Positions 1 through 64,000 of a stretch of DNA of 64,000 bases are shown here, in pieces. Each line of letters opens with the position of its first letter. Position 1 is the stretch's first letter. The notes under the pieces were generated by a model that was given only the letters and a program-made list of their open reading frames with translations, was not told where the DNA came from and searched no databases. Both the position numbers and the translations under genes were made by a program. The stretch is taken from positions 1-64,000 of the forward strand of contig JAEKDP010000005.1 in assembly GCA_016521575.1 (NCBI GenBank), in the 5' to 3' direction. This stretch comes from Rhodobacteraceae bacterium F11138. GTDB taxonomy: Bacteria > Pseudomonadota > Alphaproteobacteria > Rhodobacterales > Rhodobacteraceae.

Positions 1-454
1 CGGCCCTGGCTGTCGCAGATGGCGTGCAGCTTGGTGTTCATGCCGCCTTTGGTCCGACCCCTCTCGGGATCTTGCTGCGCAAGACCCTGCGGGCAGTGGA
101 TCAGGCGTCCACGCCCCCGTTTTTCGCGGCCATGCTGGTCGCTGTCCGGTGGGCCTTGAGATACGTTGCGTCGATCATCACGGTCTTCTCTTCGTCGTGT
201 TCAGCGGCCAGCCCGACGATCATCCGAGCGAAGATGCCGTTGTCGCTCCATCCTTTCAAGCGATTGTACAGGGTCTTGTGTGGGCCGTATTCAGCAGGCG
301 CATGGCGCCACCGTAAGCCATTGCGGTTGATGAAGATAATGCCGCTCAAGACACGCCGGTCATCGACGCGTGGCTTGCCGTGGGACTTCGGGAAGAAGGG
401 CTCAAGACGCACCATCTGCGCATCGCTCAGCCAGAAAAGATCAGACCTGTTCAC
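1..454 (-). mobile_element. IS5-family transposase, two overlapping frames, cut by window edge
   Basis: DDE transposase of the IS5 family (IS427-like layout). The first frame runs from the ATG at 454 to a stop at 101 (117 aa). It has the typical N-terminal region with DLFWLSDAQM, PRVDDRRVLSGI and GLRWRHAP, then the first catalytic Asp in VMIDATYLKAHRT. The second frame continues towards position 1 with RTKGGMNTKLHAICD, which is the next part of the same family's protein. The frames meet at an A-run (AAAAAC near 119-124 on the minus strand), the usual place for a programmed -1 shift that makes the full transposase. The rest of the element lies left of the window, so intactness cannot be judged. 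Family identity is firm; frameshifting is inferred from family habit. Confidence 0.85.
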
Positions 455-494
455 CGCTCGTTTTCGAACCGTGAATCACGCCCCTACGCGGAAA

Positions 495-516
495 TCAATG
501 GGTCCTGACCCTAGCA
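495..516. repeat. probable terminal inverted repeat of the IS5-family element
   Basis: About 40-60 bases upstream of the transposase start, the minus strand reads AGGGTCAGGACCCATTGA, which looks like an IS5-group terminus (G-rich, containing GGGTC and GACCC). The partner repeat is outside the window and no target duplication can be checked, so the boundary is approximate. Confidence 0.4.
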
Positions 517-876
517 TCGAACGGCGCCTTGGACGAGGCAGCGCGCAAGAAAGGACTGGCATGACCCGCAAGTCCCGCTGCGAGCAATCACCGGTTGCGT
601 CCAGGACCATACGATGCGCTGCGCGTATGTTCCGGCGAAAGCGCATTGGTCCGCGACAAGTCCGGACTGGCCGCCCGAAACGAGGAAAATTCAATCGCCT
701 GCGGCTTTGACAGGTTGTTGTTGCAGCGGCCCCGGCGCACCTCTGGCATCCAGCGGGCCGATCCGTGCGTTGGGGCGTGGCGAGATGATCGTCTTGAGCG
801 GATTCAAAGCACGCCAATCGAGGCGGGGGCACCATGGTTCATTGCGCGATCTTCATCGTTTGTTGCGCGTAACGGA
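517..876. other. gene-free stretch between IS end and GGT gene
   Basis: About 360 bases downstream of the gamma-glutamyltransferase stop. Open frames cross it on both strands (476-835 minus, 595-1113 plus), but they are rich in Arg, Pro and Ser, show no family motif and run into neighbouring genes or the IS end. I see no terminator with a T-run and no recognisable gene fragment. It probably represents sequence left behind by the IS insertion. Confidence 0.4.
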
Positions 877-2529
877 TCAATTCTGCGGCGCTCCATTGGA
901 GATGACCTCTGCTGGGGTCACCCGATAGGCCACGCCGTCTCGCCCGGGATCGGCCATGCCTTCTATCCGCCCGTCCGCCAGGCTGATGGCATGGACCCAG
1001 CCAATCGTATAGCCATATGCGTTTCGGATAACATCCCGGCCATCGGCTTCCAGTTCCTTGGTCACGCATCGCGGGATCCGGTTGGAAACATCAACCGCGT
1101 TGCTGGTCGATGAAAAGCGTGGGGCTGACACGGCTTCGGACACGGACATGCCAAAATCCACACTGTTCAGAATGACCTGAAGGACCCCCATCACTATTTG
1201 CGTCCCGCCGGGCGCGCCCAGCACCAGCGCCGGTCCTGCTTCATCAAACATGATCGTGGGACACATCGCACTGAAACGCGATTTTCCCGGTGCGATAGAC
1301 CCGGTCCGGCCCGGGCGCGGATCGAACACGCCCATGCAGCCATTATACATGAAGCCAAGCCCGGGTGTGATCACGCCGGATGGCATGCCAAGCGAATGGG
1401 TCATGGAAACGCAATTGCCGTCACCATCCGTCACCGAAATATGGGTGGTATCGCGAGGCACCACATCCGTCGCCTGCAATCGTTGCACCGTTGCCCGTTC
1501 TCCGCGGCGTATTTCGGCCGCCAGGCTCTCTCCGTATGTCTTGTCCGTCAGACGCTTCAACGGCACATCCACGAAACGGGGATCGCCGACAAACCGGTCC
1601 TTGTCTATCGTGGCGCGTTTCATCACTTCCGATACATGGGCGATATAGGATGGGCTGTTGTGTCCCATATCGGCCAGATCGAAATTTTCGAGCATGTTCA
1701 GCATCTCCAGCAGCATCACACCACCACCGGGTGGCGGGTTCGTGACAATCCGCCGTCCGCGATAGCTGCCTTCGATCGGGGTTTGCCATTCGGGTTTGCA
1801 GGCTGCCAGGTCCTCTGCCGTCAATAGCCCGCCATTGGCGTCCATGTCCGCCAGGATCTGTTCTGCTATCTTGCCACCATAGAATGTCTCAGCGCCTTCC
1901 CGGGCGATCGTTTGCAATGTCCGGGCCAGATGAGGGTTGCGGATCTCTGCTCCGGTCGCCTTGGGTCGGCCATCTTCCGAGCAATACAGCGCGCGTCCTT
2001 CGGCGCTGAAGGCAAGTCGTTCGGCAGTGGCGGCACGCCCCATGCCAGATCCTTCCGCAAAGAATGTCTGCATGGCGGGGCGCACAAAATATCCCTCTTC
2101 CGCGAATGCGATAGCAGGTGCCAGCACCGTGCTCCAGGGCAGTCGGCCATGCGCGTCATGGGCCTGTGCATAGGCACGCAACGCCGGTGGCGCGCATATG
2201 GATTGATAGCCAAGGTCATTTATCCGATCTTTCAGGACAAAGCCGAACCCGTCACGGGTTTCGCCCTCGACCAGATCGGCCCACATCTCAGGCCGTGCGG
2301 CGAGCGGCGCGCGGGCGTGAAAATCCAGGTACTCTGTCTTGCCGGTTTCGGCGCGGTAAACAGCCATGCTGCCAAAGCCCGCAATTCCGCACATCAAGGG
2401 ATCCACCACACCTTGCGTAAAGGCGCAGGCCACGGCCGCGTCGATGGCATTTCCCCCCATCCGCAGAATATCCGCGCCCGCCTCGGCTGCTTCGGGCTGC
2501 GGGCAGACGATCATCGCATCACCTGTCAT
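877..2529 (-). CDS. gamma-glutamyltransferase family protein
   Basis: Ntn-hydrolase of the gamma-glutamyltransferase (GGT, peptidase T3) family, 550 aa. It would hydrolyse or transfer gamma-glutamyl groups, or act on a related amide. The N-terminal EAGADILRMGGNAIDAAVAC block is the standard GGT start. The autoprocessing site is DTTHIS, with Thr361 the expected nucleophile of the small subunit. Further family blocks are NPPPGGG (265-271) and GAPGGTQI near the C-terminus. No signal peptide is visible, so a cytoplasmic enzyme is likely, unlike E. coli GgT. The start is set by the 4-base ATGA overlap with the upstream hydrolase stop; the longer frame to 2667 only reads through that gene. It is last in the peptide-transport operon, so it probably acts on an imported gamma-glutamyl or amide compound. 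Confidence 0.85.
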   Translation of the reverse strand: MTGDAMIVCPQPEAAEAGADILRMGGNAIDAAVACAFTQGVVDPLMCGIAGFGSMAVYRAETGKTEYLDFHARAPLAARPEMWADLVEGETRDGFGFVLKDRINDLGYQSICAPPALRAYAQAHDAHGRLPWSTVLAPAIAFAEEGYFVRPAMQTFFAEGSGMGRAATAERLAFSAEGRALYCSEDGRPKATGAEIRNPHLARTLQTIAREGAETFYGGKIAEQILADMDANGGLLTAEDLAACKPEWQTPIEGSYRGRRIVTNPPPGGGVMLLEMLNMLENFDLADMGHNSPSYIAHVSEVMKRATIDKDRFVGDPRFVDVPLKRLTDKTYGESLAAEIRRGERATVQRLQATDVVPRDTTHISVTDGDGNCVSMTHSLGMPSGVITPGLGFMYNGCMGVFDPRPGRTGSIAPGKSRFSAMCPTIMFDEAGPALVLGAPGGTQIVMGVLQVILNSVDFGMSVSEAVSAPRFSSTSNAVDVSNRIPRCVTKELEADGRDVIRNAYGYTIGWVHAISLADGRIEGMADPGRDGVAYRVTPAEVISNGAPQN

Positions 2530-4595
2530 GTCTTGGTATCTCCGTTGGCTGCGTTGCGTGGGACCGTGGACACCGGCAGGCGCGTCAGATGCCGTGGGCG
2601 CCCCCAATCCTGCGCGAGCGCCACGGTATTGGCGATATCGCACTCCAGCATGTACCCCTGTTCGCACAGCTTTTCGGCTGCATCACGGATCGCATTTTCA
2701 TAGGCGGTCGAGTCAGCAAAGCGCGACAGGATGGAAGTGCGGGGATCGCCGGTCTGGGAACGTTCTTCGTCGGTATCGGGAAACGGAATGTAGCTGCCGG
2801 TGATCCCGACCATGGCCCCGTGCCCCACATCACGGCGGCGCAGGCTCCACCCGGTATAGGTGCCCAACGGCGCGGCTGCCATGGGCGCGCGCAATCCGCC
2901 CTGGTCATTGCCATCGCCGTCCACAGCAGGGACGAGAACCGCGTATTTCTGATCCGACACGATGCGCGCCTGCGCACTGATCGTGCCGGTTCGGGAAAAT
3001 TCGGGACCGAAGTCGAGATGCTCCAACCTGCTTGGCCCTTGCGGCAGAGCCACGCCCGGGATTGTCGGGAACGCGGAGCGCCACTCCTCCACCGTCACCA
3101 GGGTTCCTTGTGCGCGGCTTGGGTACAGGCTTGGCGGCGGCGCGACGCCATCGGTTGCCCATTCGTCAAGCCGGTCGAGCACAGCGCGGAAAAAGTAATG
3201 TGTCGCCACCACGTTGCACATGGTCTGCCCCAGTGCGGCCGAAGGCGCGGTCAACAAAGGATCCGCAAAATGCTGCGAGCTTGCCCAGAAATAGAGTCGC
3301 ACACCGTCAGGTTGCTTCAGATCTTCGCCGCGCGTGTCGGTATGCACCAAGGACGCGCGACGATGCCAGTACTCACAAGACGTGTCGGTATGTATGACCA
3401 GCGGGTCCGTCTCGGGCCGCTTCAGAATGGCGTCTTCGACTCCCGTCAGATGATCGGTGCTGCGGGCATAGGAATACGGAAAGCTGTCCACGGGTGAAAA
3501 GTGGTTCTCATGCTCTTGTCCGGGCAGGAGTGTCATATTGGCAAAGCGATGATTCATCCACATTTTGCCAGCGCCCGCCACATGCGGCATCACGCCATCA
3601 AATACCCGGTTTCCCTGCCCATCATCATTGAAACCCAGATAGATGAAATCCCGGATGCACCGCCCTGTCTGCGAACGGCCCCAGGCATAGGCCTTTTCAA
3701 ATGGACGGGTCGTCAGTGGCGGCTGTTCTTTGGCCTGCGCGGCCCCCTTTTTCAGAAAGCTGATGAAATCACGCACGGCGACGTGGCCCAAACCCAGCAC
3801 CAGCGGATCGACGGCTTCGTATATCAGTTCGTAGATCCAGCCGGGTTCGAAACCATCGTGCAGGTAGATGTTGCTGTCCGAGGGGATCAGTGCCGTGTCT
3901 GTTTTCTTGCTGTCGACACTACCTCCACGTTCCAACCGCGCGAAAGCCCACGCGTCAGGCGCGATCCTCTCCCGTTGCGTATGGGCATAAAGGCGCCGGG
4001 TCAGCGTTGCCCGTTTTGTATCCAGCGACACCGCCGGATAGCTGCGTGTTGACGCCAGTGTGCTTAGTGGCATCTCGTGGTGCCCGGCCTCGGAGGCGAC
4101 GAACTCTGTGCAGAGTGTTCCAGTGATCGGCGTGCCGTCATGGGTGGCGACCGGAACCTTTAGCAACAAGCGGCCATCCCCGGGCAGCAGATCGCCCTGC
4201 CATCCCAACCAGACAATCGTATACCCGCGTCTCATCAGATACCCATCGCCCGCGTGGGCCTCTTCGATCGGGTCGTTGCTGCCCTTGGCGGCGTTGAAAA
4301 ACTGCAACGCCCGCTTGTCGCCCCGGTTGCCGTAATCATAGAAGAGACGGCCATTTCCCTTGTGCGGGTCGAGCGGACGAAGAATGCAGAAGTCTGCTTC
4401 GAACCTGACCCGGCTGGTTTCGTCAACAGGGGCCAGTTCTATATCGGTTACATCCCGTACGCCCGGCGCCGTTGGATCGACGCGGAAGATCACCCTGCCT
4501 TTCAGACGCTCGTAAGAGCCTGTTTCACCGAAAATTTTGCCATTGGCAAAGATGCGGCGGTCGGTGACCCGGTAATCGATCAAACTCGCGGACAT
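2526..4595 (-). CDS. alpha/beta hydrolase-domain protein (Abhydrolase_10-like)
   Basis: Large protein of about 689 aa resembling the family annotated as alpha/beta hydrolase domain-containing protein (Abhydrolase_10). The nucleophile elbow is GRSQTG with Ser308. The N-terminal half carries the family blocks GETGSYERLKG and RLFYDYGNRGDK. I chose the start MSASLIDYRV because the family begins there and a GACGAGG stretch precedes it. The upstream 36 residues of the longer frame are antisense-like filler within the preceding ATPase gene. It overlaps the end of the DppF-like gene by 16 bases and the GGT start by 4, so all are translated together. Substrate is unknown; an ester or amide imported by the adjacent transporter is a reasonable guess. 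Confidence 0.75.
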   Translation of the reverse strand: MSASLIDYRVTDRRIFANGKIFGETGSYERLKGRVIFRVDPTAPGVRDVTDIELAPVDETSRVRFEADFCILRPLDPHKGNGRLFYDYGNRGDKRALQFFNAAKGSNDPIEEAHAGDGYLMRRGYTIVWLGWQGDLLPGDGRLLLKVPVATHDGTPITGTLCTEFVASEAGHHEMPLSTLASTRSYPAVSLDTKRATLTRRLYAHTQRERIAPDAWAFARLERGGSVDSKKTDTALIPSDSNIYLHDGFEPGWIYELIYEAVDPLVLGLGHVAVRDFISFLKKGAAQAKEQPPLTTRPFEKAYAWGRSQTGRCIRDFIYLGFNDDGQGNRVFDGVMPHVAGAGKMWMNHRFANMTLLPGQEHENHFSPVDSFPYSYARSTDHLTGVEDAILKRPETDPLVIHTDTSCEYWHRRASLVHTDTRGEDLKQPDGVRLYFWASSQHFADPLLTAPSAALGQTMCNVVATHYFFRAVLDRLDEWATDGVAPPPSLYPSRAQGTLVTVEEWRSAFPTIPGVALPQGPSRLEHLDFGPEFSRTGTISAQARIVSDQKYAVLVPAVDGDGNDQGGLRAPMAAAPLGTYTGWSLRRRDVGHGAMVGITGSYIPFPDTDEERSQTGDPRTSILSRFADSTAYENAIRDAAEKLCEQGYMLECDIANTVALAQDWGRPRHLTRLPVSTVPRNAANGDTKT

Positions 4596-5557
4596 TCCTC
4601 GTCTTTCACGTTGTTGGGAAAGTGGCAGCGATAGCTGTGTGCGGTATCCGCGCCGCTGAGCTTTGGCATCTGTTCTGCACAAAGAGCGTGCGCCTTTGGG
4701 CACCGCGGATGAAAGGTGCAGCCGCTCGGTGGATTGACCGGGCTTGGAAAATCGGCCTCGGGTCCCATTTTGGGCAGGCGCACACCGGCTCTCGGCGGCA
4801 ACACGGCTTTCAACAGCGCGTCAGAATATGGATGCCGCGCCGCGTCGAAGATTTCGCGGCTGGGGCCGCGCTCGACAATCTGACCAAGATACATCACCGC
4901 AACCTCGTCGGCGAGATGATGGACGACGGCCAGATTATGGCTGATCAAGATCATTGTCAGGTTCAGCTGTCGTTTGAGGTTGTGAAGCAGATTCAGGATC
5001 TGCGACTGCACCGAGACATCCAGAGCCGAGGTCGGCTCGTCACAGATCAGGATCTCCGGCTCGCCTATCAACGCACGCGCGATCGCCACGCGCTGTCGTT
5101 GGCCTCCTGAAAGCTGACTTGGATACGCAGTTATGAGATGCCCCGGCAGGCCGACTTCACCGGCAAGCTCGCGCACTCTGGTTTGAGTTTTGCGCCCGCT
5201 TTCACCGCGCACGTGCATCGGCGCCGCGATGATGGCCTCCACGGTCATGCGCGGATTGAGCGACGAGTACGGGTCTTGAAATACCGGTTGGATCAACCCT
5301 GCACGTTCGATGCGATCATAGCTCTGGATGGGTTGCCCATCGACCAGGACTTCCCCGCTCGACGGAGCCTCGACCCCCAGCAGGATCTTGGCAAGCGTAC
5401 TTTTCCCGCAACCTGACTCGCCCACCAGGCCCAGGGTTGTCCCGCGTTCAATACCCAGATTGACACCGCGCAAGGCCCGCAATGTCTGCTTGCGCCCGAA
5501 ACCGCTTCCGACGCTGTAATCGCGGGTAACGTCCCGCATGGTCAGAACTTCGGGCAT
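4580..5557 (-). CDS. oligopeptide/dipeptide ABC transporter ATPase (DppF-like)
   Basis: ATP-binding subunit of a peptide/nickel-type importer, 325 aa. Walker A is GESGCGKST (46-54), the signature is LSGGQRQR, Walker B is ILICDEPTSALD, and the C-terminal oligopeptide-transporter extension carries the CTFHPRCP motif with its paired cysteines. It starts inside the end of the DppD-like ATPase gene (16-base overlap) and runs into the hydrolase gene, so it is an internal operon member. The DppF assignment over DppD rests on position and on the short FGRKQTLRAL N-terminus; the exact substrate cannot be told from sequence. Confidence 0.9.
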   Translation of the reverse strand: MPEVLTMRDVTRDYSVGSGFGRKQTLRALRGVNLGIERGTTLGLVGESGCGKSTLAKILLGVEAPSSGEVLVDGQPIQSYDRIERAGLIQPVFQDPYSSLNPRMTVEAIIAAPMHVRGESGRKTQTRVRELAGEVGLPGHLITAYPSQLSGGQRQRVAIARALIGEPEILICDEPTSALDVSVQSQILNLLHNLKRQLNLTMILISHNLAVVHHLADEVAVMYLGQIVERGPSREIFDAARHPYSDALLKAVLPPRAGVRLPKMGPEADFPSPVNPPSGCTFHPRCPKAHALCAEQMPKLSGADTAHSYRCHFPNNVKDEECPRV

Positions 5558-6615
5558 GGCGTGCTCCCGTGTGTAGCTGCGCCTTGGGCGGTGGTTTCAT
5601 CAGGCAATACCCAAACGGCCGGGTCGCGCGCGCTGCCATCCGTGGGCAAGATGCATCGCATGAGCCTTGCGTTGTCCGCATCCCGCATGGGAATGGACTT
5701 GGCGTGGCAGATATCCGTCGCATATGGACAGCGGTCGACGAAACCGCAGGCACTGAGTTCGCCGACCTGTCGCGGAACGATGCCGGGGATATATCCCAGC
5801 GTTTCGCCCTGTTCGGTTTCTCCCGGCACAGGGATCGAACGCACCAGGCCTTCCGTGTAGGGGTGTAGCGGTTGGGCAAGAACCTGGTCACAGGTGCCAA
5901 CCTCGACAACCTGGCCACCATACATCACGACGATCCGGTCGGCCATGCCAGCCACGACGCCAAGGTCGTGGGTGATCAGCAGGAGGCCGATATTCGTTTC
6001 TTGCTGAATATCTCTCAGAAGTCGCAGAATCTGCGCCTGGATGGTCACATCAAGGGCAGTCGTCGGCTCGTCCGCGATAATGAGCTCGGGTTCGCACAAT
6101 AGTGCCATCGCTATCATCACGCGCTGTCGCAACCCTCCCGACAATTGGTGCGGGTATTGTTTCAGCCGCTCCTCGGGGGCGGGGATGCCCACCTTGCCAA
6201 GCAGGTCCCGAGATCGGGCCATCGCGTCGGTACGTGAAATTTTTCGGTGCTGCTGCAGGATTTCACACATCTGGTTGCCGATGCGGTAACAGGGATCCAG
6301 CGCTGTCATCGGATCCTGAAAGATCATGGCGATCTGATCCCCGCGAAGCTGTCGCCAGCGTTTTGGGCTGGCTTGAGCAAGAGATTCTGAATTCAGCCGC
6401 AAGGCATCTGACTGCACCATTGCCTGGCGCGGCAGAAGCCCCATGATCGCCAGGGCCGTCAGGCTTTTGCCGCAGCCGGATTCGCCGACCACGGCAACCG
6501 TCTCGCCGCGACCAACCTCAAGGTTTACGTCGCGCACCGGTCGCAACATCGAGCCATGCACCGGGATCTGCACACTCAATCCCTGAACATTCAGAATTTG
6601 TGTATCGTTGGGCAT
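5542..6615 (-). CDS. oligopeptide/dipeptide ABC transporter ATPase (DppD-like)
   Basis: First of two ATPase subunits of the peptide importer, 357 aa. It has Walker A GESGCGKS, signature LSGGLRQR, Walker [14 protein letters not shown] and the C-terminal [14 protein letters not shown] cysteine region of the oligopeptide/dipeptide ATPase C-terminal domain. The start MPNDTQ is chosen because its ATG lies one base after the TGA of the permease gene (TGA C ATG), and the family N-terminus [12 protein letters not shown] follows at once; the extra 14 codons upstream lie in the permease. It acts with the adjacent DppF-like protein as a heterodimer on the inner face of the membrane. Confidence 0.9.
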
Positions 6616-6616
6616 G

Positions 6617-7519
6617 TCAGGCTTTCCCTTCCGGGGTCGTAACGTCACGCAGCGCATCGCCGACCAGGTTGATCGCGAAGATCAGCAAAACCAGGGCCGC
6701 GCCGGGGATTGCAATCATCCAGGGGCGGAACAAAAGCTGCGCCTTTGCCTCGGCCACCATGAGGCCCCAAGAGACATCGGGCGGCTGCACACCCAGCCCG
6801 AGAAAGGAAAGTGCTGCCTCAAGCAGGATCGCGTGCGCGATTTCGATCGAGGCAACCACGACCAGCGGTCCGGTAATATTCGGCAATATTTCTCTGAAGA
6901 GAATGCGCGGCGTAGAGCTGCCGATGGCCCGGGCCGAGGTTATGTATTCGCGCTGGGCCAACTGTTGCGTTGCACTCCGCACCACGATGGCGAACCGGTC
7001 CCACAGCAACAGACCGATCACCAGGATCAGAAGCCAGAGCGAACTGCCGATCAGTGCCACCACCACAAGCGCGACGAGAACCACCGGCAGCGTAAGCCGC
7101 ACCGTGATAAAGAAGTTGATGATCATGTCCGGCCATCCCCCCCAATAGCCGGCGGTGATGCCCATCGCGGTTCCGATCGTTCCCGAAATGATCACCGTAA
7201 GCAGCGCGAGCCCGAGCGAAATGCGCGCACCATATAGAAGCCGCGCAAGATAATCCCGCCCGAGATTGTCGGTTCCCAGCGGATGCAACCAGCTTCCATC
7301 CTTTGCCCAGACAGGCGGCACGAACCCTTTTGAGAGGCTTTGAACCGAGGGATCGTAGGGGGTCAGAAGGGGTGCAAAGATAGCTATCAGAATGATGGCA
7401 AGGATGATCGTACCACCAATCCAGAAACCGCCGTGACGAAAAGCACGACGGAGCGCGATCCGGCCGGGTGACAAGGAAACAGGAGCACCATCCTGGGCGG
7501 AAGTAGTCATATTGTTCAT
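6617..7519 (-). CDS. peptide ABC transporter permease (DppC-like)
   Basis: Inner-membrane permease, 300 aa, with an N-terminal membrane segment (about residues 32-52), the DppC hallmark HPLGTDNLGRDYLARLLYGARIS, and further hydrophobic segments ending in the family C-terminus NLVGDALRDVTTPEGKA. The EAA-type loop is ARAIGSSTPRILFREILPN. The start overlaps the stop of the DppB-like gene by 4 bases. It pairs with that permease to form the channel. Confidence 0.92.
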   Translation of the reverse strand: MNNMTTSAQDGAPVSLSPGRIALRRAFRHGGFWIGGTIILAIILIAIFAPLLTPYDPSVQSLSKGFVPPVWAKDGSWLHPLGTDNLGRDYLARLLYGARISLGLALLTVIISGTIGTAMGITAGYWGGWPDMIINFFITVRLTLPVVLVALVVVALIGSSLWLLILVIGLLLWDRFAIVVRSATQQLAQREYITSARAIGSSTPRILFREILPNITGPLVVVASIEIAHAILLEAALSFLGLGVQPPDVSWGLMVAEAKAQLLFRPWMIAIPGAALVLLIFAINLVGDALRDVTTPEGKA

Positions 7520-8433
7520 GAGATCCGGATCCGCGGGTCGAGCGCCGCATTGAGAAGGTCAGCAAGCAGAGTGAGCACGGCATAGGCGGCCGCAATAACC
7601 AGAAGAATCGCCTGGATCACTTCGATATCGGCGCGTTGGATGGATTCCCATGCGAGGTATCCAATCCCCTTGAGCGAAAAGATCGTTTCGATCACGATCG
7701 ATCCGCCCAGCATGAAACCGAGCTGCACCGCCGCCAGCGAAACGACGGGAATGATCGCATGGCGCAACCCGTGCCGCACGACCACGCGCCACGGTGCCAG
7801 ACCATAGGCGCGGGCGGTACGCACATGATCCGATTGCATCACGTCCAGCATGCCAGACCGGGTAAGCCGCATGATCGCCGGAGTCGCATAGTACCCCAAT
7901 GCGATCGAGGGCATGATGAAATGCCACCACGTTTCGTTGCCCGAGATTGGCAACAGGCGGAAATAGACACCGAATAGATACATCAACCCCAACGCGAACA
8001 GAAACGACGGCAATGCTTGCCCTGCGACGGCCACCCAAAGCGCAAAGCGGTCGATCAACGTGTTGGGCCGAAGGGCAGCGATAACGCCCAACGGGATTGA
8101 CAAAGCCAGTGCAAAGGTCAGCGCGCAGAGGCCAAGCGTTGCCGTTACGGGTACATGCCGAGCCAGTACGTCAGTCACGTCAGCCCGCAAATAGGTTGAA
8201 CGCCCAAGATCACCGGTCAGGATCCGGCCTACCCAATCCAGATATTGCACATAGAGCGGGCGGTCGAACCCATAGGTCGCTCGAACTGCCTCGATATCGG
8301 CCTCACTGGCGCCTTCGCCCGCCATCGCTGCCGCCGGATCACCGGAAAGGTGTACAAGAAGAAAGGCGATTCCCGATGTCACGGCGATGACGAGCATCGT
8401 CATCAAGAACCGCTTGGACAGATATACGAGCAT
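7516..8433 (-). CDS. peptide ABC transporter permease (DppB-like)
   Basis: Inner-membrane permease, 305 aa, beginning MLVYLSKRFLMTMLVIAV, a classic DppB N-terminal membrane segment, followed by FLLVHLSGDPAAAM. The coupling loop is RTARAYGLAPWRVVVRHGLRHA and the C-terminus is NAALDPRIRIS. This start is preferred over the frame start at 8478 because a strong ribosome site (AGGAGACGAC) sits directly before it. A hairpin lies between it and the upstream binding-protein gene. Confidence 0.92.
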   Translation of the reverse strand: MLVYLSKRFLMTMLVIAVTSGIAFLLVHLSGDPAAAMAGEGASEADIEAVRATYGFDRPLYVQYLDWVGRILTGDLGRSTYLRADVTDVLARHVPVTATLGLCALTFALALSIPLGVIAALRPNTLIDRFALWVAVAGQALPSFLFALGLMYLFGVYFRLLPISGNETWWHFIMPSIALGYYATPAIMRLTRSGMLDVMQSDHVRTARAYGLAPWRVVVRHGLRHAIIPVVSLAAVQLGFMLGGSIVIETIFSLKGIGYLAWESIQRADIEVIQAILLVIAAAYAVLTLLADLLNAALDPRIRIS

Positions 8434-8450
8434 GTCGTCTCCTAACAAGA

Positions 8451-8479
8451 CATGTGGAAGGCCCTCAGCCCCCCACATG
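8451..8479 (-). terminator. intercistronic hairpin after binding-protein gene
   Basis: Inverted repeat CATGTGG (8451-8457) with CCACATG (8473-8479), 15-base loop, lying between the binding-protein stop (8503) and the DppB-like start. No T-run follows on the minus strand. It more likely protects the upstream mRNA or dampens read-through than fully terminates. Confidence 0.45.
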
Positions 8480-8502
8480 CGGTCCTTCTGGACGGGATCG
8501 GG

Positions 8503-10044
8503 TTACTTCCACTTGGCCAGGTAGAAATGTGCCATTTCATCCGGGGTCACCGGGTAATCAAGATCCTTGTTGAAGGCATAGGTCCTTCCGTACATGAACA
8601 ACGGAATATAATAGGCTTGATCCGCGATCTTGTTCAGAGCCTTGGAATACAATTCCTTGCGCCGTTCCTGATCCGTGGTGCGATCTGCCTCTTCCAGCCA
8701 GGCCTTGACCTCTTCGTCACGCGCATAGTCGTCGGAACTGCCTTCGAAGTAGTAGCTGGTTGAAGCGGACACATCCAGGATGCCGTTCGACCCAAAGGTC
8801 AGATGCCCGATCTGCACTTGGTCATCAACGATCTTGGGGCGCAGGGCACGCCACTGCAGGAACTGCAGGTCGGTCTCGATCCCTACCGCGCGCAGATCAT
8901 TCAGGACCGCTTCGCTGTATGCGCGATCCCGATAGGCATGAAACGGCACGCTAAAGCCATCGGGATAGCCAGCCTCTGCCAGCAGCGCCTTGGCTTTCTC
9001 AGGGTCATAAGCGTATTGCTTCACGTCTGTATCGCAACCGAACTGGACCGGGGCGCACATGGATTTCTGAACCATAGAGCCGTCACCGACCAGGTTTTCG
9101 GCGATCGCTTCGCGGTTGATGGCATGGGCAATCGCCTGACGAACCTTCAGATCGGTCATTGGCGTCTCGCCCGTCCGGCCCGCCGCGTCCAGTGACAGGA
9201 ACGACATCCGCATCGTCGGAGCGGAAACAACCGTCAGGTTGCCCATCGACGCCAGCATCTCTGCGTTCTCGGGCGGCACGCCCCAAATCCAGTCGACGCC
9301 GCCTGTCACCACCTCGGCAACCTGCGTTTCAGGATCTTTGATCGTCTTGTATACGAGCGTTCCGATCGACGGTTTGCCCTTTGGGCTGCCGTCGAAATAA
9401 TCGGGGTTGGCTTCCAGTGTCAGGGATTCACCGGCGACGTAGTCGGCCAGTTTGTAGGGCCCGGTGCAGACCGGTTGCACGGCCCCCCAATCGCGCCGTT
9501 CCGCACCGTCGGATCCCGGCACCACGGGCGCATCTTCATAGTGACCGGACGGATAGATCGGCGATGTACCGGTCAGGTATTGCAATGCCGCCGGTGTCGG
9601 GCGTTTGGCATGGATGCGCACCTTGTGGCTATCAACGACCTCGACGTTGTCGATCCAGTCCACCAGGACACGGCTCTTCATATCGCTGTCAGGGTCAGCC
9701 ACGTGGTTCAGCGTATAGGCAACGTCCTGGGCGTCGAAATCGGTGCCGTCGTGGAACTTGACGCCTTCGCGCAACACCAGTTCGAGCGTTGTGTCGTCGG
9801 TTCATTCCCAGCTCGTCGCCAGCAAAGCCTGGAATTCGTTGGTGATCGGATCGCGGTGCAACAAGCCGTCACACATGGCGTACGCATTGATCAGCGCCTC
9901 GCGCTGGTTGCCGTAATAGATATCCGCCGTGTCCATTTCGGTGGACGTGGACCAGACGAATGTGTCGTTGTCTTTTCCGGCATGTGCAGTGGTCGCAGCT
10001 ATCGCAAGGATTCCGCTCGCTAGAATGGTTCTCGAGTGTAGCAT
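8503..10044 (-). pseudogene. peptide ABC transporter substrate-binding protein, interrupted by an in-frame stop
   Basis: DppA/OppA-like periplasmic binding protein (SBP_bac_5 family). The first part starts at 10044 with a signal peptide (MLHSRTILASGILAIAATTAHA) and ends at a TGA at 9802-9804. The reading frame then continues without shift: codon phase is the same on both sides, and the join reads ATSWE-stop-TDDTTLELVLREGVKFHDGTDFDAQDV, exactly the family block in which a Trp or similar residue would be expected. A single TGG-to-TGA change would explain it. Total span is 514 codons including stops, normal for the family. An AAGGAG site lies 11 bases before the start. Either this is a recent nonsense mutation or a sequencing error. 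The rest of the operon looks intact. Confidence 0.85.
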
Positions 10045-10085
10045 GGTTTGCAATTCTCCTTGTTGGTGATCTTGGTGTCGTTGTT

Positions 10086-11924
10086 CTAGTTGATGTCCCG
10101 CCACGGCAATTCGACCCATGTGGCCTCTTCGGACCCGCGCCGGATCACGATTTCGGGGGGACGCCCGTAAGGCAATTGGACATAGTGGTCAGCATCAGCT
10201 GCCGCGACCGAGACACGGATCCGGCTGCCACGGGCAAAACGCCATGCGGTCGGCAACAGTGCGAACCTGAGCTCGGCAGGCTCTCCGGGCACAAGCGGCG
10301 CACTGTTCTTGCGGCTGAAATCGCGGTACGGCCAAGACCAGTTCTGATCCGCGGGCGCAGGAACCAACCTGCGGTGCAAAGCGCGCAAAACGCCTTCGGT
10401 GACGTATCGCAGGCTGCCGTCCGCTTCCAGTTCGGACAGGTAGACATGCAATACCGCGTCGGCTTCGCTGGACGTCAGTGACAGGTTCACAACCGGATGT
10501 CCGGCAATTTCGGCCGCGGAATCCAGCGGTGGCGACGTCCACGACAGCAGACCGCTCTCTTTTTGCGACCAGTCAGTGTAATACTTCGTGACCTGCTGCG
10601 CCGACAGGCGTTCATGGCGCGTGCCGGAACCGGTTCCCCAGGAAAAATCGGCGCGGAAACGGTCCACCCCCGCCGCACCCGGCGCGACGGACAAAGCGCC
10701 TTCATTGTCAGCGTACAGACGCCGTGTCGTGGATAGCGGGGGCCATTGTTGCGCCGCGCGCCATTCTTCGGCATGCAGTGAAAAATAGTGGATGGGCGCT
10801 TCTTCTTTCAGCTGTGTATCAAGCCCCATCAGGTAGTGGTCGAAGAAACGCAAAACCGCGCCCATCATGAGAGATTGACTGCCGACCTCTTCGCGCCAGG
10901 GCGATACGTTGCTGCGCGCGCCGTGATCCCAGGGCCCCAGCAGCAAATGTTGGTTGGGATTTGGCAAGGACAGGAACCGGGCAATCGACCCGTTGGCGAA
11001 CCCCGCACCATCCATCCAGCCCGATACAGACAGAATTGCTACATCGGCCGAGATTTTGTCGGCATAATGGTACGGGCTGAAGGAATGGCTGCCGAAATTC
11101 CGGTCATACGGCAGACGATCATCGGTGAACCTGAATTCGGTGATGAAGTCCGGCATGCGGAAGTTGCCCAGATGCTCTTTCACTGCTGCGCGTTTCAGCG
11201 CACCGTCGGGGTCTTCGTCCACGGGCTGGGGGCCCGCATAATCCGGGTTGTTGAAATATGGAAACGTCTGCAGCACATCCGGGCGGTCGTGGTCCAGCCC
11301 GACCATGATATCATCGTATGTGGTGGCCAGTTGGTTCAGAAGCACACCACCGGGATAGAAATGATCCGCGTATGTGTTCCAGACTGCGAAAAGCGGCGCG
11401 ATGGCCTTGATTGCCGGATGCTCCGTACTTGCAAGAAAACACGCCGCAGCCCCGAGATACGAGATACCTGTGGAACCGATCGTTCCGTCCGACCAATCCT
11501 GATCGACGATCCAATCCGCAATGGTTTGAAAGTCCTCTCGCTCGGTCGGTGAACGAAAGCTGTCCCGGGTGCCGAAACTTGCCCCGGTGCCACGGACATC
11601 CACGACCACCAACGCATAGCCTCGCGGTACGAAACAATCACGATAGAGAGCAATGTTCGGGCTGGCCTCGGTCGCCGAGCTGTGCCCGTCGCGAAGTGCA
11701 AACCGCCGGTAATAGGGGGTCAGGATCAATATCGTCGGAAAACGGTTGGACCCTGGCGCGTCCGCTTGCGGTAGGTACGTATCGACGGCCAATTTGCATC
11801 CGTCCTGCATTTCGACATACTGCGACCGGGGCCGTTCCGGTTGTGCGTGTGTTGCCGGACGCTGATCCAGGTATTGCGATGGGGACATGACCCATGCCGC
11901 GTTATCTTCGTCGATGTCTGACAT
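10086..11924 (-). CDS. CocE/NonD family hydrolase (X-Pro dipeptidyl-peptidase-like)
   Basis: Serine hydrolase of the CocE/NonD family, 612 aa, acting on esters or acyl-amides. Domain order is the family's own: an alpha/beta hydrolase core with VVVDVRGTGASFG (107-118) and nucleophile motif GISYLG (Ser155), followed by the C-terminal jelly-roll X-Pro-dipeptidyl peptidase C domain (ending EEATWVELPWRDIN). No signal peptide is seen. It is the first gene of the minus-strand peptide operon, 41 bases ahead of the binding-protein start, and diverges from a LysR regulator. The start at 11924 is uncertain: an alternative ATG is 12 codons in (11888). It probably cleaves the imported compound. Confidence 0.85.
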   Translation of the reverse strand: MSDIDEDNAAWVMSPSQYLDQRPATHAQPERPRSQYVEMQDGCKLAVDTYLPQADAPGSNRFPTILILTPYYRRFALRDGHSSATEASPNIALYRDCFVPRGYALVVVDVRGTGASFGTRDSFRSPTEREDFQTIADWIVDQDWSDGTIGSTGISYLGAAACFLASTEHPAIKAIAPLFAVWNTYADHFYPGGVLLNQLATTYDDIMVGLDHDRPDVLQTFPYFNNPDYAGPQPVDEDPDGALKRAAVKEHLGNFRMPDFITEFRFTDDRLPYDRNFGSHSFSPYHYADKISADVAILSVSGWMDGAGFANGSIARFLSLPNPNQHLLLGPWDHGARSNVSPWREEVGSQSLMMGAVLRFFDHYLMGLDTQLKEEAPIHYFSLHAEEWRAAQQWPPLSTTRRLYADNEGALSVAPGAAGVDRFRADFSWGTGSGTRHERLSAQQVTKYYTDWSQKESGLLSWTSPPLDSAAEIAGHPVVNLSLTSSEADAVLHVYLSELEADGSLRYVTEGVLRALHRRLVPAPADQNWSWPYRDFSRKNSAPLVPGEPAELRFALLPTAWRFARGSRIRVSVAAADADHYVQLPYGRPPEIVIRRGSEEATWVELPWRDIN

Positions 11925-12013
11925 TCACCACCCAGTTTCTGCGCCGGCTACCCCAGCTGCGTTTTCCGCATTGCACGAACCTGCCGCAGGCTTATCATAT
12001 AGGTCAAATTCGG

Positions 12014-12037
12014 TTTTCGCACGAATACATGCGAAAA
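12014..12037. promoter_or_regulatory. inverted repeat, candidate LysR-type operator
   Basis: Perfect 8-base inverted repeat TTTTCGCA (12014-12021) and TGCGAAAA (12030-12037) with an 8-base spacer, in the 138-base gap between the divergent CocE-like and LysR genes. It contains a T-N11-A core, as expected for LysR-type activators, and lies just upstream of the LysR start, so it could serve autoregulation and control of the operon. Confidence 0.6.
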
Positions 12038-12062
12038 GCGTATGTGTTGTTGGGGCTCGGCA

Positions 12063-12959
12063 ATGAACCACAAAAGTCTTCTGGCCTTCCGTGCTTTCAT
12101 GGAGGGTGGGTCGGTGAACGACGCGGCAGAAAGGCTGCATCGGACCCAGCCACAGGTCAGCAGGCTTTTGTCCATGCTGGAGGAGGAGGTCGGCTTCAGC
12201 CTGTTCGTGCGCAAGGGGCGGCGTCTCAATGCAACCCGGGAAGCCCGGGAGCTCTATTCACAGGTCGAACGCGCGCTCTCGTCTCTTGACGAAGTCGAGA
12301 ACGAGGCGCGGCGCATCAAAGCCCATCAACGCCGCCATGTGCGCATTCTGACGGCACCACACGTGACCATTGCCCTTGTTGCAGAGGCTATCGCGACCAT
12401 CACCAAAGAGGACCCCCAGTTCACCGCCTCGATTGACAGCCGGACCCGCATCGACATCGATATCTGGCTTGGCCGCGAGCAATTTGATGTGGGAATTTCG
12501 GTGCTTCCGCTGGATGACAGCTCTATAGACATTAAGCCTATGGCATCCGTAGATGCGGTGGCTGTGATGCATGAGGATCATCCTTTAGCCGCGCAAGACG
12601 AGGTATCGCTTGACGACCTGATCGCCGAGCCATTGATCATCAACAGCCCCCGCACGGTAATGCGCCAACGGATTGACGCACTGTTCAGGAAAAAAGGAGC
12701 GACTCCAAACATCCGGCTTGAAACCCCCAACGGGGTCGTGGCCTGCGAACTCGCGGCACGAGGATTGGGCGTGTCCGTTGCCGATGGGTTTGTCGCGCGG
12801 TCCAGTATGAGACCGAACATGGTGATCCGCCCATTCGTACCGAAGCTGACGCTGGAGTACGTGATCTTCTTCCCCCGTTGGCGAACCATAACTCCGACCA
12901 TCAACAGGTTGGCAGAACTCATCCTGCTCTCTGCGCAACGCGTCAATACAGGCGCTTAA
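12063..12959 (+). CDS. LysR family transcriptional regulator
   Basis: LysR-type regulator, 298 aa. The N-terminal helix-turn-helix is at about residues 17-57 (FRAFMEGGSVNDAAERLHRTQPQVSRLL), followed by the linker helix and a periplasmic-binding-like effector domain (from about residue 90). The start MNHKSLLAFRAF is chosen over the in-frame ATG 7 codons upstream because LysR proteins begin a few residues before this helix. It is divergent from the CocE/Dpp/GGT operon and is its likely regulator. Confidence 0.9.
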   Translation: MNHKSLLAFRAFMEGGSVNDAAERLHRTQPQVSRLLSMLEEEVGFSLFVRKGRRLNATREARELYSQVERALSSLDEVENEARRIKAHQRRHVRILTAPHVTIALVAEAIATITKEDPQFTASIDSRTRIDIDIWLGREQFDVGISVLPLDDSSIDIKPMASVDAVAVMHEDHPLAAQDEVSLDDLIAEPLIINSPRTVMRQRIDALFRKKGATPNIRLETPNGVVACELAARGLGVSVADGFVARSSMRPNMVIRPFVPKLTLEYVIFFPRWRTITPTINRLAELILLSAQRVNTGA

Positions 12960-13039
12960 CCTCTGATCTTGCAAGCAATTTGCACCACCCTGTCCACGCA
13001 TTCGAAACTCCGAAAACGCCAAGAAAAGAAAGACTCCAA

Positions 13040-14113
13040 ATGACGTCTCAAACCGTAGGTTCGGCCCTTCAATCAGTTGTCGATATTGCCTTCACAAATG
13101 AAACCAACTGGCCGCGCAGTATGTATCACGCGGACGGCACATATGCCGGAAGTGCGGAATGGAACGAATCTGGCCCCTGGGCTGAAGTCGTCGGCCCGGT
13201 GACTGAACGCGGCGGTCCTGCCGGGGTCATCTTGCATCGCGGCGAACGTGTCGCCCAATGGGGTGATACAACCCGACCTGACATGACATTTTCAATCGCA
13301 AAAAGCTATCTATCGGTGCTCGTCGGCGTCGCAGTAAAGGATGGGCTTATTGCGGACCTGGACCAGCCGGTCAGCGCGACCGTGGAGGGCCCCCATTTCT
13401 GCAGCGACCACAATCGCGCGATAACGTGGCGGCATATGCTTCAGATGAACAGCGAATGGCGCGGAGAACTGTTTGGCAAGGACGACCAGATCGACCATTT
13501 CCGGCAGATCGGCGTGGGCGCAGACAATAGTCGCAAGAGTCAACTGCGCGAGGTTGGCCGCCCTGGAAGTCACTATGAATACAACGATGTAAGGGTGAAC
13601 GCGCTCGCCTATGCCTTGCTTTGCCGGTTCCGCCGTCCGCTGCCGGACATCTTGCGAGAACGGATCATGGACCCGATCGGCGCGTCGAACGACTGGCGCT
13701 GGGACGGATATTCCACATCATGGGTGGAGATCGACGGCCAGCGTGTGCAATCGGTCACCGGCGGCGGTCACTGGGGCGGCGGGATGGTCATCAGCGCAGA
13801 TGATCATGCACGCTTTGGCCTGTTCATCAGTCAGAACGGTCGCTGGGGCGATCAACAGATTCTGCCTGAGGACTGGATGTCGCAATCGGTATCGCCGACA
13901 CCTACGCTGGACAAGTATGGCTTCCTTTGGTGGTTGAACCGCGGCGTTGACGCCAATCCCAACCTACCCTCCAGCGCCTTTTCCGCCTTGGGAGCAGGCG
14001 GGCATTGCATCTGGATCAATCCGGAGGATGACGTCGTCGCCGTGATGCGCTGGCTTGCGCCAGACAAGACCCAGTCATTTCTCGAGGCACTGGTCGCCGC
14101 CATCCGCAGATAA
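13040..14113 (+). CDS. serine hydrolase, class C beta-lactamase-like
   Basis: Penicillin-binding/beta-lactamase-fold serine hydrolase, 357 aa. The catalytic SxxK is SIAK (Ser85, Lys88), a YxN-type motif occurs in HYEYNDVRVN, and a GGHWGGGMVISADDHARFG block is typical of class C-like esterases/peptidases. No signal peptide is evident. The start MTSQTV is chosen because upstream residues of the longer frame overlap the LysR gene, and a purine-rich AGAAAGA precedes it. MlrB of the microcystin pathway, EstB esterases and D-aminopeptidases share this fold, so the substrate cannot be fixed from sequence; the neighbouring M81 and M20 peptidases and Dpp transporter favour a peptide or amide. Confidence 0.85.
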   Translation: MTSQTVGSALQSVVDIAFTNETNWPRSMYHADGTYAGSAEWNESGPWAEVVGPVTERGGPAGVILHRGERVAQWGDTTRPDMTFSIAKSYLSVLVGVAVKDGLIADLDQPVSATVEGPHFCSDHNRAITWRHMLQMNSEWRGELFGKDDQIDHFRQIGVGADNSRKSQLREVGRPGSHYEYNDVRVNALAYALLCRFRRPLPDILRERIMDPIGASNDWRWDGYSTSWVEIDGQRVQSVTGGGHWGGGMVISADDHARFGLFISQNGRWGDQQILPEDWMSQSVSPTPTLDKYGFLWWLNRGVDANPNLPSSAFSALGAGGHCIWINPEDDVVAVMRWLAPDKTQSFLEALVAAIRR

Positions 14114-14410
14114 TGCCGTAGCGATCGGCGGGCAGCTTGTCATTGTATCGGTCTATGCCCCATCCCCGGCAGGCGTGGCAGCGTTTCATACCCGTTCACG
14201 ATCCGAAGCAAATCTGTCGTGCCTGCCGCGCCATGAAATGCTATCAGCCGAACGGCCGAACTTCGGGAAATGCGGTCTCGTGCCATGCAGACATGGCGCG
14301 AAATCGCACAGGTATCAGCTGCGAAAGTGCAAGATCGCTACAATTTTCATTCCGGTGCCATTCAAGCATGCGGTGCCAGACAGACGGTTCATGGAGATCA
14401 CCAGCCAGAA
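14114..14410. other. gene-free stretch between convergent genes
   Basis: About 297 bases between the serine hydrolase and the IclR gene, which converge. Open frames here lack family motifs. I see no clear hairpin followed by a T-run and no transposase fragment. Confidence 0.4.
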
Positions 14411-15220
14411 TCAGAGGCTTCCGTTGATGGCCCGTGCCGCTTCAAGAGTCACGGGCGCTGCCTGATTAACAAAATCTTTCGGCGTCCATTCAGACAGCAA
14501 TCCGGCAACGTGGATCGCGCCCAGCGGCAAGCCTTCGCGGTTGGTGACGGCTACGCCAATGGCGACTTCGCCCTGCACGAATTCGTTCACAACCAGGGCG
14601 AACCCATCGCTGCGCGCCTGCCTGACAAGTGCCATGATCCTGTCGGGATCGGTTTCGGTCGCGGCCGTATACTCAGGAATCGGAGAACGTCTGACGATTT
14701 CTTCGGCTTCAGCATCGGGCAGGGCCGATAGCGCCGCGCGCCCTCCTGCCGTGCACGGGGTGGGGACACTGTGACCGACAAGGGTTGCGTAGAATGTTTC
14801 GCGTTTGCTCTGGATCCGGAAGGCATAGATCTGGCGGGTTTCATCGTAGAGGCTAAAATCCACGCGTTCGCGGATGGTCTTGCGCAGTTCCAGCAGAACG
14901 GGCGTTGCCTTTTGTACAACGGGATCAAGCCGAAGCATATCCAGCGTATGGTCGAGCAGCCTGAAGCCGGGCAGATACCCATGATCATCCGCGCTGCGAC
15001 GGACGTAGCCCAGCGTGAGCAGCGTATGGATCAACCGTTGCGCCGCGGATCGGTCAATGCCTGCCTTCTTTGCGACTTCGCTCAGGCTGAGAGGGCCGCT
15101 GGCGTGGTGAAAGGCGCTGAGCACCAGCATGGCGCGACCCACGGATTTGACGAAAAGGCGATCGTCATCTGACTGGAAATTGATCTCTCGCGGCGGGTCG
15201 GCACGAAGAATGCTGGGCAT
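14411..15220 (-). CDS. IclR family transcriptional regulator
   Basis: IclR-type regulator, 269 aa. The winged helix-turn-helix is at about residues 24-85 (RAMLVLSAFHHASGPLSLSEVAKKAGIDRSAAQRL region), followed by the effector domain with the family blocks VGHSVPTPCTAGGRAALSALPDAEAEEIV and EVAIGVAVTNREGLPLGAIHVAG. It diverges from the M81 peptidase gene and is the likely controller of the 15356-24540 cluster. Confidence 0.92.
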   Translation of the reverse strand: MPSILRADPPREINFQSDDDRLFVKSVGRAMLVLSAFHHASGPLSLSEVAKKAGIDRSAAQRLIHTLLTLGYVRRSADDHGYLPGFRLLDHTLDMLRLDPVVQKATPVLLELRKTIRERVDFSLYDETRQIYAFRIQSKRETFYATLVGHSVPTPCTAGGRAALSALPDAEAEEIVRRSPIPEYTAATETDPDRIMALVRQARSDGFALVVNEFVQGEVAIGVAVTNREGLPLGAIHVAGLLSEWTPKDFVNQAAPVTLEAARAINGSL

Positions 15221-15267
15221 GAAACTCTCTGGGTTGACAAATTTCAGATCGCGCCACTACGCTTGCT

Positions 15268-15284
15268 ATGCACTATAATTGCAT
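15268..15284. promoter_or_regulatory. inverted repeat over a -10-like box, candidate IclR operator
   Basis: ATGCA (15268-15272) and TGCAT (15280-15284) flank CTATAAT, so a consensus-like -10 hexamer TATAAT (15274-15279) lies between the repeat arms. A TTGACA is present at 15234-15239, but its 34-base spacing to this -10 is too long for a standard sigma-70 pair. The position, between the divergent IclR and M81 genes, suits repression by IclR. Confidence 0.5.
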
Positions 15285-15355
15285 TGCACTGCGATACAAC
15301 CAAGTTCGCCTGCGACGTCAAGGCCATTGAGGACTTGCAAACAGAAGGAACGCAT

Positions 15356-16960
15356 ATGGACACGCCATTGAGGGTCGCATTTGCTGGTTTTCTTCACGAA
15401 ACCAATACCTTTGCGCCGTCACCGGCGGACCGCGAAGCGTTTCTGCTGGGTGGTGGTTACGTCCCGATGACGCGCGGCGCTGCAATGCTCGATGCTTTCC
15501 AAAGCGTGAATCTGGGGATGTCCGGGGCGCTATCCGTTGCCGACCGGCAGGGTTGGGATGTGGTGCCGATTCTCTGGGCCGGGGCAATCCCATCTGCACC
15601 GGTAACGCGTGATGCGTTCGAGTCCATCGCAGAGGAGATCGTTGAAGGGATCCGCAACGCCGGGCCGCTTGATGGGGTATTTCTGGACCTGCACGGGGCA
15701 ATGGTCGCCGAGCACCTGGACGATGGCGAAGGCGAAATCGCGCGACGTGTGCGCGCGGTTGTGGGGCCGGACGTGCCTGTCGCGGCCGCGCTTGATCTGC
15801 ACGGGAACATTTCGAAAGAGTTCGTGGATCTGGTTGATGTTCTTGTCGGGTTCCGCACCTATCCGCATGTGGATATGGCCGCCACCGGCGCCAACGCCGC
15901 GCAGCGTCTGGGCGATATCATGCGAACGGGGATGCGTCCGGCCAAAGCCTATCGCCGCATGACATATCTTGTTCCCATACCGTTTCAATCAACCGATATG
16001 GCCCCAGCCGACGGGCTGTACGCCGCGCTTGAGGATTTGGAAACGAACGGTGCGGTGTCGGCGTCTCTGTTCATGGGCTTTCCGGCGGCGGATATTCCTG
16101 ATTGTGGTCCGGCTGCCATCGCATTTGCCGACACGCAAGAGGCCGCAGACAAGGCCGCGGACCACATCGCGGCGGCCTATGAGGCCGCCGAAGCCGATTT
16201 CGACAACCTAACCTACACGCCAGAGGACGCCGTTGCCGAGGCGGCGCGCCTTGTCGCGGCGGGCGGTCGCGGGCCTGTTGTCATCGCGGACACACAGGAC
16301 AACCCGGGGGCGGGCGGGGTTTCCGCAACCACCGGGATGCTGCGCGCCCTGATCAATGCGGATGTGCACAACGCCGCGATCGGGCTGATTGTGGACCCGC
16401 ACGCGGCGCAGGCCGCCCATGCGGCAGGTCAAGGGGCCACCGCGCGGTTTCGCATTGGCGGTCATCCGGGCCTGCCGGACGACGCCCCGGTCGAAACATT
16501 GGCCCTGGTCGAACGCCTGTCGGATGGCAAACTACACGCGACCGGGCCCTATTTTGGTGGCACACGGCTTGATCTGGGGCCATCGGCCTGTCTGTTGATC
16601 GGTGGGGTGCGCGTGATCGTCACCAGCCGCATTGCGCAGATGGCTGACCGCGAGATGTTCAGATTTGCGGGCATCGCGCCGGAAGATCAGGCGATCCTCG
16701 TCGTCAAGAGCTCAACCCACTTCCGGGCCGATTTCGCACCGGTTTCGCGCGCCATTCTGGTCGCGCGGGCACCCGGGCCCATGCCGTTCGATCCGGCCGA
16801 TCTGCCGTTTACGCGGCTACGCTCCGGGCTGCGGTTATCGCCAAACGGTCCCGTTTTCGGAAACACGCGCGCGAAAAAGACGCGTACCGGCCCGGGCGGG
16901 CACACCGCCGGGGTCCAACTTCACCAAGCCGACAACCAACATGGAGAAAAAAAATGCTGA
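15356..16960 (+). CDS. M81 family metallopeptidase (MlrC/microcystinase C-like)
   Basis: Zinc peptidase-like protein of the M81 family, 534 aa. In MlrC this family opens linear microcystin products. Family blocks are FLHETNTFAPS at the N-terminus, DGVFLDLHGAMV, AALDLHGNIS and FRTYPHVDMA (the last three carry the expected Asp and His metal ligands), then VIADTQDNPGAGG, and VKSSTHFRADFAP near the C-terminus. The ATG follows AGAAGGAACGCAT. The gene ends by overlapping the downstream binding-protein start by 7 bases (ATGCTGA). The last 25 or so residues (after GPVFG) look like a non-conserved tail. Substrate is probably a peptide or amide delivered by the adjacent transporter. Confidence 0.88.
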   Translation: MDTPLRVAFAGFLHETNTFAPSPADREAFLLGGGYVPMTRGAAMLDAFQSVNLGMSGALSVADRQGWDVVPILWAGAIPSAPVTRDAFESIAEEIVEGIRNAGPLDGVFLDLHGAMVAEHLDDGEGEIARRVRAVVGPDVPVAAALDLHGNISKEFVDLVDVLVGFRTYPHVDMAATGANAAQRLGDIMRTGMRPAKAYRRMTYLVPIPFQSTDMAPADGLYAALEDLETNGAVSASLFMGFPAADIPDCGPAAIAFADTQEAADKAADHIAAAYEAAEADFDNLTYTPEDAVAEAARLVAAGGRGPVVIADTQDNPGAGGVSATTGMLRALINADVHNAAIGLIVDPHAAQAAHAAGQGATARFRIGGHPGLPDDAPVETLALVERLSDGKLHATGPYFGGTRLDLGPSACLLIGGVRVIVTSRIAQMADREMFRFAGIAPEDQAILVVKSSTHFRADFAPVSRAILVARAPGPMPFDPADLPFTRLRSGLRLSPNGPVFGNTRAKKTRTGPGGHTAGVQLHQADNQHGEKKC

Positions 16961-18564
16961 CTTTGGGAGCGACCCGAAAGAACACCCGCAGCCTGGCTGC
17001 TGCGTTGCTGATGGGGACCGCTTTGCTTGCGCCGGGCGCCCTTGCCGCGCAAGAGGATGAGACCACCATCACGGCCGTGATGCATTCCGGTCTGCGCGTG
17101 CTGGACCCGGTCATCACCACGGCGCATATCACCCGCAATCACGGCTATATGATCTATGACGTACTGACGGCGGTGGACGAGAATTTCACACCCCAGCCCC
17201 AGATGGCCGATTGGGAAACGTCCGAGGACGGGCTGACCTATACCTTTACCCTGCGCGATGGATTGATGTTCCACGATGGCGCACCGGTCACGGGCAAGGA
17301 TGTCGTCGCATCGCTCAGTCGCTGGGGCAAGAAGGACTCGGGCGGTCAGCTGATCTTTGATGTCACCGAAAGCCTGGAGGCACCGGACGACAAGACCATT
17401 GTCTGGACGCTGAGCAAACCCTTCCCGCCGCTGCTGGATGTGATTTCCAAGCAATCCGCCGTGCCTCCGTTCATCATGCCCGCACGGGTTGCTGCAACCT
17501 CTGCAGACGAAACAATCACCGAGTATATCGGTTCCGGCCCGTTTGTGTTCAACGTGGACGAATATGAACCCGGCGTGAACGTCACCTATGAAAAGTTCGA
17601 TGACTATGTGCCGCGCGATGAACCGGCCTCGTGGATGGCGGGCGGCAAGGTTGCGAACGTGGACAATGTCGTCTGGACCACGATGCCGGACGCCCTGACC
17701 GCGATCAATGCCCTGTCCGCGGGTGAAATCGACTATATCGAACAGGTCCAGATCGACCTGATGCCGATCCTCACAAGCAATCCGGACGTCATTGTCGAAA
17801 AGCGCGACGAGCTGGGATATGTGACCATCGGACGTCCAAATCACCTGCACCCGCCCTTTGACAACAAACTGATCCGTCAGGCCGCGATGGCGGCGCTGGA
17901 CCAGGAATCCATGCTGGCGACGATGCAGGGCGATCCGGTCTACTACAATGTGTGTGGCGCGATCTTTGGCTGTTCGACTCCTCTCGGGGATGAGGCCGGC
18001 TCCGAGGTTCTGACCGGTGGTGCCAATATCGAAGCAGCCAAGGCGCTTCTGGAAGAGGCCGGGTATGATGGCACGCCGATCGTGCTGATGGCACCGACAG
18101 ACGTGATCAGCCTGATCAACCAGCCTGTCGTTGCCGCACAGGCGTTGCGCGAGGCCGGTTTCGAGGTCGATATGCAGTCCATGGACTGGCAGTCCGTGGT
18201 GCAGCGACGCGCTCAGCAAAACCCCGTATCCGAAGGCGGGTGGAACATGTTCTTCACCAACTGGATGGTGCCGGAGATTTCGGACCCCTTGATCAACGTG
18301 ATGGTCAATGGTCGCGGAGACGAGGCCTGGTTCGGGTGGCCGACCGACTCCGAAATCGAAGAGCTGCGCGCGGAATTTGTCGCGGCCAGCGATGAGGCGA
18401 CCAAAAAGGCGGTGGCCGTCAAGATTCAGGAACATGTAATGGACAACGTGAACTATGTGATGATGGGCGAGTACATCATTCCGCAGGCGCGCCGGGCCAC
18501 GATCGACAACATGATCCCGTCGCCGGTCCCGGTGTTCTGGAACATGACCAAATCCGCAGAGTGA
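16954..18564 (+). CDS. peptide ABC transporter substrate-binding protein (DppA-like)
   Basis: Periplasmic binding protein of SBP_bac_5 type, 536 aa, with a signal peptide cleaved after about residue 32 (LLAPGALAAQ). Family blocks are PQMADWETSEDGLTYTFTLRDGLMFHDGAPVTGKDVVASLSRW split across residues 85-130, and IGSGPFVFNVDEYEPG. It is intact, in contrast to the broken paralogue at 8503-10044. A GGAG site precedes the ATG, which overlaps the end of the M81 gene. It delivers the ligand to the permeases encoded just downstream. Confidence 0.93.
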   Translation: MLTLGATRKNTRSLAAALLMGTALLAPGALAAQEDETTITAVMHSGLRVLDPVITTAHITRNHGYMIYDVLTAVDENFTPQPQMADWETSEDGLTYTFTLRDGLMFHDGAPVTGKDVVASLSRWGKKDSGGQLIFDVTESLEAPDDKTIVWTLSKPFPPLLDVISKQSAVPPFIMPARVAATSADETITEYIGSGPFVFNVDEYEPGVNVTYEKFDDYVPRDEPASWMAGGKVANVDNVVWTTMPDALTAINALSAGEIDYIEQVQIDLMPILTSNPDVIVEKRDELGYVTIGRPNHLHPPFDNKLIRQAAMAALDQESMLATMQGDPVYYNVCGAIFGCSTPLGDEAGSEVLTGGANIEAAKALLEEAGYDGTPIVLMAPTDVISLINQPVVAAQALREAGFEVDMQSMDWQSVVQRRAQQNPVSEGGWNMFFTNWMVPEISDPLINVMVNGRGDEAWFGWPTDSEIEELRAEFVAASDEATKKAVAVKIQEHVMDNVNYVMMGEYIIPQARRATIDNMIPSPVPVFWNMTKSAE

Positions 18565-18570
18565 TCCGCG

Positions 18571-18599
18571 ATGAAGGGCGCGCAAGTCGCGCCCTTCAT
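18571..18599 (+). terminator. strong intercistronic hairpin after binding-protein gene
   Basis: Perfect 12-bp stem ATGAAGGGCGCG (18571-18582) with CGCGCCCTTCAT (18588-18599), 5-base loop, beginning 6 bases after the binding-protein stop. There is no T-run, and the permease genes lie directly downstream, so it most likely raises the level of binding-protein mRNA relative to the membrane genes. Confidence 0.7.
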
Positions 18600-18628
18600 A
18601 CAGCTAATCCCTTGGGAGAGCATCGAGC

Positions 18629-19570
18629 ATGTTCCTGTATATTCTCAAACGCGTGCTGGCCACGATCCCGGTGATGCTTATCGTGGCGATCTTTGTGTTT
18701 CTGCTGCTGCGCCTGACACCTGGCGACCCTGCGGCGATCCTTGCCGGGGATGCCGCCACACCCGAACAGCTTGAACGCATCCGCGATCGTCTGGGCCTGA
18801 ATGACCCGTTGCTGACGCAGTTCATGAATTGGGTGGGCCAGCTTCTGCGTGGCGATCTGGGTACATCGTTGCTGTCCAACACCTCGGTCGCGGGCATGGT
18901 TGCCGACCGGTTGGGTCCGACCATCAATATTGCGATGATGACCATTACGATCTCGGTGCTGCTGGCCGTGCCGATGGGGGTCATTGCCGCCTGGCGCCAT
19001 CGGACCTGGATTGATTTCCTCGTCATGTCGTTTTCGGTGCTTGGGTTCTCGGTGCCGGTCTTCGTCATCGGCTATATCCTGATCCAGATCTTCGCGATCG
19101 AACTGCGTTGGGTGCCTGTACAGGGATACAAGACACCGTCGGACGGCCTTGGCGCCTTCTTTTCCCGCGCGATCCTGCCGTCACTTACGCTTGCGACGAT
19201 CTATATCGCGCTGATTGCCCGGATGACGCGCGCCTCCATGCTCGAAGTGCTGGGTGAAGATTACATTCGTACGGCCCGCGCCAAGGGCGTGCGTGAAAAT
19301 GTGGTGCTGTTTCGCCATGCACTGCGCAATGCCGCCGTGCCGATCCTGACAATCATCGGCACCGGTTTCGCGTTGCTGATTTCAGGGGTCGTGGTCACGG
19401 AAAGCGTGTTCAACATTCCCGGCATCGGGCGGCTTACGGTCGATGCGATTCTTGCGCGCGACTATCCGGTCATCCAGGCGATGATCCTGTTGACGGCTGG
19501 CATCTACGTGTTCGTGAACCTGCTTGTCGACGTTTCATATTCTTTCTTTGACCCAAGGATCCGGTACTGA
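18629..19570 (+). CDS. peptide ABC transporter permease (DppB-like)
   Basis: Inner-membrane permease, 313 aa, starting MFLYILKRVLATIPVMLIVAI (first membrane segment), then RLTPGDPAAILAGD. The EAA-type loop is RTARAKGVRENVVLFRHALRN and the C-terminus is YSFFDPRIRY. A GGGAGAG site precedes the ATG. Partner of the permease that follows one base after its stop. Confidence 0.93.
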   Translation: MFLYILKRVLATIPVMLIVAIFVFLLLRLTPGDPAAILAGDAATPEQLERIRDRLGLNDPLLTQFMNWVGQLLRGDLGTSLLSNTSVAGMVADRLGPTINIAMMTITISVLLAVPMGVIAAWRHRTWIDFLVMSFSVLGFSVPVFVIGYILIQIFAIELRWVPVQGYKTPSDGLGAFFSRAILPSLTLATIYIALIARMTRASMLEVLGEDYIRTARAKGVRENVVLFRHALRNAAVPILTIIGTGFALLISGVVVTESVFNIPGIGRLTVDAILARDYPVIQAMILLTAGIYVFVNLLVDVSYSFFDPRIRY

Positions 19571-19571
19571 C

Positions 19572-20459
19572 ATGACAGAGATCCCCACATCGCGACACAG
19601 TGCGTTCCATGTGTTGACCGGACTGTTCTCGCTGCCCGCGGGCGCGCGCATCGGCGTCGGTCCCATGATTGCCGCGGTGATCCTTGTCGTGATCGTTCTG
19701 GCCACGCTGCTTGCTCCGTTTTACGTCCCGTATGATCCGCTTTCGATGGATGCGATGGGGCGTCTAAAACCACCGTCAGAAGCGCACATCCTGGGCACGG
19801 ACCCCTACGGACGCGATATTTTCTCTCGCGTCATGATGGGCGGGCGCGTGTCGTTGCTGATCGGTGTCGGTGCTGCGCTGGTCAGCATCGCCGTGGGTCT
19901 GATGATCGGTCTGGTCGCCGGGTTCTTTCGCGCGGCGGATGGCATCATCATGCGGATCATGGACAGCCTCATGGCAATTCCGGCGATCCTGCTGGCGATT
20001 GCACTGGTCGCGTTGAACGGACCCAGCCTGTCATCCGTCATCATCGCGATCACTGTGCCAGAGGTGCCGCGGGTGGTGCGTCTTGTGCGGTCGGTCGTCT
20101 TGTCGGCGCGCGAAGAGCCATATGTCGAAGCGGCGATTGCCCTTGGGTCGTCCATGCCGAAGATCCTGATACAGCACCTGATGCCGAACACCTTTGCGCC
20201 TTTGATCGTTCAGGGGACGTATATCTGTGCTTCTGCCATTCTGATCGAGGCAATCCTGTCGTTCCTGGGCGCTGGCGTATCGACCGAGATACCGACCTGG
20301 GGGAACATCATGGCCGAAGGCCGTACATATTTTCAGATCAAACCGGGGCTGATCTTCTGGCCGGGGCTCATGTTGTCGCTGTGTATCCTTGCGATCAACC
20401 TGTTGGGCGACACGGCGCGCGATCTGCTCGATCCGCGAATGAAAAAGCGGGAGGGCTGA
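19572..20459 (+). CDS. peptide ABC transporter permease (DppC-like)
   Basis: Inner-membrane permease, 295 aa, with the DppC marker HILGTDPYGRDIFSRVMMGGRVS and C-terminus NLLGDTARDLLDPRMKKREG. The start MTEIPTSRHS is taken at 19572, one base after the upstream TGA; the longer frame merely reads the end of the DppB gene. Hydrophobic segments lie at about 30-55 and through the C-terminal two thirds. Confidence 0.93.
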   Translation: MTEIPTSRHSAFHVLTGLFSLPAGARIGVGPMIAAVILVVIVLATLLAPFYVPYDPLSMDAMGRLKPPSEAHILGTDPYGRDIFSRVMMGGRVSLLIGVGAALVSIAVGLMIGLVAGFFRAADGIIMRIMDSLMAIPAILLAIALVALNGPSLSSVIIAITVPEVPRVVRLVRSVVLSAREEPYVEAAIALGSSMPKILIQHLMPNTFAPLIVQGTYICASAILIEAILSFLGAGVSTEIPTWGNIMAEGRTYFQIKPGLIFWPGLMLSLCILAINLLGDTARDLLDPRMKKREG

Positions 20460-20462
20460 CGC

Positions 20463-22148
20463 ATGGAGCTCAAATCCAGGGACTTCTCGGATGCCAAGCG
20501 AGTCCTGAAAATCCGCAAGCTTGAAGTCGGACTGACAGGGCGCCCGGACGCGGTTCACGTCCTGAACGAGATCGACCTTGATATTCGTGCAGGTGAAACC
20601 CACTGCCTTGTGGGGGAATCCGGGTCGGGCAAATCCGTCACGTCGCTGGCGGCGATGGGTTTGCTGCCAAAGGATGCGCTGGAAATTCGGGGCGGCCTGA
20701 TCGATCTTCAGGGGTTTGAGATCACCAACGCCACCGCCGCGCAAATGCGCGAACTGCGCGCCCGCCGGATCGCGATGATCTTTCAGGAACCGATGACGGC
20801 CCTGAACCCCGTGCTGCGCGTCGGTGAACAGATCGAGGAAGTGCTGAACATGCACACCGATCTGTCCCAGTCAGAGGCAAAGAAGCGCACAATCGACATC
20901 ATGGAGCAGGTTCATCTGCCAGACGTCGAGCGGATCTACTCTGCTTTCCCGCACCAGCTGTCCGGAGGCCAGCGACAACGCATCATGATCGCGATGGCGC
21001 TTATCCTTGACCCCGACTTGCTTATCGCGGACGAGCCAACGACGGCCTTGGACGTCACGACGCAGCTTCAGATCCTGAAACTGATCGCTGAAATGCAGGA
21101 ACGGCAGGGGACCGCCGTGCTGTTCATCACCCATGACATGGGGGTCGTCGCCGAAATCGCCGATACGGTCAGCGTCATGCAGAAGGGTCGAATTGTCGAG
21201 CGCGCGCCGATCCGCGATCTGCTGAAAAATCCGCAAGAAGACTATACGAAAAAATTGCTTTCCGCCGTGCCCAACCTCACGCCGCGCAGCGCGCGCGACG
21301 TGTCCGGGAAAAAGGACGTGGTCGCGGTCGAGGACCTGAACATGACCTATGGCGGCGGCGGTCTGTTTCGAAAATCGGACGAAGTCAAAGCCGCCCGTGA
21401 TGTGAACTTCTCCATCGCGCCGGGCCGAACGCTTGGCATCGTGGGCGAGTCGGGATCAGGCAAGTCCACGGTTGCGCGCTGCATCATGCGGTTGATCGAC
21501 CCGACCGCCGGCAAGATCACGGTCGCGGGACATGAAATAGCCAAGCTGACCCGTCGCCAGTTGCAGCCCCATCGCAAGCATTTGCAAATCGTGTTCCAGG
21601 ACCCGTACCGGTCGCTGAATCCGCGCTGGACCGTGGCGCGCAGCTTGTGCGAAGGGCCGATCAACTTCGGCACCTCGCGTGAAGAGGCGATGGAAAAAGC
21701 CGCTGAATTGATGGAGCTGGTCGATCTGCCACGCGATGCACTGGCGCGCTATCCGCATCAGTTCTCGGGGGGGCAACGCCAGCGCATCGCGATTGCGCGC
21801 GCCGTGGCGATGAAGCCCGATCTCCTGGTCGCGGACGAAGCTGTGTCGGCGCTTGACGTGAGTGTGCAGGCGCAGGTTCTGGACCTGCTGGACGACATCC
21901 AGGAAAAGTTCGGCGTCGCCATGCTGTTCATCACCCATGATTTGCGTGTCGCCGCGCAGATCTGCGACGAGGTGCTGGTGATGCAAAGAGGGCAGGTGGT
22001 GGAACACGGTCCCGCCGGACGAGTCCTGTCTGACCCTCACCACGACTATACTCGAAACCTGATCGAGGCGGCCCCGGGCCGTCACTGGGACTTTGCAAAT
22101 TTTCGCGCGCTGGAGAGCGCGCCCGGACATCAAGGAGCCATCGCATGA
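20463..22148 (+). CDS. fused (double) dipeptide ABC transporter ATPase
   Basis: Two ATP-binding domains in one chain, 561 aa, equivalent to fused DppD and DppF. Domain 1 (about 1-275) has Walker A GESGSGKS, signature LSGGQRQR and Walker [13 protein letters not shown]. Domain 2 (about 285-561) has [17 protein letters not shown] and [12 protein letters not shown]. This differs from the first Dpp system in the window, where the ATPases are separate genes. The start is 3 bases after the DppC stop and the end overlaps the M20 gene by 4 bases. Confidence 0.93.
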
Positions 22149-23311
22149 GCGTCATCCCGAAAATCGAAGCCTTTTCCGCTGAGTTGACTGAAATCCGCCA
22201 GGATTTGCATGCCCATCCCGAATTGGGATTTGAAGAGGTGCGTACGTCCGGGATCGTCGCAGAAAAACTCCGGGCCTATGGCGTGGACGAGATTCACGAG
22301 GGCCTGGGTGGCACCGGCGTGGTCGCGGTGATCCGCGGACAGGGCGGTGGCAACCGCCGCGTTGGCCTGCGCGCCGACATGGATGCCTTGCCGATCACCG
22401 AAACATCGGGGCTGCCCTATGCCTCGACCAATCCCGGGCGGATGCATGCCTGTGGTCATGACGGTCATACCACGATGCTGCTGGGCGCCGCCCGGTACCT
22501 GGCTGAAACGCGCGATTTTGATGGCACCGTTGTGCTGATCTTCCAGCCTGCCGAAGAGGGGTTGGGCGGCGCGCGCCGTATGATCGCGGATGGTTTGTTC
22601 GAAAAATTCCCCTGTGACGAAATCTATGGCATGCACAACGACCCCAATTCCGACCCCGGCGTGGTCAGCGTAACACCGGGTCCGGCGATGGCCGGTGCGT
22701 CGTTCTTTGACATCACGGTGAAGGGCACAGGCAGCCATGCGGCAATGCCGCACCAGTCGAAAGACCCCATCGTCATCGGGACCAATCTGGTGCAGCAATT
22801 GCAAAGCGTGGTCAGCCGCAACACCCCGCCGACCAAGCCGGTGGTTCTGTCAGTGACCACATTCAACGCGGGTTCGGCATATAACGTGGTGCCAGATACG
22901 GCAACGATTTCGGGCACGATCCGCTATTTCCATGACGACGTGTCCGAGATGGCAGACGCCCGTATCCGCGAGCTTTGCGCCGGTATGGCGCAGGCCTACG
23001 GGATCGAAATTTCGGTCGATCTGCGCAATGTTTTCGATGTCCTGCTGAACGATGCCGACTTGTCCACCGCATATGTCGCCGCCGCCGCCGATATCGTTGG
23101 CAAAGACATGGCGGCGGAATCCTCTGAACAGGCGACGGGTTCTGAAGATTTCGCAGATATGCTCAAGGTGGTTCCGGGTGCTTATTGCCGCGTCGGCCAT
23201 GCGGGCAGTGTACCGTTGCACAACCCGGCCTTCGTTCTGGATGACGCGATCCTGCCCATCGGCGCATCAATCTATGCGCGCATCGTCGAAACCCGGTTGC
23301 CCAAAGGCTGA
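22145..23311 (+). CDS. M20 family amidohydrolase (hippurate hydrolase/IAA-amino acid hydrolase-like)
   Basis: Metal-dependent amidohydrolase of the M20D group, 388 aa, removing an acyl or amino-acid group from an amide. Family blocks are LHAHPELGFEE near the N-terminus, GLRADMDALPI, the metal motif MHACGHDGHT (Cys and His ligands), and FQPAEEGLGGARRMI. The C-terminal region carries the TGSEDFADM metal-ligand block. It overlaps the ATPase stop by ATGA, so it is an operon member and probably processes the imported compound in the cytoplasm. Confidence 0.92.
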   Translation: MSVIPKIEAFSAELTEIRQDLHAHPELGFEEVRTSGIVAEKLRAYGVDEIHEGLGGTGVVAVIRGQGGGNRRVGLRADMDALPITETSGLPYASTNPGRMHACGHDGHTTMLLGAARYLAETRDFDGTVVLIFQPAEEGLGGARRMIADGLFEKFPCDEIYGMHNDPNSDPGVVSVTPGPAMAGASFFDITVKGTGSHAAMPHQSKDPIVIGTNLVQQLQSVVSRNTPPTKPVVLSVTTFNAGSAYNVVPDTATISGTIRYFHDDVSEMADARIRELCAGMAQAYGIEISVDLRNVFDVLLNDADLSTAYVAAAADIVGKDMAAESSEQATGSEDFADMLKVVPGAYCRVGHAGSVPLHNPAFVLDDAILPIGASIYARIVETRLPKG

Positions 23312-23400
23312 GCCTGTTCATGTCTGATCTGCTTTGCCCGTCTCATTTCCCGCAATACCCCAGGTCGGCCTTGTGCTGATCCGGGGCAGGAGCCTACCCC

Positions 23401-24540
23401 ATGACCAACCCTCTTGATCTGCCTTTTGATTTCGACGAGATGCTTGCCGGCCTCAAGCCCTGGATCGAAACCGAAAGCCCGACTTTTGACGCCGCTGCCG
23501 TCAACCGGATGATGGATCTGGTCCAGCATGAATTGGCGGCGCTTGGGGCGCGGGTCGAGCGGATCCCGGGGCGTGCGGGGATTGGCGATAGTGTGCGTGC
23601 AACCATGCCCCATCCAAATGCAGGGCAGGGCGGTATCCTGTTGCTGGGCCATATGGACACGGTGCATCCGGTCGGCACGTTGGAAAAATTGCCTTTCCGG
23701 CGTGACGGCAACCGGTGTTACGGCCCCGGCATTCTGGACATGAAGGGGGGAAACTACGTCTATCTGGATGCTCTGCGCAAACTTTTGGCGGCGGGTGTGA
23801 CGACACCATTGCCCGTTACCGTGCTTTTCACGCCGGACGAAGAGATCGGCACGCCTCTGACACGCGAACTGATCGAAACCGAAGCGAAGCGCCATAAGTA
23901 CATTCTTGTCCCCGAACCCGCCCATCGGGGCGGCGGCGCCGTGATCGGGCGCTACGCGATTGCACGTTTCAACCTTCAGACACGGGGCAAGCCAAGCCAT
24001 GCGGGCTGGGCGCTGGCCGATGGGCGCTCGGCGATCGCGGAAATGGCAAAGGCGGTGGCAAAGATCGAAGGCATGACGACGGATGATTGCACCTTCTCGG
24101 TCGGAGTTTTCAATGCCGGACAGTGGGTCAACTGCGTGTCGTCGATCTGCGACGCCGAGGTGCTGACCATGGCCAAGACACAGGACCTGCTGGACGAGGG
24201 GGTGGCCAGGATGATGGCGCTCAACTCTGATGATGGTGACGTCGTGATGGAGGTCCGCCGTGGTGTGACTCGTCCGGTGTGGGAGCCGAACCAGCCCGGT
24301 ACCATGGCCATGCTGTCGCTGGCTCAGGAAATCGCAGGCGAGATCGGCTTTGAAATGACCGGAAGCTCTGCGGGCGGTGGCTCGGACGGAAATTTCACGG
24401 GCTTTCTGGGTTTGCCGACGCTGGATTCCATCGGGGTCAGGGGAAAGGCGTTGCACACATTGAATGAACATATCGAGATCGACAGCCTTGCCGAACGCGG
24501 CCGTCTCGCTGCCGGGCTGTACTGTCGCCTGGAGGCCTGA
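23401..24540 (+). CDS. M20 family metallopeptidase (glutamate carboxypeptidase-like)
   Basis: M20A-type peptidase, 379 aa, resembling carboxypeptidase G2. It shows LLLGHMDTVHPVG (His-x-Asp metal and catalytic residues), GPGILDMKGGNYV (bridging Asp), TPDEEIGTP (catalytic and metal Glu pair) and SSAGGGSDGNF, followed by LHTLNEHIEI with the last metal His. It begins 90 bases after the other M20 gene and closes the plus-strand cluster. A role in removing C-terminal glutamate or a similar residue is a family-based guess. Confidence 0.9.
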   Translation: MTNPLDLPFDFDEMLAGLKPWIETESPTFDAAAVNRMMDLVQHELAALGARVERIPGRAGIGDSVRATMPHPNAGQGGILLLGHMDTVHPVGTLEKLPFRRDGNRCYGPGILDMKGGNYVYLDALRKLLAAGVTTPLPVTVLFTPDEEIGTPLTRELIETEAKRHKYILVPEPAHRGGGAVIGRYAIARFNLQTRGKPSHAGWALADGRSAIAEMAKAVAKIEGMTTDDCTFSVGVFNAGQWVNCVSSICDAEVLTMAKTQDLLDEGVARMMALNSDDGDVVMEVRRGVTRPVWEPNQPGTMAMLSLAQEIAGEIGFEMTGSSAGGGSDGNFTGFLGLPTLDSIGVRGKALHTLNEHIEIDSLAERGRLAAGLYCRLEA

Positions 24541-24999
24541 GAACCCGTGCGGTTGTCTTGATTGCCTGCGCCCGGATCGGAGTGGGCTTGTTTTTCATCG
24601 ACGCCCGCTTCTACAAGAGCGTCCTTTTGTGGGTCATGAGAAACGCGCGAAAGTTGGTGATGCCCTGAGGGGCGGTATATCATGGCGGTGTTCAGACGCC
24701 GTCAATGCTCACGCCCAGCATCCTGCCACGGTCTCTGCGCAAGGTGAAATCGGTCGAGGAGCTGCTGCCCCGGCTTTACCCCGGGGGCGTCTACTTCAGG
24801 CCGCGGATGACTGAGGACATACAATGCGTTCTACTGCTCGAGTGGGGCCGCTGTGTTCGTACAAGTTCAACCAATCTCTAGCCCTGACCTTGGTGAGCCT
24901 TCAGGCCTGTCGTGGTGCGAGAAAACACTGGACAGGCCAACAATCGTCTGCCGGATCAAAGTCCGCAACTGGTTCGGATGATTTGGGCCACAAAGGGTA
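24541..24999. other. intergenic stretch with one transposase relic
   Basis: About 460 bases between the M20 gene and the convergent mdeR-like gene. Besides the IS256-like fragment listed separately, the remaining frames are short and uncharacteristic. No terminator with a T-run was seen. Confidence 0.45.
24705..24800 (+). pseudogene. IS256-family transposase fragment
   Basis: Translation in the plus frame from 24705 gives LTPSILPRSLRKVKSVEELLPRLYPGGVYF. This matches the mutator/IS256 transposase pattern of a leading ILP, a basic stretch, then SVEELLPxLYLKGxS. Sequence after this does not continue the family. Only about 30 residues remain, so it is a relic and the call rests on one motif. Confidence 0.5.
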
Positions 25000-25470
25000 T
25001 TACCGGTGCACCTCAGGGTAAATATGCGTCCGTTTCACCACGCCATATACAAAGCTACTGTCTATGGATCCGATCCCGCCAATTGGATGCAGGCGTTCAC
25101 GCACGAACCGTTCGTAACCTTCCAGGTCACTCACCACGACCCGCAGCAGGTAGTCCGATAAGCCGGTCATCACCAAGCATTCGAGCACTTCCGGAGTGCG
25201 TTTCATTTGATCTTCGAAGTGGCTCACAACATCCTTGGTATGCCTGTCCAAAGTGACCCGCACCATTACCGTCACCGGCAGCCCATAGGCACGCGCGTCC
25301 ACGTCCACGCTATAGCCGGTGATCGCCCCGCTTTGTTCAAGCAGTCGCAGCCGCCGCAAGCAAGGAGAGGGCGACAGGTTCACCGCCGCAGCAAGATCCA
25401 GGTTGGTCATGCGCCCGTTGGCCTGCAGCGCGCGGATTATTTTTCGGTCAATTGCGTCGATTTTTGGCAT
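25000..25470 (-). CDS. mdeR: Lrp/AsnC family regulator, divergent from mdeA (MdeR-like)
   Basis: Lrp/AsnC-type regulator, 156 aa. The N-terminal helix-turn-helix is AIDRKIIRALQANGRMTNLDLAAAVNLSPSPCLRRLRLLEQ split over residues 6-47, and the C-terminal RAM domain holds GLSDYLLRVVVSDLEGYERFV. It diverges from the methionine gamma-lyase gene in the arrangement described for Pseudomonas putida mdeR-mdeAB, where MdeR activates mdeAB. The symbol rests on this context plus family; an effector such as methionine is inferred. Confidence 0.82.
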   Translation of the reverse strand: MPKIDAIDRKIIRALQANGRMTNLDLAAAVNLSPSPCLRRLRLLEQSGAITGYSVDVDARAYGLPVTVMVRVTLDRHTKDVVSHFEDQMKRTPEVLECLVMTGLSDYLLRVVVSDLEGYERFVRERLHPIGGIGSIDSSFVYGVVKRTHIYPEVHR

Positions 25471-25475
25471 TTTAT

Positions 25476-25487
25476 ACCAATATTGGT
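25476..25487. promoter_or_regulatory. 12-base palindrome, candidate MdeR operator
   Basis: Perfect palindrome ACCAATATTGGT, 5 bases upstream of the mdeR start codon and about 76 bases upstream of mdeA. Lrp-family proteins bind AT-centred palindromes of this kind. Its position over the mdeR ribosome site suits autorepression with activation of mdeA. Confidence 0.6.
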
Positions 25488-25562
25488 GAGATCACAGCGA
25501 AACATAGCAACTAATGACCTCTGTTCCTAGCTGATAATGCCTCCAGAATCGAGGAGACAGCG

Positions 25563-26765
25563 ATGCGTTCCACTGACTATGACTTTTCCACACGCGCCAT
25601 TCACCACGGCTATGATCCGCAATCCCATCAGGGGGCGTTGAACCCGCCGGTTTATATGACCACCACCTTCACCTTTGACACCGCCGAATCCGGCGGGGCG
25701 ATGTTTGCAGGGGAAAAGGAAGGGCATTTCTATTCGCGCATCTCCAACCCGACGCTGGATCATCTGGAACAGCGGATCGCAAATCTTGAAGGCGGCGAAG
25801 CGGGGCTTTGCACCGCCTCCGGCATGGGCGCGATCACCTCGACCCTGTGGTCATTTCTTGAGGCCGGTGATGAGGTGATCATCGACAAGACGCTCTATGG
25901 CTGCACCTTTGCTTTCATGACCCACGGGTTGCCCCGCTTTGGCGTCAAGGTGACGCTGGTGGATATGACCGACCCCGACAACCTGACCCATGCGATCAGC
26001 GGAAAAACCAAGATCGTGTATTTCGAGACCCCCGCGAACCCCAACAACCGTTTGGTGGATATCGCGGCGGTGTCGCGGATCGCCCACCGCGCCGGGGCCA
26101 AAGTGGTGGTCGACAACACCTATGCCACGCCCGTCATCACCCGACCGCTCGAACACGGCGCGGACATCGTGCTGCACTCCGCGACCAAATTCCTCAGCGG
26201 TCATGGTGACGTTGTGGCGGGTTTGATCGTCGGCAGTCTTGAGGATATCACCCACATCCGCCTTGTGGGTCTCAAGGATATGACCGGCGCTGTGATGTCG
26301 CCGATGACGGCCATGTTACTGCTGCGCGGGATCAAAACGCTTGAACTGCGCATGGAACGTCACTGCAAAACCGCCGCAGAAGTGGCACAGGCGTTGGAGG
26401 CCCATCCCGCCGTGCTCAGCGTCAGCTATCCCGGTCTCGACAGTTTTCCGCAACGCGATCTGGCCCGTCGCCAGATGGCGAATTTTGGCGGCATGATCCC
26501 CTTTGAGGTCAAGGGTGGCAAGGCTGGCGGCATTGCCCTGATGAACCGTCTGAACCTGATCCAGCGCGCGGTCAGCCTTGGTGATGCCGAAAGTCTGATT
26601 CAGCACCCCGCCAGCATGACCCATTCGACCTACACCCCCGAGGAACGTGCCGAACATGGCATTGCCGAAGGGCTGGTGCGCCTGTCCGTCGGCCTGGAGG
26701 GCGCGGCGGACCTGATAAACGATCTGCATGGTGCGCTTGGCGCGCACAACATGCAGGCTGCCTGA
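25563..26765 (+). CDS. mdeA: methionine gamma-lyase
   Basis: PLP enzyme of the Cys/Met metabolism family, 400 aa, splitting L-methionine to methanethiol, 2-oxobutyrate and ammonia. It follows the P. putida enzyme closely: FSTRAIHHGYDPQ, GHFYSRISNPTL, LEGGEAGLCTASGMGAITSTLW, and the MGL-specific cysteine in LYGCTFAF (Cys114, counterpart of Cys116). The PLP lysine is in SATKFLSGHGD (Lys209). The presence of that cysteine favours methionine lyase over cystathionine lyase. GAGGAGACAGCG precedes the start. It is followed 6 bases later by mdeB. Confidence 0.92.
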   Translation: MRSTDYDFSTRAIHHGYDPQSHQGALNPPVYMTTTFTFDTAESGGAMFAGEKEGHFYSRISNPTLDHLEQRIANLEGGEAGLCTASGMGAITSTLWSFLEAGDEVIIDKTLYGCTFAFMTHGLPRFGVKVTLVDMTDPDNLTHAISGKTKIVYFETPANPNNRLVDIAAVSRIAHRAGAKVVVDNTYATPVITRPLEHGADIVLHSATKFLSGHGDVVAGLIVGSLEDITHIRLVGLKDMTGAVMSPMTAMLLLRGIKTLELRMERHCKTAAEVAQALEAHPAVLSVSYPGLDSFPQRDLARRQMANFGGMIPFEVKGGKAGGIALMNRLNLIQRAVSLGDAESLIQHPASMTHSTYTPEERAEHGIAEGLVRLSVGLEGAADLINDLHGALGAHNMQAA

Positions 26766-26771
26766 TTTCCC

Positions 26772-29156
26772 ATGACACAGATTGACCAAACCCATCTCAA
26801 GACCATCGAACAGCGGCTCTTGTGGCTGTCGCACTGGATGATCCACAACGCCAACCACATCCGCCCCAAGGCGGACGGGATCAAGGTGGGCGGGCATCAG
26901 GCCTCGTCCGCGTCGATGGTCTCCATCATGACCGCCCTTTATTTCAGCGCCCTGCGCCCCGAAGACCGGGTGGCGGTCAAACCCCATGCCTCGCCGGTGT
27001 TTCACGCAATCCAATATCTGATGGGCAACCAGACCCGCGAGAAAATGGAAAACTTCCGCGGCTATCAGGGCGTGCAAAGCTATCCCAGCCGCACCAAGGA
27101 CATTGACGATGTGGACTTTTCCACCGGTTCGGTTGGTCTTGGGGTCGCGATCACCTCCTTTGCTTCGCTGGTGCAAGATTACATCGCCGCCAAGGACTGG
27201 GGGAACGGTCTGCCGCTGGGCCGGATGGTGGCGCTGGTGGGCGACGCGGAGCTGGACGAAGGCGCTGTCTACGAGGCGCTGCAAGAAGGTTGGAAAAACG
27301 ACCTGCGCAACACCTGGTGGATCATCGATTACAACCGCCAATCGCTTGACGGTGTGGTGCGCGAAGGGCTGTTCAAACGCATCGAACAGATCTTTGACGC
27401 CTTTGGCTGGGATGTGGTCAAGGTCAAATACGGCGCCCTGCAACGCGCCGCGTTCAAGGAACCGGGTGGCGACAAACTGCGCGACTGGATCGACAATTGC
27501 CCCAACCAGCTTTACTCCGCGCTCACCTTCATGGGCGGCGCGATCTGGCGTGAACGTCTGATGGAGGCGCTTGGTGATCAGGGCGATGTGACCGCGCTGA
27601 TCGACGCGCGCTCAGACGATGAACTCGCCGATCTGATGGAAAACCTCGGCGGCAACTGCGTGCAGACCATGGCCGAAACATTTGCCGCCATCGACCATGA
27701 CCGCCCCACATGTTTTCTGGCCTATACGGTCAAGGGTTGGGGCACGCCCATCGCCGGTCACAAGGACAACCACGGTGGCCTGATGAACAAGACCCAGATG
27801 GCGGAGTGGCAGAAACACATGGGCGTGGCCGAAGGCGACGAATGGGAAAAGTTTGCCACCGTCCAAGACCCCGCTGCGCTGCAAGCTTTCCTTGATAAAG
27901 CCCCGTTCTTTGCCAAGGGCCGCCGCCGCTATAGCGATGACAAACTGCCGGTTCCGGCCATTGATCTGGCCTCTGATCGCGAGATTTCGACGCAAATGGC
28001 CTTTGGCAAGATCCTCGATGACCTCTCCAAAGGTGACAGCGATCTCGCCGCGCGGATCGTCACCATGTCCCCCGATGTGACCGGCACCACCAACCTTGGC
28101 CCATGGGTGAACCGGCGCAAGCTGTTTGCCCGCACCGAACAGGCCGACACCTTTATCAACGAAAAGATCCCCTCAACCGCGAAATGGGAATTCACCCCCA
28201 AGGGCCAGCATATCGAACTGGGCATCGCCGAGATGAATCTGTTCCTGTTGCTGGGCGCGGCGGGTCTGTCGCATGCGCTGTTTGGCAAACGAGTCATCCC
28301 CATCGGCACGGTCTATGACCCCTTTGTCGCACGCGGTCTCGATGCGCTGAACTATGCCTGCTATCAGGACGCGCGGTTTATGATCGTGGGGACACCCTCT
28401 GGCGTGACCCTCGCCCCCGAAGGCGGCGCACACCAATCCATCGGATCCCCCCTCATCGGGATGAGCCAGGACGGGCTGGCCAGCTTTGAACCCGCCTTTG
28501 CCGATGAACTGGCCGTGATCATGAAATGGGCCTTTGATTACCTGCAAAAGGATGGCGAAGGCGACCCGGACGAACGCACATGGCTGCGTGATGAAACCGG
28601 CGGTTCCGTCTATCTGCGCCTGACAACAAATCCCATCGAACAGCCCGGCAAACGTGTGGACGAGGATTTCCGCCAGGGCGCGATTGACGGGGCCTATTGG
28701 CTGCGCAAGCCGGGGCCGAACTGCGAGGCGGTGATCGCCTATCAGGGTGCCGTCGCGCCCGAAGCGATCAAGGCCGCCGGCACCATCGCCGAAGGGCGGC
28801 GCGATGTTGGCGTGCTGGCCGTGACCTCTGCCGACCGGTTGAACGCGGGTTGGACGGCTGCGCAACGGGCCCGCGCCCGTGGCAACAGCACCGCGCAAAG
28901 TCATGTCGAAACCCTGCTGTCCCCAATCCCCCGCGATTGCAAACTGATCACCGTGATTGATGGCCATCCTGCCACGCTGTCCTGGCTTGGATCAGTGGCC
29001 GGGCACCAGACTGTTCCGCTTGGCGTCGAACACTTCGGCCAGACCGGCAGCATCGCCGATCTTTATCGCCACTTCGGCATTGATGCCGCGTCGATCGTGG
29101 AAAAGGTGCAAGGGCTGACACCGGGGCGTAACGTGCTGAGTTTTTCTGCCGTATGA
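26772..29156 (+). CDS. mdeB: homodimeric 2-oxoacid dehydrogenase E1 component (MdeB-like, 2-oxobutyrate)
   Basis: Thiamine-diphosphate E1 protein of the AceE/transketolase type, 794 aa. It shows GGHQASSASMVSIMTALYF and the TDP-binding stretch ALVGDAELDEGAVYEAL ending in IIDYNRQSLDG, then the pyrimidine-binding domain (PKGQHIELGIAEMNLFLLLGAAG) and a C-terminal transketolase domain. It is about 90 residues shorter than E. coli AceE. In P. putida mdeB follows mdeA and oxidises the 2-oxobutyrate released by it, yielding propionyl-CoA with E2 and E3 supplied elsewhere. No E2 or E3 gene is present here. Confidence 0.88.
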   Translation: MTQIDQTHLKTIEQRLLWLSHWMIHNANHIRPKADGIKVGGHQASSASMVSIMTALYFSALRPEDRVAVKPHASPVFHAIQYLMGNQTREKMENFRGYQGVQSYPSRTKDIDDVDFSTGSVGLGVAITSFASLVQDYIAAKDWGNGLPLGRMVALVGDAELDEGAVYEALQEGWKNDLRNTWWIIDYNRQSLDGVVREGLFKRIEQIFDAFGWDVVKVKYGALQRAAFKEPGGDKLRDWIDNCPNQLYSALTFMGGAIWRERLMEALGDQGDVTALIDARSDDELADLMENLGGNCVQTMAETFAAIDHDRPTCFLAYTVKGWGTPIAGHKDNHGGLMNKTQMAEWQKHMGVAEGDEWEKFATVQDPAALQAFLDKAPFFAKGRRRYSDDKLPVPAIDLASDREISTQMAFGKILDDLSKGDSDLAARIVTMSPDVTGTTNLGPWVNRRKLFARTEQADTFINEKIPSTAKWEFTPKGQHIELGIAEMNLFLLLGAAGLSHALFGKRVIPIGTVYDPFVARGLDALNYACYQDARFMIVGTPSGVTLAPEGGAHQSIGSPLIGMSQDGLASFEPAFADELAVIMKWAFDYLQKDGEGDPDERTWLRDETGGSVYLRLTTNPIEQPGKRVDEDFRQGAIDGAYWLRKPGPNCEAVIAYQGAVAPEAIKAAGTIAEGRRDVGVLAVTSADRLNAGWTAAQRARARGNSTAQSHVETLLSPIPRDCKLITVIDGHPATLSWLGSVAGHQTVPLGVEHFGQTGSIADLYRHFGIDAASIVEKVQGLTPGRNVLSFSAV

Positions 29157-29396
29157 ACGATACCTGGCCAGCGACTTCTATTGCCTATGAGGGCGGGTTC
29201 CCAATGGCCGGACTCTGGTTCCAGCCCGATAAAAAAACCCGCAGCAGGTCAGTGGGTGGCTCAGATGTCAGCCTGAAACCGTTGTTCAGATCGGACTAAG
29301 AGGCAGTCATACCGACTTGGCCGAGACCAGTCGGAATCCGTCTGACGCCACCACTTTTGCCGATCGAGGTGATCTCGAAGTCCCCACCTTTTGATC

Positions 29397-30098
29397 TCAA
29401 CGACTCCGCGACATGAAGTCTTTTACGTCCTCCCGAAGGCGCAAAAGGCTTAACACATTGGCACGCGCTTCAAGAATGTGGCTACGTGTCAGGCTCACCG
29501 CAGCGCCGCTGTCGCCGGTGCAAATTGCCGAAACGATGCGGCGGTGCTCCTCGCGCGCTACCGGAAGGTTCTTCAGATTGGAGACTTCGAGCCAGACATA
29601 GGCCTGACATCGGTCGAGAACCCCACCTAGTACGTCTTGCAGCAGAGAGTTTCCGCTGAGTTCCGCGATCAGCCGGTGCAGGTCGATGCCGATTTGAATT
29701 TCGCGCAGTTCATCCTCCACACTTCGGTCAGAACGGGCAGCGATTTCGTCACATTCGTCGACAATGCCGCGCAGCCGTGCCCGGCCGGCGTCGTCGACCC
29801 GAGCGACCGCCATCTTGGTGGCTTCCGTCTCAAGGATTTCGCGCAGCTCAAAGACGTCGCTCACCGTTGTCACATCGATCTGCATCACAGCGTAGCCGTT
29901 TCGCTGGCGCGGGTGTACGAATCCTTCCTGCTCGAGCCTGCTCAGTGCCTCCCTTACGGGAGTACGACTGACTTCAATCCGCTCAGTCAGCTCCGCCTCT
30001 GTAACCCTTGATCCAGGGGCAAGTTGCCCAGTGATAATCAGCGACTTTATTGCCTCGTAGGTCCTATGCCGCAGGTTGCTCGGGTCATGCGTGATCAT
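29397..30098 (-). CDS. GntR family regulator, FCD (FadR) subfamily
   Basis: GntR-type regulator, 233 aa. The winged helix is at about residues 8-72 (AIKSLIITGQLAPGSRVTEAELTERIEVSRTPVREAL region) and the all-helical FCD ligand domain follows from about residue 80, with the conserved Asp/His metal-type residues in GIDLHRLIAELSGN and REEHRRIVSAI. It diverges from the ABC operon at 30241 and probably controls it. The 240 bases between it and mdeB hold no recognisable gene. Confidence 0.9.
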   Translation of the reverse strand: MITHDPSNLRHRTYEAIKSLIITGQLAPGSRVTEAELTERIEVSRTPVREALSRLEQEGFVHPRQRNGYAVMQIDVTTVSDVFELREILETEATKMAVARVDDAGRARLRGIVDECDEIAARSDRSVEDELREIQIGIDLHRLIAELSGNSLLQDVLGGVLDRCQAYVWLEVSNLKNLPVAREEHRRIVSAICTGDSGAAVSLTRSHILEARANVLSLLRLREDVKDFMSRSR

Positions 30099-30183
30099 TA
30101 GACGGGCTCCGGTTTTCGAGGTCTTTTAAGCCTTAGGCCGGGACAAATACGTTGACAAGCTACTTGTGGTGATCCAGCGTATA

Positions 30184-30204
30184 CAAAATTGGATGCCGAT
30201 TTTG
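30184..30204. promoter_or_regulatory. inverted repeat, candidate GntR operator
   Basis: CAAAAT (30184-30189) and ATTTTG (30199-30204) with a 9-base spacer, in the divergent gap between the GntR and ATPase genes, 37 bases upstream of the ATPase start. A GTATAC hexamer overlaps its left side. The size and position suit a dimeric GntR site, but the arms are short. Confidence 0.4.
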
Positions 30205-30240
30205 AGATGATTGGCCTGCATTCGACTGGAAAGAGGCAAC

Positions 30241-31059
30241 ATGACACTAAGGGTGCCAGATTTGACAACCACAACATCTAAAGCTGTCGCGGAGCCATTT
30301 ATCCGCGCGGAAGGGGTCAGCAAGATTTATGGTTCCGAAACGGACGGCGTGGTCGCGCTCGCGGACGTCGACCTGAATATCGACCAACGTGAGATGGTGG
30401 TCATCGTCGGGCCTTCGGGCTGCGGAAAATCCACCTTTATGCGCATACTCGCCGGGCTGACACCTGCAACCTCCGGAGCGCTCTGGCTTGGTGGCGATCA
30501 GGTCGCGGGTCCTCGGCAGGATGTCGGTATCGTGTTCCAGTCCGCGGTGCTGTTCCCGTGGCGGACTGTTCTGGAAAACGTGATGCTTCCGATCGACATC
30601 CAGAAACGTGGCCGCAAGGAGCACATGCAGTGGGTCAAGGACCTGCTATTGCTGGTTGGCCTGTCGGAGTTCGAAAACCGCTACCCGTCTGAACTTTCGG
30701 GCGGGATGCAACAACGCGTGGGTATAGCCCGTGCCCTGGCGCACGATCCGAAGGTTCTGCTTATGGACGAGCCGTTTGGCGCGCTTGATGCCATGACACG
30801 CGATCACATGAACGTTGAGCTTCAGCGTCTCTGGGCTGCGAGCGATAAGACAGTGCTGTTCATTACCCACTCCATCCCCGAGGCAGTATTCCTTGCTGAT
30901 CGGGTCGTTGTGATGACCCCACGGCCTGGCCGCATCGCCGAAATCATGCCGATAGACCTGCCGCGTGAGCGGACATTGGACATGATGAGTTCGCCGGAAT
31001 TTGGCGCATACGTTCGACGTATCCGCACTCACTTTGGATCGACAGGAGCCCTGGACTGA
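30241..31059 (+). CDS. ABC transporter ATPase, nitrate/sulfonate/taurine type (SsuB-like)
   Basis: ATPase subunit, 272 aa, with Walker A GPSGCGKST, the Q-loop region DVGIVFQSAVLFPWRTVLENV typical of SsuB/TauB, signature LSGGMQQR and Walker B VLLMDEPFGALDAMTRD. The start after GGAAAGAGGCAAC is preferred to the longer frame at 30211. Its stop overlaps the permease start (TGATG). Together with the next two genes it forms a complete importer. Substrate class cannot be resolved further from sequence. Confidence 0.9.
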   Translation: MTLRVPDLTTTTSKAVAEPFIRAEGVSKIYGSETDGVVALADVDLNIDQREMVVIVGPSGCGKSTFMRILAGLTPATSGALWLGGDQVAGPRQDVGIVFQSAVLFPWRTVLENVMLPIDIQKRGRKEHMQWVKDLLLLVGLSEFENRYPSELSGGMQQRVGIARALAHDPKVLLMDEPFGALDAMTRDHMNVELQRLWAASDKTVLFITHSIPEAVFLADRVVVMTPRPGRIAEIMPIDLPRERTLDMMSSPEFGAYVRRIRTHFGSTGALD

Positions 31060-31889
31060 TGCCCGATCTTTCAGACATCGACACTCTAAGGAACCGTATA
31101 CTCAGCGTCTTTCTGTTGGTCGCCATCCTTGCGGTTTGGGAACTGCTCGTGCGCGTCGGAGGCATTCCCGTTTTCGTGTTGCCGCCGCCGTCCTCGATCT
31201 TCTCTGCAATGTGGCGTGGCTTCGCCACTGGTGTCTATTACGAACATATCGCTGTGACTGTGTTCCAGGTCCTCGCAGGATACACAATCGGCTGCGGTTT
31301 GGGCTTTCTCCTGGGGGCGGCAATCGCTCTGAACCGGTACGTGGCCTATTTCCTCTATCCGTACATCGTCATGTTCCTGTCGATGCCGAAAGTTGCGCTG
31401 GTTCCGCTGATCGTCCTCTGGTTCGGACTCGGAATGACGTCCAAGATAGTGACGGCCGCGCTGATCTCGTTCTTCCCGCTGATGATCAACACCATCACAG
31501 GACTGAACGCCGCCAACAAGGATCAGGTGGACCTGATGCGATCGCTCGGCGCGAGCGGCCGGCAGATCTTCGTCATGCTGCGCTTGCCCAGCGCATTGCC
31601 CTTTGTTTTCGCCGGGCTCGAAATCGCTGTCACGTTGTCGCTCATCGGGACAGTAGTCGCCGAGTTCCTCGGCGCGGAACGTGGGCTGGGAATGCTCATG
31701 CAGAACATGAACTTCCTTATGGATATCGGCGGATCATTCTCGATCCTCATTATCTTGGCACTCATCGGCTTGGCGCTGAACCGCACGCTTCTGTTCGTCC
31801 GCCGCCGAATCTATTTTTGGGACAAGTTCGACCAATCCCCCTCGGCCGCGAAAAAGTCGCCGGCCATCCGCTCGGCCGAGGCCCTCTGA
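31059..31889 (+). CDS. ABC transporter permease (SsuC-like)
   Basis: Binding-protein-dependent permease, 276 aa, with about six hydrophobic segments beginning at residue 12. The coupling loop is LMRSLGASGRQIFVMLRLPSALPFVFAGLEIA, characteristic of the SsuC/TauC/ThiX group. It is translationally coupled to the ATPase gene and followed 90 bases later by the binding protein. Confidence 0.9.
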   Translation: MPDLSDIDTLRNRILSVFLLVAILAVWELLVRVGGIPVFVLPPPSSIFSAMWRGFATGVYYEHIAVTVFQVLAGYTIGCGLGFLLGAAIALNRYVAYFLYPYIVMFLSMPKVALVPLIVLWFGLGMTSKIVTAALISFFPLMINTITGLNAANKDQVDLMRSLGASGRQIFVMLRLPSALPFVFAGLEIAVTLSLIGTVVAEFLGAERGLGMLMQNMNFLMDIGGSFSILIILALIGLALNRTLLFVRRRIYFWDKFDQSPSAAKKSPAIRSAEAL

Positions 31890-31979
31890 ATGCGTGAAGC
31901 CCAGAGCAGGAACGTCAATTGGAACCGCCAAGCCAAAAGGCGGCCTTTCATCAGCTATAGTCCAACACAGGAGTTGACC

Positions 31980-33047
31980 ATGTCTAAAATCACCAAGCTT
32001 CTTGGTACAGCCGGCTTGGCCGCGATGCTTACCGCAAGTGCAGTCACAACAGCGTCCGCAGAGACCGAGACCGTACGCGTTGGTTGGTGCACAAGCGTCC
32101 TCACAAATGGCTCCGCGCCGTTCGCCATCGCCCAACATTTCGGCTGGTACGACGACATGGGCATCAAGCTTGAGCTCGTAACCTTCGGTGGGTCGTCGGA
32201 TTGCGTACGCAACCTCGTGACAGGTGAAGTCCTTGCGGCGGTGCCATCTCTGGAGCCCATGGCGCTGCTCAACCAGTCCGGGGTTCAGACGCAGGTATAT
32301 TATTCAGCCTTCCGGCGCAACATTTTCGGCATCGCTGTCCCCGAAGACAGTGATATCGCGTCGTACGATGACCTTCGAGGCAAGAATATCGGCGTGACGT
32401 CCATGGCGTCCAATGGTGTCCTCGTCGCGCGCTCGGTCGCCGCCAGCGCGGGCATGAATCCCGATACCGACGTTCGCATCGTAGTCTCCGGTCAGCCCGC
32501 CCAATCGGCCGTGCTGTTGCAAGACGACCAGATCCAGGCCGTCAGTCAGTGGGACACGAACTATACGCTTATGGGCCTCGCTGGCGTCCCGATGCGCATG
32601 CTCAAGGACGACCTGATCTCGACCTTCCCGGCAAACAGCTTTGCTGCCATGCCCGATGCCATCGAGAACCAGAGTGAACTGTTGGCCAAGGTCGCGGCTG
32701 GCTATGCGATGGGCCAACAGTTCATTCTTGAAAATCCGAGGAAGGGCATCGAGATCTTCCAGACCGTCAATCCGCAAGTCGTCCCAACGGGCATGAGCTA
32801 TGAGGAGTCGCTCGCTCAGGGCGAGGCTCTCCTTTCGACGGTGGCGCAGACCTGGCCGCTGAATGGCGAGACTGAAAACTGGGGCGAGGCCGTTATGCCG
32901 ACCTACCAGAAATATCTCGACTGGCTGGTAAAGGTCGACGTCCTGGCTGAACAGACTGATGCGACTGCGGTCGTGACGAACGAACTCGTGCCGCAGATCA
33001 ACGGGTTCATCGATGAATCCAAGGTCGCGTCGGCGCTTGCAGAGTGA
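31980..33047 (+). CDS. ABC transporter substrate-binding protein (SsuA/NMT1-like)
   Basis: Periplasmic binding protein, 355 aa, with signal peptide (GLAAMLTASAVTTASAE, cleavage near residue 26) and the NMT1/THI5-like pattern VGWCTSVLTNGSAPFAIAQHFGWYDDMGIKLELV over residues 33-66, then GKNIGVTSMASNG. The start is fixed by a GGAG site shortly before ATG (CAGGAGTTGACC). The neighbouring gamma-glutamyltransferase hints at an amino-acid amide or glutathione-like ligand, but nothing in the sequence proves it. Confidence 0.9.
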   Translation: MSKITKLLGTAGLAAMLTASAVTTASAETETVRVGWCTSVLTNGSAPFAIAQHFGWYDDMGIKLELVTFGGSSDCVRNLVTGEVLAAVPSLEPMALLNQSGVQTQVYYSAFRRNIFGIAVPEDSDIASYDDLRGKNIGVTSMASNGVLVARSVAASAGMNPDTDVRIVVSGQPAQSAVLLQDDQIQAVSQWDTNYTLMGLAGVPMRMLKDDLISTFPANSFAAMPDAIENQSELLAKVAAGYAMGQQFILENPRKGIEIFQTVNPQVVPTGMSYEESLAQGEALLSTVAQTWPLNGETENWGEAVMPTYQKYLDWLVKVDVLAEQTDATAVVTNELVPQINGFIDESKVASALAE

Positions 33048-33056
33048 ATCGTGAAG

Positions 33057-33085
33057 GTGGCCTCCATTCCAAGAATGGAGGCCAC
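33057..33085 (+). terminator. strong hairpin after binding-protein gene
   Basis: Perfect 13-bp stem GTGGCCTCCATTC (33057-33069) with GAATGGAGGCCAC (33073-33085), 3-base loop, 9 bases after the binding-protein stop. No T-run follows. It may act as a partial terminator or mRNA stabiliser before the GGT gene. Confidence 0.75.
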
Positions 33086-33224
33086 GTGGCTTCTGGGCGG
33101 ATAACACTGGACACCACTGAGCAATCTTACCGCATCACGCGGCCGTATTGAGGGAATAAAACGATGTATAGGCTTGAAACAACGCCGGCCATGAACCGAT
33201 CTGATGCGCGATGGAGGCTCGGTA

Positions 33225-34811
33225 ATGCGTGATCTGCAAGCCCCGGGGCGGTCACCGGTTCGCTCGACCGGCGCTATGGCCGCCACGTCTCACCCTTTGT
33301 CCACGTTGGCTGCGCTCGAGATCCTGCGCGCGGGCGGCAACGCCATTGACGCTGCAATCTGCGCTTCAGCCGTGCAAGCCGTGGTAGAGCCCCAATCGAC
33401 CGGCATAGGCGGAGACTGTTTCGCGCTGTACTGCCCGAACGGCAGCGATGAGGTCATCGCCTTCAACGGATCGGGCCGGGCGCCTGCGGCCGCGACAGTC
33501 GATACCTATCGCGCTATGGGGCTCGAGTCCGTACCGAAGCGCGGTCCGCACAGTGTGACGGTGCCGGGTGCCATCGACGGATGGTGTCGGCTTCTGGCCG
33601 ACTACGGCCGGCTCGATTTGCCCGCGGTGCTAGCCCCGGCAATCCACTACGCTGAGGCAGGTTATGTGGTGCATGACCGTGTCGCCGTTGACTGGAAGGA
33701 AGTGCAGGGCGATCTCGCGGCCGACCCCCATTCAGCGCGCATCTTCCTCCCCGGCGGCAAAGCGCCCGAGGCGGGGTACGTTCACCACCAGCCTGAACTG
33801 GGTAGAACGCTGCGGCTGATCGCGGAACACGGCAGGGCCGGGTTCTACGAGGGGCCGGTGGCAAAGGATATGGTCGGTCGGCTGCGCGAGCTAGGCGGCG
33901 TGCACACACTCGAGGACTTCGCTGCGGCGCAGGGAGGTTACGTCACACCCATCTCGGCCGATTACCGTGGACTGCGTATCCATCAGGTTCCACCGAACAA
34001 CCAGGGGCTAACAGCATTGGTTATGCTAAACCTCATGGCAAAGCACGATATCGGCGCACTCGAGCCCACAGGTGCTGAAAAGCTGCACCTTGAGATTGAG
34101 GCTGGGCGACTGGCCTTTCGCGAACGCAACGCGCGTATCTCCGATCCTGCGGGGTCGGCCGGGGTTGTCGAGGAGCTTCTTTCGGCAGAATACACCGCTG
34201 GTCTGGCGGCCGAAATCGACCGGTCGCATGCCCGGAAAGACCCGGCAGAAGCCGATTTGGCGATGTCCGACACGGTCTACATCTCGATAGTCGACGCGGA
34301 CCGAAATGCGGTCAGCTTCATCAATTCCACCTACTTCTCGTTCGGCAGCGCCGTGACCGGCCCGGAATGCGGTGTCGTGTTGCAGAACCGGGGGCACAGT
34401 TTCCGCCTTGACCCAAAGCATCCCAACGCCATTGGTCCAGGCAAGCGTCCGTTGCATACGATCATGCCCGGCATGGCAACGCGGGATAGTCGCGCAGTGA
34501 TGCCGTTCGGCGTAATGGGCGGAGATTACCAGCCATTCGGACACGTGCACCTGCTGACAAATTTGTTGGATCACGGTATGGACATCCAAGAGGCCATCGA
34601 CTGCCCGCGCGTGTTCTACGAGAAAGGCGTCGTGGTAGCCGAACGAGGCGTGCCGCTCGATACGGTTGAAGCGCTGAAGCAGAAGGGACACGCGGTGACC
34701 ACGGCCGAGTCTCCCCACGGAGGTGCCCAGGCAATCTGGATCGACTGGGACCAAGGCACGCTGACCGGCGGATCCGACCCGCGCAAAGACGGTCTGGCTC
34801 TGGGTTTCTAA
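33225..34811 (+). CDS. gamma-glutamyltransferase family protein (second copy)
   Basis: GGT-family Ntn-hydrolase, 528 aa, distinct from the copy at 877-2529. It has AALEILRAGGNAIDAAICAS, GIGGDCFALYC, PGAIDGWCRLLADYG and the processing site SDTVYIS with Thr350 as expected nucleophile; the C-terminal block MPFGVMGGDYQPFGHVHLLTNLLDHGMD is typical of the cytosolic GGT/acylase-like subgroup. No signal peptide. The start at 33225 has GGAGG 9 bases upstream. It is 178 bases after the SsuA-like gene. Cephalosporin-acylase-like or gamma-glutamyl-amide hydrolysis are alternatives. Confidence 0.87.
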   Translation: MRDLQAPGRSPVRSTGAMAATSHPLSTLAALEILRAGGNAIDAAICASAVQAVVEPQSTGIGGDCFALYCPNGSDEVIAFNGSGRAPAAATVDTYRAMGLESVPKRGPHSVTVPGAIDGWCRLLADYGRLDLPAVLAPAIHYAEAGYVVHDRVAVDWKEVQGDLAADPHSARIFLPGGKAPEAGYVHHQPELGRTLRLIAEHGRAGFYEGPVAKDMVGRLRELGGVHTLEDFAAAQGGYVTPISADYRGLRIHQVPPNNQGLTALVMLNLMAKHDIGALEPTGAEKLHLEIEAGRLAFRERNARISDPAGSAGVVEELLSAEYTAGLAAEIDRSHARKDPAEADLAMSDTVYISIVDADRNAVSFINSTYFSFGSAVTGPECGVVLQNRGHSFRLDPKHPNAIGPGKRPLHTIMPGMATRDSRAVMPFGVMGGDYQPFGHVHLLTNLLDHGMDIQEAIDCPRVFYEKGVVVAERGVPLDTVEALKQKGHAVTTAESPHGGAQAIWIDWDQGTLTGGSDPRKDGLALGF

Positions 34812-34863
34812 ATCCCCTCGGGATTGCCAATTTGTCTTGGGGATTTCGCTTCGGCCAAACAAG

Positions 34864-34894
34864 TTGGCAATGCCATCAAATGGAGTGCTATATT
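34864..34894 (+). promoter_or_regulatory. possible promoter of the pot-like operon
   Basis: TTGGCA (34864-34869) and TATATT (34889-34894) with a 19-base spacer, in an AT-richer gap just before the ATPase gene. TGGCAATGCCA (34865-34875) is an 11-base palindrome overlapping the -35 element and may be an operator. TTGCCAA at 34824-34830 repeats half of it in inverse. Confidence 0.4.
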
Positions 34895-34942
34895 TGTTCA
34901 TATTATAGCGAGCGAACAGCGACGAGCTAGGAGGGGTCGGGC

Positions 34943-36019
34943 TTGATCCAGATTGACAATATTACCAAAATTTTCGGGACGGGGGCGGAGTCGGTCGCCG
35001 CGCTGGATGACGTGTCGGTGACGATCAACTCCAACGAATTCTTCACCCTGCTCGGGCCGTCGGGCTGTGGCAAGACCACACTGTTGCGGGTGATAGCCGG
35101 GTTCATTGCCCCGACAGGTGGTCAGGTGTCGCTGGATGGAGAGGATCTGCTGAGCAAGCCGCCCTATACGCGCCCGGTGAATACGGTGTTTCAGTCCTAC
35201 GCGCTGTTTCCGCATCTGACCGTGCGGCAGAACATCGCCTTCGGGCTGGAAATGCTGGGCCGGCCTAAGACCGAGGTCTCGTCCACGGTGGACGAAATGC
35301 TGTCCTTGGTGCAGATGACCCAGATGGCCGACCGCAAGACATCAGAAATCAGCGGCGGACAGCAGCAGCGCGTGGCGCTGGCCCGGGCGCTGGCTCCCCG
35401 GCCCAAGGTGCTCCTGCTGGACGAGCCGCTCTCGGCGCTGGATTTCAAGCTGCGCAAGGAAATGCAGCTGGAGCTCAAGCGCCTGCAATCGGAAACCGGG
35501 ATCACCTTCGTTTTCGTCACCCACGATCAGGCCGAGGCTCTGACCATGTCGGACCGGATCGCGGTGATGAGCGCCGGAACGATCCGCCAGATCGGCAATC
35601 CGCGGGATATCTATGACCACCCGGCGGAACGGTTCGTGGCGGATTTCATTGGCGACACCAATTTCCTGGAGGCCGAACTTCTGTCTATCGAGGACGACAT
35701 GGCCCGCATCAGACTGGCCGGCGGTGCCGAGACATTCGCCCGCACTGTCGAGGGTGAGAGCCGCGACAGCGGAGCCGTGACCATCGCCACACGGCCCGAA
35801 CATGCCACGCTGGCCGCCTCCGGAGAGGGGCTGTTGAGCGGCACTATTTGCGAAGTGGTCTATCTAGGCACCGATACCCACTACCATGTGGATCTGGACT
35901 GTGGCGCGCGGTTTGTCGTGCGTAGCCAGAACCAACCGGACCAGGCGCAGGATCGCAAGGCGGGTGAACAGGTCGACGTCGTTATCGCCTCCGGCATCGG
36001 CCAGGTTCTGAGGGATTGA
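34943..36019 (+). CDS. spermidine/putrescine-type ABC transporter ATPase (PotA-like)
   Basis: ATPase of the PotA/FbpC class, 358 aa: Walker [10 protein letters not shown], signature ISGGQQQR, Walker [13 protein letters not shown], and a C-terminal TOBE domain (from about residue 275). The start codon is TTG, supported by the strong AGGAGGGG site upstream and by the family N-terminus [11 protein letters not shown]. It leads a four-gene importer operon (ATPase, two permeases, binding protein). The substrate may be a polyamine or another small amine. Confidence 0.9.
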
Positions 36020-36023
36020 ACGC

Positions 36024-36935
36024 ATGAGCGACTTGTCCGCCAACTTCCAGCGCAGGGAACGTCGTCTTCGCTTCCTGCTGCTCAGCCCGGTAATGCTGAT
36101 CCTGCTGTTCGCGGCCAGCGGTCCGTTGATCATCGTGCTGATCTACTCCTTCCTCACGCCGGGCGCCTACGGCAACGTGGAGTGGAGCTTCTCGATCGAC
36201 GCCTGGTTCAACGTGATCCTGAAGCGCGACATCTTCACGGGAGAACTCAGCTTCGCCGATGCACATCTGACGGTATTCTGGCGGTCGATAAAGCTGTCGC
36301 TGATGACGGCGATTCTGGCCTTCCTTCTGGGGTTTCCCACCGCCTATTTCATCGCCACACGACCGCGCAGGTATCGCGATGTCTGGATGCTGCTGATCAT
36401 GATTCCCTTCTGGACCAACCTGCTGATTCGCACCTTCGCGATCATGGAACTGATCCGCAACGAAGGTACAGTCAACACGCTGCTGATGGCAGCGGGCATC
36501 ATCGATCAGCCGATCCAGATGCTCTACACTGAATTTGCGATTCTGATGGGCATGGCATACGTCTATTTGCCGCTGATGATCCTGCCGGTGTACGCGTCGA
36601 TGGAGCGACTGGATTTCAGTCTGGTCGAGGCTGGATACGATCTCTACGCGACGCGCTGGCAGGTGTTGCGCAAGGTCATTTTTCCGCTGGTCAAGCCGGG
36701 GGTCGTGGCGGGCTCTATCCTGGTGTTCGTGCCCTGCCTGGGGGCTTATGTGACGCCGCGCGTGCTGGGTGGGGGGCGGCAGCTGATGCTGGGCAACCTG
36801 ATTGAGCTGCAGTTCGGCCAGCTGCGCAACTGGCCGCTGGGGGCGGCGCTGTCGCTGACCCTGCTGGCGATCGTGATGGTGGCGCTGATCTTCTATGTCC
36901 GCGCCATCGGGCGCGAGGGTGCGTCCAATGTCTGA
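36024..36935 (+). CDS. spermidine/putrescine-type ABC transporter permease (PotB-like)
   Basis: Inner-membrane permease, 303 aa, with a first membrane segment at about residues 15-40 (LLLSPVMLILLFAASGPLI), MLLIMIPFWTNLLIRTFAIM and the EAA-type loop EAGYDLYATRWQVLRKVIFPLVKPG. It starts 4 bases after the ATPase stop and overlaps the next permease by 8 bases. Confidence 0.9.
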   Translation: MSDLSANFQRRERRLRFLLLSPVMLILLFAASGPLIIVLIYSFLTPGAYGNVEWSFSIDAWFNVILKRDIFTGELSFADAHLTVFWRSIKLSLMTAILAFLLGFPTAYFIATRPRRYRDVWMLLIMIPFWTNLLIRTFAIMELIRNEGTVNTLLMAAGIIDQPIQMLYTEFAILMGMAYVYLPLMILPVYASMERLDFSLVEAGYDLYATRWQVLRKVIFPLVKPGVVAGSILVFVPCLGAYVTPRVLGGGRQLMLGNLIELQFGQLRNWPLGAALSLTLLAIVMVALIFYVRAIGREGASNV

Positions 36936-37731
36936 GCGCGGCTTCGACATACGCCGGCAGACCGGTTTCAACACGATTGCGGTCTTCTGCTTCGTGATGC
37001 TCTACCTGCCGATCATCCTGCTGGTGGTCTATTCATTCAACGCAGGCACATCCATCGCCATATGGGAAGGCTTCTCGTGGCGCTGGTATGTCTCGGCTTG
37101 GGACAATGAGAAGGTGCAGGCGGCCACCTTCCGGTCGCTCATCATCGCCTGCGCCGCTTCGATGATTGCCACCTCGGCGGCGGTTCTGGCGGCGCTTGCC
37201 ACCACCCGCACTCGGCCGTGGCGCGGGCAGATGCTGGTCTTCGCGCTGGTCAACCAGCCTTTGATGGTGCCCGAGATCGTGACCGCCGTTGCGCTGCTGA
37301 TCTTCTTTGCAATCATCAAGGTCGCCACCGGCTATACGGGTCTTTGGTACCTGATCGTCGCGCACGCCGCATTTTGCATCCCATTCGCCTACATGCCGAT
37401 CCGGGCGAGGCTGCAAGGGATGGACCTAAGTCTGGAGCAAGCAGGCGCTGATCTCTATGGCACGCCGTTCAAGGTGTTCTGCAGAGTGACTTTGCCGCAA
37501 CTCTGGCCGGCTATCCTCGCCGGGTCCATGCTGTCCTTCGTGATTTCGCTGGATGACGTGGTCATCACGGAGTTCGTGAAATCCGCCGGGCAGGATACCC
37601 TGCCTACCTACATGCTGGGCCAGTTGCGCCGGGTTATCACGCCGGAGATCAACGCGATTTCGACCGTCCTTCTGGCGATCTCGATCCTCATGGTCTCGGG
37701 CTTCTTCCTTCTCAGCCGCAGCAAGAAATGA
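36928..37731 (+). CDS. spermidine/putrescine-type ABC transporter permease (PotC-like)
   Basis: Second inner-membrane permease, 267 aa, start MSERGFDIRR chosen at the 8-base overlap with the preceding gene. First membrane segment FCFVMLYLPIILLVVYSFNAG; EAA-type loop EQAGADLYGTPFKVFCRVTLPQLWPAI; SLDDVVITEFVKSAG is a PotC-family block. Confidence 0.9.
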   Translation: MSERGFDIRRQTGFNTIAVFCFVMLYLPIILLVVYSFNAGTSIAIWEGFSWRWYVSAWDNEKVQAATFRSLIIACAASMIATSAAVLAALATTRTRPWRGQMLVFALVNQPLMVPEIVTAVALLIFFAIIKVATGYTGLWYLIVAHAAFCIPFAYMPIRARLQGMDLSLEQAGADLYGTPFKVFCRVTLPQLWPAILAGSMLSFVISLDDVVITEFVKSAGQDTLPTYMLGQLRRVITPEINAISTVLLAISILMVSGFFLLSRSKK

Positions 37732-37794
37732 GCCAGATTACAGCGCACTGCATAACAAGCCAAGATGACTGAAAACCAACAGGAGGAGAGATCC

Positions 37795-38817
37795 ATGAAA
37801 CATCTGCTCAAGACCACCGCGGCCCTGTCGCTCATGGCCGGCACCGCCCTAGCCGAGGGCGAGCTCAATATCTATAACTGGGGCAACTACACGAGCCCCG
37901 AGATGATCGAAAAGTTTGAGGAAGAAACCGGCATCGATGTCACGGTCACCGATTACGACAGTAACGACACGGCAATGGCAAAGGTTATGGCCGGAGGGCA
38001 TGGCTTCGATATTGTCGTACCATCCGGCAGCTATGTGCCGATCTTCATTGAGGAAGGTCTGCTCATGGAATCAAAACCCAACGAATTGGAAAACTTCAAG
38101 AATGTCGATCCGCGCTGGGTGGATGTCGAGTTCGATCCGGGGCGCAACTACACGGTGCCATGGCTGTGGGGCACGGTCGGCGTCACGGTCAACACTTCCG
38201 TCTATGGCGGCGATATCAATACATCTGCAATCATCATGGACCCCCCGGATGAGCTGAAGGGCAAGATCAATGCGTTGCCAGAGATGATCGACGTGGTGTC
38301 CATGGCCATCAGATTTGTCGGTGGGGAGCGATGCACGACTGACATGGAGGTTCTCAAGAAGGCGCGCGACACACTACTCGAGGCCAAGCCACATTGGCTC
38401 TCCATCACTTACGGCAATGTCGAAGCCTACGCGAAGGGGGATCTGGCAGCCGGGATCAACTGGAATGGGGCCAGCATGCGCGCCCGTCTGAAAAACGAAG
38501 ACATCGCATTTGGCTACCCGCAAGAGGGTTTCTCCATATGGATGGATAACGCTGCGATCCTGGCTGATGCGGAAAACGTCGAAAACGCCAAAACCTTTCT
38601 GAACTTCATCATGGCGCCCGAAAACGCCGCAATGCTCTCTAACTTCGCGCGGTACGCCAACGGCATCAAAGGCTCCGAAGAGTTTCTGGATGAACAGATG
38701 CGAGCGCCCGAAATTATCGTCCCTGAAGAGTTGGCTGATGCAGGGTATATCGCGGTACCTTGCTCGTCCGAAGCGTTAAAAATCTACAGCGCAATCTGGA
38801 CCGAGGTGACGAAATAG
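37795..38817 (+). CDS. spermidine/putrescine-type substrate-binding protein (PotD/PotF-like)
   Basis: Periplasmic binding protein, 340 aa. A signal peptide ([22 protein letters not shown]) is followed by the PotD hallmark [23 protein letters not shown] and [13 protein letters not shown]. Start fixed by AGGAGGAGAG upstream. It lacks a clear reason to be assigned to one polyamine, and the next gene encodes an amidohydrolase rather than a polyamine enzyme. Confidence 0.9.
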
Positions 38818-38831
38818 GTCACCCGTTCCGT

Positions 38832-38857
38832 TGCGGCCTTGCAGTTGCGGGGCCGCA
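38832..38857 (+). terminator. hairpin after PotD-like gene
   Basis: TGCGGCC (38832-38838) pairs with GGCCGCA (38851-38857) across a 12-base loop, 14 bases after the binding-protein stop. No T-run. A weak terminator or mRNA stabiliser before the amidohydrolase gene. Confidence 0.4.
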
Positions 38858-38893
38858 GATTGCTCTAATCACCTTCACCTCTTGGAGCATTCA

Positions 38894-40579
38894 ATGGCCC
38901 AGCCCCCTGAGACCGTTATCCTCAACGGAAGACTGATTACCTTCAACCCGGCGCGTCCGCGCGCCGAGGCGCTGGCGATTTCCGGGGGGCGCATCGTTGC
39001 GGTCGGCACGACGCAAGATGTGCGCGCATTGGCCGGCCCAGGCACGCGCATCGTCGATGCAGGCGGTGCAACCGTGCTGCCGGGTTTTATCGACAGCCAT
39101 GTACACCTGTTTGGCGGATCGGTCGAGCTGGGCTATCTTGATCTCTACGGTGTGCAGGGCGAGGAGGCCCTGTTTCCCAAGGTGCGCGAATGGGCCGCCC
39201 GATGCCCCGACGACAAGGTCGTCTTTGCGGTGCAGGCCGATTATGCGCTGATGGGACCGGGCCGCAGGACGACGCGCCACGATCTGGACCGGGCGTTGCC
39301 TGACCGCCCCTTTGCGGTATTTTCGCCCGATCATCACACCATCTGGGCCAACACGCCGGCGCTCGAGCTCGCCGGGATCCTGAATGGCGCCGAGGTCGAT
39401 GCCGGCGCACAGATCGTCATGGGCGACGACGGCAGGGCCACCGGCGAGTTGCAGGAGCCCTCGGCCTATGCACCCGTGCTGAGCATGACCCGCCATGGCG
39501 GACGCGACATGATGGGGCTGGTCACCGGCGCCGATCCCGAACCGCCCGCTACGGCCGCACAGCGCGCGATGGACAAGGACGCGATCGAACGGGGCATGAA
39601 GCACTGCGCCAGCCACGGGATCACCGGGCTCCACCTGATGGATGGCAATTTCTATCAGGGCGAACTGCTTTCCGAGATGGAGGATGAGGGCCGTCTTCTC
39701 TGCCGCAGCCAAGTGCCGTTTCACTACAAGAGCTTCGATCCGCTCGACCGTTTCGAGGAGGCTGCCGAGATGCAGCGCCGCTTTGACAGCGACATGGTCT
39801 GGTCGGGGATGGTCAAGATGTTCATGGACGGCGTCTGCGAAAGCCGCACGGCGCTGATGTTGCAACCCTATCCTGGCACCGATCACGTTGGCGACGCGGT
39901 ATTCGAGGCTGATCATTTCAACCAGGCCTGCATACGGGCCGATGCCATGGGACTGCAGATGGCCACCCACGCCATCGGCGATCTGGCTATTCGCCGCACA
40001 CTGGACGGCTACGAAGCCGCACAGAACGCCAACGGCCGCCGCGACGCCCGCCACCGTGTCGAGCATATCGAGGTGTTGCACCCTGCCGATTTGCCCCGCT
40101 TTGCCGAACTGGATGTTGTAGCCTCGATCCAGCCTGGCCATGCTCCCTTTGGCGGCATCTTTCCTCCCGTCGGCATGGATGAGGTCCTGCACCCCGAACA
40201 GATCCCGCTCTGCTTTGCGTGGCAGGATATCCGTGACAGTGGTGCGCGGGTCGCGTTTTCCACCGACTGGCCAGTAATCGGGGTCGCGGTGATGCCCAAT
40301 ATCCGCGGCGCGGTCGCACCCACGCCGCTGCCCGCACCATGGCGCGAGCAGAGCCAGAGCCTGATGGATACGCTGGAAAGCTACACTGCCGCGAATGCCT
40401 GGTTGGAATTTCACGAGGACCGCAAGGGCAGGCTGAAACCCGGCATGATGGCCGACGTGGTCGTGATGTCACACGATCTCGAAGCGCTGGAGCCGTCTGC
40501 CTTGGACACCGCCCGCGCGGCAATAACATTCTGCGGCGGGCGCGTGACCTGGGACGCGGCGGGCGGCGATGCCGAATGA
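38894..40579 (+). CDS. amidohydrolase family protein (YtcJ-like, amidohydrolase 3)
   Basis: Metal-dependent amidohydrolase of the YtcJ group, 561 aa. N-terminal beta-sandwich VILNGRLITFNPARPRAEALAI; metal motif PGFIDSHVHLFGG; later blocks GMKHCASHGITGLHLMDG, DGVCESRTALM, MATHAIGDLAIRRTLDG and RHRVEHIEVL; metal Asp in VAFSTDWPV. The start follows TTGGAGCATTCA. It closes the pot-like operon and probably acts on the imported amide or amine derivative. YtcJ substrates are mostly unknown. Confidence 0.85.
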   Translation: MAQPPETVILNGRLITFNPARPRAEALAISGGRIVAVGTTQDVRALAGPGTRIVDAGGATVLPGFIDSHVHLFGGSVELGYLDLYGVQGEEALFPKVREWAARCPDDKVVFAVQADYALMGPGRRTTRHDLDRALPDRPFAVFSPDHHTIWANTPALELAGILNGAEVDAGAQIVMGDDGRATGELQEPSAYAPVLSMTRHGGRDMMGLVTGADPEPPATAAQRAMDKDAIERGMKHCASHGITGLHLMDGNFYQGELLSEMEDEGRLLCRSQVPFHYKSFDPLDRFEEAAEMQRRFDSDMVWSGMVKMFMDGVCESRTALMLQPYPGTDHVGDAVFEADHFNQACIRADAMGLQMATHAIGDLAIRRTLDGYEAAQNANGRRDARHRVEHIEVLHPADLPRFAELDVVASIQPGHAPFGGIFPPVGMDEVLHPEQIPLCFAWQDIRDSGARVAFSTDWPVIGVAVMPNIRGAVAPTPLPAPWREQSQSLMDTLESYTAANAWLEFHEDRKGRLKPGMMADVVVMSHDLEALEPSALDTARAAITFCGGRVTWDAAGGDAE

Positions 40580-40740
40580 TCCCACCGACATGCGGTGCGG
40601 GCAAGGAATCGGCGTGCCGGAATGGGGCGGCCAGATGTCGCCAGACCGGAAGGCTGTGCGCACCTGGAACATCACGGCGACATCCCAGAGCCGGTTGTCA
40701 CCATACATAATGAAACGACACAGAGACCACTCTTAGGGTG

Positions 40741-41472
40741 TCATTCTGCCCCCAGCCGGAACGGACCCTTACTGGCGATGCCATCATGCGCTGTGAAACG
40801 TTGTATTGCCGCTTCCACGTGATGGCGGCAAGCGACGCGCAACTTGTCGGCGTCGCCCTTTTCCAACGCGTGCAAGATGGCGTCGTGCTCTACCACAACC
40901 TCAAGATAGCGGTGGCGCGTATGGTGGCTTTTCAGCCGCATAACCTGTAGCAAAACGCCGGTCTGACGATATCGGTCCGAAATCACGTCGTTTCTCATCA
41001 GATCGATAATCCTGTTGTGGAACTGGGCGTCCAGGGGTAAAAATCCTCTGATCATTTCGTCGTTATCGGCCTGTTCCCCCAGTCGCCGCATTTCATCGTT
41101 TATGGCGTGCAGTTCTGTCATGGTTTTTTCGTCAACCCGCTCGACGATCTCCTGTGCGCACCCAATCTCGAGGGCGAGTCGGAACCAGAAATTCTGGACA
41201 GTTCTTTCTGGGTCTATGGTGCTGACGAATGTGCCGCTGCGCGGCTTGACCTCGATCATGCCAATTTCAATGAGACGTTGAATGGCCTCTTTTACGGGTG
41301 TTTTGCTGACGCCCATGTCATAGGACAGCTGTGTCAGATCAAGCCTGACGCCGGGTGCAAGTGTACCGTTCAGGATAAGCTCGAGAAGCCTTTCATAGAC
41401 TTGATCTCGAATTGAGTTGCTTTCGATTCTCAGCCCCGAAATGTTCTGCATTCTCACCTTAATCTCCGTCAT
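40741..41472 (-). CDS. GntR family regulator, FCD subfamily, divergent from the KARI-like gene
   Basis: GntR-type regulator, about 243 aa from the ATG at 41472 (41451 is another possible start). The winged helix lies at about residues 20-80 (YERLLELILNGTLAPGVRLDLTQLSYDMGVSKTPVKEAI region), followed by the FCD domain with DAQFHNRIIDL and EHDAILHALEKGDADKLRVACRHHVEAA. It is convergent with the amidohydrolase and divergent from the KARI-like gene, so control of the 41577-50978 cluster is the natural inference. Confidence 0.9.
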   Translation of the reverse strand: MTEIKVRMQNISGLRIESNSIRDQVYERLLELILNGTLAPGVRLDLTQLSYDMGVSKTPVKEAIQRLIEIGMIEVKPRSGTFVSTIDPERTVQNFWFRLALEIGCAQEIVERVDEKTMTELHAINDEMRRLGEQADNDEMIRGFLPLDAQFHNRIIDLMRNDVISDRYRQTGVLLQVMRLKSHHTRHRYLEVVVEHDAILHALEKGDADKLRVACRHHVEAAIQRFTAHDGIASKGPFRLGAE

Positions 41473-41536
41473 TCCTCGACCAACGCGCCGCAGTGACCGC
41501 AAGTTTAGCTTGACTGTCGTGAGTTTGAAAGGATAA

Positions 41537-41558
41537 GAAATCTGAAATATCAGATTTC
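41537..41558. promoter_or_regulatory. long perfect inverted repeat, GntR operator candidate
   Basis: GAAATCTGA (41537-41545) and TCAGATTTC (41550-41558) with a 4-base AATA spacer, centred 29 bases before the KARI-like ATG. The spacing and length suit a GntR dimer. A repressor here would block transcription or early elongation of the cluster. Confidence 0.75.
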
Positions 41559-41576
41559 AATGGGAACGTAGAGACA

Positions 41577-42566
41577 ATGGCCAAGTGGTACTTCGATAAT
41601 GATGCAGATCTGAAATGGCTGCAGGGAAAGACGGTCGGAATCTTCGGCTATGGCAACCAGGGGCGCAGCCAGGCGTTGAACATGCGGGATGCAGGACTAG
41701 ACGTCGTTGTGGGTTCCCGCAGTGATGAATCTGCCAAAAAGTCCCAGGAAGACGGATTTGAAACTCTGCCTTTGGCCGAGGCTGCTGCGAAGGCAGATGT
41801 GTTGTTCATCTTGGTGCCCGACGAAGTCATGCCGCAGATCTACGAGGAAAGTCTCGAACCTGCGCTCAAGCCCGGAGATACACTGGTCTTTGCCAGCGGC
41901 TACAACATACATTTTAAATACATCCAGCCGGGTCCGGAACTGAACGTCATCATGATTGCACCGCGCATGGTCGGGCAGGGGGTGCGGGACACGGTCCTTG
42001 CGGGCACCGGGTTTCCCAGCCTCGTCGCTGTTCATCAGGACGCAGACGGCAAAGCTCAGAATATCATGCTGGCACTTTCTCGGGCAATCGGGTCAACGAA
42101 GATGGGTGTGATCGAATCCAGTTTTGAAGAAGAAACTATCGTGGACCTCTTCCACGAACAGTTTGGATCGCTCCACGCCATAAAGCGCGCGATTGAGGTG
42201 CTGACTGAGGCCGGATGCAGTCCGGAAGCGGCCATGCTGGAAATGTATGCGTCCGGCGAGGTCCGTGAAATCGGACAGTACTACGTCGACCATGGCTTGT
42301 TTGGACAACTGAAGTTGCACTCACGTACGAGCGAATACGGCCAGCTGGTTTACGCACGAGGGAAGCCCGAGCATGAAGAGGCGCACAAAGACCATCTGCG
42401 CGGGATCGTCGCACGCATTCGGGACGGCAGCTTTGCAAAGGAATGGACCGAAGTTCAGGCCAACGGCATGAGCGCAATGAAGGCGGCACAAGAAGAGATC
42501 GCAAACGACCCCATAATGATTGAGGAACGCAAGCTGTACGAGCGGCTGGGTCGCTTTTCGTCTTGA
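41577..42566 (+). CDS. ketol-acid reductoisomerase-like protein with altered active site
   Basis: 329 aa, the length of a class I ketol-acid reductoisomerase (IlvC), with an N-terminal NADPH-binding Rossmann domain (VGIFGYGNQGRSQALNMRDAG, residues 20-40) and the C-terminal knotted helical domain. Canonical IlvC binds NADPH and two Mg ions and rearranges and reduces acetolactate. Two metal ligands are kept (Asp190, Glu194 in VDLFHEQ). Position 107 is Ser in FASGYNIH where IlvC has His, and position 130 is Arg in IAPRMVGQ where IlvC has its catalytic Lys in APKxPG. The Glu230 counterpart is Ser226. Residue numbers for IlvC are from memory of class I enzymes. The neighbours are transport and CoA-transfer genes, not ilvD or ilvH. 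I infer a reductase/dehydrogenase on a different 2-hydroxy or 2-oxo acid. Confidence 0.8.
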   Translation: MAKWYFDNDADLKWLQGKTVGIFGYGNQGRSQALNMRDAGLDVVVGSRSDESAKKSQEDGFETLPLAEAAAKADVLFILVPDEVMPQIYEESLEPALKPGDTLVFASGYNIHFKYIQPGPELNVIMIAPRMVGQGVRDTVLAGTGFPSLVAVHQDADGKAQNIMLALSRAIGSTKMGVIESSFEEETIVDLFHEQFGSLHAIKRAIEVLTEAGCSPEAAMLEMYASGEVREIGQYYVDHGLFGQLKLHSRTSEYGQLVYARGKPEHEEAHKDHLRGIVARIRDGSFAKEWTEVQANGMSAMKAAQEEIANDPIMIEERKLYERLGRFSS

Positions 42567-42576
42567 TGTGTGTGTA

Positions 42577-42614
42577 GGGAAAGGCTGTCTCGGAGGAGAG
42601 ATCAGCCCTTTTCC
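42577..42614 (+). terminator. hairpin between KARI-like and TAXI genes
   Basis: GGGAAAGGCTG (42577-42587) can pair with CAGCCCTTTTCC (42603-42614) with small bulges, around a GGAGGAGAG loop. It sits 10 bases after the KARI-like stop. It may attenuate or separate expression of the reductase and transporter genes. Confidence 0.45.
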
Positions 42615-42655
42615 GAAGAAAATCTTGAGAAGAATACGATGATTGGGAGGAATAG

Positions 42656-43819
42656 ATGAGAATTTTCACAACAGGGCTGACCTTGGCCTGCATCGCCGGA
42701 ACTGCGGTATTCGCAGCGGATTCCACGTTGCCGCGACAACTGGCGATTACATCCTATGGCACCGGTTCGTCCGGTTATAACCAGTCCGTGGCCATCGGCG
42801 CGGCGTTGCAGGACAATCGGGGTGTCAACTTGCGCATTCTGCCCGCCAAGAACGATGTGGCCCGGACTGAGCCGTTGCGTCAGGGCAAAGTTGATTTCTC
42901 GATGAACGGCGTCGGAGGAACATTCATGGCGCAGGAAGGTGTCTACCAGTTTGGAGCCAAGTCCTGGGGACCGATGCCGATCAGGGCATTGGCATCGAAC
43001 AACAGCGGTACCGTTGGCATTTCCTTGGGTGTCGCCGCTGAAGTTTGCGAACAGGTCGGCAAGCCGAATTGCGAAGGCTTCACTTATGCTGATCTCAAGG
43101 GGAAGCGCGTGGCCTGGTTGAAGGGAGCGCCGTCAATGAATGTCAATGCGCAGGCCTATCTGGCCTACGCAGGCCTGACGACGGATGACGTTGAATTGGT
43201 TGAATTCGGCGGGTTCGGCCCCTCTTGGAAAGGGATGGTGGACGGCAGTGTCGATGCGGCCATCGCCTCGACCAGTTCGGGAAAAGGCTATGAAGCGGCG
43301 AGCGGTCCACGTGGCCTGTTCTGGCCGGAAATCGATCCGAACAACGCCGAAGGTTTGGCCCGGATGCAGGAGGTCGCACCCTTCTTCACCCCGATGGTCG
43401 CTCAGGTGGGCGCGACAATCGACGGCACCGATGGTGTCCCAACGGCGGGTTATGCCTTTCCCGTGCTGATGACATTGGCCGACCGCGAGCCGGAACTTGT
43501 CTATGGCGTCACCAAGGCGATGTTCGAGCTTTACGACAGCTACAAGGGGACCTCGCCGGGAATTGATGGATGGTCGCTGGATAATCAGGCGTTGGAGTGG
43601 GTGGTACCCTATCACGAAGGTGCGATCCGGTACTTCCGTGAGGTGGGTGTCTGGACTGACGCGCATGACGCTCATAACGCCAAGATGATAGAACGCCAGC
43701 AGGTGCTCAACACGGCGTGGAAGGCACTTGAGGCAGAGAATCCGGACAACTGGGATGAAACATGGGCCGAGCGGCGACGCGAGGCACTGGATGCGGCCGA
43801 TTTTCCGGTTTTCTACTGA
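42656..43819 (+). CDS. TAXI family TRAP transporter solute-binding protein
   Basis: Periplasmic binding protein of TAXI type, 387 aa, with a signal peptide (MRIFTTGLTLACIAGTAVFA) and the family pattern LAITSYGTGSSGYNQSVAIGAAL, then LRILPAKNDVARTEPLRQGKVDFSMNGVGG. TAXI proteins bind organic acids such as 2-oxoglutarate or glutamate and hand them to a fused TRAP permease, which is encoded next. A GGGAGGAAT site precedes the start. Confidence 0.9.
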   Translation: MRIFTTGLTLACIAGTAVFAADSTLPRQLAITSYGTGSSGYNQSVAIGAALQDNRGVNLRILPAKNDVARTEPLRQGKVDFSMNGVGGTFMAQEGVYQFGAKSWGPMPIRALASNNSGTVGISLGVAAEVCEQVGKPNCEGFTYADLKGKRVAWLKGAPSMNVNAQAYLAYAGLTTDDVELVEFGGFGPSWKGMVDGSVDAAIASTSSGKGYEAASGPRGLFWPEIDPNNAEGLARMQEVAPFFTPMVAQVGATIDGTDGVPTAGYAFPVLMTLADREPELVYGVTKAMFELYDSYKGTSPGIDGWSLDNQALEWVVPYHEGAIRYFREVGVWTDAHDAHNAKMIERQQVLNTAWKALEAENPDNWDETWAERRREALDAADFPVFY

Positions 43820-43832
43820 ACCTATCTATCGT

Positions 43833-43855
43833 TTCGGGGGCTTGAGGCCCCCGAA
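43833..43855 (+). terminator. strong hairpin between TAXI binding protein and permease
   Basis: Perfect 9-bp stem TTCGGGGGC (43833-43841) with GCCCCCGAA (43847-43855), 5-base loop, 13 bases after the binding-protein stop and 26 bases before the permease start. Likely sets a higher level of the binding protein than of the permease. Confidence 0.7.
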
Positions 43856-43881
43856 CTTCCCCTCAGGTCGGAACATCACAG

Positions 43882-45906
43882 ATGACCCAATCGATACAGA
43901 AATCTGCGGCCGAGCACGCGGTGCGGTCTCCTGCTGATACCGGCAATGCTGCACTTGATGCGGAATTGTCGGTCGGCAAATTACGCTTGCACGGGATGAT
44001 GCAGTGGTACGTCATTGCGGCCACTCTGGCGGCAATTTTTGCTTCGGTAAACCAGTTGTTCAACCTGCGACTGGGTAACTACACCATGCTTGAGGGTCAG
44101 TATCTGTACATTTTGGCCGGCTTGTTCCTGTCCGTCACATTTGTCAGCTTCCGTGTAGATGGCAAGGCATCCGCCCACGCCCCTTGGTACGATTGGATAC
44201 TGGCATTGGCGTCTCTGATCGTGGCTGTCTATTTCGTCGCAACGGCCAGCGAGAGTCTGGACAGCGGCTGGGAGTATGCCGCACCTCAACGGGCGGTCGT
44301 GTTCTCGGTTGCGCTCTATGTTCTGGTCCTCGAGGCGACGCGGCGGGCAGGTGGCTGGGTGCTGTTCGGGATCGTCGCGACCTTTTCATTGTATCCGACC
44401 TTTGCCGGATCCATGCCCGATCCTCTTTCGGGATTCCAAAGCCCGTTTCTGGATGTCGTTCCCTATTTCATGATCTCGTCCGAAGCTTCGTTCGGAATCC
44501 CGATGAACGCGTTTGGTAACCTCGTTATTGGCTTCGTGCTGTTCGGGGCGATCCTGCAATTCACAGGTGGTGGCAAGTTCTTCAACAATCTGGCGCTCGC
44601 GCTTGTGGGACAATTTCGTGGCGGTGCGGCCAAGGTCGCGATTTTCGCCTCGGGGTTCATGGGCTCGATGTCCGGTTCAGTGATCTCGAATGTTCTGACC
44701 ACTGGCGCAGTTTCAATTCCGGCGATGAAACGCACGGGGTTTTCGGCGCGCTATGCTGCGGCAACCGAAGCCTGCGCCTCGACCGGTGGCGTGCTGATGC
44801 CTCCGATCATGGGGGCCACCGCTTTCGTCATGGCGGCGTGGCTGTCGCGGCCCTATGTCGATATCATGATGGCTGCGGCCGTGCCGTCGATCCTGTATTA
44901 TTTTGGATTGTTCGTGCAAATTGATGCCTATGCCGCGCGCAATGACCTGCGAGGCTTGCCGCGAACTGAACTCCCCCGTCTCAAGGAAACAATGCGGGGC
45001 GGCTGGCAGTACATCGTCGTCTTTGCCGTGTTGATCTTTCTGATGGTCGCGTTCCGTTGGGAAACCACGGCGCCGTTTTACGCAATCGTTCTGCTTTTGG
45101 TGATCAACCAGTTTTCCCATCATGATCGATTTACGCGTCAGGGCTTCATGGACATGATTGTTTCGGTCGGGAGAACTTTGGGCGAGTTGACCGCAATCGT
45201 TCTGGGTATCGGGATCATCGTTGGATCATTCCAGGCGACTGGGCTTACAGGCCCACTGGCAACCGAGCTGATTTTTATGGCTGGCGACAACGTGTTCGTT
45301 TTGCTTGTCATGGGCGCGATCACCAGCTTTGTCTTCGGCATGGGTATGCCGGTGACAGCCTGCTACATCTTTCTTGCCGTGGTGCTGGCGCCGACACTAG
45401 TCCAAGCTGGTTTGAACGAGTTGGCGGTGCACTTGTTTATCCTTTATTGGGGGATGGTCAGCTTCATTACCCCGCCGGTGGCAATTGGTGCATTCGGTGC
45501 GGCGTCTTTGGCAGGCGCGTCGCCAATGCGCACAGGTGTCGAAGCGATGCGGCTTGGTGGAGTCATCTATATCGTGCCTTTCTTTTTTGTCTTGAACCCC
45601 GCGCTGATCGGCGAGGGAACGTTTTCGGAAATGGCAATTTTGTTTGTTGGCGCATTGATCGGAATCTGGCTGATATCAGCCGCTCTGCAAGGATATGTCA
45701 GTTTCTTTGGTGCCCTGCCTGATGGCGCAAAGGGTGTAGTGCTACGGGTTTTGTTGTTCGGGGGCGGAATGCTAATCGCTGCTCCGACCGGGGATGCTTT
45801 CGGGCTGCTGCACCTGGCTGTGAGCGGCGCAGGCGTCGCCTTGGCGATCCTGCCGCTGGCCGCTGCGCGCCGGAACCACGCACCGGTTGCAGCCGCCGCT
45901 GAATAG
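43882..45906 (+). CDS. TRAP transporter fused permease (4TM + 12TM, TAXI type)
   Basis: Polytopic inner-membrane protein, 674 aa, with hydrophobic segments from about residue 42 to the end. The N-terminal part corresponds to the small DctQ-like unit and the rest to the DctM-like large unit. Markers are GGKFFNNLALALVGQFRGGAAKVAIFASGFMGSMSGSVISNVLTTGAVSIPAMK in two parts (about residues 230-285), then ATEACASTGGVLMPPIMGATAFVMA and FGMGMPVTACYIFLAVVLAP. It acts with the preceding binding protein in sodium- or proton-driven uptake. Confidence 0.92.
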   Translation: MTQSIQKSAAEHAVRSPADTGNAALDAELSVGKLRLHGMMQWYVIAATLAAIFASVNQLFNLRLGNYTMLEGQYLYILAGLFLSVTFVSFRVDGKASAHAPWYDWILALASLIVAVYFVATASESLDSGWEYAAPQRAVVFSVALYVLVLEATRRAGGWVLFGIVATFSLYPTFAGSMPDPLSGFQSPFLDVVPYFMISSEASFGIPMNAFGNLVIGFVLFGAILQFTGGGKFFNNLALALVGQFRGGAAKVAIFASGFMGSMSGSVISNVLTTGAVSIPAMKRTGFSARYAAATEACASTGGVLMPPIMGATAFVMAAWLSRPYVDIMMAAAVPSILYYFGLFVQIDAYAARNDLRGLPRTELPRLKETMRGGWQYIVVFAVLIFLMVAFRWETTAPFYAIVLLLVINQFSHHDRFTRQGFMDMIVSVGRTLGELTAIVLGIGIIVGSFQATGLTGPLATELIFMAGDNVFVLLVMGAITSFVFGMGMPVTACYIFLAVVLAPTLVQAGLNELAVHLFILYWGMVSFITPPVAIGAFGAASLAGASPMRTGVEAMRLGGVIYIVPFFFVLNPALIGEGTFSEMAILFVGALIGIWLISAALQGYVSFFGALPDGAKGVVLRVLLFGGGMLIAAPTGDAFGLLHLAVSGAGVALAILPLAAARRNHAPVAAAAE

Positions 45907-45966
45907 AGGCGCAGGTGTCATCACCAGCCGGGCACCGGTTTCGCAAATGAGATGGGAGTAGGATGC

Positions 45967-46779
45967 ATGCAGGACGACCTTGACCGACTGGCGGCCTACG
46001 TCATTTCAGGTATGCGCGTCGCAGTCCCAGTAGACTACGGTGGGGTTCCGATGGCCCTGACGCGCCGGTTGATCACGCGCGGCGAAGCGCGTGACCTCCA
46101 TTTGATCTGCGTGCCCACCGGTGGCTTGCAGGTCGATATGCTGATCGGTGCCGGACTGGTTGCCATGGTTGAGACCAGCGCGGTTTCTCTGGGTGAAGCC
46201 GGAGGAGCCCCACGTTTTAATAACGCAGTCCGGTCTGGCGAGGTGCGTATGCTGGATGCGACCTGCCCTGCAATTCATGCCGGGTTACTTGCTGCTCAAA
46301 AGGCCGTTCCATTCATGCCAATGCGCGGTTTGCTTGGGTCGGATGTTCAAGCCTATCGTGAGGATTGGAAGGTCATTGACAATCCACTTGCAGAGGACGC
46401 TGATCCGATCGTTCTAATCCCGGCGATTCATCCGGATGTGGCGGTATTTCATGCGCCGATGGCGGATCGCGCCGGGAATGTCTGGATTGGCCGGCGGCGA
46501 GAACTGGCGGCCATGGCGTATGCGTCAGGGACGACGCTGGTAACGGTCGAACGGATCGTTGAGACGGATTTTATGGCCGATGAGACCACCGCCGCAGGCA
46601 CGTTGCCGGCCCTATATGTCACCGACATAGCACAGGCCGAGCGAGGTGCGTGGCCGCACGGGCTGTGGGGTACCTATGATCCGGACTCCGCCGAGTTGCG
46701 CCGCTATGCTGCTGCTGCGAGAACGGCTGAGGGCTTCGCCGAGTATATGGCAACAACCAAAGGCGAGACAGCCCCATGA
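45967..46779 (+). CDS. CoA-transferase alpha-type subunit
   Basis: Class I CoA-transferase subunit A, 270 aa, of the GctA/IpdA-like group. Family features: an N-terminal VISGMRVAVPVDYGGVPMALTRRLI, LICVPTGGLQVDMLIGAG, and VAVFHAPMADRAGNVWIG. The start at 45967 is preferred to 45952 because GGGAGTAGGA then forms the ribosome site. The next subunit overlaps its stop by ATGA. Together they would transfer CoA to an acid or, as in IpdAB, hydrolyse a ring; the substrate is unknown. Confidence 0.85.
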   Translation: MQDDLDRLAAYVISGMRVAVPVDYGGVPMALTRRLITRGEARDLHLICVPTGGLQVDMLIGAGLVAMVETSAVSLGEAGGAPRFNNAVRSGEVRMLDATCPAIHAGLLAAQKAVPFMPMRGLLGSDVQAYREDWKVIDNPLAEDADPIVLIPAIHPDVAVFHAPMADRAGNVWIGRRRELAAMAYASGTTLVTVERIVETDFMADETTAAGTLPALYVTDIAQAERGAWPHGLWGTYDPDSAELRRYAAAARTAEGFAEYMATTKGETAP

Positions 46780-47552
46780 GTACGTCCGCAATTGCGCGTG
46801 AGATTCTGATTGTCAGTATTGCCCGATTGTTGCGCGGAACGCGTCATGTTGCCGTGGGTGCCGCGTCGCCGATCCCGGCGGCGGGGGCGATGCTGGCCCG
46901 GGCGTTGGCCGAAGCAACGGATGAGCCAAGGCTACGGATTTCGATCCTTGGATCTGTCGAGCACAACTTTTTTACGAATGGCTCGGCCGAGTTGTTCGAT
47001 TGCGCCGGGCAGGGACGTATTGACGCCTTCTTTTTGGGCGGTGGTCAGATTGACGGCGCGGGCAATGTCAATCTGGTAGGGGTCGGCGAATATCCCGAGA
47101 TGAAGGTGCGCTGGCCAGGTTCCTTTGGCTCTGCATATCTGTATTTCACCATTCCGCGGGTGATCCTGTTTCGGGAAGAACACACGCCGCGGGTAATGGT
47201 GAAGAGCGTTGATTTCATCAGCGCACCCGGTACCAGCGCGCCTGACGTCTGGCGCAAGGGTGGCCCATATGCTCTCTTGAGCGGACGCGGTTTGTTCATG
47301 TTTGACAAGGACAAACCCGGCTTCCGACTTGAAAGTCTGCACTCCGGACAGACGCTTGCCGAGATTCGTGATGCCACCGGTTTTGAATTTGGGCATGACG
47401 AAAACCCGCCCGAAACCGCGCCACCTGATGCGCCCACACTGGCGTTGCTTCGGGGGCGTGTGCTGGATGAATTACACGAAACCTATCCCGATTTTGCCGC
47501 TGGATTGCGCGCTGCGATTCACGGAACCGAACCACAGGAAATCACAAGATGA
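46776..47552 (+). CDS. CoA-transferase beta-type subunit
   Basis: Class I CoA-transferase subunit B, 258 aa. A candidate catalytic Glu lies in SILGSVEHNFF (GctB has its Glu in a comparable stretch), followed by DAFFLGGGQIDGAGNVNLVGVG and KSVDFISAPG. The presence of this Glu leans towards a true transferase rather than an IpdAB-type hydrolase, though the alignment is by eye. It overlaps both neighbouring genes by 4 bases. Confidence 0.83.
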   Translation: MSTSAIAREILIVSIARLLRGTRHVAVGAASPIPAAGAMLARALAEATDEPRLRISILGSVEHNFFTNGSAELFDCAGQGRIDAFFLGGGQIDGAGNVNLVGVGEYPEMKVRWPGSFGSAYLYFTIPRVILFREEHTPRVMVKSVDFISAPGTSAPDVWRKGGPYALLSGRGLFMFDKDKPGFRLESLHSGQTLAEIRDATGFEFGHDENPPETAPPDAPTLALLRGRVLDELHETYPDFAAGLRAAIHGTEPQEITR

Positions 47553-48733
47553 CGGAAAATACCGGATCCCTATCTCACCTCAAGGTGATCGATCTCAGTC
47601 GCGTGTTGGGCGGTCCCTATGCCGGTCAAATCCTGGCTGATCACGGGGCCGATGTGATCAAGGTCGAACCGCCCGCCGGGGACGAAACCCGCGGCTGGGG
47701 GCCTCCGTTTCTGGAAGGGACAGCCAGCTATTTCCTAGGCGTGAACCGCAACAAGCGGGGCATGTCGCTGGATCTCTCAAAGCCAGCAGGGCAGGAATTG
47801 CTCGCCCGTTTGCTGGAAGATGCAGACGTCCTGATTGAGAATTTCAAGACTGGGACAATGGACAAATGGGGGTTGTCTCACGCAGAGATCGAACGCCGGT
47901 TCCCCAAACTCGTGCATTGCCGTGTGTCCGGATTTGGCGCCGATGGACCGATGGGCGGTCTGCCCGGCTACGATGCGGCGGTTCAGGCCAGTTGCGGCAT
48001 CATGAGCGTAAATGGCGAGAAGGACGGAGACGCGTTGCGTGTTGGTCTGCCAGTCGTGGACATGGCAACCGGACTGAACGCAGTGATCGGGATACTGATG
48101 GCGCTTGCCGAACGTGGTCAGAGTGGCAAAGGCCAGTTCGTCGAGACGGCTCTTTATGACTGTGGTGTTTCCTTGCTGCACCCGCATCTGCCGAACTATT
48201 ACCTGTCGGGCAAAGTGGCTGGCCCATCAGGGAACGCACATCCCAACATTTGCCCTTACGATACGTTTTCAACGCGGACTGATCCACTGTTTCTCGCAGT
48301 AGGCAACAACCGGCAATTCGCAACATTGTGCCGTATCATTGATCGCCCCGATTTATCCGCGGATGAACGGTTCGCTGACAATAGCGTCCGCAATCAAAAC
48401 CGGGATGCGTTGAAGATCGAGTTGGAAGAGGCGATGCGTGCCCATGACTGTCATGAGCTCGCAGATGAATTGATCCAGGCTGGCGTACCTTGTGGTGCGG
48501 TGCGGTCCATTGATCAGGTGGTCGATGACCCACACACCCGCCACCGTGAAATGGTTGTGGATATAGGAGCCTATCGCGGGACGGGCAGCCCGATCAAGCT
48601 GTCACGCACGCCGGCATCCTATCGTCGGGCACCGCCAGCTTTTGCCCAACACAATCCAGAGATCTTGCAAGGATTGGATGCCGACCCGGCAGATCACCCC
48701 AGAGCAGAGTCTTATCCCGACAAGCAACCCTGA
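47549..48733 (+). CDS. CaiB/BaiF family CoA-transferase (class III)
   Basis: Class III CoA-transferase, 394 aa. Blocks: LKVIDLSRVLGGPYAGQILADHGADVIKVEPP at the N-terminus in two parts, NRNKRGMSLDL, DVLIENFKTGTMDKWGL, GFGADGPMGGLPGYDAAVQA, and the catalytic Asp in PVVDMATGLNA (Asp171). It is coupled to the class I subunits by ATGA overlap. Two different CoA-transferase systems in one operon suggest two acids, or two CoA steps on one substrate. Confidence 0.92.
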   Translation: MTENTGSLSHLKVIDLSRVLGGPYAGQILADHGADVIKVEPPAGDETRGWGPPFLEGTASYFLGVNRNKRGMSLDLSKPAGQELLARLLEDADVLIENFKTGTMDKWGLSHAEIERRFPKLVHCRVSGFGADGPMGGLPGYDAAVQASCGIMSVNGEKDGDALRVGLPVVDMATGLNAVIGILMALAERGQSGKGQFVETALYDCGVSLLHPHLPNYYLSGKVAGPSGNAHPNICPYDTFSTRTDPLFLAVGNNRQFATLCRIIDRPDLSADERFADNSVRNQNRDALKIELEEAMRAHDCHELADELIQAGVPCGAVRSIDQVVDDPHTRHREMVVDIGAYRGTGSPIKLSRTPASYRRAPPAFAQHNPEILQGLDADPADHPRAESYPDKQP

Positions 48734-48805
48734 GTTTGGCCAAGCGTCTATCGACCTGCCCACACGCGCCCGGTCGCGTGTCCGAAAAGTAAATGAGGAA
48801 ACCCT

Positions 48806-50356
48806 ATGAACGGCGCTGATCTACTTTGTGAAACCCTTTTGGCGAATGGCATCGACACGTGTTTCGCCAATCCGGGCACATCCGAGATGCATTTTGTCGC
48901 GGCCTTGGATCGCCAACCACGTATGAATTGTGTTCTGGGGCTGAGCGAAGGTGTGGTGACAGGTGCCGCAGATGGATATGCCCGGATGGCTGGCAAGCCC
49001 GCCGCGACGCTTCTGCATCTGGGTCCGGGTCTCGCCAACGGGTTGGCCAACCTGCACAATGCGCGACGAGCAGGCTCGCCGGTTGTCAACATCGTTGGGG
49101 ACCACGCAACATATCATCTGCCGCTCGACGCTCCGTTGACCTCTGATGTCGCAGCGTTGGCGCGACCCATGTCGCATTGGTTGGGTCGGGCTGAAACCGG
49201 TGACAGTGTCGGACTGCGCTCGACCGAGGCCATAGTGGCGTCACGACAATTCTACGGGCAAATTGCGACGCTCATTCTTCACGCGGATGCGGCCTGGAGT
49301 GATACGACCGCCGAGCTAGGTGAACCCGCCCCGCACTGGGTACCGACTCCTCCCGACGCCGACCGAATCCGCGCAGCGGCGGACGTTCTGCGAACAAAAC
49401 GGAATGTTACCATTCTGGTGTCGGGGCACGCACTTCGGGAACCACAACTGAACCAGCTGAGCAGGATCGCGACCCAGACAGGCGCCCGCCTGATGGCTCA
49501 ACAATCAAATGCACGGATGCAACGCGGACAAGGCCGAGCGGATATTGAACGTGTTCCCTATCCCATTGATCAGGCGCTCGCCGCTTTTGCAGATACCGAA
49601 TGCGTTGTTCTGATCGGCGCCCCCGAACCGGTCGCGTTTTTTGCCTATCCCGGGAAACCTGGACGCATCTTGCCGAAAACCTGTCAGGTCATGAACCTTG
49701 GTGAACCCGAGAATGATATCGTCGCCATAATCGACGCTTTGGCGCAGGAAACCGGTGCTGAATCTTCGTGCACCCCCGAACCCACCAGTCACGCAATACC
49801 CGACTTGCCGACCGGTCCGCTCACACCAGATAGCATTGCGATCGCCGTCGCACGATGCCTGCCGGAAAATGCTGTGATCTGCGACGAGTCTGTATCTTCA
49901 GGGCGCAATTTCTTCACACACACACATGGTGCCGCGCCGCATGACTTTCTTCAATTGACCGGCGGGGCAATTGGTATCGGCATGCCGCTAGCCGTGGGCG
50001 CTGCCATTGCCTGTCCGGACAGGAACATATTGTCTCTGCAGGCAGACGGCAGCGGGATGTATACGGTTCAGGCGTTGTGGACACAGGCGCGCGAGAGATT
50101 GAATGTGGTGACCGTCATCTTTGCCAACCAGCGCTATCAGATATTGCATGGCGAGCTGCAGAATGTCGGCGCCGCCGCTCCGGGTGAAAACGCGCGACGC
50201 ATGCTGGATTTGGACGATCCTGCACTCGACTGGGTCAGCATCGCCAAAGGAGTGGGCGTAGCCGCGGCGCGAGCGGAAACCCCGGCGCAATTCTCTGATT
50301 TGCTGTCTGCAGCGTTTCGCAATAAAGGCCCGTTCCTGATCGAAGCTATGATCTGA
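48806..50356 (+). CDS. thiamine-diphosphate enzyme of the acetolactate synthase large-subunit family
   Basis: ThDP-dependent enzyme, 516 aa, three-domain layout. N-terminal PYR domain: ANPGTSEMHF, catalytic Glu48 in LGLSEGVVTGAADGYARMAGKPA. C-terminal PP domain: LTGGAIGIGMPLAVGAAIA and ADGSGMYTVQALWTQARERLNVVTVIFAN, the ThDP/Mg motif with ADGS in place of the common GDGS. This subgroup resembles proteins called acetolactate synthase large-subunit homologue, close to benzoylformate decarboxylase and sulfopyruvate decarboxylase. No small subunit follows. Decarboxylation of a 2-oxo acid is the likely reaction. Confidence 0.87.
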   Translation: MNGADLLCETLLANGIDTCFANPGTSEMHFVAALDRQPRMNCVLGLSEGVVTGAADGYARMAGKPAATLLHLGPGLANGLANLHNARRAGSPVVNIVGDHATYHLPLDAPLTSDVAALARPMSHWLGRAETGDSVGLRSTEAIVASRQFYGQIATLILHADAAWSDTTAELGEPAPHWVPTPPDADRIRAAADVLRTKRNVTILVSGHALREPQLNQLSRIATQTGARLMAQQSNARMQRGQGRADIERVPYPIDQALAAFADTECVVLIGAPEPVAFFAYPGKPGRILPKTCQVMNLGEPENDIVAIIDALAQETGAESSCTPEPTSHAIPDLPTGPLTPDSIAIAVARCLPENAVICDESVSSGRNFFTHTHGAAPHDFLQLTGGAIGIGMPLAVGAAIACPDRNILSLQADGSGMYTVQALWTQARERLNVVTVIFANQRYQILHGELQNVGAAAPGENARRMLDLDDPALDWVSIAKGVGVAAARAETPAQFSDLLSAAFRNKGPFLIEAMI

Positions 50357-50408
50357 AGATACGGGAACGCACTGACACTCATAACAAACTCAAGAAAGAC
50401 AGCTCCCT

Positions 50409-50978
50409 ATGACCAATCTACCGATCAGCCGGTTTCCCGTGCCAAAGCTCGCGGATCTACCAGATGATATTCGCACTCGTATTGAGGAAGTTCAGGAAAA
50501 GTCGGGTTTTGTGCCCAATGTCTTCCTGACTCTGGCACATCGTCCGGATGAATTCCGGGCCTTTTTTGCCTACCATGACGCACTCATGGAAAAGCCGGGT
50601 CCGATCACCAAGGCCGAACGCGAAATGATCGTGGTGGCCACCAGCAATATGAACCAGTGCCAGTATTGTGTGGTGTCTCATGGCGCAATTTTGCGAATTC
50701 GCGCGAAGGATCCGTTGATTGCAGATCAGGTCGCCGTGAATTACCGCAAGGCTGACATTACTTCACGCCAGCGGGCCATGCTGGATTTTGCCGTCAAGGT
50801 ATCTGCCAATGCTCAGGAAGTTGGCGAAGCTGATCTGAATGCGCTGCGTACGCATGGGTTCGATGATGAGGATATCTGGGATATCGCTGCCATCGCTGCG
50901 TTCTTTGCGCTCTCAAATCGCATGGCAAATGTCACCAACATGAGGCCGAACGCTGAATTCTACGCAATGGGCAGATAA
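50409..50978 (+). CDS. AhpD/carboxymuconolactone decarboxylase-family peroxidase-related protein
   Basis: Helical CMD-domain protein, 189 aa, with the AhpD-type CxxC motif NQCQYCVVSHG (Cys84, Cys87, His91) and the subgroup N-terminus SRFPVPKLADLPDDIRTRI. Such proteins are alkylhydroperoxidase-like thiol reductases. It is the last gene of the cluster, 52 bases after the ThDP gene. A detoxifying or thiol-redox role is family-based. Confidence 0.88.
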   Translation: MTNLPISRFPVPKLADLPDDIRTRIEEVQEKSGFVPNVFLTLAHRPDEFRAFFAYHDALMEKPGPITKAEREMIVVATSNMNQCQYCVVSHGAILRIRAKDPLIADQVAVNYRKADITSRQRAMLDFAVKVSANAQEVGEADLNALRTHGFDDEDIWDIAAIAAFFALSNRMANVTNMRPNAEFYAMGR

Positions 50979-51017
50979 GGGTGTTGTCACGTTCGCGGTC
51001 CTGAGGTTGCGGGTTCA

Positions 51018-51363
51018 TTGATCCGGGCGCAGGCGGTGTCGATGCTGGTCGAACGGATCAGCTACAAACGCCACCGCTTGCCGGCTCGGATCATCTCTCA
51101 CGTTGTCTGGCTCTACGCCCGGTTCAACTTGAGCCTGCGCGCGGTTGACGAGCTGATGCTGGAACGTGCGTGGACGTTTCGTATGAAACGCTTTGGCGTT
51201 GTGCCCAAACGGAGTGTGACGGACAAGCTTTGATCCTACGGCGCTGCGAAGCGCGAGGTCGCACCCGGCCTTGATCACTGGTCGCACAAAGACCTCGCTG
51301 ATCGCGCCGAAAACAGCCACCTGCCTTATCGAAAACGGCAGCAAGCATCGCTTGACCTGTGAA
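51018..51363 (+). pseudogene. IS6-family transposase remnant with frameshift, internal deletion and nonsense codon
   Basis: The frame from 51018 starts with ISYKRHRLPARIISHVVWLYARFNLSLRAVDELMLER, an IS6/IS26-type N-terminus. At about 51168 the next family block (VDVSYETLW) is present but in another frame. The middle DDE core is missing. The first frame resumes at VTDKL, then TGA where the family has Arg, then SYGAAKREVAPGLDHWSHKDLADRAENSHLPYRKRQQ, the family C-terminal region with its catalytic Glu in RAENSH. It stops at 51363. So three separate lesions exist, and the element is dead. Confidence 0.8.
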
Positions 51364-51560
51364 CAACAAGCCTTCGCTGACGGCCACAGTTTTACGTGAC
51401 AATGCCGTTGGCAATGCCTCTGCGGCGGCGGCAATCTGACAAAGCCGCATAGCGCCGCAGGAACGGCATATGCGGTCCAATGCATATGCGGTCCAATCAT
51501 GTCGGCACGACTTGGCATTTCGGCTGCACATTCATGAAAACTACCCCTGTTTGCAAGTCC

Positions 51561-51593
51561 CGTCTGAGTGGCAGCGTAGGCCGCACTCAGACG
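51561..51593. repeat. 10-bp inverted repeat
   Basis: CGTCTGAGTG (51561-51570) with CACTCAGACG (51584-51593), 13-base loop. No T-run. It is the first of two stem-loops upstream of the small membrane protein gene at 51719. Confidence 0.7.
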
Positions 51594-51636
51594 GTTCCGA
51601 AACACCGAACCTGTAACCTCGTGTCCTGGCGGCGTC

Positions 51637-51678
51637 TGGCAGCAGGCCGCAACAGTGGAACCATGCGGCCTGCTGCCA
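51637..51678. repeat. 15-bp perfect inverted repeat
   Basis: TGGCAGCAGGCCGCA (51637-51651) with TGCGGCCTGCTGCCA (51664-51678), 12-base loop. The stem is very stable. It ends 40 bases before the ATG at 51719 and 26 bases before its ribosome site. It could be a rho-independent-like stem without U-tract, a leader structure, or the arms of a small mobile repeat. Confidence 0.75.
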
Positions 51679-51718
51679 CGTTATCCCGTCAAGCAATGCA
51701 ACACAGGAGATATGTTTA

Positions 51719-51943
51719 ATGTCTGCCCCCGATACCAACACCCGCAAACAGGCATCCCGTCACCGTCCTGCCCTGATCGGCATTGTCATCGCGGTACTGC
51801 TGGGCGGGCTGTTCTTCGGACTCAACATACTGACCGCGATCGATGACGACGAGGTTCAGGGGCATCCCGCGGGCGTATCGCAGGATGCCCCCCCGAGCCC
51901 GGCGGACCCGGTCAGGGACGGCGCGGAGCCGGTGACCCAATGA
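51719..51943 (+). CDS. small single-pass membrane protein, unknown
   Basis: 74 aa. One hydrophobic segment at about residues 18-39 (ALIGIVIAVLLGGLFFGLNIL) and an acidic, Pro-rich tail (DDDEVQGHP, SPADPVRDGAEP). AGGAG lies 9 bases before the ATG. Its stop overlaps the next gene's start by 4 bases, supporting a real gene. No function recognised. Confidence 0.65.
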   Translation: MSAPDTNTRKQASRHRPALIGIVIAVLLGGLFFGLNILTAIDDDEVQGHPAGVSQDAPPSPADPVRDGAEPVTQ

Positions 51944-52200
51944 CCCGCGACCATGGCCCATCAATCAAGGACGACGAAACCTATCAGGCCTTGCGCGACA
52001 AGGGATATGACAAGTCCAAGGCCGCAGCCATCGCCAATGCGCAGGACAATGAAACCATGTCGCCCTCGCGCAAGGGCGGCAAGGCACCTCCATACGAGGA
52101 CTGGACCAAGGATGCGCTTCTGGACCGCGCGCGCGAACTCGACATCGAAGGGCGCTCAACCATGAGGAAATCCGAGTTGATCGAGGCTCTGCGCGGCTGA
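51940..52200 (+). CDS. DUF7218/Rho termination factor N-terminal-domain small protein
   Basis: 86 aa, with the family start RDHGPSIKDDETYQALRDKGYDKSKAAAIANAQ, then SRKGGKAPPYEDWTKDALLDRARELDIEGRSTMRKSELIEALRG. The second half is a Rho-N/SAP-like helix-extended-helix fold found in small bacterial proteins of unknown role, possibly nucleic-acid binding. Coupled to the preceding small gene by ATGA. Confidence 0.8.
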   Translation: MTRDHGPSIKDDETYQALRDKGYDKSKAAAIANAQDNETMSPSRKGGKAPPYEDWTKDALLDRARELDIEGRSTMRKSELIEALRG

Positions 52201-52245
52201 GGGTCCGGCAATTGCCGGGCAGAACAATCGAAAGGAGCCCATACC

Positions 52246-52476
52246 ATGCCCATGCCACTTCGATCCTTCATGGTGGTGCTTTGGGACGCCTGTGTCGCAG
52301 GCGCCGCCGTCATCCTGCTCCTTGCATTGGATTGGGTAAGCGCCACCGCCTTTGTCGTCTCGGGCTTAATCGGCCTTGTCGTCGATGTGCCCGACGGGAT
52401 CTGGAACGCCAAGCGCATCAAGCGCAAAGACGCGCCTTGGCCATCTGAAAGGCGCAAAAGCCGCTCGACCGGATAA
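52246..52476 (+). CDS. small membrane protein, unknown
   Basis: 76 aa with two hydrophobic stretches (about residues 8-27 and 30-46) and a basic C-terminus (NAKRIKRKD, SERRKSRSTG). AAAGGAG precedes the ATG by 8 bases. Its end touches the start of the next gene at 52476. No family recognised. Confidence 0.65.
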   Translation: MPMPLRSFMVVLWDACVAGAAVILLLALDWVSATAFVVSGLIGLVVDVPDGIWNAKRIKRKDAPWPSERRKSRSTG

Positions 52477-53180
52477 TGCGGGATCTGATGCGCCTCGCAA
52501 ACCCTCGCCCTTTGGCGGGGGGCTGGCTGTTTGCACTGCTGGCGGTTCTGCTGGCGCTGCCGTCGCCCGGTCTTGCACAGGGGCCGAACGAACCGGCGTG
52601 GTATGAAGTCCCTGCCCTGAACGCTGGACTCGCTCTGCCGCCTGCACAGCCTGACCGTGAAACGCCGCGCGCCACAGTGCCGAGCTTTCTGGACCTTGCC
52701 GAACAGGGTCGGTTTGACGAGGCGGCACACGTTCTGAACCTCAAAGACATTTCGCGCGCCGAGCGCGCACGGCGCGGCCCCGAACTTGCGCAAAAGCTGT
52801 TCGAGGTGATCGACCGGCGCGTGTGGATCGACTGGTCGGCCCTGCCTTCCCGACCCGATGCACGCATAACGTCGAATGCAGCCAGCGAAGCCGAGCGCGC
52901 GGAGCGCTTTCGCCGCAATGTCGAAATCGCCCGGGTCGAGACCCGCGGTGGCACCTACGAAATCCGACTCGCCCGCTTCAAGGCAACGGGGGCGGAAGAG
53001 GCGATCTGGCTCTTCGCTCCCCAGACGGTCGGCAATATCGGGGTGATGCACCAGGCCATTGGACCGCGCGCTTTCGAACGCCAGATCCCCGACAGCCTGA
53101 AACGCGAATTCGGCGCGCTGCGGCTATGGGAATGGGTGGGGCTGCCGCTGCTTCTGACTGCGCTTGGCGTGGTCGGCTGA
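52476..53180 (+). CDS. N-terminal part of an MscS-type mechanosensitive channel protein (probably truncated)
   Basis: 234 aa. A signal peptide (residues 1-35, ending PGLAQ) precedes a periplasmic region with SFLDLAEQGRFDEAAHVLNLKDI, DRRVWIDWSALPSRPDA and WLFAPQTVGNIGVMHQA. This pattern is known from the N-terminal extracytoplasmic domain of large alphaproteobacterial MscS-family proteins, where several membrane helices and the MscS pore domain follow. Here the frame stops in the first membrane helix (WEWVGLPLLLTALGVVG). I see no pore domain downstream in any frame, so it is either a truncated gene or a stand-alone periplasmic domain. The family call is by memory of the pattern. Confidence 0.6.
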   Translation: MRDLMRLANPRPLAGGWLFALLAVLLALPSPGLAQGPNEPAWYEVPALNAGLALPPAQPDRETPRATVPSFLDLAEQGRFDEAAHVLNLKDISRAERARRGPELAQKLFEVIDRRVWIDWSALPSRPDARITSNAASEAERAERFRRNVEIARVETRGGTYEIRLARFKATGAEEAIWLFAPQTVGNIGVMHQAIGPRAFERQIPDSLKREFGALRLWEWVGLPLLLTALGVVG

Positions 53181-53532
53181 GGACGTGATTGAACTTGACA
53201 CACTGGCCTGCTTGGTCACAGCGCATGACGATCAGGGGCAGGAAATTACCTTCTATGCCATGACCCCTGATCCCTCGACCGGCTGGCATGTGGAAATGCG
53301 GATGCGTGAAGGTCTTTTGCGTTTTGTGCGGGACAAGCATCCCGAATGGTGGCCGCGCGACCGGATCGCAAGTTCCGCCGGAGCCACAGCGGGCAGTGTC
53401 GATGACGCTGGACAAGAGCGGCCCCCCGATGCGGTGGGTTTGCAAACCGCCTGCGGGGTCGCGGGTTGGTACCTGCGAAGAGCGCAGCATGGGCCGCGCA
53501 GAAACCACACCGAAAGGAGCATCTCGCGATAG
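53164..53532 (+). CDS. hypothetical protein, doubtful
   Basis: Open frame of 122 aa. The first two thirds (ELDTLACLVTAHDDQGQEITFY, GWHVEMRMREGLLRFVRDKHPEWWPRDR) has natural-looking composition; the last third is Arg/Gln-rich. It overlaps the end of the preceding gene by 17 bases. No ribosome site is clear and no family is recognised. It may be a fragment brought in when the MscS-like gene was truncated. Confidence 0.35.
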   Translation: MAWSAEDVIELDTLACLVTAHDDQGQEITFYAMTPDPSTGWHVEMRMREGLLRFVRDKHPEWWPRDRIASSAGATAGSVDDAGQERPPDAVGLQTACGVAGWYLRRAQHGPRRNHTERSISR

Positions 53533-53638
53533 AACGTCTGTTCTTCTACCGCGCTATCCGAGAAGGAAAGTGCGATCAACTTGGTAGTGCCCTCCAATAG
53601 TAGACAAGCCCATCATTCTGAAATTAGATGTACAGGTG

Positions 53639-54496
53639 ATGAGTAGTGAAAGACCAAATAGATTGTTCAACACTGATCTGTTGCGCAGTTTCGTCGCGGT
53701 GGTCGACGCGCGCAGCTTCACCGCCGCATCGCGGCAGCTGCATTCGACCCAGTCGACGATCAGTCAGAAGATCATGCGGCTGGAGGAGGCTGCGGGCGTG
53801 CGCCTTGTGGATCGCGAACGCAATGGCGCCACCCCCACCGAAGCAGGCGAACGGATGTTGGGTTACGCCAGGCGCATCCTTGCGCTGAACGACGAGGCCG
53901 CCGCGGTCATGTTGGGAGCGGCGCAGTCGATTACGCTGCGGCTGGGCCTGCCCGAGGATTTCGCGTCCGGTCGGGTGACGCGGGCGCTTGCTGCCTTCAT
54001 CCAGCAGCATCCCAACACGAAACTGGAAGTGACCAGCGGTCTGAGCCGCGATCTCTACCGTGCCTATCTACAGGGCGAGCTGGATCTCGTCATGGTCAAG
54101 CAGCATTGTGGCGAGGCGCGCGGTGCGATGCATTGGCCCGAACCTTTGGCGTGGTTCCAGGGTGCGGGTCATGCACTGGACGAATGCGAGGTGCTTCCGC
54201 TGGTCGCCTTTCCGTCTGACGGGCTGTATCGCACCCAGATGACCGCTGCGCTCGACAGTGTCGGCCGCCGGTGGCGCCTTGTCTACACCAGTTCCAGTCT
54301 CGCCGGTCTGCTCAGCGCGATTGACGCCGGGCTTGGGGCAAGCCTGCTGCCGCGACGGGTGGTTGGATCCGGTTTGGATGAAATTCCAGCATTGCCAGGC
54401 GTCGATGCCATGGAGATCGTGATACATCAGGCAGATCCGAAGACTCCTTTTGTCTCCGACATCGTGCAGATACTTGCGGATGCGGTTGGGCAATAG
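53639..54496 (+). CDS. LysR family transcriptional regulator
   Basis: LysR-type regulator, 285 aa from ATG 53639 (a GTG at 53636 is also possible). Helix-turn-helix at about residues 9-68 (LLRSFVAVVDARSFTAASRQLHSTQSTISQKIMRLEE region), then the effector domain. It is convergent with the Tat amidohydrolase and could control that gene or the flavoenzyme cluster beyond it; no direct evidence links them. Confidence 0.88.
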   Translation: MSSERPNRLFNTDLLRSFVAVVDARSFTAASRQLHSTQSTISQKIMRLEEAAGVRLVDRERNGATPTEAGERMLGYARRILALNDEAAAVMLGAAQSITLRLGLPEDFASGRVTRALAAFIQQHPNTKLEVTSGLSRDLYRAYLQGELDLVMVKQHCGEARGAMHWPEPLAWFQGAGHALDECEVLPLVAFPSDGLYRTQMTAALDSVGRRWRLVYTSSSLAGLLSAIDAGLGASLLPRRVVGSGLDEIPALPGVDAMEIVIHQADPKTPFVSDIVQILADAVGQ

Positions 54497-54600
54497 CGGG
54501 CAAGGTGACGGGAAAGTCCCCGCACAATGGAAATCGGGCAACAAGACCCGCCCGACGGGAATACGCAGATCGACAGCCTGTGACCGATCTGCGTGAAGGT

Positions 54601-55974
54601 TCAGACCTGTGCGATCTGCCCGAAAACCAGTTTTCCGGCGTGGAAGGTGGCGGTTCTCGGCGAACGCCGCGCGACCGCTTCGGCCGAACAGGTGCTGTCG
54701 ACCAGCGCGAAGGCCGCCGCGTCGCCGACTTTCGGCCAGGCTTGTTCTCCGCTCTCGCTCAGCGGAAGAACGTCGCCGGTGGCGATGCTCATGGAGCGGG
54801 TCAGGCCGAACTCGTCACGGTCGCCATAGAGCTGCGCGCAGAGGTTGGCCTTTTCCAGCATGTCGCCTGTGCCGAAGGGCGACCAATGGTCGATGACGCT
54901 GTCCGTGCCCGACATCAGCGTGACGCCCTTTTCACGCAGGCGTGGCAGCGGCATGGTCAGCCTGCCGATCGGCACGGTCGAAATCACTGTGACGCCGAGC
55001 GCGGTCATCCGTTCGGCTAGCGGGTCGAGTTCCGCCTCGGACAGCGTTCCCAGCGCGAAGGCGTGGCTGAGGGTCAGCCGGCCCTGCAACTCAGAGGTCC
55101 GTTCGACAGTGTCGAGCATGTAGTTGATCGCGGCGACGCCTTCCGGGGTGGTTTCGTGGATGTGGATGTCGATCGGCTTGTCATGATCCAGCGCGATCTG
55201 GAACATGGCATCCAGGGATTGCTGCATGGCGCCATCGACATTGGTCGGGTCCAGACCTCCGACGAAATGCGCGCCCGTTTGCATGGCTTCGCGCATGAGT
55301 CCATCGACTTTCGAGTGCAGCAGGCCATGCTGCGGGAACGCGACGATCTCGCAGTCGAAGCGGCCGCGATAGGTTTCCAGCGCCAATTGAAGATGTTCGA
55401 GGCTCTTCAGCCCGCTGACCGGGTCGATATTGCAATGGCTGCGCGCGGTCGTGGTTCCTTGCGACAGCAGCAATTCGATCAGTGCCTCGGCGCGCTGTTG
55501 AGACGTGGGCAGCAGCTTGGGCAGAAGTTCTTCTTCCCGCGCGATCATATCCATGATCGTCTTGCCCTTGCGCGGCAGAGGCGCCTGCCACGGGCCGCCA
55601 TAGAACGTCTTGTCCAGATGAATGTGCATATCCCGGAAGGCCGGAAGGACCAACCGCCCCCCGGCGGAATAGCGTGGAACCGCCGGCGTCAAGGCGGCAC
55701 CATCGTCGAGAACCGCAACGATTCGGCCATCGCGGACCTCCAGCGTCTTTCTGGCCGTCTTCGTGGCAACGACAATATCATTTTCGCGCCGGAAGCCTTG
55801 CTCCAGCAGGGCATCCGTCAGGTAATAGTGACTCTCGGCTATCGAGGCCGTCATCGCATTAGCATCGGTCGTCTGCGCCGATGCGGCACCACCCGCAAGA
55901 CCCGCCGACGCGGCCACCAGCCCCCCGGTCCCACAAAGAAACTGTCGCCGACTTGAAACCGTTCCCGCAATCAT
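54601..55974 (-). CDS. Tat-exported amidohydrolase (cytosine deaminase-like)
   Basis: Amidohydrolase, 457 aa, with a twin-arginine signal (SSRRQFLCG, Arg9-Arg10) and hydrophobic stretch to about residue 34, so it is folded in the cytoplasm and exported. Metal motifs: DMHIHLDKTFYGG (HxH, first pair), SHCNIDP, IDIHIHETTPEG, LSHAFALG and SGTDSVIDHW (metal Asp). HLDKTF is the cytosine deaminase/CodA-group signature. AAGGAG precedes the start by 6 bases. Periplasmic location is unusual for a CodA-like enzyme and suggests an extracellular amide, imide or cyclic substrate. Confidence 0.85.
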   Translation of the reverse strand: MIAGTVSSRRQFLCGTGGLVAASAGLAGGAASAQTTDANAMTASIAESHYYLTDALLEQGFRRENDIVVATKTARKTLEVRDGRIVAVLDDGAALTPAVPRYSAGGRLVLPAFRDMHIHLDKTFYGGPWQAPLPRKGKTIMDMIAREEELLPKLLPTSQQRAEALIELLLSQGTTTARSHCNIDPVSGLKSLEHLQLALETYRGRFDCEIVAFPQHGLLHSKVDGLMREAMQTGAHFVGGLDPTNVDGAMQQSLDAMFQIALDHDKPIDIHIHETTPEGVAAINYMLDTVERTSELQGRLTLSHAFALGTLSEAELDPLAERMTALGVTVISTVPIGRLTMPLPRLREKGVTLMSGTDSVIDHWSPFGTGDMLEKANLCAQLYGDRDEFGLTRSMSIATGDVLPLSESGEQAWPKVGDAAAFALVDSTCSAEAVARRSPRTATFHAGKLVFGQIAQV

Positions 55975-56068
55975 CTCAATCTCCTTCAGATCAGGTCTGC
56001 TGGCACGATAATGGAGATGCCCAGAATCATAAAATTAAATGATCGGATGTATATCATTCGATTCTTGG

Positions 56069-56224
56069 ATGTCAGATCATCGCGTCGTGGACAGCAACGG
56101 TGAAATACACGGCATTCTGGTGCAAACCCGCCGAAATGCCGGTGCTGCCAAGCGGTTTATCTTCAGGCTGATCGCCCGCTGGGGCATGCCGCGTGTCATC
56201 ATAACCGACAAGTTGCGCAGCTAG
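56069..56224 (+). pseudogene. IS6-family transposase middle fragment
   Basis: The frame reads DHRVVDSNGEIHGILVQTRRNAGAAKRFIFRLIARWGMPRVIITDKLRS and then TAG where the family has a Tyr codon. This is the central DDE region of IS6-type transposases (D in VDSNG, second D in ITDKL). Start and end of the gene are missing. It covers roughly the piece that is missing from the remnant at 51018-51363, but it is a different, independently decayed copy. Confidence 0.75.
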
Positions 56225-56288
56225 GGTGCCGCCGCCGCCGCCATATGACAGCTTCGGCCTATCGCCTGAAGCGAGCAGCCGCATTTCA

Positions 56289-56558
56289 TCAATGGAATAC
56301 CTGCGCCGACAAACGTACCGCTGGAAGTGGCGCAGGTCGGCAGCCTCTCAGCCAACGAAGATAACCTGACAATGCCCGCTGCTGACCACCGCGCTTTCCC
56401 GAGCGCGTGGCGCACCATCCTGGCACCGCATTCTCGGTGGGCCAGACCGCCACATCCCCACGCTGGCGCAGCGGCTCGTTGTCCTCCGCGCAGTTCGCAA
56501 CACGGTACTTTGCCTTCGCAAATTTATCCCGCCGTGGCGCGTTGAATTTGAAAGGCAT
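56289..56558 (-). pseudogene. IS5-family transposase N-terminal fragment
   Basis: Minus-strand frame beginning MPFKFNAPRRDKFAKAKYRVANCAEDNEPLRQRGDVAVW and continuing to GWCATRSGKRGGQQ, the N-terminus of an IS5-type transposase. After about residue 65 the family pattern is lost. The sequence just outside the start, AGGGTACTGGGATGCC, may be the element's end. A different IS5 subgroup from the one at 1-454. Confidence 0.7.
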
Positions 56559-56811
56559 CCCAGTACCCTGAAATCAAGTCACAGGGCCCGCTACGAAACA
56601 GAACCGATCTGTGCAACACGCTCTGGCCGATCTCACTCTGGAAAACTGTCTCGCAAAAAAGCATGACAGGGACCAGGGAGACCGAGGTTTAGGGACAACC
56701 TAACCAATGCTGCGAGAAATCGTAATTTTCGCGACTCCCCGCCTCATTTAGACCGGCTGCAGCAACCCGCACGGCGCGGGATTCACGTTTCATCACAGAG
56801 GGGATGCAGAA

Positions 56812-58089
56812 ATGCCCGTGGAGAAGACAGATACGTTGATTGTCGGAGGCGGACAGGCTGGTATCGCGATGAGCGAACATCTGGGCCGTGCCGGTGTCCC
56901 CCATCTTGTCCTGGAAAAGAACCGTACGGCCGAAGCGTGGCGCACCGGGCGTTGGGACAATCTGGTTGCCAACGGTCCGGCCTGGCATGACCGTTTCCCC
57001 AACCTTCTGTTCGAGGGCAGTGATCCGGACGAATTCGTTTCCAAGGACCGTTTCGCGCAGTATCTGGTGGACTACGCCGCGATGATCGAGGCACCGATCC
57101 GCGAAGGTGTCGAGGTGCTGGAGGCCGTGCGCCAGCCGGGACAAGGCGGTTTCCTGGTCAAGACCAGCGAAGGCGATATCAAAGCCAACCGCATCGTCGC
57201 GGCCACCGGCGCCTTCCAGCACCCGGTGATCCCGCCGATCGTGCCGGACGACGCCGATGTGACGCAGATCCACTCCTTCCACTACAAGAACCCTGAACAG
57301 CTGCCCGAGGGCGCGGTGATGGTGGTCGGTGCCGGATCGTCGGGCGCACAGATCGCTGACGAGCTGAACCGCGCGGGCCGCAAGGTGTTTCTGTCGGTGG
57401 GGCCGCACGACCGCCCGCCGCGCCGCTACCGGGGGCGGGATTTCGTCTGGTGGCTGGGCGTTCTGGGCCTGTGGGACATGGCGGCCCCGGCGCCGGGCAC
57501 CGAACATGTGACGATTTCGGTCAGCGGCGCCTATGGCGGGCGCACGATGGATTTTCGCCGTCTCGGGAACGAGGGCGTGATCCTGACCGGATTGACCAAG
57601 GGCTACGACAACGGCGTTCTCAGCTTCGCCGATGACCTGCGGGCCAATGTCGCCAAGGGCGACGCCAATTACAACGAACTGCTGGACATGGCCGATGCCT
57701 ATGTCGCCCGCACCGGGCTGGACCTGCCCGAGGAACCGGAGGCGCGCGAAGCCTTTGCCGATCCCGATTGTCTGACCAATCCGCTGAAGTCGATCGACCT
57801 TGCCGCAGAGGGTGTCAGCTCGATCATCTGGGCCACGGGATTCCGGCAGGATTTCAATTGGCTCAAGGTCGATGCCTTCAATGAGCGCGGCGCGCCGATC
57901 CACCAGCGCGGCTTGTCTATTGAGCCGGATGTCTATTTCCTCGGCCTGCCGTGGCAGTCGCGGCGCGGGTCGTCCTTTCTCTGGGGGGTCTGGCATGACG
58001 CCAGACACATCGCCGACCAGATCGCGATCCAGCGGTCCTATCTCGAATATGACGGCCAGGCCGCCATCGTCCCCGCCGCGGCGGAATGA
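56812..58089 (+). CDS. flavin-containing monooxygenase-type oxidoreductase (CzcO-like)
   Basis: FAD/NADPH-dependent oxidoreductase, 425 aa. FAD motif GGGQAG (12-17) and NADPH motif GAGSSG (about 173-178), with the FMO-like RWDNLVANGPAWHDRFP region and ATGFRQDFNW near the C-terminus. It probably oxygenates a nitrogen or sulfur atom or a ketone. A GAGGGGATGCAGAA stretch precedes the ATG. It heads the flavoenzyme cluster; the next gene begins at its stop. Confidence 0.85.
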   Translation: MPVEKTDTLIVGGGQAGIAMSEHLGRAGVPHLVLEKNRTAEAWRTGRWDNLVANGPAWHDRFPNLLFEGSDPDEFVSKDRFAQYLVDYAAMIEAPIREGVEVLEAVRQPGQGGFLVKTSEGDIKANRIVAATGAFQHPVIPPIVPDDADVTQIHSFHYKNPEQLPEGAVMVVGAGSSGAQIADELNRAGRKVFLSVGPHDRPPRRYRGRDFVWWLGVLGLWDMAAPAPGTEHVTISVSGAYGGRTMDFRRLGNEGVILTGLTKGYDNGVLSFADDLRANVAKGDANYNELLDMADAYVARTGLDLPEEPEAREAFADPDCLTNPLKSIDLAAEGVSSIIWATGFRQDFNWLKVDAFNERGAPIHQRGLSIEPDVYFLGLPWQSRRGSSFLWGVWHDARHIADQIAIQRSYLEYDGQAAIVPAAAE

Positions 58090-58106
58090 ACACAGGAGCA
58101 CCGAGC

Positions 58107-58535
58107 ATGGAACACACGCGCATTCGCACCTTCAACACCTCGGACACCTATCCGGAACAGAATCTCGACAACGATCTGTGCCAGGCGGTGGTCACCCAGG
58201 GTGGCAAGACCGTCTGGCTGCGCGGGCAATGCCCGCAGAGCCTTGACGATGCCAAGAACATCGACAGCCACGATCCCGTCGAGCAGACCCACAAGGTCAT
58301 GCAGAATATCCGTCAGCTGATCGAAGAGGCCGGCGGCACCATGGAGCATCTGGTCAAGGTGGTGGTCTACATCACCGACGTGCGCCACCGCGAGGCGGTC
58401 TATCGGACAATGGGAGAATACATCAAGGGCGTGCATCCCGTGTCCACCGGGCTGGTGGTGCAGGCGCTGGCACGGCCCGACTGGCTGGTCGAGATCGACG
58501 GCACCGCGGTGATCCCGGAGGGCTATCAGCGATGA
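58107..58535 (+). CDS. Rid family protein (YjgF/YER057c/UK114), non-RidA subgroup
   Basis: 142 aa. Typical Rid pattern: NDLCQAVVTQGGKTVWLRGQCPQ, NIRQLIEEAGGTMEHLVKVVVYITD and WLVEIDGTAVIPEGY. At the place of the catalytic Arg of RidA (PxRS/T) this protein has Ser113 in HPVSTG, so it belongs with Rid subgroups that lack imine deaminase activity. Start 58107 is chosen for the AGGAG 8 bases upstream; the ATG at 58086 overlapping the previous stop has no such site. Confidence 0.85.
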   Translation: MEHTRIRTFNTSDTYPEQNLDNDLCQAVVTQGGKTVWLRGQCPQSLDDAKNIDSHDPVEQTHKVMQNIRQLIEEAGGTMEHLVKVVVYITDVRHREAVYRTMGEYIKGVHPVSTGLVVQALARPDWLVEIDGTAVIPEGYQR

Positions 58536-59206
58536 CATTTTCCCTTGTCGCCCGCTGCGCCGAAACCGGCATGTTTGGCATGGCCGTCTCGTCCTCATCC
58601 CCCGCCGTTGCCGCGCGCTGTGCCTATGCGCGCGCCGGTGTTGGGGCTGTCGCGTCGCAGAATGTTACCGATCCGACGCTGGGGCCGCTGACGCTGGACC
58701 TGATGGAACGCGGCCTGTCTGCCGAAGAGTCGATCGCCGAGGTGCAGAAGCGCGGCAAGTTCCTGGAATACCGGCAGGTGCTGGCGGTGGACGCGCAGGG
58801 GCGCACCGCCATTCACTCCGGGCCGAAATCGCTGGGCATCTGGACCCAGGCGCAGGCCCAGGATGTCGCCTCGGGCGGCAACCTGCTGGACAATGACGGC
58901 GTGCCGCAGGCCATCGTGGATGCCTACCTGTCGGCCAAGGGCCATATCGGCGACCGCCTGATCGCGGCGATGCGCGCCGGGCGCGATGCCGGGGGCGAGG
59001 CCGGGCCGGTGCATTCGGCGGGCATGAAGATCGTCGACAAGGTCGCCTGGCCGGTGGCGGACCTGCGCTGCGACTGGACCGAGGATTGCCCGATCGAGAA
59101 CATCGCAACCGCCTGGGAGGTCTACAAGCCGCAGCTGGACGCCTACATCCAGCGCGCGCTCGACCCGCGCGAAGCGCCGTCCTACGGCGTGCCCGGCGAT
59201 CAATAA
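58532..59206 (+). CDS. DUF1028 family protein
   Basis: 224 aa, with the family start TFSLVARCAETGMFGMAVSSSSPAVAARCAYARAGVGAVASQN and GGNLLDNDGVPQAIVDAYL. DUF1028 has an Ntn-hydrolase-like fold with unknown activity, often found beside Rid proteins and peptidases. Coupled to the Rid gene by ATGA. Confidence 0.9.
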   Translation: MTFSLVARCAETGMFGMAVSSSSPAVAARCAYARAGVGAVASQNVTDPTLGPLTLDLMERGLSAEESIAEVQKRGKFLEYRQVLAVDAQGRTAIHSGPKSLGIWTQAQAQDVASGGNLLDNDGVPQAIVDAYLSAKGHIGDRLIAAMRAGRDAGGEAGPVHSAGMKIVDKVAWPVADLRCDWTEDCPIENIATAWEVYKPQLDAYIQRALDPREAPSYGVPGDQ

Positions 59207-59237
59207 CAACAGGCGAAACGAACAGGAAGGATAGCAG

Positions 59238-60734
59238 ATGCTGGACCTGACGCTTCAGGATTGGCGGTCGAAAGCCGCGTCGCTCACACTGCCGAACCGG
59301 GCCTTCATCGACGGCAAATTCGTCGATGCGGTGTCGGGCAGGACCTTTGACAGCATCAACCCGGCCACCGGCGCGGTTCTGACCGGCGTGGCGGAATGCG
59401 ACGCGGCGGATGTGGACCTGGCGGTGGCCGCCGCACGGCGTGCTTTTGAGGATGGGCGCTGGTCGCGCATGGCGCCGGGGGACCGCAAGGCGGTGCTGTT
59501 GAAGCTGGCCGATCTGATCCGCGCCAACCTCGAAGAAATGGCGTTGCTCGACTGTCTCGACATGGGCAAGACGATCACCGACGCCGCGACCGTGGACGCC
59601 CCCGGCTCGGCGCATTTCTTCCAGTGGTATGCCGAGGCCATCGACAAGATCTATGACGAGGTCGCCCCCACCGGCCCCGGCGACCTGGCGCTGGTGCGCC
59701 GCGTGCCGCTGGGGGTTGTGGGCGCGGTGGTGCCGTGGAACTTCCCGCTCGACATGGCGACGTGGAAGTCGGCGGCGGCGCTGGCGGCGGGCAATTCGGT
59801 GGTGCTGAAACCGGCCGAGCAATCGCCGCTTTCGGCGCTGCGGCTGGCGGAACTGGCGGCCGAGGCGGGCGTGCCCGACGGCGTGTTCAACGTGGTGCCG
59901 GGCTATGGCGCGACGGCGGGCAAGGCACTGGGGCTGCACATGGATGTGGATTGCCTGGCCTTCACCGGCTCGACCGCCACGGGCAAGCTGTTCATGCAGT
60001 ATTCCGGGCAATCCAACCTGAAACAGGTCTGGCCCGAAACCGGCGGCAAAAGCCCCAATATCGTCTTTGCCGATTGCGGTGATCTTGATGCGGCGGCGGA
60101 CATGGCGGCCTTCGGCATCTTCTTCAACCAGGGCGAGGTCTGCTCGGCCAATTCACGGCTCTATGTCGAACGTTCGGTCAAGGATGCGCTGGTGGAAAAG
60201 CTGGCGGAACGGGCGCAGGGTATGCAGCCGGGCGACCCGCTGGACCCGGACTCAAAAATGGGCGCCATCGTCGATGAAAAGCAGACCCAGGGCATCATGC
60301 GCTTTGTCGAAGAGGGCAAGACCAGCGCCGATCTGATCACCGGCGGCGAACGTGTGCAGATCGACGGCAAGGGCTGTTTCGTGCAGCCAACCATCTTCAG
60401 CGATGTGGCCCAGGACAACCCCCTGGCACGCGACGAGATCTTTGGCCCGGTGCTGTCGGTCATTCCCTTTGACAAGGAGGAAGACGCCGTGACCATGGCC
60501 AATGACTCGATCTATGGGCTGGCGGCTTCGGTCTGGACGGACGACCTGAGCCGCGCGTGCCGGGTTTCGGACCGGCTGAACGTGGGGACGGTGTCGGTGA
60601 ACACGGTCGACGCGCTGTCGGCGCAAACCCCGTTCGGCGGGATGAAGCAATCCGGTTTCGGCCGCGATCTGTCGCTGCATTCCTTCGACAAGTACACCGC
60701 CCTGAAAACCACCTGGATCAAATACCGCGCTTGA
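59238..60734 (+). CDS. aldehyde dehydrogenase (PuuC-like)
   Basis: NAD(P)-dependent aldehyde dehydrogenase, 498 aa. VPWNFPLDMATWKSAAALAAGN binds the cofactor, the general base is Glu267 in VWPETGGKSPN, and the nucleophile is Cys302 in NQGEVCSANSR. C-terminal PFGGMKQSGFGRD. It is most like gamma-glutamyl-gamma-aminobutyraldehyde dehydrogenase PuuC. It would oxidise the aldehyde released by amine dehydrogenation in this cluster. AGGAAGGATAGCAG precedes the start. Confidence 0.92.
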   Translation: MLDLTLQDWRSKAASLTLPNRAFIDGKFVDAVSGRTFDSINPATGAVLTGVAECDAADVDLAVAAARRAFEDGRWSRMAPGDRKAVLLKLADLIRANLEEMALLDCLDMGKTITDAATVDAPGSAHFFQWYAEAIDKIYDEVAPTGPGDLALVRRVPLGVVGAVVPWNFPLDMATWKSAAALAAGNSVVLKPAEQSPLSALRLAELAAEAGVPDGVFNVVPGYGATAGKALGLHMDVDCLAFTGSTATGKLFMQYSGQSNLKQVWPETGGKSPNIVFADCGDLDAAADMAAFGIFFNQGEVCSANSRLYVERSVKDALVEKLAERAQGMQPGDPLDPDSKMGAIVDEKQTQGIMRFVEEGKTSADLITGGERVQIDGKGCFVQPTIFSDVAQDNPLARDEIFGPVLSVIPFDKEEDAVTMANDSIYGLAASVWTDDLSRACRVSDRLNVGTVSVNTVDALSAQTPFGGMKQSGFGRDLSLHSFDKYTALKTTWIKYRA

Positions 60735-60779
60735 CGCGCCATGCGGCCCCGCCGCCCAGCTACCCCAAGGAGACGACCA

Positions 60780-62848
60780 TGCGCGATCCCCGCTATGACA
60801 TTCTGTTCGAGCCGATGCAGATCGGCCCCGTCACCGCCAAGAACCGCTTTTACCAGGTGCCCCATTGCAACGGGGGCGGCTATCGCGACCCGTCGGCGGC
60901 GGCCGAGATGCGCGGGATCAAGGCCCAGGGCGGATGGGGCGTGATCTTTACCGAACAATGCGAAATGCACCACACATCGGAAATCACACCCTTCATCGAA
61001 TTGCGGCTGTGGGAAGACAAGGACATCCCGCAATTGCGCCGCATGTCGGAAAAGATGAAGGAACACGGCGCGCTGGCGGGCATCCAGTTGGCCTATTCCG
61101 GGATCAACGGCCCGAACCTCTATACCAAGGAGGTGCCGCTGGCGCCCTCGTCGCTGCCGATCCGCACCTTCACCAACGATCCGGTGCAGGCGCGCGCGCT
61201 GTCAAAGGCCGAGATCAAGGATCTACGGCGCTGGTTCGTCAATGCTGCCAAGCGGTCGAAGGACGCGGGTTTTGACCTGATCTGCCTCTATGGCGCGCAT
61301 GGCTTCGGCATCTTCCAGCATTTCCTGAGCCGCGCAACCAACCAGCGCGACGACGAATACGGCGGCAGCCTGGAAAACCGGTCGCGTTTCGTGAACGAGG
61401 TGATCGCTGACATGCGCGACGCGGTGGGCGACACCATGGGCATCACCCTGCGCGTCAGCCTGGACGAAACCATCGGAGAGCTGGGCTTTTCCAACGCCGA
61501 GGTGCGCGACTTCGTCGAGATGAACAAGGATCTGCCGGACCTCTGGGACCTGGCGCAGGGCACGTGGGAGGATTGCTCCGGCCCGTCGCGCTTCAAGGAG
61601 GAAGCGGCGCAGGAACAGCTGGTGCGCGGCATCCACGAGCTGACGGATAAGCCCATCGTCGGCGTCGGGCGCTTCACCTCGCCCGATGTGATGGCGAAAA
61701 TGGTCAAATCCGGCACGCTGGATTTCATCGGCTGCGCGCGGCCCTCGATCGCCGATCCGTTCCTGCCCAAGAAGGTCGAGGAAGGCCGGATCGAGGACAT
61801 CCGCGAATGTATCGGGTGCAATATCTGCATCACCGGCGACATGACCATGTCGATCAGCCGCTGCACCCAGAACCCCACCTTCATGGAGGAATGGCGCAAG
61901 GGCTGGCATCCGGAAAAGATGAACACCAAGGGCGACAGCGACAACGTGCTGATCATCGGCTCTGGCCCGGCCGGGCTGGAAGCGGCCTGGGCGCTGTGCC
62001 GCCGGGGTTATGACGTGGCGGTGGCCGAAGCGCGCGACGTGATCGGTGGACGGGTGACGCGCGAACGCGCGCTGCCGGGGCTCAGCGCCTGGGGCAGGGT
62101 CGTGGACTATCGCGACTATCAACTGTCGCAGCGCCCCGGTGTGGAGATCTATCGCGAAAGCCCGCTGAGTGCCGAAGACGTGATGGAGTTTGGGTTCCAG
62201 AACGTGGCGATTGCCACGGGTGCCACCTGGCGGCGGGATGGTGTTGCGCGTCAGCACGTGGTGCCGATGCCGATTGCCGAGGGCGCCAAGGTGTTCACCC
62301 CCGACGACCTGATGGACGGCACGGTGCCGGGCGGCAACGTGGTGATCTATGACGACGATCACTATTACATGGGCGGCGTGCTGGCCGAACTGTTGGTCAA
62401 ACAGGGCGCGAAGGTGACGCTGATTACCCCGTCGGCCTTTGTGTCGGACTGGACCAACAACACGCTGGAACAGGCGACGATCCACGCGCGGCTGGACGAC
62501 ATGGGCGTGGATATCGTGCTGAACCGTGGCGTGACCGAAATTGCCGCCGATCACGTGGTGTCCAATTGCGTCTATACCGGCAAGACACGGGCCTATGAGG
62601 TCGATGCGGTGGTCATGGTCGCCTCGCGCGCAGGCAATGACGGGCTGTACCACGACCTGATGGCGCGGCAGGAGGATTGGGCCGATGCGGGCATCCGGTC
62701 GGTCAAGCTGTTCGGCGATGCCGAGGCCGCGGGTCCGATTGCCTGGGCCACCTATGCCGGGCACCGCTATGCGCGGGAACTGGATGGCGAAGACATTGGC
62801 GACGATCTGCCCTTCCGCCGCGAAATCACCGAACTGGCCGCGGAATGA
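60780..62848 (+). CDS. trimethylamine/dimethylamine dehydrogenase-family flavoprotein
   Basis: FMN and [4Fe-4S] amine dehydrogenase-type protein, 689 aa. Domain 1 (1-380) is an old-yellow-enzyme barrel; domains 2 and 3 carry an ADP-binding fold with GSGPAG (394-399). Cys30 in QVPHCNG matches the cysteine that links FMN covalently in TMADH. The cluster ligands are Cys344, Cys347, Cys350 and Cys362. TMADH's amine-binding aromatics are only partly kept: Gln60 replaces Tyr60, Trp256 matches Trp264, and Asp354 replaces Trp355. Gln at 60 recalls dimethylamine dehydrogenase. The longer frame upstream (to 60557) lies in the aldehyde dehydrogenase gene; AAGGAG precedes this start. Expected reaction: oxidative N-demethylation or deamination, electrons to ETF. 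Confidence 0.88.
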
Positions 62849-64000
62849 CCGGCCTGCCGCACGACCGGACGCTCGAGATTCTCGAGCGTCTGATCGCCTT
62901 TCCCACGATCAGCGCCGAGAGCAACCTGGCGCTGATCGACTATGCCGAGGACCTGTTGCGCGCGGCAGGTTTCACCACGCAACGCATTGCCGACCCGGAA
63001 CTGCCCAAGTCCGGCCTGGTTGCGCGCATCGGGCCGGATGGAGCGGGTGGCGTGATGCTGTCGGCCCACTGCGATGTGGTCCCGGTCGAAGGCCAGAACT
63101 GGACCCGCCCACCGTTTGAACTGACCCGCGAAGACGGGCGGCTGTTCGGGCGCGGCACCACCGACATGAAGGGCTATCTGGCCGCGATGCTGTCGCTTGC
63201 GGAACGGACGGGCAAGACGCACCCCGAGCAGCCCTTGATGCTGGTCATATCCTATGACGAAGAAGTCGGCTGTCAGGGCATCCGCAAGATGCTGCCGGGG
63301 ATACAGGCACTTGGCTGGCGTCCCGATTGTTGCATCGTGGGCGAACCCACCTTGATGCGCCCAGCCATTGGTCACAAAGGCAAGGCTGCGTTTCGGGCGA
63401 TCACGCGCGGCACGACGGGGCATTCGGCGCTCGCGCCGCGTTTCGTCAATGCACTGCACCTGGCCGGGGACGTGCTGACCACGCTGCAGGACCTGCAAGA
63501 GGGCTACGTCGCGTCGAACATCCGCGATGCGGCCTATGATATTCCCTACTCCACGGTTCACGCAGGCCGGATGCAGGGCGGCACCGCGCTGAACATCGTG
63601 CCGGACCGGGCCGAGATCGAGTTTGAGCTGCGCCACCTCGCCGCTGACAGCCGGGAGGATTTCGAGACACGGCTGAATGCGCAGGCCGAGGCGCTGAGCG
63701 CGCGATGGCGGTCCGAGGCGCCTGCGGCCGGTGTGGAAGTCATCTGCACAAACACCTATCCCGGGCTCGACGTGGCGCCGGATGCGCCGGAAGTGGCAAG
63801 GGTGGCTGCGCTCTGCGGTTCCGATCACGTCATCAAGGTCGCTTTCGGCACCGAGGCCGGTTTTTTCGCGGGGCTGGGCATTCCCACCGTGGTCTGCGGG
63901 CCAGGCGACATGGAGGGGCAGGGGCACAAGGCAGACGAGTATGTCACCACGGCTCAACTTGCGGCCTGTGACATCATGATGGACCGGGTCCTGGACGATC
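62845..64000 (+). CDS. ArgE-like M20 deacylase, 3' end outside window
   Basis: M20-family amidohydrolase resembling acetylornithine deacetylase, about 385 codons within the window with no stop reached; the family length (about 385-390 aa) suggests only a few codons are missing. Metal and catalytic blocks are LSAHCDVVPVEG, GRGTTDMKGYLAAML, SYDEEVGCQG, VGEPT and GHKADEYV near the end. The start overlaps the amine dehydrogenase stop by ATGA. In this context it more likely removes an acyl group from a catabolic intermediate than serves arginine synthesis. Confidence 0.88.
   Translation, partial: MTGLPHDRTLEILERLIAFPTISAESNLALIDYAEDLLRAAGFTTQRIADPELPKSGLVARIGPDGAGGVMLSAHCDVVPVEGQNWTRPPFELTREDGRLFGRGTTDMKGYLAAMLSLAERTGKTHPEQPLMLVISYDEEVGCQGIRKMLPGIQALGWRPDCCIVGEPTLMRPAIGHKGKAAFRAITRGTTGHSALAPRFVNALHLAGDVLTTLQDLQEGYVASNIRDAAYDIPYSTVHAGRMQGGTALNIVPDRAEIEFELRHLAADSREDFETRLNAQAEALSARWRSEAPAAGVEVICTNTYPGLDVAPDAPEVARVAALCGSDHVIKVAFGTEAGFFAGLGIPTVVCGPGDMEGQGHKADEYVTTAQLAACDIMMDRVLDD

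Follow-up and report, generated by a model that had tools for sequence, protein, structure and literature searches.

Proteins with the two-subunit class I CoA-transferase fold do not all transfer CoA: AibAB is one non-transferase relative of known structure. Another is the COCHEA-CoA hydrolase IpdAB, which is without the glutamate that is catalytic in the class I CoA-transferases (Glu54 in GctB; PMC5380842). In the case of KARI proteins, a relative from Saccharolobus solfataricus (PDB 6jcv), here assigned to a second KARI group (KARI-2), has been published as a KARI, so acetolactate chemistry is possible for members of that group. An oxidative step resembling the KARI reaction in reverse presumably takes place in acid catabolism at D-apionate oxidoisomerase (ApnO/Oia; EC 1.1.1.421). 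One Rhodobacteraceae strain, for which a D-apionate gene set has been annotated, has been shown to grow on D-apiose (PMC11747546); its route involves a kinase and a decarboxylase and no CoA esters. We here consider a locus in a 64,000-nucleotide stretch of Rhodobacteraceae bacterium F11138 (contig JAEKDP010000005.1, positions 1 to 64,000; 'the window'), in which a KARI-2 gene is grouped with genes for uptake, for CoA-transferase-fold proteins and for a ThDP-dependent enzyme.

Gene order, conservation and the operator-like site

The whole locus spans 40741–50978 and consists of a minus-strand gene for a GntR/FCD transcriptional regulator (40741–41451; PF00392 and PF07729 both over cut-off) and, divergent from it, eight plus-strand genes, the first for the KARI-2 protein and the last for an AhpD-like protein. 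An earlier note, made from the sequence alone, had placed eight co-directional genes here, several with 4-base overlaps, behind one GntR regulator: the genes were confirmed at that place, with agreeing protein-family matches, and the single (divergent) regulator stands, but the overlaps, though real, are two in number (between the genes here called A and B, and between B and the CaiB gene). The KARI-2 gene is followed by those for a TAXI-family TRAP solute-binding protein (42656–43819; TIGR02122, 170.6 bits against a cut-off of 84.35) and a fused TRAP permease (43882–45906; TIGR02123, 549 bits against 320.65), and profile searches thus found both components of a TAXI-TRAP system. Between 40600 and 51700, neither promoter-like consensus sites (2, against a shuffle mean of 4.8) nor terminator-like sites (13, against 11.2 in shuffles) were in excess, and no promoter or terminator was located.

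All nine genes, with their order intact, are present in both of the other genomes found to have this KARI at 85% identity or more: Sedimentitalea xiamensis (L006; 84–95% identity) and genome G255 (L052; 75–88%). In every one of the nine, dN (0.03–0.19) is far below dS (0.59 to saturation). The start of the GntR gene was placed at 41451, at an ATG common to the three genomes; its product (compared with a query, 40741–41430, lacking the first seven residues) is 85% identical to that of L006, 76% to that of L052 and 38% to that of L060, a locus of Sulfitobacter dubius.

The palindrome GAAATCTGAAATATCAGATTTC (41537–41558; 22 nt) lies 18 nt upstream of the KARI-2 start. It occurs at a single place in the window at up to three mismatches (0.00 other sites expected), its 20-nt core is unique at that tolerance in the 4.48-Mb genome, and a 27-nt block around it is invariant across the three operons. 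At S. dubius L060 an 18-nt core, differing at one position, also precedes the KARI-2 gene; it was not found at L007, L008, L009, L053 and L061. The earlier note had been right to single out this sequence as operator-like, and its picture of genes that lie together and have a regulator and a site of their own is supported, including the expected co-conservation in relatives, since the set is kept whole in two other genomes.

The KARI-2 protein and branched-chain amino acid synthesis

The first gene (41577–42566) encodes a protein with an NAD(P)-binding domain and a KARI C-terminal domain (PF07991 and PF01450, over cut-off). The KARI fold previously proposed for it holds, but it is not a canonical IlvC: an unrooted tree splits it from canonical IlvC (UFBoot 100), and Lys131 and His108 (7q03 numbering), which every canonical KARI in the tree retains, are replaced by Arg and Ser, as they are in 6jcv. 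By tree and alignment it is a member of the second group, together with the Saccharolobus protein, with which it has in common the fold, the four metal ligands (D191, E195, E227 and E231), Ser252 and the motifs PRMVG, YASGE and HSxTS. The window-type KARI-2 is, in terms of aligned residues, a protein in which the four metal ligands are kept and substrate-side residues have been swapped; active-site mutants of the E. coli KARI reportedly lose isomerisation. It scores above the cut-off of TIGR00465 (ilvC; 252 bits against 226) and below that of PRK05479 (294.6 against 336), and so shows the domains, one profile and the metal ligands of IlvC, but not Lys131 and His108, the tree placement or the ilv context.

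KARI-2 members were seen in Rhodobacterales, haloarchaea and Saccharolobus; a search of the phylum at E 1e-95 found the window genome only, among the best 21 of 398, all 21 being of its own family, which makes the search a poor guide to other groups. Some have catabolic genes beside them: at L060 the neighbours include TRAP genes, a glycerate-kinase gene (model below cut-off) and an aldehyde dehydrogenase gene, and in haloarchaea (L125, L126) the KARI-2 genes adjoin genes for sugar-acid-type dehydratases. At L007 they include choline-sulfatase and a GMC oxidoreductase, which suggest no link. In the available sequence of L007, L008, L009, L053, L060 and L061 (that of L008 and L009 stopping 2–3 kb downstream of the KARI-2 gene), no subunit A, CaiB, ThDP or AhpD-like neighbour was found, which indicates that KARI-2 is not tied to the core formed by those genes.

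The cluster contains neither ilvH nor ilvD, and the genome's ilvH, ilvB, ilvD and canonical ilvC matches are all on other contigs (the canonical ilvC copy on C2, the single TIGR00119 match on C12); in each of the three operon genomes there is a second match covering the whole KARI N-domain. Thus, unlike IlvC, of which the host has a separate canonical copy, the KARI-2 protein belongs to what appears to be a catabolic gene set, and branched-chain amino acid synthesis does not explain the cluster, as had been surmised. The idea of a duplicate ilv operon was dropped on the same grounds.

The CoA-transferase-fold pair, the ThDP enzyme and sister operons

Subunits A (45952–46779) and B (46776–47552) both match PF01144 (38.5 and 25.7 bits against 23) and share by sequence the two-subunit fold of IpdAB, GctAB and AibAB, although they are distant from IpdAB (E 2e-20 for A to 6coj, 1e-8 for B to 6co6). 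In A, Cys105, within the motif DxTCPA, is present in every one of the 46 distinct sequences compared, among them that of the window. Two alignments agree in setting it against a position occupied by Glu in 6co6_A and by Ala in 6coj_A, which we take to be that of IpdA Glu105, so that A has Cys in place of the Glu of the IpdAB hydrolase. In B, a single-sequence alignment puts Ile57 (I, V, L or M in 43 of 43 sequences) opposite Cys56 of AibB, a residue that presumably has a role at this site; the profile alignment places the stretch differently, so mapping of the catalytic site is ambiguous, but among the 43 sequences no Glu or Cys before E72 is conserved at 95% apart from E9 near the N-terminus. 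Like IpdAB, therefore, the pair apparently lacks the transferase Glu, to the extent that this mapping allows. The earlier description of two CoA-transferase systems was set aside on this comparison: with no candidate Glu in B and an invariant Cys in A at the position of IpdA's Glu, the pair is more likely to cleave a C–C bond than to transfer CoA. Its Cys-type relatives are widespread, with matches at E 1e-45 in 71 of the 385 genomes of the class (own genome included).

The next gene (47549–48733) specifies a class III (CaiB/Frc-type) CoA-transferase (PF02515, 413.5 bits), in which Asp171, in the motif VDMATG, is conserved in 18 of 18 sequences and is presumably equivalent to Asp169 of Frc. 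The ThDP-dependent enzyme (48806–50356) had been called acetolactate synthase-like, but over the whole protein it reaches only 99 bits against the 538 of TIGR00118, and no small subunit is encoded nearby; judged by its matches, it is a benzoylformate decarboxylase (BFD)-like enzyme. It belongs to NF005760 (the PRK07586 ThDP family; 758 bits against 363), a matter of membership that leaves the family's named function aside, and its nearest solved sequences are BFDs, at 148 bits only. In structure-match alignments, made with BFD variants, Glu48 and His71 (each invariant among 12 sequences) fall on what we take to be the BFD Glu and first active-site His (His70), and there is no His in the stretch presumed to hold the second (His281). 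A HACL/oxalyl-CoA-type lyase was dropped as a candidate, the profile matches seen being to NF005760 and benzoylformate decarboxylase. The last gene (50409–50978) encodes an AhpD-like (CMD, CxxC) peroxidase-related protein (TIGR01926, 225 bits against 81.8).

Of 14 plasmid records, 11 have the core of A, B, CaiB, ThDP and AhpD-like genes in a span of no more than 11 kb; the core was found in Paracoccus, Cereibacter, Sagittula and Pseudosulfitobacter. In the Paracoccus-type operon (PDEN_RS22910 to RS22865, and relatives), for which no pathway name was found, the five proteins are about 65–81% identical to those of the window and in the same relative order, but uptake is of the ABC type rather than TAXI-TRAP and the regulator is IclR rather than GntR. 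Also present are a 2-hydroxyacid dehydrogenase (after CaiB, whereas the KARI-2 gene comes first in the cluster), a class II aldolase, an FGGY kinase and a Mo-enzyme. The dehydrogenase, aldolase and kinase occur in all four core records examined, a rhodanese in three of them, and no KARI is annotated in those stretches; SSADH-like genes are present in L100 and L102.

The surroundings of related genes did not give the substrate. TAXI proteins in the plasmid records are at most 41.5% identical, and the three contexts examined are different acid-type clusters; those of AB and CaiB relatives are too varied (ECH with CoA ligase, a sulfite exporter, methylmalonyl-CoA mutase, an MtnA-like isomerase). 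A sulfur compound, to which a rhodanese, a BisC-like Mo-enzyme and a 3-sulfinopropanoyl-CoA desulfinase in some relatives had pointed, was set aside, as these have no counterpart in the window operon.

A proposed route and its rivals

Protein family supports the organic-acid uptake, oxidoreduction, ThDP and CoA chemistry envisaged in the earlier note, and the reading that we favour, albeit tentatively and at a little below an even chance, is of a substrate-inducible operon under GntR control that serves the breakdown of one imported organic acid, hydroxylated and possibly branched. It draws on the preserved gene order and low dN, the one operator-like site in the genome, the ilv matches elsewhere, the kept and swapped residues of KARI-2, the catabolic neighbours of some other KARI-2 genes, the 2-hydroxyacid dehydrogenase of the sister operons, and the pattern of Cys and Glu in A and B. 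The regulator would sit on the palindrome before the KARI-2 gene and keep the operon shut until the acid or a product bound to it. The acid would enter through the TAXI-TRAP system. KARI-2, working on it in the oxidative (catabolic) direction as a 2-hydroxyacid oxidoreductase that uses NAD(P), would yield either a 2-oxo acid or a 2-hydroxy-3-oxo acid, whether or not a two-metal alkyl or carboxyl shift was involved. The class III enzyme might load CoA onto an acid intermediate, with an acyl-CoA product as donor; the Cys-type AB pair might then, with IpdAB as the model, split a C–C bond of the CoA ester in retro-Claisen fashion; the ThDP enzyme may decarboxylate or cleave a 2-oxo acid; and the AhpD-like protein could be an accessory redox protein. 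A more specific and rather unlikely version would see in the operon a parallel to the D-apionate route that works through CoA thioesters: KARI-2, likened to ApnO for the chemical idea alone, would run the KARI reaction in reverse and oxido-isomerise a 2,3-dihydroxy-3-branched acid (such as apionate or 2,3-dihydroxyisovalerate) to a 2-hydroxy-3-oxo acid, CaiB would add CoA, and AB, as a third mechanistic type of the fold, would perform a Cys-dependent retro-Claisen cleavage to two small hydroxy acids (from apionate, glycolate and glyceryl-CoA, with the CoA returning to CaiB).

The strongest competitor, quite possible if on balance improbable, is that KARI-2 is only a 2-oxoacid/2-hydroxyacid oxidoreductase without an alkyl shift, standing in for the Paracoccus-type 2-hydroxyacid dehydrogenase, with the ThDP enzyme decarboxylating the 2-oxo acid and a dehydrogenase encoded elsewhere making the acid that CaiB activates. 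The examined sister operons, with that dehydrogenase (if in another position) and without KARI, agree with this, as do the loss of Lys131 and His108, the SSADH-like genes of L100 and L102, and the measurable reduction by Streptomyces KARIs of pyruvate and of 'HP', taken here as hydroxypyruvate (PMC4353338); but four metal ligands and Ser252 are seemingly more than a plain dehydrogenase would need, and the operon has no aldehyde dehydrogenase. That AB might instead be a true class I CoA-transferase, two CoA-transferases then acting in series, is suggested by the fold, the PF01144 matches and the name 'CoA transferase' in plasmid records, and is unlikely given the invariant Cys105, the want of a nucleophile candidate other than E9 in the N-terminal part of B, and the presence of the non-transferase IpdAB among relatives of solved structure (PMC5380842).

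A chance or loosely linked neighbourhood rather than one pathway would accord with the separate occurrence elsewhere of KARI-2 and the core; a nine-gene order preserved across three genomes that are highly diverged at synonymous sites, with one operator-like site, makes it very improbable. Backup or alternative branched-chain amino acid synthesis by IlvC and IlvB isozymes is hardly credible: TIGR00465 is passed, and NF005760 carries the library name 'acetolactate synthase large subunit', but the PRK05479 and TIGR00118 scores fall short, the small subunit is absent nearby, ilvB, ilvH, ilvC and ilvD matches lie elsewhere, and the genes are coupled to uptake and CoA genes.

The earlier note knew of no named pathway with this set, and none was found in the literature searched, most subscription journals lying outside it; the CoA/ThDP/AhpD core, however, is not special to this cluster. 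Labels in plasmid records such as 'ilvC', 'CoA transferase' and 'acetolactate synthase' mask what is probably an organic-acid pathway. The cluster offers a compact, testable system for studying the activity of the non-canonical KARI-2 group outside amino acid synthesis, and it also addresses the chemistry of the widespread Cys-type relatives of the class I CoA-transferases.

A putative operon behind a divergent GntR regulator

Contig C24, of which the window is part, belongs to a 4.48-Mb genome. The putative catabolic operon (40741-50978) comprises genes for a KARI, a TAXI solute-binding protein, a fused TRAP permease, the CoA-transferase-fold proteins A and B, a class III CoA-transferase (CaiB), a ThDP enzyme and an AhpD-like protein, in this order and, as the earlier note held, all eight in one direction (+ strand, 41577-50978), together with a divergent GntR/FCD regulator gene whose ATG, at 41451, is common to three genomes. 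Pfam and NCBIfam confirmed the names at family level. The 4-base overlaps described previously do exist, but there are two (A/B and B/CaiB) rather than several, the remaining gaps being of 45-89 bases. Elsewhere in the window (59238-62848), a PuuC-like aldehyde dehydrogenase gene adjoins one for an FadH/OYE-like oxidoreductase.

A single-protein scan of genome contigs gave 16 loci, the best of which (L006, Sedimentitalea xiamensis) carries the full set of nine in the same order at 84-95% identity. KARIs of the window type (E 5e-96 or better) were found in three of 394 family genomes, namely our own, G255 (87%) and G322 (50%), the matches that followed reaching about 39%, as ordinary IlvC does. 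G255 (locus L052) has the complete nine-gene set at 75-88% identity; in G322 (L053), a 16-kb stretch with the KARI gene lacks GntR, CoAT-A, CaiB, ThDP, AhpD and TAXI. When the window was compared with L006 or L052, dN was 0.03-0.19 for every gene and dS ranged from 0.59 to saturation. A lack of co-conservation in relatives, named in the earlier note as a refuting outcome, was not observed for these two.

The operator-like palindrome GAAATCTGAAATATCAGATTTC lies within a 27-nt block identical in the window, L006 and L052. Allowing three or fewer mismatches, the window contains it once (expectation 0.00), and the whole genome contains its 20-nt core once. Its 18-nt core recurs, with one mismatch and nearly equal spacing, upstream of a KARI gene of Sulfitobacter dubius (L060), which has opposite it a GntR gene (38% identity to the window GntR); this core was not found in L007, L008, L009, L053 or L061, so the unit of regulator, operator-like site and KARI was found once outside the operon. 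A promoter and terminator consensus scan gave no excess over shuffles.

Departures from the canonical enzymes

Branched-chain amino-acid synthesis, already discounted in the earlier note, was rejected as an explanation because the genome encodes a canonical IlvC on contig C2, has IlvB and IlvH together on C12 and gives two IlvD-like matches over cut-off, and because the ThDP protein reaches only 99 bits with TIGR00118, the IlvB model, whose cut-off is 538. A second match to the whole KARI N-domain is also present in the other two operon genomes. The same low score, with benzoylformate decarboxylase as the nearest solved structure, tells against calling the ThDP protein acetolactate synthase-like; it belongs by score to NF005760, the name of which is no evidence of acetolactate synthesis. 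Its Glu48 and His71 are present in 12/12 sequences. In Pseudochrobactrum (L129), a relative of 60.7% identity is encoded opposite a TAXI-TRAP pair, and others adjoin GabT-like, RidA or ABC transporter genes, all of them catabolic settings. A 571-aa frame in our genome (G000:C12:351495-353036), with a weak two-piece TIGR00118 match patterned as in the window gene, is possibly a paralogue.

In an unrooted tree of 23 sequences, the window protein, those of L006, L052, L060, L007, L008, L009, L024, L010 and the haloarchaeal L125 and L126, and Saccharolobus 6jcv form a group (KARI-2) that separates from canonical IlvC at UFBoot 100 but has uneven support inside it (68-100). The ligands D191, E195, E227 and E231, and S252 (7q03 numbering), are retained in window-type proteins (L010 differs at two of these positions, L024 at one). 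Lys131 is replaced by Arg in all KARI-2 members, and His108 by Ser in window-type members, 6jcv and L010, His being kept in L024 and the haloarchaea; thus, the metal site stays while substrate-side residues change. The 6jcv protein is reportedly a cofactor-bispecific KARI, so KARI chemistry is possible. For Streptomyces KARIs, weak reduction of simple 2-oxo acids is reported as well, the authors suggesting that some paralogues may suit the reverse reaction better (PMC4353338).

KARI-2 genes have varied neighbours: DctP-TRAP, glycerate-kinase and aldehyde dehydrogenase genes in L060; in Halomarina and Haladaptatus, at least three mandelate-racemase/muconate-lactonizing-type genes, dehydrogenases, cupins and a sugar ABC transporter (the plasmid 'ilvC' genes L125:7983-8978 and L126:7965-8993, in sugar-acid-like clusters); and choline-sulfatase and GMC oxidoreductase in L007, which suggests no link. 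The KARI-2 gene of Sulfitobacter sp. DSM 110093 (L061:10001-10855) matches residues 44-327 only, and is flanked by IS elements near a separate TAXI-TRAP pair. A second, separate KARI and CaiB cluster, on a Rhodococcus pseudokoreensis plasmid (L127:5045-12897), has a GntR gene opposite a canonical-type KARI, with 3-hydroxyisobutyrate dehydrogenase, aldehyde dehydrogenase, enoyl-CoA hydratase and CoA-transferase genes downstream.

The A/B pair resembles IpdAB, GctAB and AibAB. Cys105, in D-x-T-C-P-A or near variants, is present in all 46 distinct A sequences (from 57 loci, the window's included, with at least 75% coverage, no stop and duplicates dropped). It replaces the Glu of 6co6_A (Ala in the variant 6coj_A), single-sequence and profile alignments agreeing. 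Opposite AibB Cys56, the single-sequence alignment places I, V, L or M in 43 distinct B sequences (an uncertain mapping, as the profile alignment shifts this stretch); in these, no Glu or Cys before E72 is conserved at 95% except E9 near the N-terminus. According to the published account, IpdAB hydrolyses a ring, lacks conservation of the transferase Glu54 of GctB, and was not found to transfer CoA with short acyl substrates (PMC5380842). Given the invariant Cys105, the want of a candidate Glu in B and the IpdAB precedent, we read AB from its residues as a third, Cys type of enzyme that cleaves C-C bonds or has some other non-transferase activity, and not as the CoA-transferase system previously supposed. 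The Asp of the class III protein is present in 18/18 sequences, making a CoA-transferase plausible. The Cys-type pair is widespread in the class (CoAT-A homologues in 71/385 genomes), with very diverse neighbours (ECH and CoA ligase, methylmalonyl-CoA mutase, sulfite exporter).

Sister operons and a possible pathway

In a plasmid collection, CoAT-A at 60-80% identity was found in 14 records, 11 of which (four from Paracoccus denitrificans) have CaiB, ThDP and AhpD-like matches about 11 kb or less away. The exceptions are Sulfitobacter THAF37, with a Mo-enzyme and AhpD-like protein nearby (no ThDP among the best 40 of 83 matches, and none annotated in its locus L057); Diaphorobacter, with its own ThDP gene (L059) and no AhpD among the best 25 of 34 matches; and Pseudorhodobacter turbinis, with ThDP at 58.5% and no AhpD among the matches listed. 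Four of the 11 records, on inspection, had in addition a 2-hydroxyacid dehydrogenase, class II aldolase, FGGY kinase and BisC-like Mo-enzyme (and three a rhodanese), with no KARI in the stretch. This Paracoccus-type operon, for which we found no pathway name, occurs in L054 (4913-20795), L055, L056, L058 and L100-L102 (the aldolase was not picked in L100). Nine of the 248 genomes sampled from the family contain CoAT-A at E 1e-40: our own, the three of L100-L102, L103, and four at 50-53% with no CaiB or ThDP match in the stretch. L103 (7192-17665) is a core variant adjoining an MtnA-like isomerase and a class II aldolase, which suggests deoxy- or thio-sugar phosphate input. Among the genomes and records examined, the three TAXI operons are the only ones in which KARI accompanies the core. 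Given that the sister operons lack KARI and carry a 2-hydroxyacid dehydrogenase, the most likely role of KARI is to provide the core with a 2-oxo or 2-hydroxy-3-oxo acid, although its gene comes first in the window operon whereas that of the dehydrogenase follows CaiB.

In the proposed pathway, which GntR would repress at a single operator, TAXI-TRAP would import the substrate, and KARI-2 would oxidise it in an NAD(P)-linked step that may or may not include a skeletal shift; CaiB might then exchange CoA, AB cleave a C-C bond and the ThDP enzyme perform a 2-oxo-acid decarboxylation or lyase step, the AhpD-like protein having an accessory redox role. For the last enzyme steps, we infer this order. 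The boldest version, a CoA-based analogue of apionate breakdown, is speculative. Published accounts describe a Rhodobacteraceae strain growing on D-apiose, with D-apionate oxidoisomerase in its annotated gene set (PMC11747546), and RuBisCO-like proteins that decarboxylate or transcarboxylate/hydrolyse 3-oxo-isoapionate-4-phosphate (PMC6302742). The operon is made of known enzyme families, two in non-canonical form, and is a real and conserved gene set, probably regulated as a unit and catabolic.
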